64,000 nt of DNA from Apostichopus japonicus (lineage: Eukaryota > Echinodermata > Holothuroidea > Aspidochirotida > Stichopodidae), in NCBI RefSeq assembly GCF_037975245.1, contig NC_092573.1, positions 19,374,265 through 19,438,264 of the forward strand, in the 5' to 3' direction. Shown in pieces: positions 1-64,000 of the stretch (positions are counted from its first letter, which is position 1; every line of letters starts with the position of its first letter). The notes beneath the pieces are model-generated. The model was given only the letters and a program-made list of their open reading frames with translations, was not told the origin of the DNA and ran no database searches. Position numbers and translations under genes: made by a program.

Positions 1-580
1 ATTGTGTAAAACATGGTTTCACATTTTGACCTCCACAAAAAACAATGGGCATCTTGTACTCAATGTGGTACTTCTACACAACCAATATGAAATTAGTCCG
101 ACCTTCCCTTCTTCAGATATCGTGTTTAGAAGCTAGGCATCACAAACGCACACACACAGACACCATCATGAATGCAAAGGTTACAATTATCATCGAAACC
201 AAGAAACAATGTTGGAATGTTCTTGGTAAATGTTTGTGCTTCAGACGATATATTAGTACTGGTTTTGACTAACAGGACGACTTCACAGGATCTTATCAAA
301 ACAGAATGAAATGTAATAAATACAAAGCTTGAAGGAGACACCAGGACCCAAACATCATCTTTGATCTACACATCTGTTTAATTTCCTGTTTGATGGTGGC
401 ATGTTTTTTTTTTCTCTCTGGATTTGATCACATTATAAAGCAAAATGTGATACTCATAAAATTATTGTCAGCTTTCCTTGGCAACCAATGAGGTGCCTTG
501 TAGCCAATAAGAATCTTCTTTAGAGAAAATGTGAGAACTCAGAAAAACTCAACATTACATTAAAATGGAATAACAAGTTG
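1..580. other. non-coding stretch, nothing recognised
   Basis: AT-rich sequence with short spurious ORFs only. I see no splice-bounded exon, RNA gene or terminal inverted repeat here. Confidence 0.4.
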
Positions 581-2275
<1,695 letters not shown>

Positions 2276-3877
2276 TTAGTGCTCCAATTTCGTGTAGCAG
2301 TTTTGAAGAGTCTCAGAATTTTGTGGCCTATAAGGTACTATGGCTCCTGCGTACAACACTGCCATAAATCTTTGCATTTCTATAGCAATTTGCAATATGT
2401 AACTGGATAAATTATACCCTGTGGGTTTGCGTAGCTATGCTAAATATGCCATGAAATGTTAAGTCATGCAGGTTGCAGCTTTGTAGACTTTCTTTGCAAT
2501 ACACATTTAAATCTTATTTTCCCAGATGATTAGCACCAGTTATGTCCAACTAACTGTTGGCCACACATGTCATCCACCCCTCGTCTCTTACTTGATGCTT
2601 TGTGATTCTTTTACCGCTGGTAAATGGTTTCTGGGTGACCACAAGTAACCCCGTGGACCTGCAAGATGAAAAGATTTTGAGTTGTACGTAAATAATGGTA
2701 CGTATAATACGTCTACTACATCTCATTTGAATCTTAGAATTTGATTTAAATATGTATCTTCTCTCATCAAATGGTATGGGAAAAAAAAACAGTTTTACAC
2801 AGATATGTTGGCTTTGCTGAGTGAATGTACGGTGCAAAATGGCATCTGACCCTCAAAGATATACACTCAAATGATCATATGTGTTTAATTTAAAAATGTT
2901 TATTAAAGCTAATTAAAACACACAATAATTTGTAATGAAATTTGAATACTTATAACTTAAACCAACATCAAGATCATATTGTCCCTTCAACAATTGATAT
3001 TTGAAATTTCTTCTTTTATAATCATTATTCCAACTGACTTCACAGCAGACAGCAAGCCAAAATTTCTTAAAAGGAAATAACCAGTCCTGTCCCCCCAAGA
3101 TTTACCTGTATCCCAATGAATCAGTCTTTCCCCAACCCCCCAACCCCCCCCTCTCACACCCACTTGAGAAATATCTGAATCAGGCAAACACAAACCTCAC
3201 CAAACAGAAATGCTTTGAAAATTACAAAAGAAGATTGTCTTACCCTGCTTTGATAATGAAAACAAATATTACAAGATGTACAAACTTCAAGAGGTCATAG
3301 ATGAGAAAAATTCCAAAGGAGCGCATTGCCTTACTGGTAAGGAGTAGAAGTATAAATGGAACTAAGCTGCAAAAGAAAAAAAAATAGAAAGTAAATATAA
3401 GAAATAAGAAACTCCCTCACTTTAACCAAACACACCTTTCATTCCTTACGTACGTAGGAGAATGCAATCGATCAGATGAAGACATCGTTTTAGCATTTAA
3501 GCACCAAATCTATGTTAATTGGCAAGTAATCACTAATTAAATTTGATTCCATAACTGTCATCACACAGTCACTTTTTATAGTTTCTTCCTACGATTTTCA
3601 TTCCTATTGTACATCACATGCAAATGGAAGTCACACCTTTTCAAACTTTTAATTTACTTCAATGTTTGAAATGAGACTTTCACTAGTCATGCTGATGAAC
3701 TTTGATTGTAATCATACTTAAGCAGTAAAGAGTATCAAAGGATCTACTCAATCAAATCCAACAAGTTGCTTCTACTGTAAAACACAGAAAAAAAACTCAT
3801 GAATACGGTTTACCTTGTTTGGCTAACCCTGCCAAGATTTGAGGATCCTGGTAACATGATGAGCCAAGTTTTGTACA
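2276..3877 (-). CDS. putative multi-exon small membrane protein, unrecognised family
   Basis: Four minus-strand segments look like exons: 3814-3877, 3244-3366, 2615-2658 and 2276-2418. Each has an AG acceptor, several with good pyrimidine tracts (for example the run just above 3366), and a GT donor. The reading frame carries through all three junctions (phases 2, 2, 1) to a TAA at 2276-2278. The 3244-3366 exon is strongly hydrophobic (LVPFILLLL, then HLVIFVFII), suggesting two membrane helices. The last exon reads YNLSSYILQIAIEMQRF and ends NCYTKLEH. If translation starts at the ATG at 3857 the protein is about 117 residues; more 5' exons are possible. The exon at 2615-2658 could instead use the donor at 2591, which would break the frame with the last exon. 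I do not recognise the family. Confidence 0.42.
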
Positions 3878-6690
3878 CTGTAAAATGTAATAAATACAGA
3901 AGGACAGTAGCAGCAACTGGTTAATAGGATAGCTTAATTATTTGGTTGCAAAAGTAGCATTTTTCAATATTTAATGCAGCTTAAAGCATCCCTCCATCAC
4001 TACATCTAAAATATATAGCCTATCACATCCGTTATCAAAGAGGTGCACATTCCATATTCAAGACAGAGAAATCTGAAACATTAAAATCACAATTCAAAGT
4101 AATTCAAGATGCTATGTCCAGTGTCTAACTTCATTTTTGCATGAACCTGTGTACGATACATATCCAAACAATGGACAAGGAAGTGAAATAACGTTAATTC
4201 TACAAGAAATTAGTCCATCCTGGAAAGCAGGATCGTACTTCAGTAGGCCTTACATGACTTACCAATAACAGAAGCCTACTGAATTAAGTTCAACTCATAT
4301 AGTATGGCGGTATCGCATAGTATCTACCGTCGTGAAATTGGTACCCACAGTTAAGCTTAGAGGACTTATACTACAATGACGTTTAATGTAAATGTCACGG
4401 CAATTCATGCAATAATTGTCCTTGTTGTAAAAATATGAAAAACTAATTTTCAAATTTAAGACCCTTATGAAAATACCTCTCGATGCAGGGAAGATATTCG
4501 GTTCAAGAAATGCTTTATTTTAGTGCGGTATTGACAACTTTTGTCATCAAGTTCCACGTCCCATTTAACGTCGGTTGGATTTGTTTTCACCCAGCTGTGA
4601 TGAAGTTGTGTTGTGATTCAACCAAGGATTCAACGCGTTATTCATTCCATAATTGAAAACAAATTACTGGGGAAGAATTTACAAGGTTAGGGCAGGAGGG
4701 GGGGGGGGGGCAGGGTAGGCGGTAACAATTGGATTTTTTTGTTCCGCAAGATCTTTTTCACAGGAATGTGTCTGACCGATATTAAACAGGGTCGAACACA
4801 CTCTGGGCAGAAAAAGTAGGACTTGAAATGAGGCCAAAAAACGTACTGGGCACTGGATAGACAGGTGATGCGGCCATTGAAGTCACCGATTGGGCCTTAC
4901 ATATTTCTGAGGGAAGGATCAAGGATTTCATAAAGAAGTGAGTGGCCATGGGATATTCAAGGCCAACTCGTCATGTACGGGCGGGGATCTTGAAGAATCA
5001 TCTCCTGAATAAAGTATAGTACGGCTATTAAATACTTTTCATTCGTTTATGATAAGCTGAAAAGGGTACACCATTCCCTACCCCTCCTGTGTCCAACTCG
5101 AGAAGGGGAGTAATCCCCCTGTATTATTTTGGCGTTCATTAACTTTTTCCGAATTGAAAAGAAGAGATGACATATCACTGAAGAATTTATGTGTCTATAC
5201 TTCCACGTGACTAACACGCATCCAATCTACAATCTGTTTACTTTGGGACGACGTTACACAGTTTTCCAATTACACAACCATGGATCGTGCTCAGTCTTGG
5301 CCCCACGTTTTGGGTCAACGAACATCACTTGAAAGTGTAAATGGTTGATTGATTGATTTATGAATTGAGTTAATAACATTATTCAAACAATAAACAAGAT
5401 AAATGCGTCGAATTTAACCGGCGCTTGCAAAGATATGATGCTGGTGTTGTTGATTCTGTCAGTCGTGTACATATTTATTGCTATTTACTCTTGCAACGGT
5501 TATTAAAGAAATACATAAATGGTTCGACTAAAATCTAAGACTGTTATATTTTATGATAAAAGGCGGTTGTTTCTATCATTTACCTTCACTTTAATTCAAC
5601 GCATTCTACGTCTTCAACAGCTGTCATAATTTACATTGAAGATTTTCGCTGAACAAATCAACCTTCAGGTAATTCCGTTCATTCTTGCTTTCTTTCTTTT
5701 TTCTTTCTAGTCTTCTTTAACTTTATACAATTTCGTTATAACTTCTATAGGCTTACCGCTACATAATTTTTTTTCCGCCATCTTATAGCTTCAGAATGTA
5801 ACTAACTAGCAACTCCCAACACCCCCGTACCTTCTTATACTCTGTGATAAACTTACGAAATTAACTTCACAATTTTTTCCATTGTTCCTTTCTCTCTGTT
5901 ATAGTGAGAAGAGGGAGATGGGCGAAGGAGAGGGATAGGGAGGGGGGGGGGGGGGTTGTAACGGGCTCCAATTGTTTTCTCTCTTCTTTCTTATGTCGAC
6001 TTTAAATGGTTTCGTAGATGTTGGTCGTATGTGGAAAATTATCGTCAGTTTCGGATTAAGAATTGAAACATCTCTATTTTGCAAGAAAGTTTCAGTTACG
6101 CAATATAGGCTATATCGATATTATGTCAGATATTTATCGAACATATTATGAGGTGATATAATGTCCAATACGAATCGTAATCAACCGTCATCTAAACAAG
6201 CCATCATTTTCTACCCCCCCCCCCGCCCCACCCCCGTTCATATGTGTCTGTACGCTTAATATGTGCGCTGTTACGGCGGTAAACCCAGAGCCGTATATAC
6301 GTAGAGTTCCTTTATACTATAAACGAACTTTAGGTGAACCATACTATTTCTGTACTGCGGTATACCCTAGACGTTTATTAATAGATGGACGTTAAGCAAT
6401 GTATTCAAACATAAATATTGACTTCATTATAGAGCGGTTGCGAATTCTAAAAATTCAAATGTGTCAAATGCAACTATATAAACCAACGATTCCGAATAAG
6501 GTTTGATGATGAGGAAGGGGCACCTCCACACTACCCCTACCCCATTCTCGTGAGCCCTGAAGCGGTGCTTGTACTTGAGAAATTTGTGTTGGTTGGCAAT
6601 ATTTCTGAGCAGTTTATCCATTTGTTTGTGTGAAAGTTATCAGGATAACGGTGTCATTTCCTTTCAACTGATCTCCTTCTTTCCTTGCCT
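3878..6690. other. non-coding stretch; one possible extra exon
   Basis: Mostly AT-rich DNA with poly(G/C) runs near 4699-4710, 5941-5955 and 6214-6231. On the minus strand, 4478 to about 4610 is open in one frame (it includes VELDDKSCQYRTKIKHF) and ends at a GT donor. Its phase joins the 3814-3877 exon only in a different frame, which would then stop at once, so I leave it unassigned. Nothing else is supported. Confidence 0.3.
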
Positions 6691-7600
6691 TACGTAGAGA
6701 TGACTTGTTAGGTAGATGATGAGTAGATGTGCCATATTGTTTTTGGTTCCCATCTCATGAATATTAATGAGTGGCCAAGTGCTTACCATTAAATTCTTAA
6801 AAAGTCAATATCTCTGCAGCTGCATGTGGTCCGATTTAGTTTATACTTAATATGGCGGGGTAACTACACATACTGTACATGTTCTTTGCAACAACAAATT
6901 TTACCTCATTAATATTCATGATGGGTGGGGCTTTATGGGAAATTGTTAAAAACAGCTTGAAAACGGCATGATATCTCAACGACCACAAGTTGAATCAATG
7001 TCGCACTTAGTAGGTAGATGCCCTTTGATGAGTAAATTGTTTTTTGTGTCCCATACTGGAATATTCATGAATTGACAGGGCTTAACGTAAAATTTGGTTC
7101 ATGCTAGTATGGTGATGTTGGTACAGAATAAGCATATTTCCATATCATTAATATTCATCAAATTGCAAGAAATGGCTTTTAAACACAGGACAAGAACCAA
7201 AGTTCCATGATTTCATCTTTGACAGATTAGGTTTGTCACACTACACTCAAACAATCAACCGTGTTGTTTTGGGGGGTGCATATCATGAATATAAATAAGT
7301 GAACATAAGATTCTTAATCAGATATCTTTGAAATAATATGTCTCATTACCTTTATGTTTATGTACTTGGTTAATACAATGTAAGTACAGTATTTACATGC
7401 TTATGAGATCATAAAATTTGACCTCATTAATATTCATGCATGTATCTGTTTCTATACGATGTCACTAAATATACTTTAGCAATATGAAAACTGATTCCGG
7501 GTACCTTCCTTCATATGTTGCCGCGTCAGTCAACACATAATTCCTCTTCCTTTTTTTGTGCACAAGTTCATGAATATTAACATGAATGGCTCAACACACT
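6690..7600. repeat. diverged ~290-bp tandem repeat with recurring ATTAATATTCAT motifs
   Basis: About three diverged units carry seven copies of a near-palindromic motif related to CATGAATATTAATGA. They lie at 6756-6770, 6904-6920, 7059-7073, 7145-7159, 7283-7298, 7422-7438 and 7568-7580, with alternating orientation and mostly 140-150 bp spacing. Flanking words recur too: GTAGGTAGATG before the first and third sites, and a TACTGTACATG-like block before the second and sixth. It lies 1.2-2 kb upstream of the cystine-knot gene, but any regulatory role is speculation. Confidence 0.6.
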
Positions 7601-8791
7601 ATGAATATATTTACGTTTCCATGGTTCCCCTTTGCATCGGATCAAAGAATGCGCTTGTTTGACCATAGTTTAAATAAATATATAAGTTTAATAATAGTTA
7701 CCACTTTCTGATAGGAAAACAGGGTTGTTTGTTATGATGGTTATGCATCTGCGTATCGGGAGATCTCTATTGGTGTTTATTTTAGGCCGTATGGTTCGTT
7801 GCTTGATGCAAAAAAGTTTTTTTCTAGTATAGATTGAAGAAGTACGCTGATGGACGCTAGAGAGTATTGTTGATTTATTCCAGAAGGATCTAGATCATGT
7901 CTTTGCTTGGTCTCGGGCGCAGAAATCCCTTTTAATGTTTATAGTAGGTGCAAGGTGATTCATGCTGGTACATGTTATCTATATAGGGTTTCGTAAATTC
8001 TAGATCGGCGCGAACTGCAGGTGGTTTATTTGAAAGGGGTTCTATATGTGTTTATATTGATTCTATGCATACAGACTTAATCTAAACAGGCAGTGTATAC
8101 TACATACTCAGACAAATATAACAGGTACAGTTTTGGTATAGATTTGCTGGAATTTCAAATATTTAAGGAACGAAATTATTCTCCACCAGAAACTATATCA
8201 AATTGTCGAAATGCTGTGTCATTTACTCAAACTTGATAACACGTCATAGAAAGTATATTCGTTGACTTTTTCATGTCATACTAACATGCCATTCCGACAA
8301 CAATTACAGTATCAAATTGTCGACCAAAACCTGACAGCACGCTCAGGAGATATGTGTTAACTTAATTTAATTGCATGATACAAAGTGTTCTTTACTAAAC
8401 ATTTTGACAAAATTTGTCAAATTGTTGCGATGGCATGTATAAGTAGTTCGTGTACATCTGGGCCTGTCTCTTGATTGACCCACTGTATTTATAACTGTTG
8501 TAACTCTACCTAATTGTACAATGGCTTCCGATATGATAGTATATGCATAGGTGTAAATCAAACTGCATGTTCTATCAGCAACCCCCCCCCCCCCTGTCCC
8601 CTTCCCCCAACCACAACGCTTCATCTGCCAAAAAATTGTAATATTTGTTAAAAGTGCGTTTTACGATTTAAAACGTATATGCTCGTTAAGAAGGTGCCAT
8701 GTGTAGGAACTATTTTTTTTATGTGCACCTTATAAGATATCATATCAGGCTATATATCTGTTAATATTTTCGTTTGTTGTTATCATTGCAG
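7601..8791. other. upstream region and intron of the cystine-knot gene
   Basis: No coding exon seen. A pyrimidine-rich tract ending TATCATTGCAG at 8790-8791 is a good 3' splice site, so at least one 5' untranslated exon probably lies upstream in this stretch. A poly(C) run sits near 8582-8594. Confidence 0.4.
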
Positions 8792-8814
8792 ATACTAACC
8801 ATATAGATAGAGAG

Positions 8815-9435
8815 ATGTTTTCCTTTTCAACTTTGAACAAATTGGCGTTGCTTTGTGTTGTCCTGGTGACGATATTGGAATTCAGTCTAGCTCGCCGGAT
8901 AGGGCATCAGAGACCATTTCTTGAAGAACAAATTAGCAGATCAAAACATTTTACAATGGCGTCTAATGAAAGAGAGAGGGTCCTAAACCTCATCAGAGGC
9001 CGTTTTCGATCTCGATGTCCATCTTTTGACCTCGATCCGGAAGGTGGCTGTCAGGTGACGGTCATGGATTTAACGGTGTCTTTACCAGGTTGCCAAGCAA
9101 CTCACATAAACTTTACCTTCTGCGCGGGAAACTGTCGCAGTGTTGCGGTGAATTCTATACCGGAGTGGTTCGGCGATGATTGTGCTATTCTTCGAAACGG
9201 ATTCAACTCGACCAGTTCATGTCAATCGATTGGGGAAGAAGAACAGACTATAACGTTTAATTGTGAGGAAGGAGAACGGACTCGTCGACTGAGGAGGGTC
9301 ACAGATTGTCGCTGTACTGGAAGGACAATAACTCAACCTGCAATGATGAAAGTAACACCGACGACGGAAAGTGAATTTAGACCATCTGTAAATCTCACTG
9401 CGGGAGAAAATGACGCCGATTTGGCGGAATTGTAA
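8815..9435 (+). CDS. secreted cystine-knot protein (glycoprotein-hormone-alpha2/DAN-like)
   Basis: A 206-residue protein. Residues 1-26 form a signal peptide (LALLCVVLVTILEFSLA). The mature chain has ten cysteines at 68, 79, 93, 103, 107, 123, 136, 150, 165 and 167, including the C-x-G-x-C knot motif (CAGNC, 103-107) and a closing C-x-C (CRC, 165-167). N-glycosylation sequons lie at N99, N131 and N193. Cysteine order and the conserved NST sequon between knot strands resemble glycoprotein hormone alpha2; bursicon and DAN/gremlin domains share the layout. It differs from GPA2 by an N-terminal extension, one cysteine where GPA2 has a CC pair, and a 39-residue tail. The exon starts at 8792 after a good splice acceptor, and the ATG at 8815 is the first in frame. 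AATAAA-type signals follow the stop near 9461 and 9545. Cystine-knot identity is fairly sure; the subfamily is not. Confidence 0.8.
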   Translation: MFSFSTLNKLALLCVVLVTILEFSLARRIGHQRPFLEEQISRSKHFTMASNERERVLNLIRGRFRSRCPSFDLDPEGGCQVTVMDLTVSLPGCQATHINFTFCAGNCRSVAVNSIPEWFGDDCAILRNGFNSTSSCQSIGEEEQTITFNCEEGERTRRLRRVTDCRCTGRTITQPAMMKVTPTTESEFRPSVNLTAGENDADLAEL

Positions 9436-11125
9436 ATACGTATAACGTTCGTAAATGTTCAATAAATTGCATGCATTTCTATATTTCTAGATTTGACAAT
9501 GTATAACCCTTGTATAATATTCACAATAATTGAATCATACCCACAAATAAAACTGACGACTTTGACAAATGGCATATTCACGCAAATTACCATTCCATTG
9601 TTAATTGGTCTTTGTGATTTAGAGATAACAGCCATGAACAGCTTCCGCAAACAGCTAAGAAAAAAATCTTAATCTATTTTAGAGATATAGCAGATATAAT
9701 GTTCCCTAACACTTAAGGATGACGACTTGATCAAGTCCAAAATATGACATCATCGAGTCGCACGTGTGTGCTTATTTTTCTGTCTTTCTTTCTTTCTTTC
9801 TTTATACTTATTGTTTCTTTATTTATCATATTGTTTATCTTCTGTAATGGAGATGGGTTGTGCAAAATGCTGAATCTAACATTTTGAGCCTCTATAAGCA
9901 TGACCTAAATGAAAGCATTCGTTTCATTGCCAACACTGTTAACATCCTAACCTTGACAATATGGAAAGAAAGGCAAAGTGAGAGTAAACGGTTTCATATT
10001 TTAGTGGTATGCCACTTTCATGACATCACAGATTTATAAAATGGCTCCTCCCAAAGACGATATTTAAACTAGGACATCTCCTAAAATGTAATGAGATTTT
10101 CTTAGCTGTTAAAGAGTTTAAGAACCGTTTTTTTTTCATCACACACAAAAATCTCTGCCGTATAAGCGAAAGATGAGGGAGTTATGTCTCCTTTCAGAAG
10201 AGCGAGTTATTAATGATTTAATCCTAATCTACATCTTCTATCTCACAAACTTATTGCAAGTTTTCGCTAGCAAGTGGATTTCCCCTAAGTTCATCGCTCT
10301 GTGAACAATTCGAGTGTATTCATTATATTAACAGATACGATTTATAATTAAAATTTCCTTTAACCACCATGTACTTTTACCACTGCAGATTCTGTCAACG
10401 CAACGCAACAATGATGAATCTATGTTGTATCAGGATGGAAATTCTAGATTTCATGCATATCCTATCAATTTGTAACTGCATAAATGACGAATAAAGTAAA
10501 GAACTGAAAAATAAAGTATCTTTCTTTATTTCTTGCTAACAATTATAGTGTCTGCTTTTAGTCCTCGTTCGTACTTTCAACAAATTCTCGAGTCTCCAAT
10601 TTTTTTTTAATTTCTTTTATCTTTCTCCAAGTTCAGACAAAAAAAAAGAAGAAGTGAAAGAACAATTAAAGAATACTATTCAAAATTGAGGTGACTTGTT
10701 CCAACTTTGCAAGAAAACGCTACAATATTAACATTTCCATGACAACCTTATATAAGTTTTGCACACGGCACGCTAGTGTCAGAGCCCCTACCGATCCTGA
10801 AGCTGTTATGGTCACCATGCATGCAAGTGATGGGGAAGGATTTGAAAATTTAATAGACTTACAGGACAAGCATATAACATAATTCATGAGTTCGAGTATA
10901 CCAGGATTTCCCGCTAGCAAAGTTTACGAGTACCATTACAAGGCTGTTTAAGCTACAGTATAGGGGTACTTAATGTTGTACTGCATGTGTATACTATAGA
11001 TTTCCAAAATGCCACGATTTACCAGAAAATAGTCCACGACAACGAGAACAAGTAAACGGTCAAATATGACAGGCTGAAATACAATTAATAGAGTCAGGAC
11101 CCTTTTCTGAGTTACGTAATAGTTA
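9436..11125. other. 3' flank of the cystine-knot gene, no further gene seen
   Basis: Begins with AATAAA-type polyadenylation signals around 9461 and 9545. After that it is AT-rich, with a TTTC microsatellite near 9784-9802. No exon or repeat family is recognised. Confidence 0.4.
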
Positions 11126-11133
11126 CTCTAAGT

Positions 11134-11529
11134 CAGGGTTGTCCAACCTTTTGCAGAGGAGGGCCACATGGAATGTTTATGATGAAGGAAGGGGCCGCAT
11201 GAACCTTACGCTCGATTTTTTGATTTTTTGCCCGAAGCCCAAGGCAACAATATGTGAGCATTGCGCGCGGAGTGCACTGATTTATTTTCTTCCTGATAAA
11301 ACAGATGAATAAAGTTCAGCCGCTCTCCCCCCTGAGAGAGTGTCACACAAACTGACCTGTATGCAGTTTTTTGGACCCAGAAGGTTCGAATGATTGAATA
11401 TATAGCTTCAAATTGTTATGAATAAATCTGCTCACTAAAATTTCGCACCGTAGAGCATCTCTGGCGGGCCGGACGCAACCCTGCGGCGGGCCGGACTGTG
11501 GCCCGCGGGCCGTAGGTTGGACAACCCTG
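11134..11529. mobile_element. hAT-type MITE with perfect 8-bp target duplication
   Basis: A 396-bp element with 16-bp terminal inverted repeats CAGGGTTGTCCAACCT / AGGTTGGACAACCCTG. It is flanked by an exact 8-bp direct repeat CTCTAAGT (11126-11133 and 11530-11537). The terminal CAGGG and 8-bp duplication are hallmarks of the hAT superfamily. It has no ORF, so it is non-autonomous. Inside is the GC-rich palindromic stretch GGCCCGCGGGCC near 11502-11513. Confidence 0.93.
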
Positions 11530-11537
11530 CTCTAAGT

Positions 11538-12885
11538 AAAGATTCGATACCGGTATGATGCTGATAACAATTAGTGCATATTAAAATTTCAATTGATACA
11601 TCGGCCGGCACTCTAAAAAATATTTGAACACAAATTTGGCATATCCATTTTATGCTGTGTAAAAAACACTAGTGCATTTTGAATGGTTTTCTCCTTAATC
11701 GACTATAGGCATTACTAACTCCAAGTGACTAATGGTTTTTCTGCATGAGTAAATATTCAAATCATATTTTTTGGGCGAGTTTGTTATCGATTATTTCACC
11801 GAAGCTATATCGAGTATTATTCAAAATAGGAAGTATGATATTCCAATATATTTTGAAAGATGGATAATTAAAAAATTGACAAATGCAACAAATCAACAAC
11901 AAAAAAAAAGGAAGAAAAAAAAAGAAAGAGGCTTCTACCAGTACTTAATGTAAGCAAATGACCTATATACTGTGGATGGATTGAGATTCGAGCTGCTGAA
12001 AAAAAACCTTATTAAAATCAGTGTAAATTTTTTTCTCTCCAAATATGTCATCATTTTCTTTGTTACTGAAACAAAAGCACCCCAAATTGGTTGTCTATAT
12101 ACATATGAACCCTGTTCCAATGTTGGTCAAATAATTCGCCCCACTTTTCATTATAAAATGCACTCTAATTCGTGTTTGTTCGGATTGGAAATATTTCCTA
12201 TATTTAATCGTCACGAACACAGCAAGATTACAAAGTTCATGCCTGTCAAACAATTGTTTTCGTATAGTTATATAAACATACGTATCCGTTCACAGAACTG
12301 ACGTTTTTTGACAGATTATTATTTATCGTTATAGTATTGTATGTCTGGTCAATTTTATATGATAATAATGATATACTTTTCATTCACTCTCCGATGAAAC
12401 GTCAATCATACTTGTTATATAAGTTAATATTTTTATGTTTTTTGTGTGTTTTTGGAATTCCCCTTGATGATTGAAGCAAAGTTCCAATCGATAAGTCGGC
12501 GGATCACACATTAATATGGGAAGCGGTGACATATAGCCCACCTACTTTATCTCCAAAGGAACGCGCCTATTACTGATAAGGTTACGATCGTAGTTTTTTT
12601 CTCTCAAAATTCAAGCATCTTTTTTTATAACTTTTAACATCATTTAGTAAATTAGACGGCAGGTGCTTGGCGTCACCGCGCGATAATGATCAAGTTATGT
12701 GTTGACATACATACGCTACCTTTTGGATAGTGTCCTGCTCGAACTGAAATAAATATGTATATACATATTGTTTTTTTTAATGATATTAATAACAATTTGG
12801 ACAAAGATTGCTGACAATAAGAATCTCGTTCCAGAAGCATAAGAGAGAGAAATAGAGCAACATACACAGAAGGAAAGTGGGAGAA
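11538..12885. other. upstream region of the TGF-beta-like gene, nothing else recognised
   Basis: AT-rich DNA with no supported exon. It presumably includes the promoter and 5' untranslated region of the gene whose first coding exon starts at 12886, but I see no convincing TATA box or start site. Confidence 0.3.
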
Positions 12886-13189
12886 ATGATGTATTTTTTA
12901 CATTTTCAATTATTTTGTACCTTAACGTACTTTACCTTGTCCGATTGTATGATCGACTTGAAAACTTCCAAGAATGTGTTTTCTGAGACATCAGTAAACA
13001 TCAGAGAGACAGGTAACAGTTGTTCAACAGGTGAAAATGGCAGTTTTATACTGTCTCGCCAACTATTTCCTGCAGCCATTAAAACGCCTCCAAAGTTTTT
13101 TATGGATTTATATGAGGACAATATTTACAGGAAAGGGCGTTCCAAGCTCGAAGGTGCCGCAAGAATTGTTAGTGCAGTTCTCCAAAATG
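12886..13189 (+). CDS. TGF-beta superfamily ligand, coding exon 1 (signal peptide and start of prodomain)
   Basis: First coding exon of a two-exon gene completed at 17365-18203. ATG at 12886 (a second ATG follows at once) opens with a hydrophobic signal sequence (MMYFLHFQLFCTLTYFTL). Near the exon end PPKFFMDLYED matches the conserved prodomain motif of BMP/GDF precursors, usually PxFMLDLY. The exon ends in phase 1 at 13189, just before a GTAAGC donor. An upstream in-frame GTG at 12877 is not needed as a start. Spliced to the second exon, the precursor is about 380 residues, a usual length for a BMP-type ligand. Confidence 0.72.
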
Positions 13190-13926
13190 GTAAGCATTAA
13201 AAGACAGACAGATTTTTAGGTTGAGTTTGATAATTTCTGTCGATATTGCAATCCTATCATTAGGACTTTATACCATGATAAGTTGTTCCCATAATGAAAG
13301 AAAATTCAAAAAGTGTTAAACTTTAATTAAACTTTAATTAGTGTTTTGGGGAGGGGGTGTGGGGAAAGGTGGTTGTGTCTTGAAGTCGAAATGTTGGGAA
13401 GCGAACGCATTTATTAAATAGTCGCTGAATACCTTTTATTTTATGAAAAAAGAATAACTAAGAGGAGGGGGAAGGGGAGTCTTGACGGAGTGAATGATTG
13501 GGAATAGGGTCGGAACAGCTTGTTCCCATTGTAGCGTCATGACATATAAGAAACAGAATATATGTTGGCGGGTGATACTTAATCCGCCGATTGTGTTAAA
13601 GTGTGACATCAAGTACAAAATTGAAATTTCATATGTTTTAGACAGATTAAGAAACATTGCCATCAGCAGAAGTTGTATTTCTGTAACATTTTACATTTTT
13701 TCAGACATAGCCTTTTATGACATTGAGGTTCATCGATTAAAGTGACTGAACTGTATAATCAAGGACAAATTGTGTTGAATGTCGTACAAAGCCGCGCTTA
13801 TTGTTTATATGAAATCAAAGTTTTGATTGAGTTATTAGAATGTGTAAAACAATGGATTAACTTTAACATTTAGTCTTACACCGAGGAGCCGACGTCATCA
13901 TCAAGTTAGCCTTAAAGAAGCATTCC

Positions 13927-13962
<36 letters not shown>

Positions 13963-13966
<4 letters not shown>

Positions 13967-14090
13967 GAAATTGTGGTGAGTTAGAAAATCAAGAAATCAA
14001 GAACAGTGATCAAACTTTCAGCCTCCACCTGGATTCGAACCCGGGCCTCCCGCTTTATTTGCGGACACCCTAACCACTATAGGTTATGGA
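13963..14090 (-). mobile_element. tRNA-derived SINE-like sequence with (TA)n tail
   Basis: Read on the minus strand, it has an A-box-like TAGTGGTTAGGGTGTCCGC, an anticodon-type stem CCGC/GCGG, and a perfect B box GGTTCGAATCC, followed by a ~60-bp body and a (TA)n tract (about 13929-13961). A related tRNA-like head, cut off after the anticodon arm, lies at 23698-23741. The body motif GAGTTAGAAAATCAAGAAC recurs as GAGTTGG/GAGTTAG variants near 16322 and 24100. It is a retroposon rather than a functional tRNA: the acceptor stem and CCA-end structure are not recognisable. Confidence 0.6.
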
Positions 14091-14170
14091 CGCTGATTGT
14101 ATGTCCAGAGGTTCGAAACCGGTAAGGAAGGTCGTAATTCCACTGTAGGCGCTTGTCACATGTATCGAAC

Positions 14171-16123
14171 CAGGTGCGTATCCAGGGGGGGCGTTGGGGG
14201 CGCTCCCCCCGGGTAAGGAAAAGAGGAGAGAAAAAAAGAGAAGAAAAAAGGGAAAAGGAGGGGGAAAAAAGAAAAGGAGGAGAGGAAGGAAGGGAAAAGA
14301 AAAAGAAAAAAGAGAGAAAAAGGAAAAAAGGAGGGAGTAGAAGATAGCCAAGACCTCGGGAAGATAAAGAGGAACAGCCATAGTTAAAGCGCTGATCCCT
14401 ATAACATACACAGGGTAGCCAGTGACAGATCAAGGATTACGGAGGGGGTGTGCGCCTCACCCTACCCCTTACACCGACAACTCCATTTTTGACGTTTCCA
14501 TTTTTCCTCTCTCACTAATGTATCTATATAAATACTATATATGGTCTATCATAACGCGTGTGTGTGTATGGACGCCTTAAACAATTGTACAATTGTGCTA
14601 TATGGAACCAACTGTGGCTGGTCTTGAACTCGACCGAGTCGTCGGGGTACATGACGCATTTCGGGAAGGGGGCGACCGCCCCCCCCCCCGAGCAAATTTT
14701 CTTTATGACATCGCTAGTAATTTCAAAATAGACAATGCTTAGATGCAACTTACAAGGCCTGGGAAGTGTCATTTCCAGCGATCTGGGAGGCATTTTCGGC
14801 CAAAGTTTTTCTTGTACGCTTCACGCCAACTCATGGTGGCGCTTCGCTTAGATAGTTTGCCTACAGGCTTCGCCCCTCCCTTGGCAATTACTCGCTACAC
14901 GCCTGTTCGAATTTGTAAAGCAAAGAGCAGATATAACATCATATCAGTGAGCATTGAAATGCATGTTCCACGATGAACAGCCTCAAAAACTGTCTATGTG
15001 TGTAGTAAAAGGCGTAGGAGCCCAATTGGATTTGGGGGCTGTAATGACTTGCCCGAAAAAAAGCCAAAATTTTTCGCGCGCAAAGCGCGTTCAACATATC
15101 AATGCCAATATCATATAAGCAAGCATCGGTCATTACAGTGCATGGCATCGTGTACCGCACGGTCCGTGAAAGTTGCACAGTATACCGCCGGATGCTATGT
15201 AAACAACCAAATGTCTTATGTAGATGGAGAAAAATCATACAGATCCATTTATGTCAAAACTCTCTTTTACAGTAGTAATGTCGGCCAAGCTTACAACTTT
15301 ATTTTAATTACCAAGGAGATAATTTTTAAGCTATTCATTGCTATTTATTTTTCTTTCAGTAGGTGCCCGAAAAAGATGGGGAAAAATTTGGTTGCGGGGG
15401 GGGGGGGGGGAGGGGGGCTGCAGCCACCGCCTCCTACGGGACCTACGCCTATGTGTGTAGTGTTCGGTTTCGATATACCTGATATCGGAAATATCTGCTA
15501 TTTTTCATTTCCTTCAATCAAGTTTTATAATAGCCATTATAAGAGGTTGCAATATTTCTACACCAATAAATTAACTGTGTCGGAATTTTAGAAAATTTCC
15601 TCACCAACATTCTTCATCATACTTTCCTCTACTCGTGCAACTTTGACCTGTCTGTTAGGGGTTCAAGGAGGTTTTTCTATATTGCTTGTCCATAGATTGA
15701 ATTTTGTGCAACATTATGGGTATGTTTTGAAGTGATTTCATTCACGAGAAATAGGAATTTTCAAATTCTCAACAAATAATGGGCTTTAAACCTTGAAAAG
15801 TGGGGCTTTCGGATATTGTGGGCCGTGACGTAGAATCACCTACAAAAGCAATGATCCATAGGACATGCAATGAGGTCGAACATGATGTGTGACAATCTTC
15901 AAAAAGGTTATGGATGGAAAAAACTTTTGGGAAATACTTGGTTCTCAGGCAAAAGTGTATACATCTGGTTGGTCATTTTCAAGCCCGAGAAGTGCTATTT
16001 CCGGTGATCTGGGGGGTATCAAAACCAGAAATTTTCTTGTACGCTGCGCGCCAACCGATGGTGGCGCTCCGCTTAGATAGTAATTCGCGCCCCCCGGGTT
16101 AGAAAATCCTGGATACGCGCCTG
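14171..16123. mobile_element. composite hAT-like non-autonomous element, copy A (1.95 kb)
   Basis: Terminal inverted repeats are CAGGTGCGTATCCAGG at the left and CCTGGATACGCGCCTG at the right, one mismatch in 16. A 5-bp target duplication CGAAC lies at 14166-14170 and 16124-16128. A paralogous flank at about 23818-23834 shows the uninterrupted site (GTATCGAACAATACTAG), so the insertion limits are directly confirmed. The element contains a purine-rich segment (14215-14345), internal hAT-like ends (CAGTGACAGATCAAGG near 14422; CTACACGCCTG near 14894-14904) and a nested insertion at about 15007-15448. Its ORFs do not resemble a transposase. hAT-type ends are clear, but a 5-bp duplication is shorter than the usual eight. 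Confidence 0.88.
15007..15448. mobile_element. nested insertion inside copy A
   Basis: A ~440-bp segment bordered by direct repeats CTATGTGTGTAGT (14994-15006 and 15449-15461). Its ends are near-inverted (GGCGTAGG at the left, CCTACGCC at the right). The same nested segment occurs in copy B (about 21569-22006), whereas copy C at 35581-35593 keeps one uninterrupted copy of the target word. No coding capacity recognised. Confidence 0.75.
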
Positions 16124-16363
16124 CGAACAATACTAGTTCTGTTTTGGTGATAAATTTTGCCTTACTCTAGAGATCAAACATGATATCATGCTAACCAATT
16201 CGAAATCATTTGTGATTCCTAAAGCCGGATCTCGAAAGAGATACTTTGAACTGACTTTATGTTAATGAAAATGGAGGTAAACGACAAAGGCAAATGAACA
16301 TATATAATTGAAAATCGTAATGAGTTGGAAAATCAAGAACAGTGATAAAACTTTTTAAAAATA

Positions 16364-16365
<2 letters not shown>

Positions 16366-16426
<61 letters not shown>

Positions 16427-16473
16427 GATTTTCAGGAAAGAAATGTTAACTACTTGCTTATTAACGTATAACG

Positions 16474-16538
<65 letters not shown>
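16366..16538. repeat. two long (TA)n microsatellites
   Basis: Near-perfect TA dinucleotide runs at about 16366-16424 and 16477-16538, separated by a short unique stretch containing ATTAACGTATAACGTT. That stretch recurs at about 16629-16646 in the sequence after the second run, suggesting local duplication. Confidence 0.85.
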
Positions 16539-16543
<5 letters not shown>

Positions 16544-17364
16544 TTTCGATCTGCTTTCCTGTTTGCTAGTATTTTTCTCATGTTGATATGAATCATTTTT
16601 AGAACAGGAAAGAAATGTTAATTACTTGCTTATTAACGTATAACGTTCGTTTCGTAGAAACAGTCTTAGTTGGATTAATTCCATTGTTATTTGAGAAAAC
16701 AATAAAAACGGAATTTTATACGCTCCTCTATTATTCATATTCTAGGGTATCCGAATCTGATTATAATACTTTTCTAATATACACTGTGTATACGTAGGCT
16801 ACAATGTTAGGATTTTGATACATCTGTTGGTGCAAAGTTCCAGCAAAAAATTGACAGACAATTTCCATACTATTTGCTTGGTCCAATTATCGATTACCGT
16901 CAACCGTGAACATTCGATTCCTCAGTATTTCGTCGCCCATGCATGCAGACACTTTTCATATCATCCATTTAATACTATAGTATTAATACTATATTATGTA
17001 AAGAGCATATTGCAAATTTTCAAATTATTATTGAATTTATTCAAAGTTTAAAATGAAACTGGTTAGTCAAACCAACGAGCAACATTTTATCCATTTTTTA
17101 GAATCGACAAATTTATCAAAATCAACTCCAAAAAGGCTGCTTTAGAAAAAGCCTGCATGAACCGATAAATATGGTTCCTATACTGGAGACCTAATGGATC
17201 ACTATGTATATTAAATATGGTTGCTGAATTGAAAGTCTTTTTCAATTTTTTCCTATGCATGTGTTAAACCTTAATTTTGTATAATTATGAAGTAAATTAA
17301 AGTAAAATATTAACTGCAATGCCCGCAGCAGCTATAAAATAATTCTTTCATTTGATATTCGCAG

Positions 17365-18203
17365 GAAGGAAAATAAAAGAGAAAGTTGTGCTTGCGTTCA
17401 AGACACCACGCGTGCACAGAGTCAGATCGGTGAGATTGATCTTAGCCAAACGCCCAGGAGAATTTATCGGAATTTGTAACCATCTCAGAATTTCTACATT
17501 GACTAATAAACAATCGGTTTATTCAAATGCATCAGTTTGTCTCCGTTCCAAACTGATTTCTAGCAACTACAGTATGTTTGATATAACCAGGCTCTCGCGC
17601 AACTGGTCTACGGATGACGTGCCGCTTAATCTCACAATTATCATCCACGGTGGGTGTAGGAAACGTGACCCTACTTGGATACCAGACGTAGCATATCAAC
17701 TACAGCCGGGACAAGAAGACAGCCCCGTCCTGCTCTTCTATGATGATGAAAAGCAGCCATTTTGGAAAAATGCTACCTCTCTGTTGAGATCGATGTCTGA
17801 CCTGAGAGAACGCACTACCAGATCTCCGAGGGGGAGACCGGCTACCAGACGACCCATTCCTTGTACACTGCGACCATGGGAGATGCATGTCGATGACATC
17901 GGTTGGGGAGATTTTGTTTATCGACCGACTTCTTTTCAAGTCAATTTTTGCCGCGGAAAATGTCGCTTGCTTATGAACAATGATATCAATTCAAGCACAC
18001 ACTCAATTGTAAAAAGTATGTATATCTCGCGAAATATGCGTAATACACGAGGGAACAGGAGACCTTTAAACCCGCCTAGACTCACGTGGTCGGCTTGCGT
18101 ACCTGACAAGTTTAGAAAAGTTGTAGTGTTGTCTGAAAATGAAGGGAAATTCGAGTTTGTAGAATGGGATGACATTGAAGCGACATCGTGCAGATGTGCT
18201 TGA
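17365..18203 (+). CDS. TGF-beta superfamily ligand, coding exon 2 (prodomain and mature cystine-knot domain)
   Basis: This exon follows the acceptor TTCGCAG and continues exon 1 in phase. It encodes the rest of the prodomain, a basic processing region (RGRPATRR) and a 113-residue C-terminal domain starting at its first knot cysteine (about residue 268 of 380). The domain has the family landmarks: DIGWGDFVYRP, CRGKC as the C-x-G-x-C, then SACVP and a final CRCA. It has six cysteines, not seven: where most ligands have CC before VP, this one has AC, so the inter-chain disulphide cysteine is missing, as known for GDF9, BMP15 and GDF3. The loop between the third knot cysteine and SACVP is long (45 residues) and rich in Arg and Asn. 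The stop is TGA at 18201. Family assignment is strong; subfamily is not. Confidence 0.85.
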
Positions 18204-20159
18204 AGATTGTATCGTTAATTTGACTGAAAATTCAACTCGTGTTCAGCACTCCTTAGTTTATACCTGTATGTAGTTAATAACTAACATACGTGTTACATGT
18301 TGATCAGGCTGTTATACAATAACAAAAAGGGATTTTATACCCAGATCATGTTTCGTCTAATCAGGCAGGTGTGTAAAACATTATCAGCCAGATTGGCTTT
18401 AGATTCAAACAGTGCCTATATGTTCATCTATATCAATACCATACGTGTATTTGTAAATAGACCATATGTCTGTGTTTGTGTTCGTCTATGGCTATATATC
18501 TATGTCTAGTATATACATCTGTTTAAACGCCTATGTTTATGGTGGTTAGTATGTCTACGTATATGTCTACCTCTGTCTATATCTATGTTTATATGTGTAT
18601 GCCTGTATATATGTCTAAGGCTATGGTTTACCTCAGCGTTTTACGAAGGGTGACGTAACTTCCGGTTTCTTTTGTGATACAGACAAGTCCAGAAAACAAA
18701 TCATGTATATATATGATCTATGACGGTATTTAACACGGTATTTACCTTACTATTTAAAATGAAGACTATAGGCAAGAACTTTTGATATGTTTTAGCTTAT
18801 CCTTAAAAACATTGCTATCGGTCTAGGATGAGTTTGTACATTAATTGCAGTGCTTGATAATTGACCGTTTAAACATCCAAGGCTCATTAATTGAAGAGGC
18901 TGTACTACTTAGTCTAAGACACAGATCATACGGTCATTTCCTCAAATGCAACACAAAACTCAAAGCCGGGAAAACGTAGGACTATTATTGCCTCAAATAA
19001 CATGTTTACAATGCATTACGAATGGTCTCAATGCCCTTTGGTCTTGAATGCCATCCAAGTGTGCCCTGTTGTTCATATGAAGTTAAAGAAAGATGTTGTG
19101 TTATTGAAATTAATAAATAATATGGATTGGCATAACATTTAGGCCTGCACTGAGGAGCCACGTCATCATCAGTTCAACTTACCAGGAGTGGATTGTTTAA
19201 AGCTGAACATCTCGCAAAAAGGAAAAACATCTCTAGAGTATTAGCACTTTTTATTTCTTGGACTATTGCCAAAAGTCATCCCTTAAGCTTTTCGATTCTG
19301 CAACATAACAATGTATTACGTTCTATATAGCATGACTAATAACTATTTCTGATATCAACTAATAAAGCAAAAAATCTACACTTTTGTCAGTTTTATCGTT
19401 ACTATTTACAAATAATACTAATTTATGAAAGGATGACGGCATGCTGGCGACGAAACGAATGAGATGATGCACTTTTAGCTATAATTAAAACGTTCATTCT
19501 TAAGGTGAATAATATATTACGTTAGTCTACATAATCAGGGATGTGTAGATATCCCAAATGTACTTAAATTATATCTTATATCGGCGGTCCGCAAACGTTT
19601 AAGCTCACGACCCAAAAGGTTTCATGGGCCTGACAGAGACACGATCTCACCAGATCCCCACCTCCTCAGAATGGATGTTTACAATGCATGACAGTTCTAT
19701 AGCTTGGACTATATGGACAACGACACGCTCCGTAAACCGTAGATAACCTTTTCCGATGTCTGGAAAGATCCCGCGACCCACCGAATTTTCTTTTTTTCGA
19801 GTCTAGGACTATCCCAATAGCTGGCGCACCGTTTCTTTACATAGCCCCGTGTTTCGTCATACGTTTCTTAGAGGTTCTCGCCCATCCTGCGAGTTCGTAC
19901 TAACGGAACTCGAAGGAGGTATATCTCGAGTATATACCACGTGATAATGTTATAGTGTTTACATATCAACTTATATCATATGTACACAGATCTATCCTGC
20001 CTGAGTAACCAGCTGAACTTATGCAGGAACTCGCGAAGAAGCCATCATTGGCCTATCAAAGCCGCAAGCTGACCGAAGTCAGTCTCTAAGATTCATACTT
20101 AACGTCCATGATTATGAATTCTCAATTGTCAACAACTCTGTACTGGACGACATGCATTA
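18204..20159. other. 3' flank of the TGF-beta-like gene; low-complexity and old repeats
   Basis: No gene seen. From 18470 to 18620 the sequence is a degenerate TATGTCTA-type low-complexity run. At about 19580-19810 words such as GGTCCGCAAACGTTTAAGC and CCCGCGACCC resemble decayed hAT termini, but I cannot define ends or a target duplication. Confidence 0.35.
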
Positions 20160-20230
20160 ATCTTGGAGTGACTCAAACTCGGGACCTTATGATTGAAAGG
20201 CACTGGCGTTAACCACTGAGCTTACACTCC
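20160..20230 (-). mobile_element. tRNA-like SINE fragment
   Basis: On the minus strand an A-box-like AAGCTCAGTGGTTAACGCC is followed 35 bp later by a degenerate B box GAGTTTGAGTC. A CCTT/AAGG hairpin stands where the anticodon arm would be. The T stem does not pair, so this is a tRNA-derived pseudogene or SINE head, not a working tRNA gene. Confidence 0.5.
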
Positions 20231-20915
20231 TTGTGTTAACACTCCTTGACTTAGAGGAGAAATATACCCTACCTAGACTTTTCTGCTAGGAGAATACCGT
20301 TTTGCAGTACGCTCGTATCGACAGAAGCAAAACGAATGCTTGAAAACATTTCTTCCAACCTTAAAAATCGATTTAATTGTCACACATGGTTTTCGCCATT
20401 TTGTTTAAATTCCGATAGTTCCCGCTTGTTTCGTGACGTAAGCGAGCCACATATGTCGCATTTCAAAAACATACATTTCCTATGTGCTGTTCACGATAAC
20501 TAAAGCAATATGTAGTCAAATTTTTCTTCCAAAACCCGTTCCGAGCTCGGGAATTTTTGAAAAAGAGAACTTGGATGCAATTGGACTTGACTGTCATGTG
20601 AATACACAGTGGAGGAACTGAGGCAACGAGACCTAGAGCTTGCTAAACAGATCGCATATGTGGCCGACATTGGCAGTTACCATATTATGCTAGTATATAC
20701 TGCTAATACTAGTAACAGTTCTGCGACGGAGGGACAGGCCTGGTGCCTTTGTGCCTTCTGAACGTTTCTTTTCTCTGGAAATCTTTTCTCGTCAGGAATA
20801 ACATAATATCGTTTTTCCTTGCCTGTTCCTCCTTCCCTCTCCTGTTTACAACAATCAAATGCTTGACGGGCTCCGGAACTTTGCACCAACTTCCGAACAA
20901 TCTCCGAGAGCAAGT

Positions 20916-22476
20916 CAGGGGCGTATCCAGGATTTTCTAACCCGGGGGCGCGAATTACTATCTAAGCGGAGCGCCACCATCGGTTGGCGCGCAGCGTACA
21001 AGAAAATTTCTGGTTTTGATACCCCCCAGATCACCGGAAATGACACTTCTCGGGCTTGAAAATGACCAACCAGATGTACACTTTTGCCTGAGAACCAAGT
21101 ATTTCCCAATAGTTTTTTTTCCCCCATCCATAACCTTTTTGAATCATGCTCGACCTCATCGCATTTCCTGTGGATCATTGCTTTTTGTACGTAATTCTAC
21201 GTCGCGGCCCACAATACCCGACAGCCCCACTTTTGAAGGTTTAAGCCCATTTTTTGTTCAAAATTTCAAAATTCACATTTCTCGTGATTAAATTCACTTC
21301 AAAACATACCCACAATGTTGCAAAAAAATGTCATCTATGGACAACCAATATAGAAAAACCTCCTTGAACCACTAACAGACTGGTGAAAATTGCACGAGTA
21401 GAGGGAAGTATGATGAAGAATGTTGGTCAGGAAATTTTCGAAAATTCCGACACAGTTAATTTATTGGTGTACAAATATTGAAAGCTCCTATAACGGCTAT
21501 TAAGAAACTTCGTTGAAGGAAATGAAAAAAATACCAGATATTTCCGAAACCGAACACTACACACATAGGTCAAGGAGGCGGGGGGGGGGGGGGGCTAACG
21601 AGAATTTTTCGGGCACCTATACTGAAAGAAAAATACATTGCAATGATGTAGCTAAAGGAAATGAATAATTTAAAAATTATCTCCTTGGAAATTAAAATAA
21701 AGTTCTAAGCTTGGCCGACTAATTCGCCATTACGAATGTAAAAGAGAGTTTTGACATAATTGGACCTCCATGCTTTTTCTCCACCTACATAGGACAATTC
21801 GTTGTTTATATGAGCATCCCGCGGTATACTGCGCAACTTTCAGTGACCGTACGGTACATGATGGCATGCGATGTAATAACCGATGCTTGCTTATATGATT
21901 TTGACAATAACATGTTGAACGCGCGCTCCGCGCGCGAAAATGTTGGTTATATTTTTCGGGCAAGTCGTTACAGCTCCCCAAATCAAATTGGGCTCCTTCG
22001 CCTTTGACTACACACATCGACAGTTTTGAGGCTGTTCATCCTGCACGCCATTTTCATGCTCACTGATATGATGTGATATCTGCTGTTTGCTTTACAAATT
22101 CGAACAGGCGCGTAGCGAATAATTTGCCAAGGGAGGGGCGAAGCCTGTAGGCAAACTATCTAAGCGTAGCGCCACCACGAGTTAGCGCGAAGCGTACAAG
22201 AAAATTTTGGTCGAAAATGCCTCCCAGATCGCTGGAAATGACACTTCCCATGCCTTGTAAGTTGCATCTCAGCATTTTCTATTTCGAATTTACTAGCGAT
22301 ATCATAAAAAAAAATATTCTCGGGGGGGGGGGGGGGGCGGCGGTCGCCCCATTCCCGAAATGCGTCATGTTCCCCGACGACTCGGTCGAGTTCGAGACCA
22401 GCCACAGTTGGTTTCATAGCACAATTGTTTAAGGCGTCCATATACACACACACGCGTTATGATAGACCATATATAG

Positions 22477-22522
<46 letters not shown>

Positions 22523-22903
22523 TACATTAGTGAGAGAGGAAAAATGGAAACGTCAAAATTTGAGTTGTCGGTGTAAGAGGTAGGGTGAGGCGCACGCCCC
22601 CTCCGAAATCCTCGATCCGTCACTGGCTACCCGGCCATGTGTATATAATAGGGTGTCACTGTTCCTTTTCCTCTTCCCGGTGTCTTGGCGTTTATCTTCT
22701 ACTCCCTCTCTCCTTTTTCACTCCTTCTTCTTTTTCTTTTCCCTTCCTTCCTCTCCTCCTCCTCCTCCTCCTCCTCCTCCTCTTTTTTCCCTCTTTTTTC
22801 TTTTCCCCCCCTCTTTTTACCCTTTTTTCTTCTCTTTTTTCCCTCCTCTTTTTCGTACCCGGGGGGAGCGCGCCCCCAACGCCCCCCCCCGGATACGCGC
22901 CTG
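20916..22903. mobile_element. composite hAT-like non-autonomous element, copy B (1.99 kb, inverted relative to copy A)
   Basis: The ends are CAGGGGCGTATCCAGG and CCGGATACGCGCCTG, with an exact 5-bp target duplication CAAGT (20911-20915 and 22904-22908). The internal order matches copy A read in reverse: an end module, the nested insertion (about 21569-22006), a second end-like module around 22109-22250, a (TA)n tract, and a pyrimidine-rich stretch near 22690-22855. Long Phe/Ser/Leu/Pro and Lys/Glu/Arg frames come only from the pyrimidine tract. Having both copies with the same nested layout shows the composite moved as one unit. Confidence 0.88.
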
Positions 22904-23697
22904 CAAGTGTACATACAACTCATATCCAGAGAGGGGAATTGTTTAACTTACGATTTGGCTCGATGACGTCATTTTTAAAGCGCCCTCTTCAAACAATTGC
23001 CACCAATACAGTAGGGTTGAAAAAAATTTCTGGAAATAAGGGGAAAGATCGTTTTGACTAGTTATTTCACAATGGTTGTAAGAATATTAGTCTCTACTAT
23101 AAGGTCACTATAAAACACCAGGATTTATATCTCCTTTTTCCCACCTCCTCTGTTTTCCTGTTTCCCACCTCTCGCCCATTTCTTGACCGATCGGTCAAAT
23201 GGATCTAACTTTTTTTACAACTGTGGAGATTCACTTCAGTATCCGAAAACTTCCGACCCAAAACAGAACTGATTATTCGCACTGGAATCCATTATAGTTT
23301 TGTTATTCCCCAACCCCACCCGTCTCTTCCAATATGTCCACCCAAAACGGAGTCATTTAGAAACCTACCACACATGCTTGTAATATGTGAAGTTGACTAA
23401 CTATACCTATTGGCATACAGCTATATAGCCATGTGTTATGTCCTGGATTAGCCTACATGAAATAACTACTTTGAATAAGCCCTATACATCTTGCCATAAA
23501 GTTACGCACAATTGTATGGAACATTCGATGTTGCCCACCCAGTAAATTATAACAGAACGACTGGTCAGTTAAAGAAACAAATATTGTTATTTACTACCTG
23601 AAATGACAAAAGAGTGTGTGTGTGTGGGGGGGGGGGTGGGGAAGTTATATCGTTCCTGTTTCTCTCACTTACGTATATCACTCACTTCTATCAAATT

Positions 23698-23996
23698 GCC
23701 TCCCGCTTGATATGCGGACACCCTAACCACTAGACCATGGACGCTGATTGTATGCCCAGAGTTTCGAAACCGGTAAGGAAGGTCGTAATTCCACTGTAGG
23801 CGTTTGTCACCTGTATCGAACAATACTAGTTCTGTTTTGGTGACATATTTTGCCTTACTTTAGAGATCAAACATGATGCTAACCAACTCGAAATCATTTG
23901 TGATTCCTAAAGCCGGATCTCGAAAGAAATACTTTGAACAGACTTTATGTTAATGAAATGGAGGTAAACGACAAAGGCAAATGAATATATATATAT

Positions 23997-24072
<76 letters not shown>

Positions 24073-24125
24073 TTATATATTTATATATAATTGAAATCGT
24101 AATGAGTTAGAAAATCAAGAACCGT
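23698..24125. repeat. paralogue of the copy-A insertion site (empty site) plus (TA)n
   Basis: This block matches DNA on both sides of copy A: the tRNA-like head at 23698-23741, then the words leading into TGTATCGAACAATACTAG, then the flank that in the other copy begins at 16124. It lacks the 1.95-kb element. It ends in a long (TA)n tract (about 23984-24085) and the body motif GAGTTAGAAAATCAAGAAC. Confidence 0.8.
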
Positions 24126-25796
24126 GACATTATATAGCGCTTTACAAGGAATAAAATAAAACATTCAAATGAACAAATACAAGCAAGAAATGGGGGGGGG
24201 GGGACTTTATCAAATAAACTGAAGTAAAAGAGCGCATGTGCGAGAAGATGAGTATAGATGTGCATGTGTCACCATATGTGCTTCCGAGTTTGCGCTCTGA
24301 CTCATTATCATCACGTATCTGGATTATTCCGGTTTTGTAAATATATTAATAGGAATATCTGTCACTTGTGATAAAATGCATCTTGAGTGTCTTGAGGTAT
24401 CAACTGACACGTCGGACAGACTGAAGTCATGCGCGATGACACAGATTAGAATACCACGTAGCTTTCAATGAATTATTTGTTTTAAAATATAGAATAACAA
24501 ATAGCAGTTCATTTTTAAAGAGGAATATAACAAACTTGAAAAGATATTTTCACTACAGTAAGTAATTAAAATGCATGCAAATGTTGCTTTGAAATTATCT
24601 AGAAATCTTCCACAATTATTATATTATTTGATTTGTAGCAAATGCTTAAACATCAAGGCAGACACTCGACTACGTCACTTCCGGTTCAATTATGTTGCTT
24701 CGACTGTGACTGAAGCGTACATTACATTACATAAAATATAAGTTGGTTTCAGTCTTTATCGCCTAATGGGAGGAAAGCCTGTCGCCTTGGTTTTATAATG
24801 TTAGTTGATAACACCTTCAAGAAGAAATATAAGTTAATAATTAAATTCACGTTGTAAACAATTTTAAACAGTTTTAACCTTTAAATTAAAGTACCTCTTG
24901 GTCATTTTCCAGATTAAATACATATGAGGTCCATGGTCTTTACTATAGTCATTTTGCGTAGAATGTATAGGATGTTTCTTCTTTCATAGAAATGCACTCT
25001 TTACATATCCTTATACAATTAAGCCCAGTTTTGTGACAATTGGGGGTTGGTTAACATTACATGAATATTCAATTTACTATAGAAACCTGCAAGGAAGTGA
25101 TATCTTCATCACTTTAGTTCATCACGACAAAGCAATTTCTCTCTCTATGTATATATGCGTGTTTTTGTTTAACCGCGGTATATTTCTTTAAGATCCATGT
25201 TACTTGAACGTGGCTACATGCTCAGGATAATCTCCCTTCGAGATCAAAACACTGTAAATACACATCACGTCTATGTTATTAGACCTCTCCCAGTCGGAGT
25301 GCAATTCATAAATCAATAAAAATTCCCACGTGATGTCAAGAAGAACGACAACGTTTGTCATCATTGCGCGAGTATTTGTAAGAAGTAACATAACATTTCA
25401 TAGACATTAATATTACAAAACACCGAATTCCTAATTTTCTTATCATCATCTCATGTTTGTTAGTGATTCACAATATCTTGGTAGCCACGGAAAAGGGGTT
25501 TCTTCTTACATCAAACCATATTTTTACACCAAAACACGAAGGTTTGACAAAAACTGCAGGCCTATCCTCACAAATCTATGAAAATAATGGAAAACAAAAA
25601 TTTTCCGTTCTTATAGACAGTGTACATACCACGTAGAAGTAGTTGACATGGGGGGGGGGGGTGGGGTGGGAGGGGGTTGGTGGATATGAAGGCGCCACGT
25701 AGCTTCTGTTAAGATGTATCCCTGCCATGGTCTTTTTAAAATTAAACCCAAACCGAGATAGAATCTCGACACACACACACAAATCTGGTCGGTTAC
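24126..25796. other. non-coding stretch, nothing recognised
   Basis: AT-rich sequence without a supported exon or repeat boundary. A poly(G) run lies near 24193-24203 and a G-rich run near 25651-25678. Confidence 0.35.
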
Positions 25797-25799
25797 AGG

Positions 25800-26552
25800 C
25801 CACGAGACCGAAGGTCCGCGAGACCGAAACTATTACTAGGCCCCGCGAGACCTAAACTATTACTAGGTCTATAATAGTGGTAAGGCAAATATTACTACCG
25901 GTAATATTACCTTGATAAAGCGCGTAATTAAAAAGAATTTACAGCCATTTCTTTTCATAGTGGATACCAGTGACTTGCGCAAGGGGGCTTGGGCGGCTTG
26001 CATTGATACTAGGCCTCCACCAGTGGCGTAACCAGAGGGGGTTGCAGGGGCGAAAGCCCCCGCTCTCAAAAGTCAAACCCCCTGCTCTGTGTTTGTGCTA
26101 CAACTTTTAGGAAGTCATTTAGACGTTTGGTTTATTATGAGGAAATTGTGTCAACTGTTACGGGCTAGAGGTTAAAAGTCGACCCCTAATTAAGCTTGAT
26201 TTCATAGTAAAATGGGATAATAATGACAGTATACGCTATATCAAGGGAACACGTTGCGGTTTTCGGTTCTGTAAGGAGTCAAAATTCTTTAGACTGCTCG
26301 AATTTTAAATAATATTTTTGTAATGTAATTAAAAATGTAGTTAAAAAAAGTGTTTTAATTTGGTTTAAATCGCCCGTTTTTTCTTTACCTCTTCAGATTT
26401 TAGGGGGGGGGGGCGGGGACGTCCACCAGTGAAAAATTTAGGGGGCAGGCTCCATAGACCATCGGTCTCGCGGACCAACGATTCTCGGAAATTCGGCCTC
26501 GCGGGCCTTCGGTCTCGCGGACCTTCGGTCTCGCGGGGCTTCGGTCTCGTGG
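25800..26552. mobile_element. fold-back element with tandem CGCGAGACCGAAGG ends
   Basis: The left end begins CCACGAGACCGAAGGTCCGC and the right end closes with CTTCGGTCTCGTGG, its inverse. Both ends carry short tandem units built on CGCGAGACCGAAGG: two or three at the left and about four at the right (26461-26552). No target duplication was found. Inside, near 26028, CAGTGGCGTAACCAG looks like the end of another hAT-like insertion. Confidence 0.65.
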
Positions 26553-28670
26553 AATTCCCCCATCTGGTCAAGTTGGTCCTTTTCAACTTCATTCAGTCCT
26601 TCACATTGAGACTGTTACGCATTGAATTCATTACTTACCGAGTCGCCAGGGCACAAACTAAAGCGAAACGACCATTTTAGTTATAGGGGAGGGGGAATAA
26701 GATATTATGTCTTCCTAGGGAAATTTCCTTTCAGAAATTTTGTAATGCGAAGGGCTGCTTAAATGCAAAATTGCGAAATATTTCGCATATTTTGACATGT
26801 TTTTTGAAGAGTTTTGTCTTAACTTTTTCAAGATGTTCTGTACATATGTTATATGAAGATTAGAAATTATTTTATTTTCTGCGGGCATTTGAGGGGGGGG
26901 GGGTGGGGGGTCAGCTCCCTTCCTTTTATGCTGGGGGCTGAGCCACCTAGAAGAAGTACACGTGATTGCGCTCCTGCCAGAGCATCTGGAAGAACTAATC
27001 TAGCATAACCTATACTATTCCCCCCACTCTATGATAGCAGATTTGGTTGGACCATCATTGTATACTTGTAAATTTCCATACCATGCACACTTACATTTTG
27101 AGCGGGGAGATGAAAAGCACTCTAAAGTGCTTTTCTCAGCCAATGTCTGCCCTTTTGCCGCGTAATCTCCTATTTTTATCTACACATTTCTAAGATGCCG
27201 TAAAATCACCTATAATCCGCGTGATCTCTTGCCCCATGCATCATTAAAATAACTTCAACTTTCCCACATCCAAATATAGAACAGCGAAGGAAATAATTGC
27301 AAACATGCATGAACAATACAGTTTCCTTTTCAGGCTCGTAGCTAGGAAGACTGAGTTGGTGTAGGGGGGGGGGGGGAGGGGTGTAAGAAAAAACTTGTGC
27401 ACAGTACTCGTAAACCTGTGAGTTTTTGTATATATATACTACGGTGGTATACAGATGCTGAGGTACAGTAATCTGAACGGGGGGAGGGGGAGGGGCGGTG
27501 GGGATTGCGGTCCATCTGCTGCGGACTCGCTACGGGCCTGTGTATTTCGCAATCATGGTTAATCCTTTGGACGGATGTAAACCCTTGTGATTGTGATATG
27601 CCACTGTTAAAAGGTAATCTGTATTGACCCGAAATTTAGCACGCTAAAATACTGTCATCAGTTTTTAAAACTACTTTCCTGCAAGGTCTCTTCTTCCAAA
27701 TTACATACCAGCCATTGAGGATGATAACAATCTGAAATTCTCCCGACGTTTATTAATCAGATTTAAAAAAAAGAACGATATTTTTAACATCATATTTCCT
27801 ACTGTAAGTGTCAGGACGGAGAGCCAAGTAAACGAGGGCGTGATTCTAAAACTGAGTATACTAAGATCAGAAATGCTACCTATAGAAACTTGCTTACCGA
27901 GACCCCTCAAACTGTTTAGCTCGCTAACCCCAATTTTCATTTTCATCATCTTGGAGGAGGATTAATAACCTGCTTCTTTCATACCTGCTGCCAAAAGGAA
28001 AAAAGGAAAAGGGAGGGAATTTGTGAAATATAAATAGTAGCCTGTGTAAATTAAAACTAAACACTAGCTGATTTGTACGTAAGCGTAGAGGGGACATTGT
28101 ATTGTTGACTTGCAAACTTGCAAAACTTGTCAAAACGTCAACATTCTGAAACTTATTTTGTTTCACAGTAATTAAAACTCAACAATACGTAAATAAAATA
28201 AAAGTTACCGTTTGACACACTTTTTACAACCCGACAAAACGTCAGAATTCTGAAAATTGCCGTTTTGTGCACTTCCCGAATGTTAGTCAAAAGGTAAAAC
28301 ATCTAAAAAGTGTGCGAACATCTTGCCGGGTCCGCGGTCACTAGGCCTACACTGAGATATGATGTTCTTGGACAACTTTCACCCAACCAAATTATGACGG
28401 AAACACCGCGGTCGGTCGAGGTCTTGGTAATTTTTAGCCGTCACGGCCGGAAAATGAACCTCGAAATAGGCGAAACTTTCGAGGGGTGTGGTTACCAAAG
28501 TTAAAAAGGTTAGTCAGTTAGTCAGAGCATCGCCTTGGTTATGTTTAATTGGCAACATATCTAGGCTCATATAGCTGTATAGGCTAGGGTCATGGATGTA
28601 TGCCCTGATACTTCACTAGGGTCACCCAACGTCATTATGCAGTAATGCTTCACATAATAATATATAAATA
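26553..28670. other. non-coding stretch with one small DNA element
   Basis: No supported gene. At about 27333-27542 a short G-rich segment is bounded by CAGGCTCGTAGCTAGG and GCTACGGGCCTG, resembling hAT-like inverted ends, but without a clear target duplication. An unrecognised plus-strand open stretch of about 100 codons without an early ATG ends at 27965. CpG-rich sequence at 28310-28480 also remains unexplained. Confidence 0.3.
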
Positions 28671-28678
28671 ATGGTTCT

Positions 28679-29718
28679 AGGACAAAATCCCACCGGACAA
28701 GATCCCCCCAGCCAAAATCCCACCTGGACAAAATCCCACCAGCCAAAATCCCCCTGGCCAAAACCCCCTCAAACCAAAATCCCCCCCGGACAAGATCCCC
28801 CCAGACAATATCCCCCTGACCCATACAAAGCCTGCCTGCAACAACCAGGGATGGCCCAGGTGTGACAGTCAAGGCATGGGTCATTGCACTGGTTAGGGTA
28901 CCGGTCAGGGGACTGGTCAGGGTACCAGTGAGGGTACTGGCGAGCGTAACTGTGAGGGCTCCTGTTAGGGTACCTGTGAGGGTACCGGTCAAGGTACTGA
29001 TCATGTGACTGGTCAGAGTACCGGTCATCATACTGGTCACTGTACTGATGGGACCAGGATGACGGGACCGGGATAACAGTATCGGGAAAATGGGACCGGG
29101 ATGACGGTACCGGGATTACGGTACCGGGATGACGGTACCGGGGACAGGTCCGGAGGGACTCGGGGGACCTTGGGAACTTGGGGGACTGGGGGGGACTGGG
29201 GGACTGGGGGACTGGGGGGCCGAGGGGACTGGGGGACCGGGGGAATGGGGGGACCGGGATGACGGTACCGGATGACGGGACCGGGGGAACCGGGGGCACC
29301 GGGGGGACAGGTCCGGAAGGACCTCGGGACCGGGGGAACTTGGGGGACTGGGGGACCGAGGGGACTGGGGGACCGGGGGAATGGGGGGACCGGGATGACG
29401 GTACCGGATGACGATACCGGGGACCGGGGAACCGGGGGACCGGGGGACAGGGGGACCGGGGGACCGGGGGGACCGGGATGACGCATTTTTGTAAAGAATT
29501 GATGGTATTTTTTATAGCTTGGGGGGATTTTGTCCTGAGGGGATTTTGGCTTGGGGGGATTTTGTCCAGGGGGATTTTTTTCCAGGGGGGAATTGGCTCG
29601 GGTGGATTTTGGCTCGGGGGGGGGGGGGTTGTGTCCTAGGGGGATTTTTTCCGTGGGGTTTTGTCCGGGGGGTTTTGTCCGGGGGGATTTTGTCCGGGGG
29701 GATTTTGTCCTGTCACTG
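28679..29718. mobile_element. G-rich repeat structure with inverted GGACAAAATCCC flanks
   Basis: The left flank (28679-28820) has about nine variants of GGACAAAATCCCCC; the right flank (29519-29710) has the inverse, GGGGGATTTTGTCC. Between them lie a GGTACCGGTCAGGG-type minisatellite (about 28880-29035) and a very G-rich GGGGGACCGGG-type minisatellite (about 29060-29485). The right end runs into CTGTCACTGGCTA, whose inverse TAGCCAGTGACAG is hAT-like. Long Pro/Val/Ser frames here come only from the repeats. Confidence 0.6.
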
Positions 29719-30217
29719 GCTACTGCAGAAGTAGTGACATCAGTTCACCCCTTAAAGGGATTTCGTGATTAAAAGGAATAAAACTGGATGGTTTATCACA
29801 GTGGTAGATAATATTCTTACCAAAAAATGGTATTTCAAAGTTATCAATTCTTGAAGACAACGGTCCTTAGTAATGCAATGCATACAATGTATTTTATTAC
29901 TTGAAGAAAATAACCAGGTGACAAAGTTAAAAAGAGGAGAAATACTTTAGATAAAAAAAATGTCGTCATGACTTCACATATGTCACTATATTTATATTTA
30001 TTTATTTGTTTGCCACAAAAGTGCAAAGTGGAGGAAGTCTTCCATAAAGCTTAAAAGCTTAACAATGTGGAAGACTCCCTGAAGAAAGAAAAGAAAAGAA
30101 AAGAAAAAACAAAATATATATATGTGTATGAATACATACATAGATATAAGTACAAATTAAATGTTCAATATATATATATATATATAGTAATTACATACAG
30201 GTATAATTTAGTTTTAG

Positions 30218-33163
30218 TCAGTAACTAGCTATTATTTCCTTACAAAACCACTTCTTAAAGGATGTGACTGACTTTTTACTCTTTAAATCGTTCATTAGAA
30301 GATTCCATGTTTTTGCTGCACGGTTTTGTAGGCTTAAAGTTCCAATGGTGGTATTGTAGAGATTATAGTGGGCATGATTAGCATGCCTCGTGTTATGATT
30401 ATGTACATCTCTGTTACTGGTTAAAAAATTGTCAAAGGCAGCTGGTAGTAATCCATTCCAGGTCTTGTAGGCAAATAATGCAAGCTTAACTTTAATGAGA
30501 TCGTGCAATTTTAGTAAATTGAGTTTCTTAAATAGGGGACTGGTGTGCTCACGTCGGGCTGAGTGTGTTATGTGGCGAATGGCTGCCTTTTGGAGTATTA
30601 TAAGATTGTTAAGGTTGGTGTTGTATGTACCAGACCAAATAATGGAACAATAAGTGAGATGCGGGACAACCAGGGTCTGGTATAGTGTTCTGAGTATGTT
30701 TTCCGATAGATAATATTTCAACTTAGATAATATGCCAACATTCCGTGCAATTATACTGCAAATAGTTGAAATATGGTTGCGCCAGCTAAGTTTACAATCA
30801 ATATTTACACCTAAAAACTTAGTAGTATAAACTTGCTTAATTATTTTACCATCCATACATATATCTTTATTCCAAATAAGTGTATTACGAGTATTAAAGA
30901 CAATGTAATTACTTTTTTGTACATTTAGTGATAATTTGTTGGCTGAAAACCAATTACAGAATTTATTTAATTCATTTGACACGTTGGAAGATAATGTGAT
31001 TATGTCGTCGCTCTCGAAGAAAATACTGGTGTCATCAGCAAAGAGAATGATTTTGGCTAGTTTGGAGACATGACAAATATCGTTAATATATAGAATAAAT
31101 AACAAAGGACCTAAGACTGAACCCTGTGGAACGCCGCAACGAATTTTAGCAAGATCGGATCTAGAGTTTTTATACAAGGTATACTGATATCTGTTCGAAA
31201 TATAGCTTTCAAGCCAGTTGAGAGTAGTTCCTCTAATGCCGTATGAAAATAATTTATTGATAAGGATGGTATGATCGATCATGTCAAACGCCTTCGAAAG
31301 GTCTAGGAATACACCAATGCAATTTTTGCCATTATTCAGACTAGTATGTAAACTGTTAAGTGCATCTGCCAAAGCCAGTTCAGTAGAATGTTCGGGTCGA
31401 AAGCCGTACTGTTCTTTACATAGAATATTATATTGGTTAAGAAAATTAAAAATGCGATTGAACATAAGTCGTTCTATGATTTTAGAAAAACAGGAAAGCA
31501 ATGAAATCGGTCGATAATTCTCATATACATTTGAATCTCCCTTTTTATAGATTGGTATAACCTTTGCCGTTTTAAGTTTATCTGGGAATACGCCAGTGTT
31601 AAATGATAAATTACATATATGGGTCAAAGGCTTAGCAATGAAAGGAATAACATATTTTATAATACCAGGTTTGAAATCATCATATCCTGCTGCTTTATTG
31701 GGTTTCAAGTTGGAAGTTGCGATTTTAATTAGTTCTTCTTCAGTGACTGGGAATGTGAATATTGAATGACTATTGTTATCACAGATGGTTTCATGTGATT
31801 TACCTTTGTTTTTTATTTTACTAGCAAGCGATGGTCCAAGATTTACATAGAAATTGTTGAAGTTATTCGCAATGATATTTTCATCACTGGTTTCTTGGTC
31901 ACCATCTTTGAAAACAGCAGGATATGATGATTCTTTACGGTTATTGTGCAACATTTCATTAATAGTACGCCATGTATGATTTGTGTTATTTCTGCTCTCA
32001 TTAAATTTATTGTCAAAATAGAGCTTTTTCGAAAGTCTGATTACTTGATTAAGCTTATTACGATACGTTGTATACATAGACTTGTACATAACTGTAGGAG
32101 ACTTTAACTGACGTCTGTAAAGTTTGTGCTTCCTTTTAATGGAAGTCAAAATACCATTCGTAATCCATGGGTGTTTCTTTCTAAAACGCTGTTTATAATT
32201 GATTTGGCGGATAGGAAAACAATTATTATAAGTTGAACTGAGATAATTAAAAAAGGTATTATAAGCAGAATTGACATCATTTTCGTTTAAAACATTATCC
32301 CAATATGTGTCCCTTATTTCAGAAGTAAACCGCTTTACGTTGTTAGTATTGTAATTACGTCTATAGATGGTGTTGTTAGATATGATTTTCTTCCCTACCA
32401 CTTTTAGAAATATCGGAAAATGGTCACTTATATCAGTGATGAGAACCCCTGAAGTAATCGTAGAATCATCGTTTGTAATGATGTTATCTATCAGGCTTGT
32501 AGTAATGCTACTAATACGAGTTGGGACAGTTATTGTAGGGATGAATCCGTTCGAATAGAGAATATTTAAAAACGTAGTTGATTTGATTGCATTCGTTAAA
32601 TCAATATTATAATCTCCCATTATGTAGGTTTTACAGTTTTTATTCGAAATGATATTGAAAATATTTTCCAGATTAACATTAAACTCATCTAAAGAACCAT
32701 TAGGTGGTCTGTAGACTATGCCGATAAGAAATTTATCTTTTGAATTTATGTCAGTAGCCTCTATAAAGAGAGATTCTATAGAATTATTAAAAATTGATAG
32801 GTCGGGTCTACAAATAAAACTTATATCTTTAAATACAAATAGACAGACTCCACCGCCCCGTTTATTGTTACGATGTTTTTCAACAAGTTTGTAATTATCC
32901 AATTTTATGAGGGGAGAAAAATTATCATTGAACCAGGTTTCTGTGAATCCAATTACCGTAAAGTCATTATTTAATACAGAAATGAAAGTGTTAACATCGT
33001 CAAACTTATTGTTTAGGCTACGACTGTTGTGGTGGTACAGTGATATACCGTAATGAGGGGGCAGATTGTTATAAGAGTCTATGTTATGGTACTTACACGA
33101 GACATTATTTTCCCTGAGGCCGTTAATATCGTTGAGTATAGGTGACGCCATTAGTGATAACAT
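30218..33163 (-). CDS. ORF2: endonuclease-reverse transcriptase of a non-LTR retrotransposon
   Basis: A 981-residue polyprotein that nicks target DNA and copies the element RNA into it. The N-terminal third is an exonuclease/endonuclease/phosphatase-fold domain with FTETW, YRPP, GDYN and SDHFPIF motifs in order. The reverse transcriptase follows: KVIPIYKKGD, NYRPISLL, GFRP, LDLSKAFD, GVPQGSVLGPLLF and the catalytic FADDT. The C-terminus has the NTRHA and AAKTWN region typical of CR1/L2-type ORF2; no RNase H domain is seen. There are no internal stops or frameshifts. The clade within the CR1/L2/Jockey group needs a tree. Confidence 0.93.
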   Translation of the reverse strand: MLSLMASPILNDINGLRENNVSCKYHNIDSYNNLPPHYGISLYHHNSRSLNNKFDDVNTFISVLNNDFTVIGFTETWFNDNFSPLIKLDNYKLVEKHRNNKRGGGVCLFVFKDISFICRPDLSIFNNSIESLFIEATDINSKDKFLIGIVYRPPNGSLDEFNVNLENIFNIISNKNCKTYIMGDYNIDLTNAIKSTTFLNILYSNGFIPTITVPTRISSITTSLIDNIITNDDSTITSGVLITDISDHFPIFLKVVGKKIISNNTIYRRNYNTNNVKRFTSEIRDTYWDNVLNENDVNSAYNTFFNYLSSTYNNCFPIRQINYKQRFRKKHPWITNGILTSIKRKHKLYRRQLKSPTVMYKSMYTTYRNKLNQVIRLSKKLYFDNKFNESRNNTNHTWRTINEMLHNNRKESSYPAVFKDGDQETSDENIIANNFNNFYVNLGPSLASKIKNKGKSHETICDNNSHSIFTFPVTEEELIKIATSNLKPNKAAGYDDFKPGIIKYVIPFIAKPLTHICNLSFNTGVFPDKLKTAKVIPIYKKGDSNVYENYRPISLLSCFSKIIERLMFNRIFNFLNQYNILCKEQYGFRPEHSTELALADALNSLHTSLNNGKNCIGVFLDLSKAFDMIDHTILINKLFSYGIRGTTLNWLESYISNRYQYTLYKNSRSDLAKIRCGVPQGSVLGPLLFILYINDICHVSKLAKIILFADDTSIFFESDDIITLSSNVSNELNKFCNWFSANKLSLNVQKSNYIVFNTRNTLIWNKDICMDGKIIKQVYTTKFLGVNIDCKLSWRNHISTICSIIARNVGILSKLKYYLSENILRTLYQTLVVPHLTYCSIIWSGTYNTNLNNLIILQKAAIRHITHSARREHTSPLFKKLNLLKLHDLIKVKLALFAYKTWNGLLPAAFDNFLTSNRDVHNHNTRHANHAHYNLYNTTIGTLSLQNRAAKTWNLLMNDLKSKKSVTSFKKWFCKEIIASY

Positions 33164-33192
33164 TAAAATTGGTAAGTAAGAGAATATAAATC

Positions 33193-34266
33193 TTATTTTG
33201 GTTCTGTTCGTTCCCTTTCCCTTGTGTGATATCGCCTGGTGGTTGTGACGTTGGGCCTGGGGATGTTCTTCCTCTGTTGCTGGTTTGTGCTATTCTTTTT
33301 TACGACTATCCAGTCTGCTCCATCATTCGATGATAGGGTTCGCTTTATCTTTGCGCCGACTTGTTGATTTAATTCGCTCTCCGTTATCGGCTGAACTTTA
33401 GTCTGCCGACTTCTCTCTTTCAGGTCACTAATACATTCCTCATCTTTATCTTTTGTTAATACCCCAGTATTCGCAGGTCTCGATTCACTTTCCTGTGCTT
33501 CATAAGTCGTTGGTTTCTCTGTGTCCTCATAAGTCGTTGGCTTGTCAATTGGGTTCTCGATTTCTGTGTCCTCATCCATTGTTTCCGTGTCGTCTTTTTC
33601 ATCGCAGTGGTAACTCGTGTGGCCCAGCTTGTTGCATTTGTAACAGAGGATTTCAGGGCAGCGGTTCCTTGAATGCCCTTGTTGACCGCACTCTCTACAC
33701 GTGTATTGTGGGCACTCTCGCATTATGTGATCATCTGATAAGCAGAGATTACACACCCGTGATTGTCCACTGTGCTTTAATCTTAAGTGAATTCCCTCTA
33801 TAGTGATTGCGTACGGTAGAGACTTTACACTGTTTGGTAATTCGAGTCTAACGTATCTGATGCCATTTTCTATGTCGGGGTAGTCTTCGTAATATTTACG
33901 TACCCATGGGGATCTTAGTCTGCATCCGTATTCTTCCAGTTTTCCGGAGATTTCATCATCGGTAATGTACATTGGGACTCCAAAAACACTTACGGTTATT
34001 ATGGTCTTGGTCACTCCCATGATGTCACATACCTCATTCCCTATTTTTAATCCAGTTTCTTGGATAAGTTCTGCATCTTCTTTGTTTTTTACCGTTAAGA
34101 TCCACTGTCCTTGAGTCTTAACACACCCGAGAATATTTTTCTTTCCAATGTCGTTGGCCAAAGACTTCAATATGTCCGTAGATTTAAAATTGGCATCAAC
34201 AAGCTTCACACTGTTGGTTTTCAACACGAAACTGTTTGGCGGCATTTTCGCGGATCCGGTACTCAT
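33193..34266 (-). CDS. ORF1: zinc-knuckle nucleic-acid-binding protein of the retrotransposon
   Basis: A 357-residue Gag-like protein expected to bind element RNA. The middle has an RRM-like segment (ITVSVFGVPMYITDDE onward). It is followed by three C-x2-C-x4-H-x4-C zinc knuckles in a row: CNLCLSDDHIMREC, CRECGQQGHSRNRC and CYKCNKLGHTSYHC. After that comes an acidic and basic low-complexity tail. The ATG at 34266 is the first in frame. Its stop lies 29 bp ahead of ORF2, so ORF2 would need reinitiation or its own mechanism. Confidence 0.9.
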   Translation of the reverse strand: MSTGSAKMPPNSFVLKTNSVKLVDANFKSTDILKSLANDIGKKNILGCVKTQGQWILTVKNKEDAELIQETGLKIGNEVCDIMGVTKTIITVSVFGVPMYITDDEISGKLEEYGCRLRSPWVRKYYEDYPDIENGIRYVRLELPNSVKSLPYAITIEGIHLRLKHSGQSRVCNLCLSDDHIMRECPQYTCRECGQQGHSRNRCPEILCYKCNKLGHTSYHCDEKDDTETMDEDTEIENPIDKPTTYEDTEKPTTYEAQESESRPANTGVLTKDKDEECISDLKERSRQTKVQPITESELNQQVGAKIKRTLSSNDGADWIVVKKNSTNQQQRKNIPRPNVTTTRRYHTRERERTEPK

Positions 34267-34487
34267 TTTCTGAGATAAAGCCTGGCGCCAAGTGGCGCCT
34301 TGGCACTTGTATCGTTTGAAAAAACTTGTACAAATTATATCAATGTTATGCCAAATTCGTAATAAATTCGTAATAAAATTCGTAATAAATATATAAGGTA
34401 GTACATTGGCTGGAATCCTTATCTATAGCTACAGTCATATTTTGATGAAATATTCCACTATTACCTATACATGAATGGCTTCGAAAT

Positions 34488-34558
34488 GCCTATATATGCC
34501 AATATATATGCCAATATATATGCCAATATATATGCCAATATATATGCCAATATATATG

Positions 34559-34635
<77 letters not shown>

Positions 34636-34670
34636 ATATATATCTATATATATATATATATATATATAGA
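34488..34670. repeat. 12-bp TATATATGCCAA tandem repeat and (TA)n
   Basis: About six copies of a TATATATGCCAA unit (34488-34565) run into a long TA-dinucleotide tract to 34670. They form the left border of the palindrome region. Confidence 0.85.
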
Positions 34671-34764
34671 GTAGGTAGGCGTCTATCTAGGCGCAGAGTG
34701 CTCTATGTCCATTGGACAGAGCGTAATATATGTTGATACTAGATGAGACTAGTGGAACACTAGT

Positions 34765-34810
34765 AGTTGTTACTCGGAGTTTCACGCGTTATAGCGATCT
34801 TCAGACAACT
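34765..34810 (-). ncRNA. candidate hammerhead ribozyme, mirror copy (left arm)
   Basis: Because the palindrome is perfect, the minus strand of the left arm encodes the same hammerhead-like fold. Transcripts from either strand would carry one copy of the motif and one complementary copy, which would compete by pairing into the long hairpin. Confidence 0.6.
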
Positions 34811-34815
34811 GGTCC

Positions 34816-34861
34816 AGTTGTCTGAAGATCGCTATAACGCGTGAAACTCCGAGTAACAACT
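34816..34861 (+). ncRNA. candidate type-I hammerhead ribozyme (right arm)
   Basis: All invariant core parts appear in order. Stem I is AGTTGT (34816-34821) pairing with ACAACT (34856-34861). The core CTGAAGA (34822-34828) fits CUGANGA. Stem II is CGC/GCG with loop TATAAC, over a U-U mismatch at its base. GAA (34843-34845) follows, then a short stem III (ACTC/GAGT with a one-base loop, 34846-34854). The predicted cleavage site is after A34855. Tiny stem III and open stem I are typical of hammerheads in Penelope-like elements and retrozymes. Cleavage activity is inferred only; the U-U mismatch may weaken it. Confidence 0.65.
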
Positions 34862-34890
34862 ACTAGTGTTCCACTAGTCTCATCTAGTAT

Positions 34891-34981
<91 letters not shown>

Positions 34982-35004
34982 TATATATTCATATAGATAT
35001 ATAT

Positions 35005-35679
35005 CAGGCGCGTATCCAGGATTTTGTAACCCGGGGCGCGAATTACTATCTAAGCAGAGCGCCACCAAATTTTCTGGTTTTGACACCCACCCCCTCCCCT
35101 CAGATCACCGGAAATGGCACTTCTTGGGCTTGAAATGATTAACCTGATGTACACTTTTGCCTGAGAACCAAGTATTTCCCAATAGTTTTTATTTCATCCA
35201 GTTTGAAGATTGTCACCACTCACACGTCTTGTTCGACCTCATCGCATCTTACTGTGGATAATTGCTTTTTTAGGTAATTCTACGTCGCGGCCCACAATCC
35301 CCGTCAGCCCCACTTCTCAAGGTTTTAAGACTATTATTTGTTCAAAACATACCCATAATGTTGCACAAAATTTTATCTACGAACAAACAATATAGAAAAA
35401 CCCGTAACAGGCCAGCCAAAATTGCACGAGTAAAGGGAAGTATGATGAATAATGTTGGTCAGGGAATTTTCGAAAATTCAGACACAGTTAATTTATTAGT
35501 GTTCAAATATTGAACCTCTTATAACGGCTACTACAAAACTTCGTTGAAGGAAATAATACCAGATATTTCCGAAACCGAACACTACACACATAGACAGTTT
35601 GGAGGCGGTTCATCCTGGAACGCCATTTTCATGCTCACTGATATGATGTGATATCTGCTGTTTGCTTTACAAATTCGAA
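35005..35679. mobile_element. hAT-like element, copy C (one intact end, no nested insertion)
   Basis: Begins with CAGGCGCGTATCCAGG directly after (TA)n and follows copy B closely up to the word TTTACAAATTCGAA, where similarity stops. At 35581-35593 it has a single ACTACACACATAG, the site where copies A and B carry the ~440-bp nested insertion. No right terminal repeat was found. Confidence 0.75.
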
Positions 35680-35951
35680 TAATTGAAATGAGACTGAAAT
35701 AAATAACTTTGATCTGTTTATTTGCAATGCCCCACATTCTTTTCATTTTGAAATAACGCACAGTTTCAAGTTCAGTAAACACTGAAGGCTTCGATTCTCT
35801 ATCTGCTTCAGTTTAGGGTAGATCTTGAGATTTTCATCCCTAGATATCGCTAGATATTGCTAGATATCCATACAGTACAGTGTCCTTGGGATTTTTCGGG
35901 GCCTGATCTTGGGAAATTGCAAAATGGGTTATACTCAGGTATCAACATACA

Positions 35952-36320
35952 TGTTTTAGTATGTTTTTCTTGAGTGACATGGATGGAGTTGATATAATGA
36001 GGGGAGGTGGTATAGAGGGCAAGGAGAGCCGACTGCAGAAAGGGGTGGTATATTGGTCTTATTACTTTTAAAAAGAACGCCCACGATTTGTTGCAATGTA
36101 TAAAAAAGACAAGAGTATGTGTTATGGGCAGATGTAAGTGTTTTAGTATGATTTCTTGGGTGACATGGATGGTGTCGGATAGAGGGATGTTGAGGCAGAG
36201 AGGGCAAGGAGAGCCGGCTACGGAAAGAGTGATATATTGGTCCTATTTATTTTAAAAGAACCCCCACCATTTTCTACAATGTGTGAAATAGACAAGGGAT
36301 ATTATGAAATATGAACACAT
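35952..36320. repeat. ~180-bp direct duplication
   Basis: Two tandem, diverged copies (about 35952-36125 and 36143-36320) share GTGACATGGATGG, GAGGGCAAGGAGAGCCG, ATATTGGTC and a CAATGT-GAC tail. No coding potential seen. Confidence 0.7.
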
Positions 36321-36520
36321 GTAGTTGCAAAAATAATAGTTCCAGTAGCGTTATCTGTTGAGTCGGAACTCTTACGAAGCACACAGACTACGGAAAATTG
36401 TGTGCAATTCGTCATTTTCAAGTACGTGTATTACGTGAAATGTCTCTGACAATAGTTTCTAAGTATCCTTCAAACGTTTTGGGATGCTTTTTCACTATCC
36501 CCTTAAACGGAATGTGAAAT

Positions 36521-37165
36521 TTTTCTTAAGCTCACAGGCACATTCATAATATCCAACCCAACCTCGTGTGAATCCTCAGATTTAAAGAAGGAAACAACTG
36601 TGCCATTGTTCAAGTGTTTCCAAGTTGTACTATAGTATGTTTTTCCTTCTTTTTATTTCCTTCCAGTAAACATATCAAAAAAATCTTACGCTCACAGGCA
36701 CATACATAATATCCAACCAAACCCCGTGTGAATCCTCAGATTTATATAAAGAAATAACTGTGCCATTGTTCAAGTGTTTCCAAGTTATACTATAGTATGT
36801 TGTTCCTTCTTTTTATTTCCTTCCAGTATACATATAAAAAATTCTTACGCTCACAGGCACATTCATAATATCCAACCCAACCTCGTGTGAATCCTCAGAT
36901 TTAAAGAAGGAAACAACTGTGCCATTGTTCAAGTGTTTCCAAGTTGTACTATAGTATGTTGTTCCTTCTTTTTATTTCCTTCCAGTAAACATATAAAAAA
37001 AAAATCTTACGCTCACAGGCACATACATAATATCCAACCAAACCCCGTGTGAACCCTCAGATTTAAATAAGGAAACAACTGTGCCATTGTTCTAGTGTTC
37101 CAAAGTTGTACTATAGTATGTTGTTCCTTCTTATTATTTCCTTCCAGTATACATATAAAATTTAC
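36521..37165. repeat. ~160-bp tandem repeat, four copies in an ABAB pattern
   Basis: Units start with GCTCACAGGCACA at about 36530, 36690, 36849 and 37011. Copies 1 and 3 share CATTCATAATATCCAACCC; copies 2 and 4 share CATACATAATATCCAACCA. This suggests a ~320-bp dimer was duplicated. Each unit includes a pyrimidine tract followed by CCTTCCAG, which looks like a splice acceptor. Confidence 0.85.
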
Positions 37166-37746
37166 AGAGAGGAGTCATATAATACCTCAACAAGAAAAAA
37201 AAACTAATGTAAAAGGGGGGAAAATGTTAAGATGATAGGATATCATATAAAATACATCTACACATACAATATTTAATACATAAAACGATATAACAAACAG
37301 AAGACTACAACAAACATTGTAAGTGCTCGGATGGAATGTATAAAGTAACAGGGTAAATAAATGAGTTTCTGTAAACTTACGTTAGGTATTTTGTGGGGAT
37401 TTCTGCTCGATTTATACAGGTTGGAGACTTTGTAGTACATTATACAAAGGGTGATTCTTATCACTGTAAATCTTTTTAGCCATTCTTGTAAACTCAGTTC
37501 TTGCAGCAGCATTTACTTTTCTATAAATATTTAAGTATATTGTAATCTAAATAATATAGCTGATGTGTATTTAAGAAACTTCCTCCTTCTTTCTTTGCTT
37601 TTTTTGCAATATAAAATGGTACCAGACAGGTACTGTATAGATCACATATGTCAGGGTAGAATGAAAGTATTAAAAACATTTTTGTTAAAGAAAGACACAA
37701 CGTGTAAGCCACACTAGATACTATATAATATACTATTTTAAATACC

Positions 37747-40700
37747 TTGATATTTTGCAAGAAAATGTTCGTGGTTTGGAAATATAAAAAATATTGGGAA
37801 AATGCCACTGAAATCATCTTAAGATTAGCAATACAGCTACAGCAGAACGATATAGATCGTTGTCACCGTGTTGGTAATACGTATCCTGGTGCCAGCCGCC
37901 CTATCATCGTCAAATTCATATCGTATCAACAAACACAACAGTTGATACAGTCCAGACGAAAGTTGAAGTCAACAGGTATTTTGATCAAGGAGGATATCAC
38001 CTGGACAAACCACAGTATTTTAAGCTAAACCCATCAACATGAAAAAGTCATCAAATGCTGGACTCTGGATGAGCGAATTACAGCATTGGTAAAGACGGCC
38101 GACCAACAAGAAATTAAAATAGCCATCAACTCTTTTTCTGATCTCATGAAAATATAAACAATGATATTTATTTTCAATATTTATTTCACTGCCACTCGCA
38201 GTTCACCCTGGATCATTCTTGATTTTGTTTTGTATAGTATGACATTTTTTTGGCTATCCATGGAAATGGTGCTTAATTAGGAGATTTCATCGCATACTAG
38301 TTGGGTACCATATCGTTTGGGGACATATCACAAATGAATATTCTTTTTTTCAGCGACATTAAAAAAAAACTGTTTAATTGGGGTGATATATTTCATTAAA
38401 AAAAAATTGTATTGAATTCCGATTTTGACTTTGACATTAACATGTCCAATTTATACAGGGAAAGTTGCAACTTTAACTTCAAGAGTTTTCAGTATACAGT
38501 ATCGAACATGAACAGGATATATTTCCAGAAAATAATTTTGTTAATTATTTGAATTTTAACTGTAATTATTACACAGATGACCGATTTAAAAGTAAAATTG
38601 AAACTCAAAAGGCATTTCATTATCGCAAGTTAATTGTTGAAGTATTCATGCTAATTTTTCTCACCCAGATAGTTATTTGAGAGAGTTCAATAGTGATTTC
38701 GATGTTACTGTAATAAGTGAGACGTGGTTTAATTCTTCCTCAAATTAAGCAATGTATCGAATTGATGATATATGTCATGTGTGTGACAGATGTGACGATA
38801 GACGAGGTGCAGTTGCTTTATGTTCGCAAAAGTCTTAAGTACAAAATGCTAGATAAAATGTGCATTACAATTAATGATGCTCTCGAATGTGTTTCAGTTG
38901 AGATTTCCGTAGAAAATAAGAAGAATATTATCATTGTCTTTACAGACAACCTCTATAAATGTTCTAACGAATACGTTTGAAAATTTATACAGACACAAAA
39001 GGCGTGATGTTTACTTAGGCTTTGAATTTAATATTAATCTTCTTAACTAAGAAAATCATATCGGTACCAGAGACTTTCTAGATATACTCTTTAGCATAGG
39101 TTTGTTCCCACTTATTGATAAACCCACTCGACGTATAACAAACAGTTCTGCATCATTGATCGATAATATTTTCACAAATGCACTTGGTGCTAAATTCGAA
39201 AGTGGATTGCTAGTTAATGATGTCAGTGATCATCTTCCAGTTTTCAGTGTAACTGATTATACTATACGTAAAAAGCATATAGCCAAGTCCATTTATATAA
39301 GGAAGAAAGATGAAGCAGCTATGTCTGTGATTAAGCAGAATCTATATAGATCAAGAGAGATGGGAAACTGTGTATATTGCCGATAATGCATATGAAGCTT
39401 TCAATAAAGTAATTACAAAATCGTATGGTGATTGTTTTCCTGCTAAAAGGTGCTAATTAGAAGTTGTAAAGAGATTAAACAAAGGCTTACCAAATGTTTA
39501 AAACATGCATCCAAAAGGTCACTATGTGTTAAATGTATTAAAGAGAGGACATTTGTATCTGAATGGAGATATAAAGTAAATATATACAAGTTAAATTCAA
39601 TCTTAAAGGGTTGTAAAAATGAGTATTTTTCAAAACTTTTCAAGACAATGTAAAAGAAACTTAGAAGGTACTAAACAGCATCATTGAACAAAAATTATCA
39701 GAATCAAACAACAAAACCCGATACTTTCATTGACAGTGTGGGAGAGAGGTTAAAGGTAAAGACATAGCAGAAGGACTTAATAATTGTTTACAAGTATTGG
39801 ATCTAAGTCAGCTGCAAGTATACAAGAGCATAATAGTTCCATTTATATCTCGGAGAAACAAACATCAATTCTATGTTTCTAGAAGATACTAATGAAGCTG
39901 AAGTTTCTTGAGATCTCTTTAAATATGAGTAATAAACGTCTGGTGCTTACAATAAAATTAGGATGTCATCAGTAAAGAATGTTATTCCACATGTTATTCA
40001 TCTATTATTCACTTACATCTGTAATAAATCACTTTCACGTGGTATTTTTCCAAATAGCATAAAATTCGCTAAGGTAATACCAATATGTGGTGAAAGAATG
40101 GATTGTCAACTTATAGACCTGTTTCCTTATTACCACAATTTTCTAAAATACTTGAAAAACTGTAAAAAAAAAACCCATAAGATTAGACAGTTTCATTGAC
40201 AAAATCACATTCTTAGTGAGAGTCAATACCTTTCAAATCTACATCTATGGCATTATTGAAATTAGTTGAAGAAATTATATCATCCCTAGATAACAAAAAC
40301 TCAACCATAAGAGCATTTATTAATCTAAAAAAAAAACATTCGACACACTAGACCATCATACATTGCTTAATTAATGAAATCATCATAGGTTTCTTGGAAG
40401 AGTTCATGACTGGCATAGTAGTTATTTATCGAATAGAAAACAGTATGTCTAGTTTAATGATGTAAAATCCAATCTGTATACTGTTGTGTGTGGAGTACCA
40501 CAAGGGTCAATTCTGAGTCCCAAATTATTTATTCTATACATAAATGGTATTTGCAATGTTTGCAGGTTACTTAAATCTTTAGGTTTGCTAATAATAATTT
40601 TTTTTGTTCCCATGATGATATTGATATTCTTAGCATTCTAATCAGCAAGGAACTCCATAAACTTAACATAGGGTTTGCAGTTAATACAAGGGCGGCGGAA

Positions 40701-42010
40701 CCGGGGGGGGGGGCACAGGGGGCACGTGCCCCCCACTTTTCCTCAGGTTAAAAATGTGCCCTTTTTCTACATAAAAATGGAGGTGTCTCAAGTTAGCAAG
40801 AGGCCAAGGAACCAGAATGAACACTCGGGAAGGGCCGTTTCCAGCCATCTGAGGGGTTTGTAAAACCAAAAATTTTCTTTTACGCTCCGCGCCAACCGAT
40901 GGTGGCGCTCCGCTCAGATAGTCATTCATACAACTTTGCAAATCCTGGCTACGCCCCTGACTTTTAATGAATTTCTGTGGGTTAAACCCAAAGCTATTTC
41001 GAATGTAAAAAATTTGTTAAGATATTGACAAGAAATAAACTCTAATTCGGAAGATTCCTACATTAGCAACTAGCATGATTTCACCTCATTTTGTCTCAAA
41101 AGAAAACGTGTTCCTTGTTTCGCAATTTGCACATTGGATATTGCAGTGCTAGTATGCATATTTTCCTTGCGGGGGGGGGGGGGGCGTTGATGGAGTGATG
41201 TGTATACGCAAATAAGATAATACAATAAGAGTTATAAAGGGTACTAAATATAAGGCTGCATCAGTCCAATCGAATTTCTGCAAAGTGCCCTTTGATGTCG
41301 GTGCCCCCCCCAGGATTAAAAGTGCTTCCGCCGCCCTTGAGTTAATACATTATCTCTAAACGTGAGTAAAAGACATTGTATGATATTCTCGAATCAAAGT
41401 GCAGAGTTCGATCTGAACATATTTATTGATAGAGTTAAAATTGAAAGCTATTTTAAGAGAACAGAAACTAAATTGGAAAGAGCAAATTCTTCATTTATCG
41501 AAAACACTTTCTAAAAGCATTGAAATTATACGTAAAGCTGATCATTTATTAAACAGTGATGCACTTAACACTTTAAATTGTGCTATGTTTCTTCCCTATC
41601 TTAATTACTGTGCCAAAGTTTGCGGAAAAACTTATATGTCCAATATCACTATTTTATTCCTAAAGCGAAAGAAAGTTATTATATTTTTGTTGTAATGCCA
41701 AATCTTGAGATTTTTATATCTTTTTACAAGTTAAAAACTATTAAATCACCTGATATTGTAGACTTGTTTACTGGTGTGCTTACGTCTAAAGCATACCAAA
41801 TATACTTACCATCAAATTTACAAATGTACTTCTCACTAATTTCAAATGACAGGTATAACAATAGACAAAAACATAATTTTACATAAAGATACGTCAGAAC
41901 AAGAAACAAGCAACTTTGTGCTTCAATTTCACGTGCTAAACTTTGGAATTCGCTGGATGATAGCATAATAAATAGCAAGACTTTACGTTTATGCAAAAAG
42001 GGTATAAGCA
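37747..42010 (+). pseudogene. decayed non-LTR retrotransposon (CR1/L2-like), plus strand
   Basis: Fragments appear in the expected order. An ORF1-like piece at 37747-38028 reads DRCHRVGNTYPGASRPIIVK. An endonuclease C-terminal piece at 39102-39300 reads SASLIDNIFTN and VSDHLPVF. Reverse-transcriptase pieces include AKVIPI near 40067, the SNRKQYV and GVPQGSILSPKLFILYING region (40430-40555), and LSLNVSK after 41340. A RT C-terminal piece continues to about 42000. Many stops and frameshifts rule out function. Its endonuclease motifs resemble those of the intact element at 30-34 kb but are clearly a different, older family. A hAT-like element (40687-41339) splits the RT. Confidence 0.82.
40687..41339. 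mobile_element. hAT-like MITE inserted in the decayed LINE
   Basis: A 653-bp element with inverted ends CAAGGGCGGCGGAA and TTCCGCCGCCCTTG and an exact 8-bp target duplication AGTTAATA (40679-40686 and 41340-41347). Rejoining the flanks restores the reverse-transcriptase reading (FAVN then LSLNVSK). Its interior contains a stretch related to the copy A/B/C end modules (CGCGCCAACCGATGGTGGCG at about 40888-40907), so it shares ancestry or captured part of that family. Confidence 0.9.
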
Positions 42011-42494
42011 AAAATTATTGTCAACATAAGTTTACCCAAATTAAAGTAACTATTTTGTGACTGATTGTCGCATTTGTGTTAGTGTGTATTTATTGATTTT
42101 GGTGTTATTTGTTGTTTCACCAAATATTCCAGGACCTTTTATGACAAATTTTCATTTCTGGGGAAAACGATTCTATAAATACCGTACTTCTGTTTTCCCC
42201 ATTTCCACGCATGAATTTGATATGTATAATTTGAAATATTTGTTTGCTTCACTTATTGATTACTATCATATGTATATGTGATATTCAGTATTTATGCTTG
42301 AAATAATTCATTTTCATTGTCATTGTCGAAATCTTGGTAATGAAAATGCTTTTAATCCTGTATATTGCTTTTTATTGTTATGATTTATTTGCTTTCAAGC
42401 AAACTCAATCATCGGTAGAGTTGGAAGAAGTTTAGTTTTTTAATGTTTTGAGTGTATAGGGCTAGTTGTGAGTGAATGTACTTGGGTTTTTTTC
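42011..42494. other. spacer between the decayed LINE and the serpin 3' end
   Basis: AT-rich, no supported gene. The serpin polyadenylation signal on the minus strand (AATTAAAG around 42495-42502) overlaps its stop codon, so this stretch is its 3' flank. Confidence 0.4.
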
Positions 42495-42499
42495 TTTAA

Positions 42500-43741
42500 T
42501 TAAAAATATTTGCGTCCGACGGAGGCAAGCAAGTTTAAGAGTTTGCGTCCATGGTTAGAACGTTGCGTCCCGGACGCAGGTGGATTTACAACTCTTCCAA
42601 GAAACAAAATGGAACCAAATGATGCATCTGAGATGCAAAATATGAATGGTCGGTCGGCTTTAAATGCTGGAATATCTTCAATGGATGAGTTGCCACTACA
42701 ACCTAATCTGGGGATTGATTGAGTAGATGCAGCTGCTTCCGTTCCTTCCTCCTTGAACTCAACAAAAGCCTTATGAATGACATTTGACACATAAAGGTCT
42801 TCAGATTCAGCAATTCCAGCAAGGTCTGCCTTATTAACATCGAATACATCTGACATTCCCATTAATGACAAATGATCATTCAAATCAAAACTCTCTTCCA
42901 GTTTGAAACGAGGGAAGCTGACACGGACTCTCTGCTCCCTGCTGCGTTTACCCAAAGACGTTATAACCTGTATGTTTATCTTGGATTCAAGGTTACTAAG
43001 GTAAATGGACGGGTCTGGTAAAATGATTACCATGCGCAGAGTATTACCAACGTACGGTAGGGATAAAACCTGACATTTCAGTTGTTTATCTTCAAAATAA
43101 TCAAAGTAACCTATCTGGTACATCATAGCTACTGGAATGCTTTCACCGGAGGAAGCATGGAATGGCTGAAAAGAAGTTCTCTTTGGATTGAACTGTGACA
43201 ACCAGTTACCTTTAAAGTATATAGCATTAACCAATACAAGCACTGTCAAAGAGTCCAAGACTCCTGGCGCTATTAAGTCTTTGATCTTGTTATTGGTCTG
43301 CTCTGAAACCCAGCTGTTGATCTCTGTTCTGGCATTCTTTGCATCCCTCTGGAAGTCAATAGGCATCAGCTCGGCTTGGTAATGAACTTTGGTCATCTTC
43401 AGAAAGGATTCTAGAAAGGTATAATCCTTCTGACCGTATAACCGATTGGCAGACTTTAGAGTGAACAAGGCATTGGGAGATAAAATCAAATCATCCAACT
43501 CCTGAAAAGCACTGTGTACATCATTACCTTTAAACTCGTTGATCCTTAGCACCTGTGACATTTGCTTGGCTGTGTTGCCACTAGCTCCGGCAAACGTCAT
43601 GGTAAGAGCTGCCATAATGCTATAAGGTGAGAAAAAGAGGTTGTGTGATGGATCCTTCCCGATGCGTCCATACAGCTCCCATGAGAATTCATTTAAGGAG
43701 TTGGCCAATTGGCTTGCTTCACTGCTACTTGAAGTTGACAT
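42500..43741 (-). CDS. intracellular-type (clade B-like) serpin
   Basis: A 413-residue serine or cysteine protease inhibitor in one coding exon. It starts without a signal peptide (MSTSSSSEASQLANSLNEFS), as in ov-serpins. Family landmarks in order: FFSPYSIMAALTM, NAIYFKGNW, VSFPRFKLEE and DRPFIFCI. The reactive-loop hinge EEGTEAAAST has the small residues needed for loop insertion, so it is probably inhibitory. Counting from the hinge glycine as P15 puts P1 near the RLGC segment, but the loop is a few residues longer than in antitrypsin, so the exact bond is uncertain. A basic 23-residue extension (GTQRSNHGRKLL onward) follows the usual end. A minus-strand splice acceptor CCTCTGCAG ends at 43755, just before the 5' leader. 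Confidence 0.93.
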   Translation of the reverse strand: MSTSSSSEASQLANSLNEFSWELYGRIGKDPSHNLFFSPYSIMAALTMTFAGASGNTAKQMSQVLRINEFKGNDVHSAFQELDDLILSPNALFTLKSANRLYGQKDYTFLESFLKMTKVHYQAELMPIDFQRDAKNARTEINSWVSEQTNNKIKDLIAPGVLDSLTVLVLVNAIYFKGNWLSQFNPKRTSFQPFHASSGESIPVAMMYQIGYFDYFEDKQLKCQVLSLPYVGNTLRMVIILPDPSIYLSNLESKINIQVITSLGKRSREQRVRVSFPRFKLEESFDLNDHLSLMGMSDVFDVNKADLAGIAESEDLYVSNVIHKAFVEFKEEGTEAAASTQSIPRLGCSGNSSIEDIPAFKADRPFIFCISDASFGSILFLGRVVNPPASGTQRSNHGRKLLNLLASVGRKYF

Positions 43742-43754
43742 ATTCTGTTAATTT

Positions 43755-44694
43755 CTGCAGAGGAAAAAGCAAGCAAAACCTGAGAAACGCAAGATGGTGG
43801 TACATTTCTGCTCCCAAAGGATTCAGTATTTCCTTAAATTTGCTATCAAAGCAGACTGGTCAGTTATAATGACGACAGGATTGTTTACGAAGTCTTACCA
43901 ATGTCCTCATATTTATCGATTACATATCTGGCACACCTTCCCCTGGCTCTCCTGCTGCACCAATGTTATAAAATAGCCTACCTAAGAAATGTTATATTAA
44001 AAGAACATTACACATCTATAGGCTAGGGGCATTGATGTAATGATGCATAGTAATGTGCATACTTTCAAGGACTTACAAGAGTAACGTTTTAAGTTAAGAA
44101 GAACATTTGAGCCAACAGATTTAACTTAACTGTAGTCTGTTAGTAGGCTACCTTACCACAAGTTGAATTCACAGCTAGGTTCTGGTACTCTCTCCTCTCA
44201 CATCTGAACAATGTAGTGAGTCTGAAATTCCATCTGGCTCTCTGATTCCTCAAACATACATCATGTTGACAAACAGTAGGTCTAGCTTTCTTGCAAATGC
44301 TCTCCAGATCCTAGCAGACTTTTAAACTTACAATACCGTACATGTTTTATTACACTCACCACATGGCTGAAGGCTACTGTAGAACTAGGCCTACTGTCTC
44401 TTTCCCTTTACTTCTGGCTTGCTGCTTTCATCGAAAATTCGGAAAATCATGGGTTATAAACATGACCTTTACTTAGTGGCAAGGAGATATATACTTTCTT
44501 CAATTTCACCAAGACTTTGTACGGAAAATATCAATATTTCGCTAACCTTCTTCTAACCATCTAATTTATTTGCCCAACAATTATGGCCTATTCCTAGTCC
44601 TAAACGGAAACAGACTCAAATAAGCATAGCCTACCAGTTATGTTAATGCATAAATCATGAATACATCATAAGTCTACGCGCATCCCCAACTTAC
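43755..44694 (-). other. probable 5'UTR intron of the serpin gene
   Basis: Bounded on the minus strand by a donor ACA|GTAAGT at 44694 and an acceptor CTTTTTCCTCTGCAG ending at 43755, 13 bp before the ATG. No other gene seen in it. Confidence 0.5.
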
Positions 44695-44830
44695 TGTGAT
44701 TTGTGAACACTTGGAAATTCGAAAAGACCGAAGAATTGCAGAACAGTTGCACCATCTATCTGTTGTTGCACTAGCACTGTAATAACGCATCTGTCAGTGT
44801 GTTATAAAAATAAGAACCTTTTTATGCTGG
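44695..44830 (-). promoter_or_regulatory. candidate serpin promoter and first untranslated exon
   Basis: On the minus strand a TATA-like CATAAAAAGG lies at about 44818-44827. A start site some 30 bp downstream would give an untranslated exon of roughly 90-100 bp ending at the GTAAGT donor at 44694. No upstream factor sites were assigned. Confidence 0.38.
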
Positions 44831-45044
44831 TTTTCGATTGGAGTCACTTTGCAAACACGTGTAGCGATTACGTTACGGCTGTGGTTAGTTTCAAAGTGTT
44901 TTAACAAAATAGCTAGTTAACCCCCAACGTCACTTCCGTCTCAGATTCGCTAATAAGATGAATTGCGTTTTTTTCGTTTTAAGCGTACATAGTGCAGGCG
45001 CGTATCCAGGATTTTCTAACATGGGGGCGCGAATTACTATCTAT

Positions 45045-45297
45045 CAAATATCTATCAAATATTACACAAGGAAAGTTACCCATCAGTATAGAAAACCAGT
45101 TTGTAAACGACAGCAGACCAGGTGAAATTCCAAAGAAGATTCGAACAAAAAGAGCGAGATTGGAAGTTAGAAGAAATTCCTACTTCAACAGAATCTGTAA
45201 ACGTGGAACAAATTGCCAGAAGATATAGTTACAGCCCGAACACTGACACATTCAAGAACGGACTTAGGAAATATGGGATCTTTGAAGGTCCTTAGAC
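45045..45297 (+). pseudogene. 3' fragment of a LINE reverse-transcriptase ORF
   Basis: The translation RTKRARLEVRRNSYFN, then after a frameshift NTDTFKNGLRKYGIFEGP and a stop at about 45295, matches the usual RT C-terminal pattern in CR1/L2-like elements (YF-x-R ... WN-x-LP ... FK-x-x-L). It is a 5'-truncated insertion inside copy D. Confidence 0.6.
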
Positions 45298-45610
45298 CTC
45301 CTATCCCGAAGCGCCATTTTTTCAAGAGCCTCACCGGAGACGACACGTGAGGGTGGCCATCCAGGTAAATCCAGGTAAATGAAAATGACCAACCAGATGT
45401 ACACTTTTGCCTAAAGAACCAAGTATTTGCCAATAGTTTTTTTTCCTTCCGTAACTTTTTTGAAGATTGTCATCAGTGATACATCATGTTCGAAAAAAGT
45501 TCACTTCAAAACATACCCATAATGTTGCACAAAATTTCATCTATGGACAACCAATATAGAGAAACATCCTTCAACCCCTAACAGATAGGTCAATACGGTA
45601 TTGCAAGAGG

Positions 45611-46417
45611 ACTGCGACGTAGCCAGGAAATTGCAAGGGGAGCACATTTTGCGATTGATATGGAGGAGGGGTCTAAGGGGGAGGGGCTGTCCCCAAACTT
45701 TTTGAACAATTGAGGGTCCTTAAATGCGATCTGGTGCAATGTTTTCCCAGTTTCATCATTATCATATATGATATCATATTATCAGCAGATTTTCCTTCCG
45801 GTTTGAATTATTCTTTTACATGTTCTTTTACATATTTTATCAGAAAGACAAACATATAGTGCTCTATTACAATTTTTCCAGTAGGATGATTCTTTTTCAT
45901 TGTCCAATGTCTGGACTTTTATACATTTAACGAACTTAACTGATGGACAATATAAACTTTAATATTTAGCAGTGTTATAATTATTTATGGAAAGCGCGTA
46001 TCACGTACGATTGCTGGCTTTACTTCATAACATGCTGTCGTGCAACAACTTTTGACAAATCATAGAAAGGATGAGAACGCACATTGTCGTCGTCGTTGTG
46101 CATACGGTTCGTGACACTCCATCGAGTACGATTAGGTAGGCTATAGGCATTTTGTTACGCACTGGCAAACTGTAGGCTTGTAATAGGCTAAAGGGCTAAC
46201 TTTAGCTTATTGCATCTGCCAAACTAAGTAGCTGAATCAGTGGGCTTGAATGTTACTACGATTATAATCGAGTTAACGGAGCTGACGAGTATTCACTATC
46301 AAAAGAGCTCTGACAAAATACCATGCAAAAGAAGAACAGTTTTTAACATTTTTTCGACACTGAAAGGGGTTGCTCCCACAAAGCAGTTGCTCCCACTGCT
46401 GACCTTGCTACGTCCCT
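45611..46417. mobile_element. DNA element nested in copy D
   Basis: An 807-bp segment with ends ACTGCGACGTAGCCAGG and CCTTGCTACGTCCCT, inverted with some mismatches. It is flanked by an imperfect 8-bp repeat (GCAAGAGG at 45603-45610, GCATGAGT at 46418-46425). Copies B and C show the uninterrupted target. No transposase ORF. Confidence 0.6.
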
Positions 46418-46566
46418 GCATGAGTAGAGGGAAGTATGACGAAGAATGTTGGTCAGGGAATTTTCGAAAATTCGGACACAGTTAATTTATTGGTTTACAA
46501 ATATTAAACCTATGATAAAGGCTTTACTATAAAACTTCGTTGAAGAAAAAATACCAGATATCAACG

Positions 46567-46650
46567 TAGGAGTATGATATGATAGTTGAAAACTTCTAGC
46601 TATACTTTAGCGGACCCTAAACGTGACGGACTTAGTGTGTAAGATAATGG
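46567..46650. repeat. ~85-bp direct repeat, left copy
   Basis: Matches 50398-50482 in the same orientation, sharing AGTTGAAAACTTC, TATACTTTAGCGGAC and ACTTAGTGTGTAAGATAATGG. The two copies bracket the large inverted repeat. Confidence 0.85.
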
Positions 46651-46725
46651 AACGATTACTTCTGGTACGACACCTACAATAGCTATAAAATAGAAAGCTC
46701 CTGTTTAAAACTCTAAGAGGGCTGC

Positions 46726-47875
46726 AAACCGTGACTGAAATCAACACCGTCGCGTTTTGACTTTACAGGGATGATAAAGGCCAGTCTCTTTACATTAGCA
46801 ATTCCGTTAGATTTGTATAGTTTTTCTGATCATAAAATGGTTACAATACTACGGTAGTTTAATAGGGACATAGGAAAGGAAACAAGTCTGCTCAAATCTG
46901 AACATTTGGACTCTTTGTCTCTACATTTGTTTTTTTGTTTTTGGATCTTTTAAAGTCTAAATTTTGAAGGTATAAAAAAAAGCAATATTTTGAGATGAAA
47001 AGTCAACATTGTGAGATTTGGGGACACTGTTTTTCTTTCCTATGTCCCTGTTAAGCCACCGTACAATGCTGAAAAATTGTGCACACAAAAGTAAACTTCC
47101 GCATACAACCAACATCGTAGTCTACTGCTGTACACATGTAAGTAAAGATTTAGTAGATACAGCGTGGTAGTCTTACGTCTATCGTGTCCTTGTGCGCATG
47201 ACAACAGTGATACAAGAGCGCTCACAAGAATATCAGTACAAAATCAGAAGCGCGGGCTCCGAAATATTTGTCTGCATTGCATGCTGTACGTAAAGAAAAC
47301 CTCCGTGCGTGTGCGTTGATCTATATACGAGTGTTTACTATACCGTCATACACAGTGTGGTTTGTCAATGGAAAATATTTTTTGTCATTTTGCAGGCGTT
47401 CATATCAACACGTACTGTACTGGGTAGTTCTCTCTCCATTGCAAGCAGTGTAGTCTAGACGTTGGATATATCCTGACGTCGTTCTTCGCCTTAATTTAGT
47501 TGTTCGAACGACTACAATGACGGCCCGGGGTTGCAGAGAAGAAAAGGGCGACACTTGAAGACATAATTAACATAACGTGATTACGGTTAGCCTGATATTT
47601 TACATTATCCGAAGTTGTCTGTCTGTATGTCTGTCTGCGAAGTTAGCCTTTGCATAGTTTGCAACGTATACCTAGTCTAGGCCTATCAGTATATGCCTTA
47701 CTTTTGACTCCAGTTTTATGCAAAACGAGAACACTGTCATGGAAAGGTACCTTTTAGCAACTGAGGCATTTTGACGGCACGTAATGCTTTCTGGGATCAG
47801 TGTAGAAAAGTCTGTAGGAGAGTTAAAATATGTTCGGTCGAGATTGCGCCAGTAATATGTCGGTTACTACTTGTA
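46726..47875. repeat. large inverted repeat, left arm
   Basis: Begins AAACCGTGACTGAAAT and is the reverse complement of 48607-49891 with scattered substitutions and small indels, such as an extra ~30 bp near 47640-47690. It keeps the uninterrupted target ACATATTACTGGCGC (read on the minus strand) of the retroposon found in the other arm. No transposase-like ORF in either arm. Confidence 0.88.
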
Positions 47876-48606
47876 GGTGCCAGACGTGGCACGAGAAGTT
47901 GAGAGAGTCATCGATGGCCATCTTCTACCTGTCATCTTTCCATTAGCGGCAGGGCTATTATTCAATGAAAACGTCGAGAAAATATACTGTGGATAGGAGA
48001 TTAAGAAATGTATGCACTGTATGCCTAAAAAGTCAATGTTGGCCATCCTTTCTTTTATCTTTTTTTTTCTTTTGACTTTGCTACCTTTTACTATAGATAC
48101 TCCGGACGTCCCTTCTCTAATTCCACGATGTTACCATAGCAACGGAGCGTTAGATTCGAAACGGAGCTATTTTTAGACGAATATACAAGTCCCATGGAAT
48201 TGTCGTGAATTTCATATTTGTTTTGGTTACAATACGTTAAATACAGAGCAAAAGCTAGATAAGGTAGAAATTTGATAGATGTATTCGACAATGAGTAAAG
48301 TTTACCAGTAGAAAGTCCTGGTATGTCATAATTGAATCCTCCACGCTACTAGGTTTTACTCTCGGCTATGTCTGCTGTATCCGCATTATCTGCTTTGTGT
48401 ACTGTAATGAATACCGCACATTTCGATTGTTTTTAATGCACGAAGAGCTCGTGGCATTGTTTATGACGTTACCGTACATGTTTGTATCACACTGTCTTTG
48501 AAACGCCTGCCTCAGTAAATCGGCATTTAAGAATTGTGAAGTTGCTCTAACAGGAGCATAGCTGATTCCGCACTTAACGGTTTATAATATAAAGGCTAAG
48601 TAATGC
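47876..48606. other. spacer between the inverted arms
   Basis: About 730 bp of unique sequence forming the loop of the fold-back structure. No ORF of note, RNA gene or known repeat recognised. Confidence 0.5.
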
Positions 48607-49891
48607 CACAAGTAGTAACCGACGTATTACTAGCCTTTTGGCTAAGATCATGTGTAGTATCTGTTCCCTTTCGAGGGGAATGGTGATGCACACCTGACGA
48701 TGATCACACAGTCACAGTCCCGATGCAAGCGGATCAGTCGTTCAGTAGTTTGGTTTTCGTGCCCAGGTTCTTTCCTGGGCGACTTTTTCTTAAAAAGTAT
48801 TACTGGCGCAATCCCGACCGAACATATAATTACTCTCCTACAGACTTTTCTACACTGATCCCAGAAAGCATTAAGTGCAGTCAAAATGCCTCAGTTGCTA
48901 ATAGGTACATTTCCATGACAGTGTTCTCGTTGTGCATACAACATGAAGTCAAAAGTAAGGAATATACTGATCGGCCTTGACTTACTTCGCAGACAGACAT
49001 ACAGACAGACAACTTCGGATAATGTAAAATATCACTATAACCGTAATCACTTTATGTTTACTATGTCTTCAAATGTCGTCCTTTCTTCTCTGCAACCCCG
49101 GGCCGTCATTGAAGTCGTTCGAACAACTAAATTAAGGCGAAGAAAGACGTCAAGATATATCCAACGTCTAGACTACACTGCTTGCAATGGAGAGAGAACT
49201 ACCTAGTACAGTATACGTGTTGATATGAACGCCTACAAAATGACAACAAATATTTTCTATTGACAAACCACTGTGTATGACGGTATAGTAAACACTAGTA
49301 TATAGATCAACGCACACGCACGGAGGTATTCTGTACCCAGAGCATGCAATGCAGACAAATATTTTGGAGTGCGCGCTTCTGATTTTGCGTGATATTCTTG
49401 TGAGCGCTCTTGTATCACTGTTTGTATGCGCGCACGGACAAGATAGACGAAAGACTATCACGCTGTAGCTACTAAACCTTTACTTACATATGTACAGCAG
49501 AAGACTACTGTGTTGATTGCATGCGGCAGTTTAATTCTGTGTGCACAATATGTCAGCATTGTACGGTGGCTTAACAGGGACATAGGGGAAAAAAGAGTGT
49601 CCCCAAATCTCACAATGTTGAATTTTAATGTCAAAATGTTGCCTCTTTTTTTCTTTAAATTTGGACTTTAAAGGTCTAAAAACAAAAGTCTGAATGAAGA
49701 GCAAAAAGTTCAATTTTCAGATTTGAGCAGACTTGTTTCCTTTCCTATGTCCCTATTAAACAACCGTAGTATTGTAACTATTTTATGATCAGAAAAACTA
49801 TACAAATCTAACGGAATTGCTAATGTAAAGAGACTGGCTTTTATCATCCCTGACGGTCAGAACGTGACGGTGTTTATTTCAGTCACGGTTT
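48607..49891. repeat. large inverted repeat, right arm (with insertion)
   Basis: Complement of 46726-47875, ending ATTTCAGTCACGGTTT. It is interrupted at 48632-48796 by a 165-bp retroposon. Confidence 0.88.
48632..48796 (+). mobile_element. retroposed RNA with a U2 snRNA 5' part
   Basis: The first ~38 bp (from AGCCTTTTGGCTAAGATCA through GTGTAGTATCTGTTC) match U2 snRNA from about nucleotide 11 to 45, including the GTAGTA branch-site pairing element. The remaining ~125 bp are not U2: hairpins TTCCC/GGGGAA and GCCCAGG/CCTGGGC, ending in TTAAAAA. An exact 8-bp target duplication GTATTACT lies at 48624-48631 and 48797-48804. This is a LINE-mobilised chimeric RNA or a U2-headed SINE, not a functional snRNA gene. 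Confidence 0.85.
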
Positions 49892-50397
49892 AATCCCTAC
49901 GCGCGATTCACACAGCCTGACAACAAACACCGACGTGCAGTACTGTCTTCCTACCGTTCAGGCCACCACGCCAGCCTGGTGATTATTGGGTCGAAAAAAA
50001 TACTTAAGAGTACCAGATTGTTCCAAAACAATGTGATATGAATGCATAAAGATACCATGCCTGAATTGGAGTATTGTACATTTGCACAAAAGCAAAAGCA
50101 AACACACACGCACACAAGACGTAAAATAACCTAACGCAGTGCTTGTTTTGGCATATTTTCAGTCACCACGATCGTTTGAATGCCTTGATGTGGAAGCGGA
50201 ATGATCAAAGTAGAGATGGTGTCCAAATAAGGAGGATTGGAGGTGACACAAAGCAGTTAAGAATTCTGTGTTTAAAGCTGGATGTTTCTCCGTGCGAGCA
50301 GACGGTTCAGTATGCTTAACTTGTTCCTCTTCTAGCTTAAAGTCTAAACTGTCATGATATAGAAATGTGCATACAGGCCAAGCCCTCAAATATCAAT

Positions 50398-50482
50398 GTG
50401 GGATTATGATATGTCAGTTGAAAACTTCAATCTATACTTTAGCGGACTCTAAACGTGACGTACTTAGTGTGTAAGATAATGG
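50398..50482. repeat. ~85-bp direct repeat, right copy
   Basis: Direct match of 46567-46650 with a few substitutions, lying about 500 bp outside the right arm of the inverted repeat. Confidence 0.85.
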
Positions 50483-51820
50483 TCCGACCGAAACATGCAT
50501 ACTTTGGCCTCGTTCTGCAAAAACCGTACTTTAGATTGGTCGTTTTGCGTTCAAACGGATTATATTATACTGGATAGGTACAGAGAGGGTCAAAACAACG
50601 TATGCTTCTCTTGCACTTATCACAGTTTTAGCAATTTTTTTTGAAGATATTATACTGTGTTAAAATTCTTGAAATAATTGTAGTAGACTTCTGTTTTAAG
50701 TGACGCGTCACATTCAGTTTTTTTTTTAAATACAAAATCCGGAAGAGAGAAACAGATCGTTTCAATTGTTTAGGAAATGGAAACTTTTAAAGTTTCTTTT
50801 GTAGTCTTATTGTCACCTTATTGTGCATTGGAATTGTATACAGTACATAGATTGTATTATAGAACGTGTATGTACGTTTATGAAATATCTGGTGCGTTTG
50901 TATGGATGCGTAAAGCTTAACCAGCTCGCTTACAAGTATAAAGGTAGAATTAACAGGAAAGCTATCAACATTCTTGAAGCATTCAGAGCAAGGAAATTGT
51001 TAAAGAGAATGCCTTTAGCATATAAAATTTGCTATCTGCAGGTTGTGACGAATAACGAAGAGACATGTCAGGTTTGGGGCTTTCGGGACGTTTGGGCCTT
51101 GATAGAAACGGCGAAAGGAAATCGGCGCCTCGGCACCTCAACATGTCGGTTCTTGCCTGAATCATGGAAATTTATATTTACTAGTTTGTATGAAAAAAAA
51201 AGAAGCTCATGGAAACAGTTTTTGAGAAACATCACTTTATTGTCAAAGACAAAGCTATATAGCTATAGCATTGTTCGTGGGATGTTTAGCTACCCACTCT
51301 AATACCACTTACACATATTCAAAAGCTCGATTAATTAGTTTTCAAAAAATCATCAAATATCTACTTCTAACTAAGAACTATAAGTTTAGTTAATTGATGG
51401 CAAATCACTTCATTAAAATTCTTTAGGATGTCTCTTGTTTCAAAGATTTCCACCTTACGGTTGCGATTTGTAATCTCGCTCATTGGTCCCAAAGTGATAC
51501 AAATCCTTAATTGACCGTATTTCTCATGATTTATACTATTCATGAGATCAAAACAAATGACAGAACGACATACTTATATATAGCATGGCGACATAAGACT
51601 TAAAAAAACTGCAGATTACTTACTGAAAGCAGATCTCCGTTCTTTTGTTATAAGAGGAAAAGAAATGAAATGAAATCTGGGAAAAGTTGTAAGACATGCT
51701 ACCTAAGTTTAAGTCTAAAATGCTGGATCATAACGATTGGAAAAAAATAAATGATTAATACCAATACCAGCTGCCACATATTCTCTAACTAAGTTTAATT
51801 CCACGTTACTGCTTCAGGAA
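50483..51820. other. 3' flank of the complement-like gene; unassigned ORF
   Basis: A 159-codon plus-strand frame (50823-51302, starting at GTG; first ATG near 50880) is open but matches nothing I know. A locally GC-richer patch lies at 51050-51150. The complement-like gene ends at 51821 on the opposite strand. Confidence 0.25.
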
Positions 51821-51935
51821 TTAAAATCCAAAGTAACAGCTACTTCGACCATCTTGAATGGGTATTCGGACTTCCCTGTGATATCTATCTCTCCAACGTG
51901 TCATAATTGAATTGTTGTCAATGACGTAGCGTAAC
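51821..51935 (-). CDS. complement-like gene, terminal exon
   Basis: A 115-bp exon after acceptor TTATTATATCTGTAG. Joined in phase it reads LRYVIDNNSIMTRWRDR, ends SSCYFGF and stops with TAA at 51821-51823. It aligns with the YLLDSNSWIEE-type tail of C3/C4/C5, but is shorter and has one cysteine where vertebrate tails have more. Confidence 0.78.
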
Positions 51936-54900
51936 CTACAGATATAATAAAAACTGAGGTTTAGACGGTTGATGGTAGTATAATGAGATGATGTGATACT
52001 GGACCTAAGCACTTGTACTTTACACCCGACAAGTAGTGATTACCATTCACAAAAGTATAATAATTTGTTGCAGTGATTAAGGATTATAGCTGGCAATGAA
52101 GCGTCTGGCAGAAGTTGTCCCTTCATGATATCACAATCTCATGTCCTATTGAAGGAAAGCACGTAAAGATATAGCCATGTTACACTGAAAAAGAGCCGTT
52201 TGCGTACCATCATTGAAGACCACACTGTATTTATATTATACGTGGTGATTCTGGGAACAAGGCAATTTTCCAATGTGTGATATTACTGTTAGTTGAAATG
52301 TTACTATCACAAGCATAATAATCATGACTTACTTCAGGAGTATCCCGGTGGTACGAAGTACCACATGTACTTGTTAGCTTATTATCACATATGAAGATTT
52401 TGTTTTGAACACTCGACATTGTTGATGGTTACTTATTTCCACCAGACAAACTGTAATTTACTCAAATATATTTATCACACGCTTATACCTTTTCTACTAA
52501 TCTGCTATCGGGTTGGCCTTGAAATGTTTCAACCAAAATTTTACAATTAGACATCATAAATTCAACAGACAGACAAGATTAAGTAGTATGGTATTTCCCT
52601 CATGTTGCGGTTCATTACTAAAGTAATATAATACACTTTCAATTTACACCAGTATTTTGCCCATATTACCTGTCTATTTGTAAGAAAAGCAGCTACAATA
52701 TGCTGGTAAGAGACATGTCTTCACAAATGTGTAAAACAAATTCAACAAAAGACAACCCATCTAATGAAATTCAAGTTCGCCGCTTGTCATCGTTATATGT
52801 GTTACAGTATTACGTAACATAACATATCATGTTATGCTTCGCTAGTATCTACATACTCACCCTCTAACCGCACCATTCCCGTCTAGTTCTGTAAACTCCA
52901 ATGTATTACTGCCAATGAACAAGTACTGCCTAAGTCTTAAATCGGGACAACGACACGCACTGCTGAACCAGAACTCACGAGAGTCATGCATATGGACATC
53001 TCTTTCATCACCTATGGAATCGAAAAAAAGGCTTGTAATCAGATATCATTTTCTGTGGAATACTGGATACATCATACAAATGCCAGCATTAGTTTAAACC
53101 CCTGATGGTTGGAATGTATATATGTCTTCGAATATATACAGAAAGTTTGGCGTACATATTGGTTTTGGTTCCTGTGCAATCGAAGTCTTAAGTTTCTTGG
53201 TTTCCACTTAAGGCTATTGTTGTGTTGAAAGTAATTTTTGTTATCAAGACCACAACTATACTCACTGCAACGTGGAATTGATTTCAAAGTTCACTTCTGA
53301 CTGCAGATTCAAGTTTGCTTTGTTATCTGTCGGTTGTTTCGTACAGTATCTCTATAGTAGTAATTGCTTACTATTACAAAGCTCCATCCAACATACAACG
53401 AAGTTAATACGTTGAATGGCAGCAAATAATCACAAATTTATATCAGCAAGTCTATTTTTGAAGAGGACTTATATACGGTAGTAGTCAGGATTGTAAGCCA
53501 TCTTCTTTTTTCCAGAACCTTTGCTGTCCTAATCCTTTTAGTAGTGAAGACGCCAAGGTTTGTAAAAGCGAGCTTTCTAAGGAGGAATGTAGTAATGCTT
53601 TATTTACTTTTAAAGATAATAAGAGCCCTGGGAGTGATGGTTTAACAGCCGAATTTTATAAGCTTGTTTGGGCCAATTACATTCAATCTGGTTACGAATT
53701 TCTTCAATTTTTCTTACAATCATGGGACCTTGTCACACAAACAGTCTCGTGGCATCACCACTCTTCTGCCCAAACCAAACAAGGATCTTGCTTTAGTTAA
53801 AAATTACCGTCCCATCAGTCTGCTGAACGTAGACTATAAAATTTGTCCGAAGGCTCTAGCTTTTAGAATTAAACGTGTCATCAATAAATTAATCGGTCCG
53901 AATCAAACTGGGTTTACTTAGGGTCGCTTCATAGGAGAAAGCGTTTGATAAGTTAGAACGGGAATTTGTGTTTGATACTCTTAGTTTTTTCAAATGACTT
54001 TTCTCGCTGGATTCGTACTTTATATCTCACCTCTACTGCTTGCGTGTGTAACAATGGTTTCTCTTGTCATTCGTTCCCTATTTTCAGGGGAGTTAGACAG
54101 AGTTGCCCATTCAGCCCTTACAATTTTATTTTATGTGCCGAGGTTTGCATTACAAATTTTGAGTAGTCAAGTTATTAAAGGTATTACAATTGACAACAAT
54201 GAAACTCGTATTCTACAGTATGCTGACGACACGACGCTTTTCCTTGAGGGGAGGGAAGCCTCTTTGGTTGAAATAGATACAACTTTGAAGTTTCTTGAGA
54301 GTACTTCAGGGCTAAGTGTAAATTACGACAAAACTTCTTTTCATCCCTTGGGTCCTTTTATAAGGAGAAAACCAAACTTCTTTGACATGTATTCCTTTAA
54401 ATGGACAACTGGTCCAATTACTGTGTTGGGTGTTACTTTGAAGAGGGGAGATGAAAGTCTTTACCAGCTTAATTTTATTCCCCGGCACTCACGTCTTAAA
54501 GGCATTCTTCATATGTGGTCACAGCGCGACCTAACTGCTATCGGTAAGATAACGTTGATCAAGTCTTTTGCCCTTTATCAGTTGGTTTTTCTTTTTCAAG
54601 TCCTTCCTAACCTCCTCTTCATTTAATTGAGGGCCTCGAGTCAATTTTGTTCAATTTTATTTGGTCAGGCAAGCCGGATAAGGTTAAGCATTATACGATG
54701 ATAAATCCTATTGCTAAAGGTGGTTTAAATGTAACTCATATTTCTAGCTGTATCCATAACTTGAAGTGCACATGGGTAAACGTTATATCGGTTGCAAATA
54801 CCCTCATTGGGCTAAGTTGTTTGATTTAAATCTAAGAAATGTAATTTTTATAAAGATGACTTAAAAACCGGCCATGTTTTTATTGACGAAACTTTTCATG

Positions 54901-57900
54901 CGTGGGCAAGTTGTAATTTCTGCGTCTCAAGTGGTTCTTACATAAATGTCAAATGAGTCAATAAAAGAGATGGAAAAAAGAGTCTAGTTTTGAAGTGTAC
55001 AATGGGGTTACCACCACTAGCATTTTATAACACAATTTAGCAGTTAAATATTGTTGTATTAATGTTGAATTTCCTCCATAAATCCGTCTGTAAATGTCTG
55101 TTTAATGCATAAACATGAAAATTGTCAAATGTCGGCACAGCAAGTGGTTAGTCATAGCCTTTACTTTCTGGTTTATTTTCAAGTAATTCGGTCTTTGATA
55201 AATGCTGTGTCCAAAATTGTCAGGGCAACGAAAGTTTCTCTTTCGAATGTAACTTAATTAGTGCTACCTAAAAGATGTTCATTTGGTGAACGAAACTGCA
55301 TTTTTTGTACTATTTTTAACGTACATTTCTCCCCACATTTGATCAAATTCTAAATTGCCGGTATCATTTGGATAACACGACACGACGTCGTCGCTCCAAT
55401 TATTCTCAAAGCAACATTTTGTGTTGAAATTGATACATTTCGCGTAATATGTAATAACATCCACAAATCTGTGTTTATTTAAAATAAGTCACATCTTATT
55501 TGGGAAGAAAATTTATATTTATATGAAACATTGTCTAGGCATCAAAAGCTTTAGAATTCTAGGCAATTTAATACTCCTTTATTTATATTCCTTGGTGGAA
55601 TGATCGTTGGTAAGAAATTATTCTCACTTTGTTTTCAAAATGTCTAGAAGAAGTGGCAGTTGGGTTGTTGGAGATGTTAAAAGTAACGAAATAGTCAAGC
55701 AAGTCGATTTAATCATGTCTAGTCTCCTTAGCACAAATCATTACCATGAGAGAGTTAAAATAAATGCAAACCATTTGTAATTACCTCTCCTAATTGGATC
55801 CAAAATAGTTGCGTTAACGACTTTGCATCCGCCTACTTGTCGTATGTTCGTAACCTGCAAATGATACACTAAACGAAGAACAACAAAAGACATCGAAATA
55901 TTATGAAAAACATCTTGGCCATGTTTTGAATATACTGCGGGATAAACAAACACCATGGTACTGTCATAATTGTCAATATTTTGTATAGTCAAAACGCTAG
56001 TAATTGCTAGTCAAACTTGTTGCATAATCACTACAAGCATCGGACTAAAGGATAAACTTCAAACAGAATTTTAGAATCGATGGTTGAATATATAAGTCGC
56101 ATATTCTGAAGACTCATCCAGCAGTAATGGATCTGAGACCATTTCTTCTTTGGGAAATTAAGTCGTATATTATGATGACTCAACACTTATAGCAGTAATG
56201 GATCTGAGACCATATCTACTTGACAAATTAAGTCGTACATTTGGATACCATTCTAAGCTATTATTTGAGTCATCAGTGTTCCAGAGTTACAGGGACATGG
56301 AGGCCGCCAGTACACTCTCCCTCATAAAGACTTAAAAGACCATTCCAGCCAAACTGCAAGCATTCATCAAGTAAAAGAAATTAAAGTGTGCTAAACTTGT
56401 TTTACTTGTATATAAACAACCATGTGTGGTAAGAATTGTACGAACATTGAAGCGTTCCAATGACATTCCTTACAATCCCAGCACAGGCCTCGCGAGAGTT
56501 GTGACAGTAGAATACCAAAATATCACAAAAGGGACTTTTCGCGAACCGCAAACGAGCAAAATGGCCGTTTCGACCAAACCAACGGGCCATATCTCGAAAA
56601 CGACATGGAGTATGACTTAACTTTTTTGTATGTGTTCACATACTTAATCATTCTGATGAAGTTAAATCAAAATCTGAGAGGGTCACCTGGGGACCACTGG
56701 TTGATTTGACATAGAATGACCTCTACAGCAATAATGGATCTGAGACCATATCTCCTTGACAAATAAAGTCGTGTATTCTGAAGACTCAACCACTAGCAGT
56801 AGTGGATCTGAGACCATATCTTCTTTGACAAATTAGATCGGTTATTCTGATGACTCAACCACTATAGCAGTAACGCATCTGAGATCATATTACCTTGACA
56901 AATTAAGTCGTACATTTTGATGACTCAACCACTAGCATTAGTGGATATGAGACCATATCTCTTTGACAAATTAAGTCGTATATTCTATTGACTCAACCAA
57001 TATAGCTGTAATGGATCTGAGACCATATTACCTTGACAATTAAGTCGTATATTCAGATGACTCAACCACTAGCAGTAATGGATTTGGGACCATATCTCCT
57101 TGACAAATTATGTCGTATATGCTAATGACTCAACCACTACAGCAGTAATAGATCTGAGACCATATCTCCTTGACAAATTAAGTCGTACATTCTGATGACT
57201 CAACCACTAGCATTAGTGGATCTGAGACCATATCTCCTTGAGAAATTAAGTCGTATATTCTAATGACTCAACCACTATAGCAGTAATGGATCTGAGACCA
57301 TATTACCTGGACAAATTAAGTCGTACATTCTGATGACTCAACCACTAGCAGTAGTGGATCTGAGACCATCATTTCTTTGACAAATTAAGTCGTATATTCT
57401 GATGACTCAACCAATATAGCTGTAATGGATCTGAGACCATATTACCTTGACAATTAAGTCGTATATTCAGATGACTCAACCACTAGCAATAATGGATCTG
57501 AGATCATATCTTCTTGACAAATTAGGTCGTATACTCTAATGACTCAACCACTATAACAGAAATGGATCTGAGACCATATCTTCTTGAGAAATTAGGTCGT
57601 ACATTCTGATGACTCAACCACTATAACAGAAATGGATCTGAGACCATATCTCCTTGAGAAATTAGGTCGTATATGCTAATGATTCAACCACTACAGCAGT
57701 AATGGATCTGAGACCATATCTCCTTAACAAATTAAGTCGTATATTCTGATGACTCAACCACTTTAACAGTTATGGATCTGAGACCATATCTTCTTTGACA
57801 AATTAGGTCGTATACACTGATGACTCAACCACTGTAGCAGTAATGGATATGAGACCATATTACCTTGACAAATTAAGTCGTGCATTCTGATGACTCAACC

Positions 57901-60900
57901 ACTATAACAGAAATGGATCTGAGACCATATCTTCTTGAGGAATTAGGTCGTATATGCTAATGACTCAACCACTTCAGCAGTAATGGATCTGAGACAATAT
58001 CTCCTTGACAAATTAAGTCGTATATTCTGATGACTCAACCACTTTAACAGTAATGGATCTGAGACAATATCTCCTTGACAAATTAAGTCGTATATTCTGA
58101 TGACTCAACCACTTTAACAGTTATGGATCTGAGACCATATCTTCTTTGACAAATTAGGTCGTATACACTGATGACTCAACCACTGTAGCAGTAATGGATC
58201 TGAGACCATATTACCTTGACAAATTAAGTCGTATATTCTGATGACTCAACCACTATAACAGAAATGGATCTGAGACCATATCTTCTTGAGAAATTAGGTC
58301 GTATATTCTGATGACTCAACCACTATATCAGTAATGGATCTGAGACCATATTACCTTGACAAATTAAGTCGTTCATTCTGATGACTCAACCACTATAACA
58401 GAAATGGATCTGAGACCATATCTCCTTGAGAAATTAGGTCGTATATGCTAATGACTCAACCACTATAGCAGTAATGGATCTGAGACCATATTACCTTGAC
58501 AAATTAAGTCGTACATTCTGATGACTCAACCACTATAACAGAAATGGATCTGAGACCATATCTCCTTGAGAAATTAGGTCGTATATGCTAATGACTCAAC
58601 CACTATAGCAGTAATGGATCTGAGACCATATTACCTTGACAAATTAAGTCGTACATTCTGATGACTCAACCACTATAACAGAAATGGATCTGAGACCATA
58701 TCTCCTTGAGAAATTAGGTCGTATATGCTAATGACTCAACCACTACAGCAGTAATGGATCTGAGACCATATCTTCTTTGACAAATTAGGTCGTATACACT
58801 GATGGCTCAACCAATTTAGCAGTAATGGATCTGGGACCAAATATCCTTGACAAATTAAGTCGTACATTCTGATGACTCAACCACTATAACAGTTATGGAT
58901 ATGAGACCATATTTTCTTTGAAAAATCAGGTCGTATACACTGATGACTCAACCAATTTAGCAGTAATGGATCTGAGACCATATCTCCTTGACAAATTAAG
59001 TCGTATATTCTAATGACTCAACCACTACAGCAGTAATGGATCTGAGACCATATTACATTGACAAATTAAGTCGTTCATTCTGATGTCTCAACCACTAGCA
59101 GTAGTGGATCTGAGACCATCATTTCTTTGACAAATTAAGTCGTATATTCTAATGACTCAACCAATATAGCTGTAATGGATCTGAGACCATATTACCTTGA
59201 CAATTAAGTCGTATATTCAGATGACTCAACCACTAGCAATAATGGATCTGAGACCATATCTCCTTGACAAATTAGGTCGTACATTCTGATGACTCAACCA
59301 CTATAACAGGAATGGATCTGAGACCATATCTTCTTGACAAATTAGGTCGTACATTCTGATGACTCAACCACTATAACAGTAATGGATCTGAGACCATATC
59401 TTCTTTGACAAATTAGGTCGTATACACTGATGACTCAACCAATTTAGCAGTAATGGATCTGGGACCATGTATCCTTGACAAATTAAGTCGTACATTCTGA
59501 TGACTCAACCACTGTAACAGTAATGGATCTGAGACCATATCTTCTTTGACAAATTAGGTCGTATACACTGATGACTCAACCAATTTAGCAGTAATGGATC
59601 TGAGACCATATCTCCTTGACAAATTAAGTCGTACATTCTGATGACTCAACCACTATAACAGTAATGGATCTGAGACCATATCTTCTTTGACAAATTCGGT
59701 CGTGTATTCTGATGACTGAACCACTATAGCGGGTAATGTATCTGAAACCATATCTCCTTGGCAATTTAAGTCCTATATTCTGATGACTCAACCACTATAG
59801 CAGTGATGTATCCTCGACCATATCTTCTTGACAAATTACAGTTTTTAAGCAGGTTATTTTAAGTTCATAAAAGGTCTGTTTTTTCTTTCAGCTTATTCAC
59901 GTTTGAAAGAAAAAAGAACATCTTTTATGTGTCCTAGACTCTGCCACTTTGACTGATGTTGAAAGCGGCATTTCTCAGAAATTAAATTTCTAATGTTGAA
60001 CCAAATAGTCTTGCCTTTAAGACAGGCTTACAGCATATCAATATTAAATTTGTGCCCGACAGTCATCCTTTTTCTCATGGATGATTGCGCTGCTTAAGCT
60101 GCCATTTTTTGTAAAATCATAAATAAAGGTTGTATATATGAGAATAGCACACGCAGGGAGATCTGGTTACCAATTGTCACTAGTATAAATATTGTGGATT
60201 CCGTTATGAAATAACAATATTGAAATACAAAAAAGTAAGCAAAAACCAATGTGTCCAGACAACAAAGAGTTTTTCAATGAATGACGAACCTCTTTGTATC
60301 TAGTAGTAAAAGGATAACAACAATGCATGACTCGTGATACTAATGAGGTTCAATAACTGTTATACTGTAACGAAAATTATATTGCTTGTTTATTTCATCT
60401 CTTACTCGTTGCCTTTGGTATAACTTAATAGTGCTTGGAACACTGGCTTTCAGCTAAATTGGTGTTCTGTTGTTTTGCCGTTATGGTCGGGTTATGCAAA
60501 TCCGCTGAATGCTGACTTCAGTGGTACATTTGTTTACGTATATTTTTTTTAAGTACATCTGTTTTTATACCAGTAGAACACTGGGTCACATTGAGCTGTA
60601 TTTGAACACGGCAGTCCGTTAGTTTCATAATGCTCAGTAAGTCTTGCGAGTTGCTCGTTTATTCACCAAATTACTCATGTAATTACTTAATCTTCTGACT
60701 ACCATTTACGTGTGAGTGCTTGCTCGCTAACTATTAGTTTATTGTGAGTAGTTGCTTGCTCAATCAGTCGTTACAGTTACCCGTGAGAAGTAGTTACTCA
60801 TCAAAATTTACCTGTGAGTATCTTTTCGCTCACTATGAGGTGCTAGTGAGAAGTTGCTCACTTGCTCAATGTCATACTCATGAGAAGTTGCCCACTGTCT

Positions 60901-63271
60901 TAAACTCTTAATGCTATCTACTAAATAAAGATTTACGATTACTCACTGTTGGAATAAAGAATTTACTCGGGAGGAGACTTAATTTCTCACTTGCTCATGG
61001 TTGTGTAGTTAAGTTTGTGTTGAATACTAAGACTGCTCACTCTTTGGTTCTGTCAAGTTAATCTAGTTGGTCACTATGCATTTAACAAATTAGATTAATG
61101 GTAAGGTATTGCGGCTCGTTTGCAGACTCATTTCTCACGTATCTCTCCCTGGTCCAACCATTCAATGAACCGAGGAGCTTTACGAGACATCTCCACTCTT
61201 TCCTGGTTTCTCACATGCGCTGTGTTGAAACTGTTGACTTTCAGCGAGCGTTGCAACACCAACAACCACTTGGAGATTGTTTTTATTGGTAGATGATGAT
61301 AATGAAGAGAAGTATTATTAGTTTGAAATGAAAATTCATATCAGATTTCTAATACTGCTGTGTAGCCCACGGCCAATGTCGATGCTGTGAGGTTTGCACA
61401 CAATGTCTTCAGTGATGATGACAATTAAGGCATATCGCAGACAGATGAAATGATCCTGTGTCAAAATATACTTTACCATATGTTTGAGCACTAACACACG
61501 CAGCGTCCAACAGGTCCTGAGTATCCGGTCTATCAACACAAGGAGGGCATTCACCTTAAAAGAAGATAGAAGAAGATTGTGCAAACACGTAATCACAAAG
61601 AATGGTTCCGTGACAAGTGAGCTTCATAATTCGTGAATGAAATCACTCCTAGAAAAGACTGATCACTTCGAACACTTTCAATCGAATTCTCACATGTTTG
61701 CAGTTAAGAGTTTATTAAATATTTGGGTTAACTTTACACCGAGGGGTAGCAGTTTACATCGATCATTATCAAAATGTTTAGCTTTGATGACAGAATGATA
61801 TTCTAAGCACTCTTCATTTGCAACGCTTTTAGTATTAGAATAATCTTGTTGGTTCAATTGATCGATTCAGCTCTAAAGGTGGCATTAAAAATAGATCCCC
61901 ACACTAATTGAACAGGGCGACAAAATGTGTGTAAGTATAGGGGACTACCATATAGAAATTCATGACTTCCTAGTATAGAATGTGACATGAAGAGACTGAA
62001 GAGAGGGACATGAAGGGAGGGCCATTTCAAGTGTTGCAAGCATGTTGTCACAAAAATGGTCAGAAAGCTAAATAAAATTCAGTCTTAAACATATATTTTT
62101 GTCTATATTTGTTTACTTTTCTCAGTTTAATCAAGTCCTGCTTCTGGAAAATTATTATTATTTTTTTTTTAAAGGATTATTGTGACCTACAAAATTGAGA
62201 AATATAGCACCATTTTGCATCTGAGCATTACTTAACTTCAAAACAAAATATGTCAATGGGGAGGGGGACACCCACTCCACTTAAACACCTCTCCCATGAC
62301 GGCGATCACTTTGTTAGTAACATATCAATGAATAATGGGCCGGTCTAGGTAAAAAATGCCCGGGCCGGTTTTAATACCCATTCCGCTCTTGCATGTTGTG
62401 GAGTATTGCCCCAATATTGTTTCTTTGCTTGTAGGTACCATTATTGTACAAGTTGGATTATACAATGGAAGTATGCACATCTCGTAATTAAGCTACCAAC
62501 TATGTTAACGACGTGAATTGTATTTTTCAAGTAGACATAGAAGAGATCGTGGTACATCATAATGAAGCATATTGTTCCAGTTTTTCTTATTACTTAATGT
62601 GCTTGCGTTACAAGTCATGATAAAAAGAAGTGTAACAAAATGTAGTCTAAAAAAATTGTTTTGATTACGGGATGAACATTTACTCCCAGAAGGTATCTTT
62701 ATCTAGGTAATAAACTGATGTCATGGTATAGGACTTTTCGCGAGAACTATATTCGAGGTACATGCAGACAACCCCCCACCCTTTCCCCTCCCGTGCCCGC
62801 CTCCATCATTACAGATGTAACCGGAGAAATTACTTTCATGGAATATAATCCCTGAATGATACAAACATTTTATAATATTTTAAATTGTGTGTTATTATAT
62901 TTTAAATTGTAAGAGATTATAATGACTTGAAAGGTTCGCATCAGGATTGTGCCGATTAAACTGAGCCCATTAGAAACACAATGGACAATTCATAGAATCG
63001 ATGTACCTCCCCACAACCGGACTAATTACCCACTAGAGTAGAAAATTACGTTGGAATGGCTTTAACCTGTCGGTTAGGATAGTCAGTGGATCCCATGAGG
63101 ATGTTTCATAGGCCTAGTGTCACACGAGGGGTACAAACCTGACTTTTACATCACACATGAAATAAATTTCCATCAGCTCAGCCTTTATGACATGGATCGA
63201 CTTACCTGAAATACAAGAACATGGGTCATCGTTACATCGTTCTTCTGTATAGAATTGTATGCACTCCTCAT
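51821..63271 (-). CDS. complement C3/C4/C5-like gene, 3' part (C-terminal anchor region and C345C/NTR domain)
   Basis: Five minus-strand exons at 63206-63271, 61477-61554, 55785-55854, 52861-53011 and 51821-51935 read as one protein end, with matching phases at every junction I can test (exon 1 to 2, 3 to 4, 4 to 5). Exon 2 ends in phase 1 but exon 3 starts in phase 0, so one linking exon between 55.9 and 61.5 kb is missing from my model. The first two exons give the cysteine cluster that precedes and opens the C345C domain of C3/C4/C5. The last two give the domain core and end (CRCPDLRL, QYLFIG, YVIDNNS). The domain recruits partner proteases or convertase components in complement proteins. 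The thioester and macroglobulin parts must lie beyond 64000. Another NTR-domain protein is a weaker alternative. Confidence 0.78.
52861..53011 (-). CDS. complement-like gene, core of C345C domain
   Basis: A 151-bp exon between acceptor TTTCGATTCCATAG and donor GTGAGT. It carries REFWFSSACRCPDL and LRQYLFIGSN, the most diagnostic part of an NTR/C345C domain (W...C.CP.L...YL..G). Phase 1 in, phase 2 out. Confidence 0.85.
53512..54830 (+). pseudogene. L1/Tx1-like reverse-transcriptase relic
   Basis: It lies antisense inside an intron of the complement-like gene. Recognisable pieces: FKDNKSPGSDGLTAEFYK near 53610-53665, KNYRPISLLNVDYKI near 53800, a shifted GVRQ-SPYNFILCAE block near 54090, and ILQYADDTTLFLEG near 54210 with the catalytic YADD. 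A connecting stretch follows to 54830 (LIWSGKPDKVKHY-type). At least three frameshifts and a stop at 53919 make it inactive. No endonuclease was seen, so it is 5'-truncated. Confidence 0.85.
55785..55854 (-). CDS. complement-like gene, middle of C345C domain
   Basis: A 70-bp exon after acceptor GTATCATTTGCAG and before donor GTAATT. It reads VTNIRQVGGCKVVNATILDP and joins the next exon in frame. Only this frame is open. Includes an N-glycosylation sequon (NAT). Confidence 0.65.
56094..56245. repeat. outlying satellite monomers
   Basis: Two diverged copies of the 70-bp satellite stand apart from the main array, separated from it by ~460 bp of unrelated sequence. Confidence 0.8.
56706..59845. 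repeat. 70-bp satellite array, about 45 monomers
   Basis: Head-to-tail monomers of about 70 bp share ATTCTGATGACTCAACCACT, GTAATGGATCTGAGACCATA and GACAAATTAAGTCGTA. Variants differ by 1-4 bp indels (ACTAGCAG versus ACTATAGCAG) and substitutions. Longer blocks repeat: the variant series at 57330-57540 returns at 59080-59290, and a third similar series sits near 56950-57080, so higher-order units exist. The array lies in an intron of the complement-like gene. Confidence 0.95.
59846..61476. other. intronic stretch, nothing else recognised
   Basis: Intron of the complement-like gene. About 60620-60960 is a degenerate low-complexity run of GCTCAC/GTGAGAAGTTGC words. The missing linking exon of the C345C domain could lie here, but I could not identify it. 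Confidence 0.35.
61477..61554 (-). CDS. complement-like gene, start of C345C domain
   Basis: A 78-bp exon with acceptor ATCTTCTTTTAAG and donor GTAAAG. It encodes ECPPCVDRPDTQDLLDAAC followed by VSAQTY, typical of the first strand and helix of an NTR fold. Phase 1 at both ends. Confidence 0.75.
61555..63205. other. intron of the complement-like gene
   Basis: Bounded by GTAAGT at 63205 and the acceptor ending at 61555 (minus strand). No repeats or other genes recognised apart from AT-rich and one C-rich run near 62769-62800. Confidence 0.5.
63206..63271 (-). CDS. complement-like gene, exon with CxC cluster
   Basis: A 66-bp exon between acceptor CCTTTTATAG and donor GTAAGT. It reads EECIQFYTEERCNDDPCSCI, and its last base joins the next exon to give SGECPPC. 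The spacing matches the C-terminal CRDELCRCAEENC-type segment of C3-family alpha chains. Confidence 0.78.
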
Positions 63272-64000
63272 CTATAAAAGGACAGATTGAAAAGATCATA
63301 AAAACAATTATGAAAACTCACTTCGAAACTAATGTGTGATGTTAAGGTATGCATATATGATATGATCTAGATGCTGTTTATTGCATAAGTTGCCAGTTTA
63401 AGCATGGTCAAACGTTTAATAGCGAACATGCTTTGCGCAGGCTCTGAAACTGAACAATTCATTATCATTATTCAATGCTGTAGCCTAATTCAAGACCTCT
63501 ATAGAACTCTTGGAGACGTTTGAATAATTTGTGTAACAGCTGCAACGGACATTGCAAAGTTACACCTGTGATGTCATATACGATCTGGAGTAATGATATG
63601 AATTAATAGCATTCGATATGCAGATGATATGATTCGCGGCCTAAAAACATAAGACATTAAATGTGTTTTTTGGAGTATATGTCTACATAACTCACATTTG
63701 CAAGGGAACCAATGTTCAAACACACGGTTAACTTAGCCGAGTTTGTGCATGTGCGTCATTACGATTTTTACAAAATGCAGGCCTATACTTCTCTATACAT
63801 CAGAACGCTATACATTAACCTGCATATATCCGTATATAAAGGCGGGTCACTTACACGGCACAATATGGAAGGACCTTTGGTTACATTTTATGAACACAAT
63901 GATGTATATAAGGACAAAGATAGTTCCTTCTTTTTGCTAAGAGTATTTGGCAGTATCGTTCGGAAATAAAGGAAACATTTACTGAATTGGATTTGAACGT
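63272..64000. other. upstream intron of the complement-like gene, to window end
   Basis: No further exon recognised on the minus strand. The plus-strand frame at 63712-63969 has no family resemblance and I do not call it. Confidence 0.4.

Follow-up and report, generated by a model that had tools for sequence, protein, structure and literature searches.

Palindromic leader copies of a Penelope-like element in Apostichopus japonicus, their hammerhead-like motif and a possible two-primer origin

The palindrome and its surroundings

The window, that is, the whole analyzed stretch of 64,000 nucleotides from Apostichopus japonicus, harbors host coding stretches for a DAN domain, a TGF-beta domain and, in a single ORF, a serpin, as well as a 70-bp tandem satellite of approximately 45 copies (table 1). 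It also carries a LINE, the 5' end of which lies close to a (TA)n tract, and a perfect 12-bp array (TATATATGCCAA) adjoins the same tract. Within the (TA)n tract we observed a palindrome composed of two 87-bp arms, which are perfect reverse complements of each other around the central base T34813. With spacers below 60, the 30 top-ranked perfect inverted repeats of the window all formed part of it. Comparison with related loci of the same genome, numbered below with the prefix L, indicated that the arms match the leader of a Penelope-like element (PLE), and the palindrome is probably a leader-only insertion that carries the first part of a PLE RNA twice, in inverted orientation.

Table 1. Features of the window and positions of the tail hairpin in three PLE families
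Feature	Position	Strand	Remark
DAN domain, host coding stretch	8815-9435
TGF-beta domain, host coding stretch	17352-18203
LINE	30218-34266	-	ORFs: zinc-knuckle, 357 aa; endonuclease + RT, 981 aa
Perfect 12-bp array	34491-34569
(TA)n target flank, LONG side	34562-34668
LONG leader copy (cDNA), +144 to +1, tail and hammerhead arm	34667-34810	-	98.6% match to 144-nt L012 leader
Tail hairpin between SHORT and LONG start sites (GCTCTG...CATAGAGC)	34691-34724	-	outer stem common to L103, L083
Left palindrome arm	34726-34812		87 bp
Hammerhead-like motif	34765-34810	-	predicted cleavage after A at 34771; coordinates by palindrome symmetry
Head-to-head junction GGTCC	34811-34815		both cDNAs extend 2-3 bases upstream of +1
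Right palindrome arm	34814-34900		87 bp
SHORT leader copy (cDNA), +1 to +85	34816-34900	+	100% match to leader
Hammerhead-like motif	34816-34861	+	predicted cleavage after A34855
(TA)n target flank, SHORT side	34895-35004
Serpin, host coding stretch	42500-43741		single ORF
70-bp tandem satellite	56719-59838		~45 copies
Tail hairpin, L103	824-857	-
Tail hairpin, L083	437-465	+

Hammerhead-like motif in the arms

Both strands of the palindrome exhibit the layout of a hammerhead, a motif that in the PLE is located just 3' of the stop codon. On the + strand, stem I is formed by AGUUGU (34816-34821) and ACAACU (34856-34861), the core by CUGAAGA (34822-34828) and GAA (34843-34845), stem II by CGC (34830-34832) and GCG (34839-34841), and stem III by 3 bp closed by A34846-U34854. 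Taking as yardstick the type I consensus, as also used in an earlier sequence-only reading of this DNA, we found the CUGANGA and GAA core, the A15.1-U16.1 pair, H17 and all three stems, of which stem I is the open one. In stem II, the pair at 10.1-11.1, which comes first, is not Watson-Crick, being a U-U mismatch (34829/34842) here and in 5/5 aligned sequences. Since natural hammerheads with U10.1-U11.1 have been reported, and this mismatch is described as better tolerated than any other (PMC3088659), it lowers the standing of the motif as a member of the class without excluding it.

The sequence-only reading had described this layout on both strands (CUGANGA, GAA, the A-U pair closing stem III, a 6-bp stem I and a 3-4-bp stem III), and the description holds, with the U-U in stem II as a feature it did not mention. 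Its proposal of a ribozyme on either transcript strand fared less well, as a transcript of the whole palindrome is predicted to fold into a single long hairpin (-158 kcal/mol), so that a putative ribozyme is plausible only in one-arm transcripts. Even for one arm, the hammerhead is predicted at -4.3 kcal/mol versus a minimum of -6.5, with a stem III pair probability of approximately 0.01. The Rfam check that it had proposed yielded no hammerhead match, either in the window region, where one arm gave no match of any kind at E<=10, or in 20 related loci at the gathering threshold. This negative result is weak, because Rfam also missed the diverged motif (CUGAUGA) of L067. The full palindrome produced weak Rfam matches of miRNA-type, viral-UTR and similar kinds, which were set aside as attributable to the hairpin or to the TA repeat.

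Diverged families, encountered by chance in L067, L083, L085 and L103, enabled a comparison of the motif. The PLE fragments of L067 and L083 share 46% and 49% protein identity, respectively, with that of L012 over approximately 90 residues, and in both a hammerhead layout can be read from the sequence soon after the stop codon, with bulges or mismatches needed in stem II; L085 presents a third variant. Across the five sequences of the alignment, variation within the core is limited to N7 (A/U), position H17 holds either A or U, stem III does not vary, and stem I exhibits one U-A to C-G change in addition to G-U variants. In this alignment, 95% of the cells pair, compared with 25-42% for slid structures, and the covariation does not exceed that of shuffled alignments (reached by 78/500). 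When both strands of 64 Mb of simulated sequence were scanned, a descriptor of equal quality was never matched and looser ones were matched once and five times, an estimate that is generous because the descriptor was composed after the motif had been seen.

The resemblance might also be due to chance, or to a decayed motif without cleavage in vivo. The missing Rfam match, the U-U at 10.1/11.1, the weak predicted fold and a covariation that is not significant by itself, consisting of one double change, would all suit such a reading. So would the account of a PLE from Anolis, in which hammerhead mutations left insertion in vitro unaffected and no RNA reads end at the cleavage site (PMC11167929). 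The hammerhead of that PLE is reported to have cleaved only with protein present (PMC11167929). We nevertheless consider chance or decay quite unlikely, in view of the same place and layout in PLE fragments at 46-49% protein identity, the confinement of core changes to N7 and H17, the U-A to C-G change in stem I, the natural occurrence and tolerance of the U10.1-U11.1 mismatch (PMC3088659) and the equal failure of Rfam on L067. The arm motif is described here as hammerhead-like and as a putative ribozyme.

Parent element and its genome-wide copies

The locus L012 contains an intact ORF of 797 aa that ends a few bases before the leader and harbors the motifs YRDDG (361), CPLNGNC (584), IYKAEV (596) and YIG (610), which we take to be RT-like and endonuclease-like; Penelope-like elements have a single ORF with an RT and a C-terminal GIY-YIG endonuclease. 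The protein produced no match against Pfam and PDB and nothing above the cut-off against NCBIfam, where ribosomal protein L23 was the sole match, distant and well below that cut-off (E 0.008, 16 vs 144 bits); AF2 models were poor, with a pLDDT of 35 for the single-sequence prediction of the whole ORF and of 56 for its 131-aa endonuclease part. Two leader copies (4640-4783 and 2039-2182) lie in the same orientation around the ORF, the second 5' of it as in a PLE pLTR, and an inverted copy is located at 7033-7117. On the basis of pLTRs repeated around the ORF, an optional 3' tail (LONG, to +144, versus SHORT, to +85) and AT-rich targets, the arm-bearing element is read as a PLE. In L012, a LONG cDNA of ~2.85 kb is joined to a SHORT one of ~2.29 kb with 12 mismatches in 2286 positions; in L010, LONG is paired with SHORT 1.2 kb apart. 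These observations support the suggestion of the sequence-only reading that the palindrome could be an inverted Penelope-like junction, as the arms are read as PLE leaders and some single-arm copies continue into an ORF with YRDDG and CPLNGNC-IYKAEV-YIG; the perfect palindrome with 87-bp arms was likewise recovered by the inverted-repeat scan of the window. Separately, SINEs that appear tRNA-like by eye (L010 1678-3123, L017 2921-3560) and a LINE (L018 1300-3132) share one insertion site in the PLE, CTTGAAGCTACCA, which lies immediately 5' of the leader; they apparently have this motif on both sides and possibly represent site-specific insertion into the PLE.

The search covered 671,581,487 bases (671.6 Mb) in 35 contigs. 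We found at least 61 arm matches (40 of 992 candidate places scored), 617 places carrying the 32-nt arm core with up to two mismatches and, by pattern search, at least 58 palindromic junctions, a lower bound because the pattern needs exact 15-mers and spacers of up to 30. The 50 listed places plus L009 make up the 51 junctions examined. Positions in the leader are counted from the A of AGTTGT (+1), the first base of hammerhead stem I. Leader copies mostly end outward at +85 (SHORT, ...CAACATATAT) or at +144 (LONG), the LONG tail thus comprising 59 nt that end in CTACTCTA. It carries a hairpin whose outer stem, GCTCT/AGAGC, is common to three PLE families and whose inner part differs, which makes it a candidate protein-binding or RT-start element. 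Both start sites end in TA and match the (TA)n target; such flanks were present at 35/46 LONG and 39/47 SHORT ends, compared with 245/10,000 random positions drawn from 20 of the same loci, insertions included, and (TC)n flanks at five LONG ends. In L044 (728-748) and L059 (701-721) copies end close to +21, where loop II of the hammerhead contains a TATA; these two ends suggest a third, rarely used start site that matches the (TA)n target.

The two end types are combined in a regular manner. Among the 51 junctions, 41 were LONG/SHORT, one was LONG/LONG (L024) and none was SHORT/SHORT, while nine had a truncated or rearranged arm; 41 of the 42 fully classified palindromes thus have one LONG and one SHORT end (P = 1e-11 for at most one symmetric of 42, with ends independent and even). 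Of the remaining nine, L037, L054, L060 (also present as L067) and L061 appear LONG/SHORT by eye, L044 and L059 are those ending near +21, and L046, L047 and L048 stayed unclassified. A further 29 loci, being zero-mismatch core places among the matches listed, so that contigs after C15 and mismatched copies are under-sampled, comprised 17 inverted pairs, all LONG/SHORT (17/17), and 12 loci without an inverted partner. L065 and L066 agree in their centre and in both ends, and one may be a duplicate of the other. Solo LONG and solo SHORT copies also occur. Solo LONG copies outside PLE sequence were found in L070, L087, L088, L089 (5' flank masked), L098 and L103, where SHORT remnants below 13-15 nt would fall outside the listing; as they exist without a listed SHORT remnant, the SHORT copy can evidently also fail.

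Perfect palindromes are a known type of artefact, arising from fold-back in sequencing or assembly. That the present ones arose in this manner is hardly credible, given at least 58 junctions genome-wide, the variation in centre and flanks among the 51 examined, outer ends that differ in 41/42 and an assembly that appears to be of HiFi/hifiasm origin (PMC10344927).

Bases +23 and +40 distinguish three main subfamily haplotypes. The two arms share their haplotype in 44 of 45 readable pairs (6/51 were unreadable), L061 being the exception, whereas the number of discordant pairs averaged 25.9 over 20,000 permutations and was never below 14. This agreement indicates that the two arms are not independent draws from an RNA pool, and it fits equally one RNA molecule or two identical RNAs of one source copy.

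The junctions themselves differ from locus to locus, with 38 distinct centre sequences in the 50 listed places and central spacers of 0 to 26 nt that peak at 4 nt (14/51). This diversity bears on the idea of a master palindromic element, MITE-like and non-autonomous, that has one tail, is amplified as a unit and varies in its centre via palindrome instability. Such a master would yield one LONG and one SHORT end in 41/42, and MITEs sitting in (TA)n are on record (PMC8449440). With so many distinct centres, however, and with solo LONG copies, solo SHORT copies and unequal pairs, as well as the same ends bounding longer PLE copies (L010, L012), we regard it as very unlikely.

Arm starts are concentrated at the 5' end of the leader, 43/100 at +1 and 21/100 one base before. 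The base preceding the 43 +1 starts is G in 33 and A in 10, a C being counted as the earlier start. Among 14 solo copies, 10 begin at +1, and a G precedes three of these (L068, L088, L098), with other bases in the rest. The G is as expected from cap copying, which suggests a capped RNA 5' end at +1, and may come in part from templated filler (TCAG, CTG). In the 41 LONG/SHORT palindromes, the further-in start at the centre belongs to LONG in 13, to SHORT in 12 and to both equally in 16, a few of these differences being point changes.

Additionally, 18 loci carry unequal pairs in which SHORT is complete or nearly so (starting at +6 in L096) and the inverted LONG stops early. L081 was left out as a likely duplicate of L080, since its end values equal those of L080 (the identity of 505/1231 between the two probably reflects a register shift), leaving 17. 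A clearly truncated SHORT beside a complete LONG was absent from the examined loci, where the SHORT of L082 and the second LONG of L073, each with an internal deletion, were not counted as truncated. Of the 17 LONG stops, 10 lie between +66 and +85, just where the SHORT copy starts (P = 2e-5 against a uniform distribution, for an interval picked after the data had been seen), a pile-up that would be the collision signature expected on one RNA.

Origin of the palindromes and known systems

The LONG/SHORT rule, the shared haplotypes and the LONG-truncated unequal pairs point to priming by both target strands on one RNA. We therefore consider it reasonably likely that the window palindrome is a leader-only PLE insertion in which both strands of the target primed one RNA, at the LONG and at the SHORT site, and the cDNAs were joined head to head. 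At a cut (TA)n microsatellite, the template would be a PLE transcript that begins approximately where hammerhead stem I begins. On this one RNA, one target strand would prime reverse transcription at the LONG site (+144) and its partner strand at the SHORT site (+85). Both cDNAs would extend as far as the RNA 5' end, except that LONG synthesis, which trails, would at times abort on meeting the SHORT hybrid. Error-prone repair with microhomology and filler would then join the cDNA ends head to head, giving a perfect palindrome of which one outer end is LONG and the other SHORT. A purified PLE is reported to cut and extend both DNA strands and to start internally at two sites (PMC11167929).

The same copies could instead be due to self-priming, in which the 3' end of an antisense template, or of the first cDNA, folds back and primes its own copying, the second arm being captured at ATATAT by (TA)n. 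Head-to-head PLE copies have been proposed to arise by self-priming on an antisense template (PMC3846280). Self-priming would account for arms that share a haplotype (44/45), and the peak of central spacers at 4 nt (14/51), which resembles hairpin loops, suits it and counts against the one-RNA model. A fold-back LONG copy, on the other hand, cannot hold leader bases that LONG never copied, and in the 17 unequal loci it is SHORT that extends closer to the RNA 5' end. Self-priming further predicts one direction for the further-in start, which is nearly balanced between the two arms, and it does not predict the LONG stops at +66 to +85. These observations speak against it as the general route, which we hold to be unlikely, although the 4-nt spacers leave room for it in some copies.

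Several other findings fit less readily with both-strand priming on one RNA. The two cDNAs of L012 differ at 12/2286 sites, more than one recent RNA copy gives unless they have mutated since; solo LONG copies, the LONG/LONG pair of L024, the discordant L061 and the ends near +21 in L044 and L059 depart from its products; and most of the 14 solo copies mentioned above have no extra G before +1. A fixed role for each strand is also at odds with the start site reported to be the same between strands in vitro (PMC11167929). We put forward only tentatively, and as a possibility that may well fail, that this PLE, and perhaps PLEs generally, normally integrates by priming from both strands on one RNA, each strand being assigned its own fixed site. 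If true, head-to-head inverted copies would be standard PLE products and the tail the footprint of a second primer. Near-identical leader-only insertions offer a genomic record of single integration events. Taken together, the pairing of unlike ends, the haplotype agreement between arms and the accumulation of LONG stops at the SHORT site render the one-RNA two-primer model directly testable.

In the twin priming of LINE-1, both target strands prime on one RNA and inverted copies result, the second primer annealing at varied internal places. The proposed route is alike in both-strand priming on one RNA and in its inverted copies, and differs in its two fixed start sites and in cDNAs that usually overlap completely.

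The Penelope elements of Adineta vaga share with the present copies the inverted head-to-head pLTRs, the palindromic inverted junctions and the AT-rich targets, and they have an optional tail of 31 bp on one inverted pLTR, compared with 59 nt here (PMC3846280). Unlike in that account, we observed two leaders without an ORF, dozens of palindromic copies and a (TA)n target. Its authors proposed self-priming on an antisense template and called for experiments to decide (PMC3846280), whereas the present data favor both-strand priming on one RNA. Poseidon PAc of Anolis is likewise similar in its pLTR hammerhead, in the cutting and extension of both strands and in AT-rich targets, and two internal RT start sites account for its tail (PMC11167929). 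As described there, its start sites exhibit no strand difference and no homology to the target, whereas here each insertion side uses one site in 41/42 and both sites end in TA, matching (TA)n; the steps after first-strand synthesis are left for validation in that report (PMC11167929). Animal retrozymes are also short non-coding retro-copies with a type I hammerhead, and they form tandem repeats that give rise to circular RNAs of ~170-400 nt (PMC7229834), whereas the present copies are inverted or solo, leader-only and PLE-derived. A head-to-tail array was absent from the loci examined, among which L012, L071 and L084 have same-orientation neighbours.

The statement in the sequence-only reading that no described element has this design was too strong, as PLE hammerheads, head-to-head pLTRs, palindromic junctions and a one-sided tail have been published (PMC11167929, PMC3846280). 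PLE hammerheads, tails and inverted pLTRs are accordingly known features, and what appears to be new, as far as literature searches show, is the occurrence of leader-only palindromes in number together with a quantitative rule of one LONG and one SHORT end on shared haplotypes.
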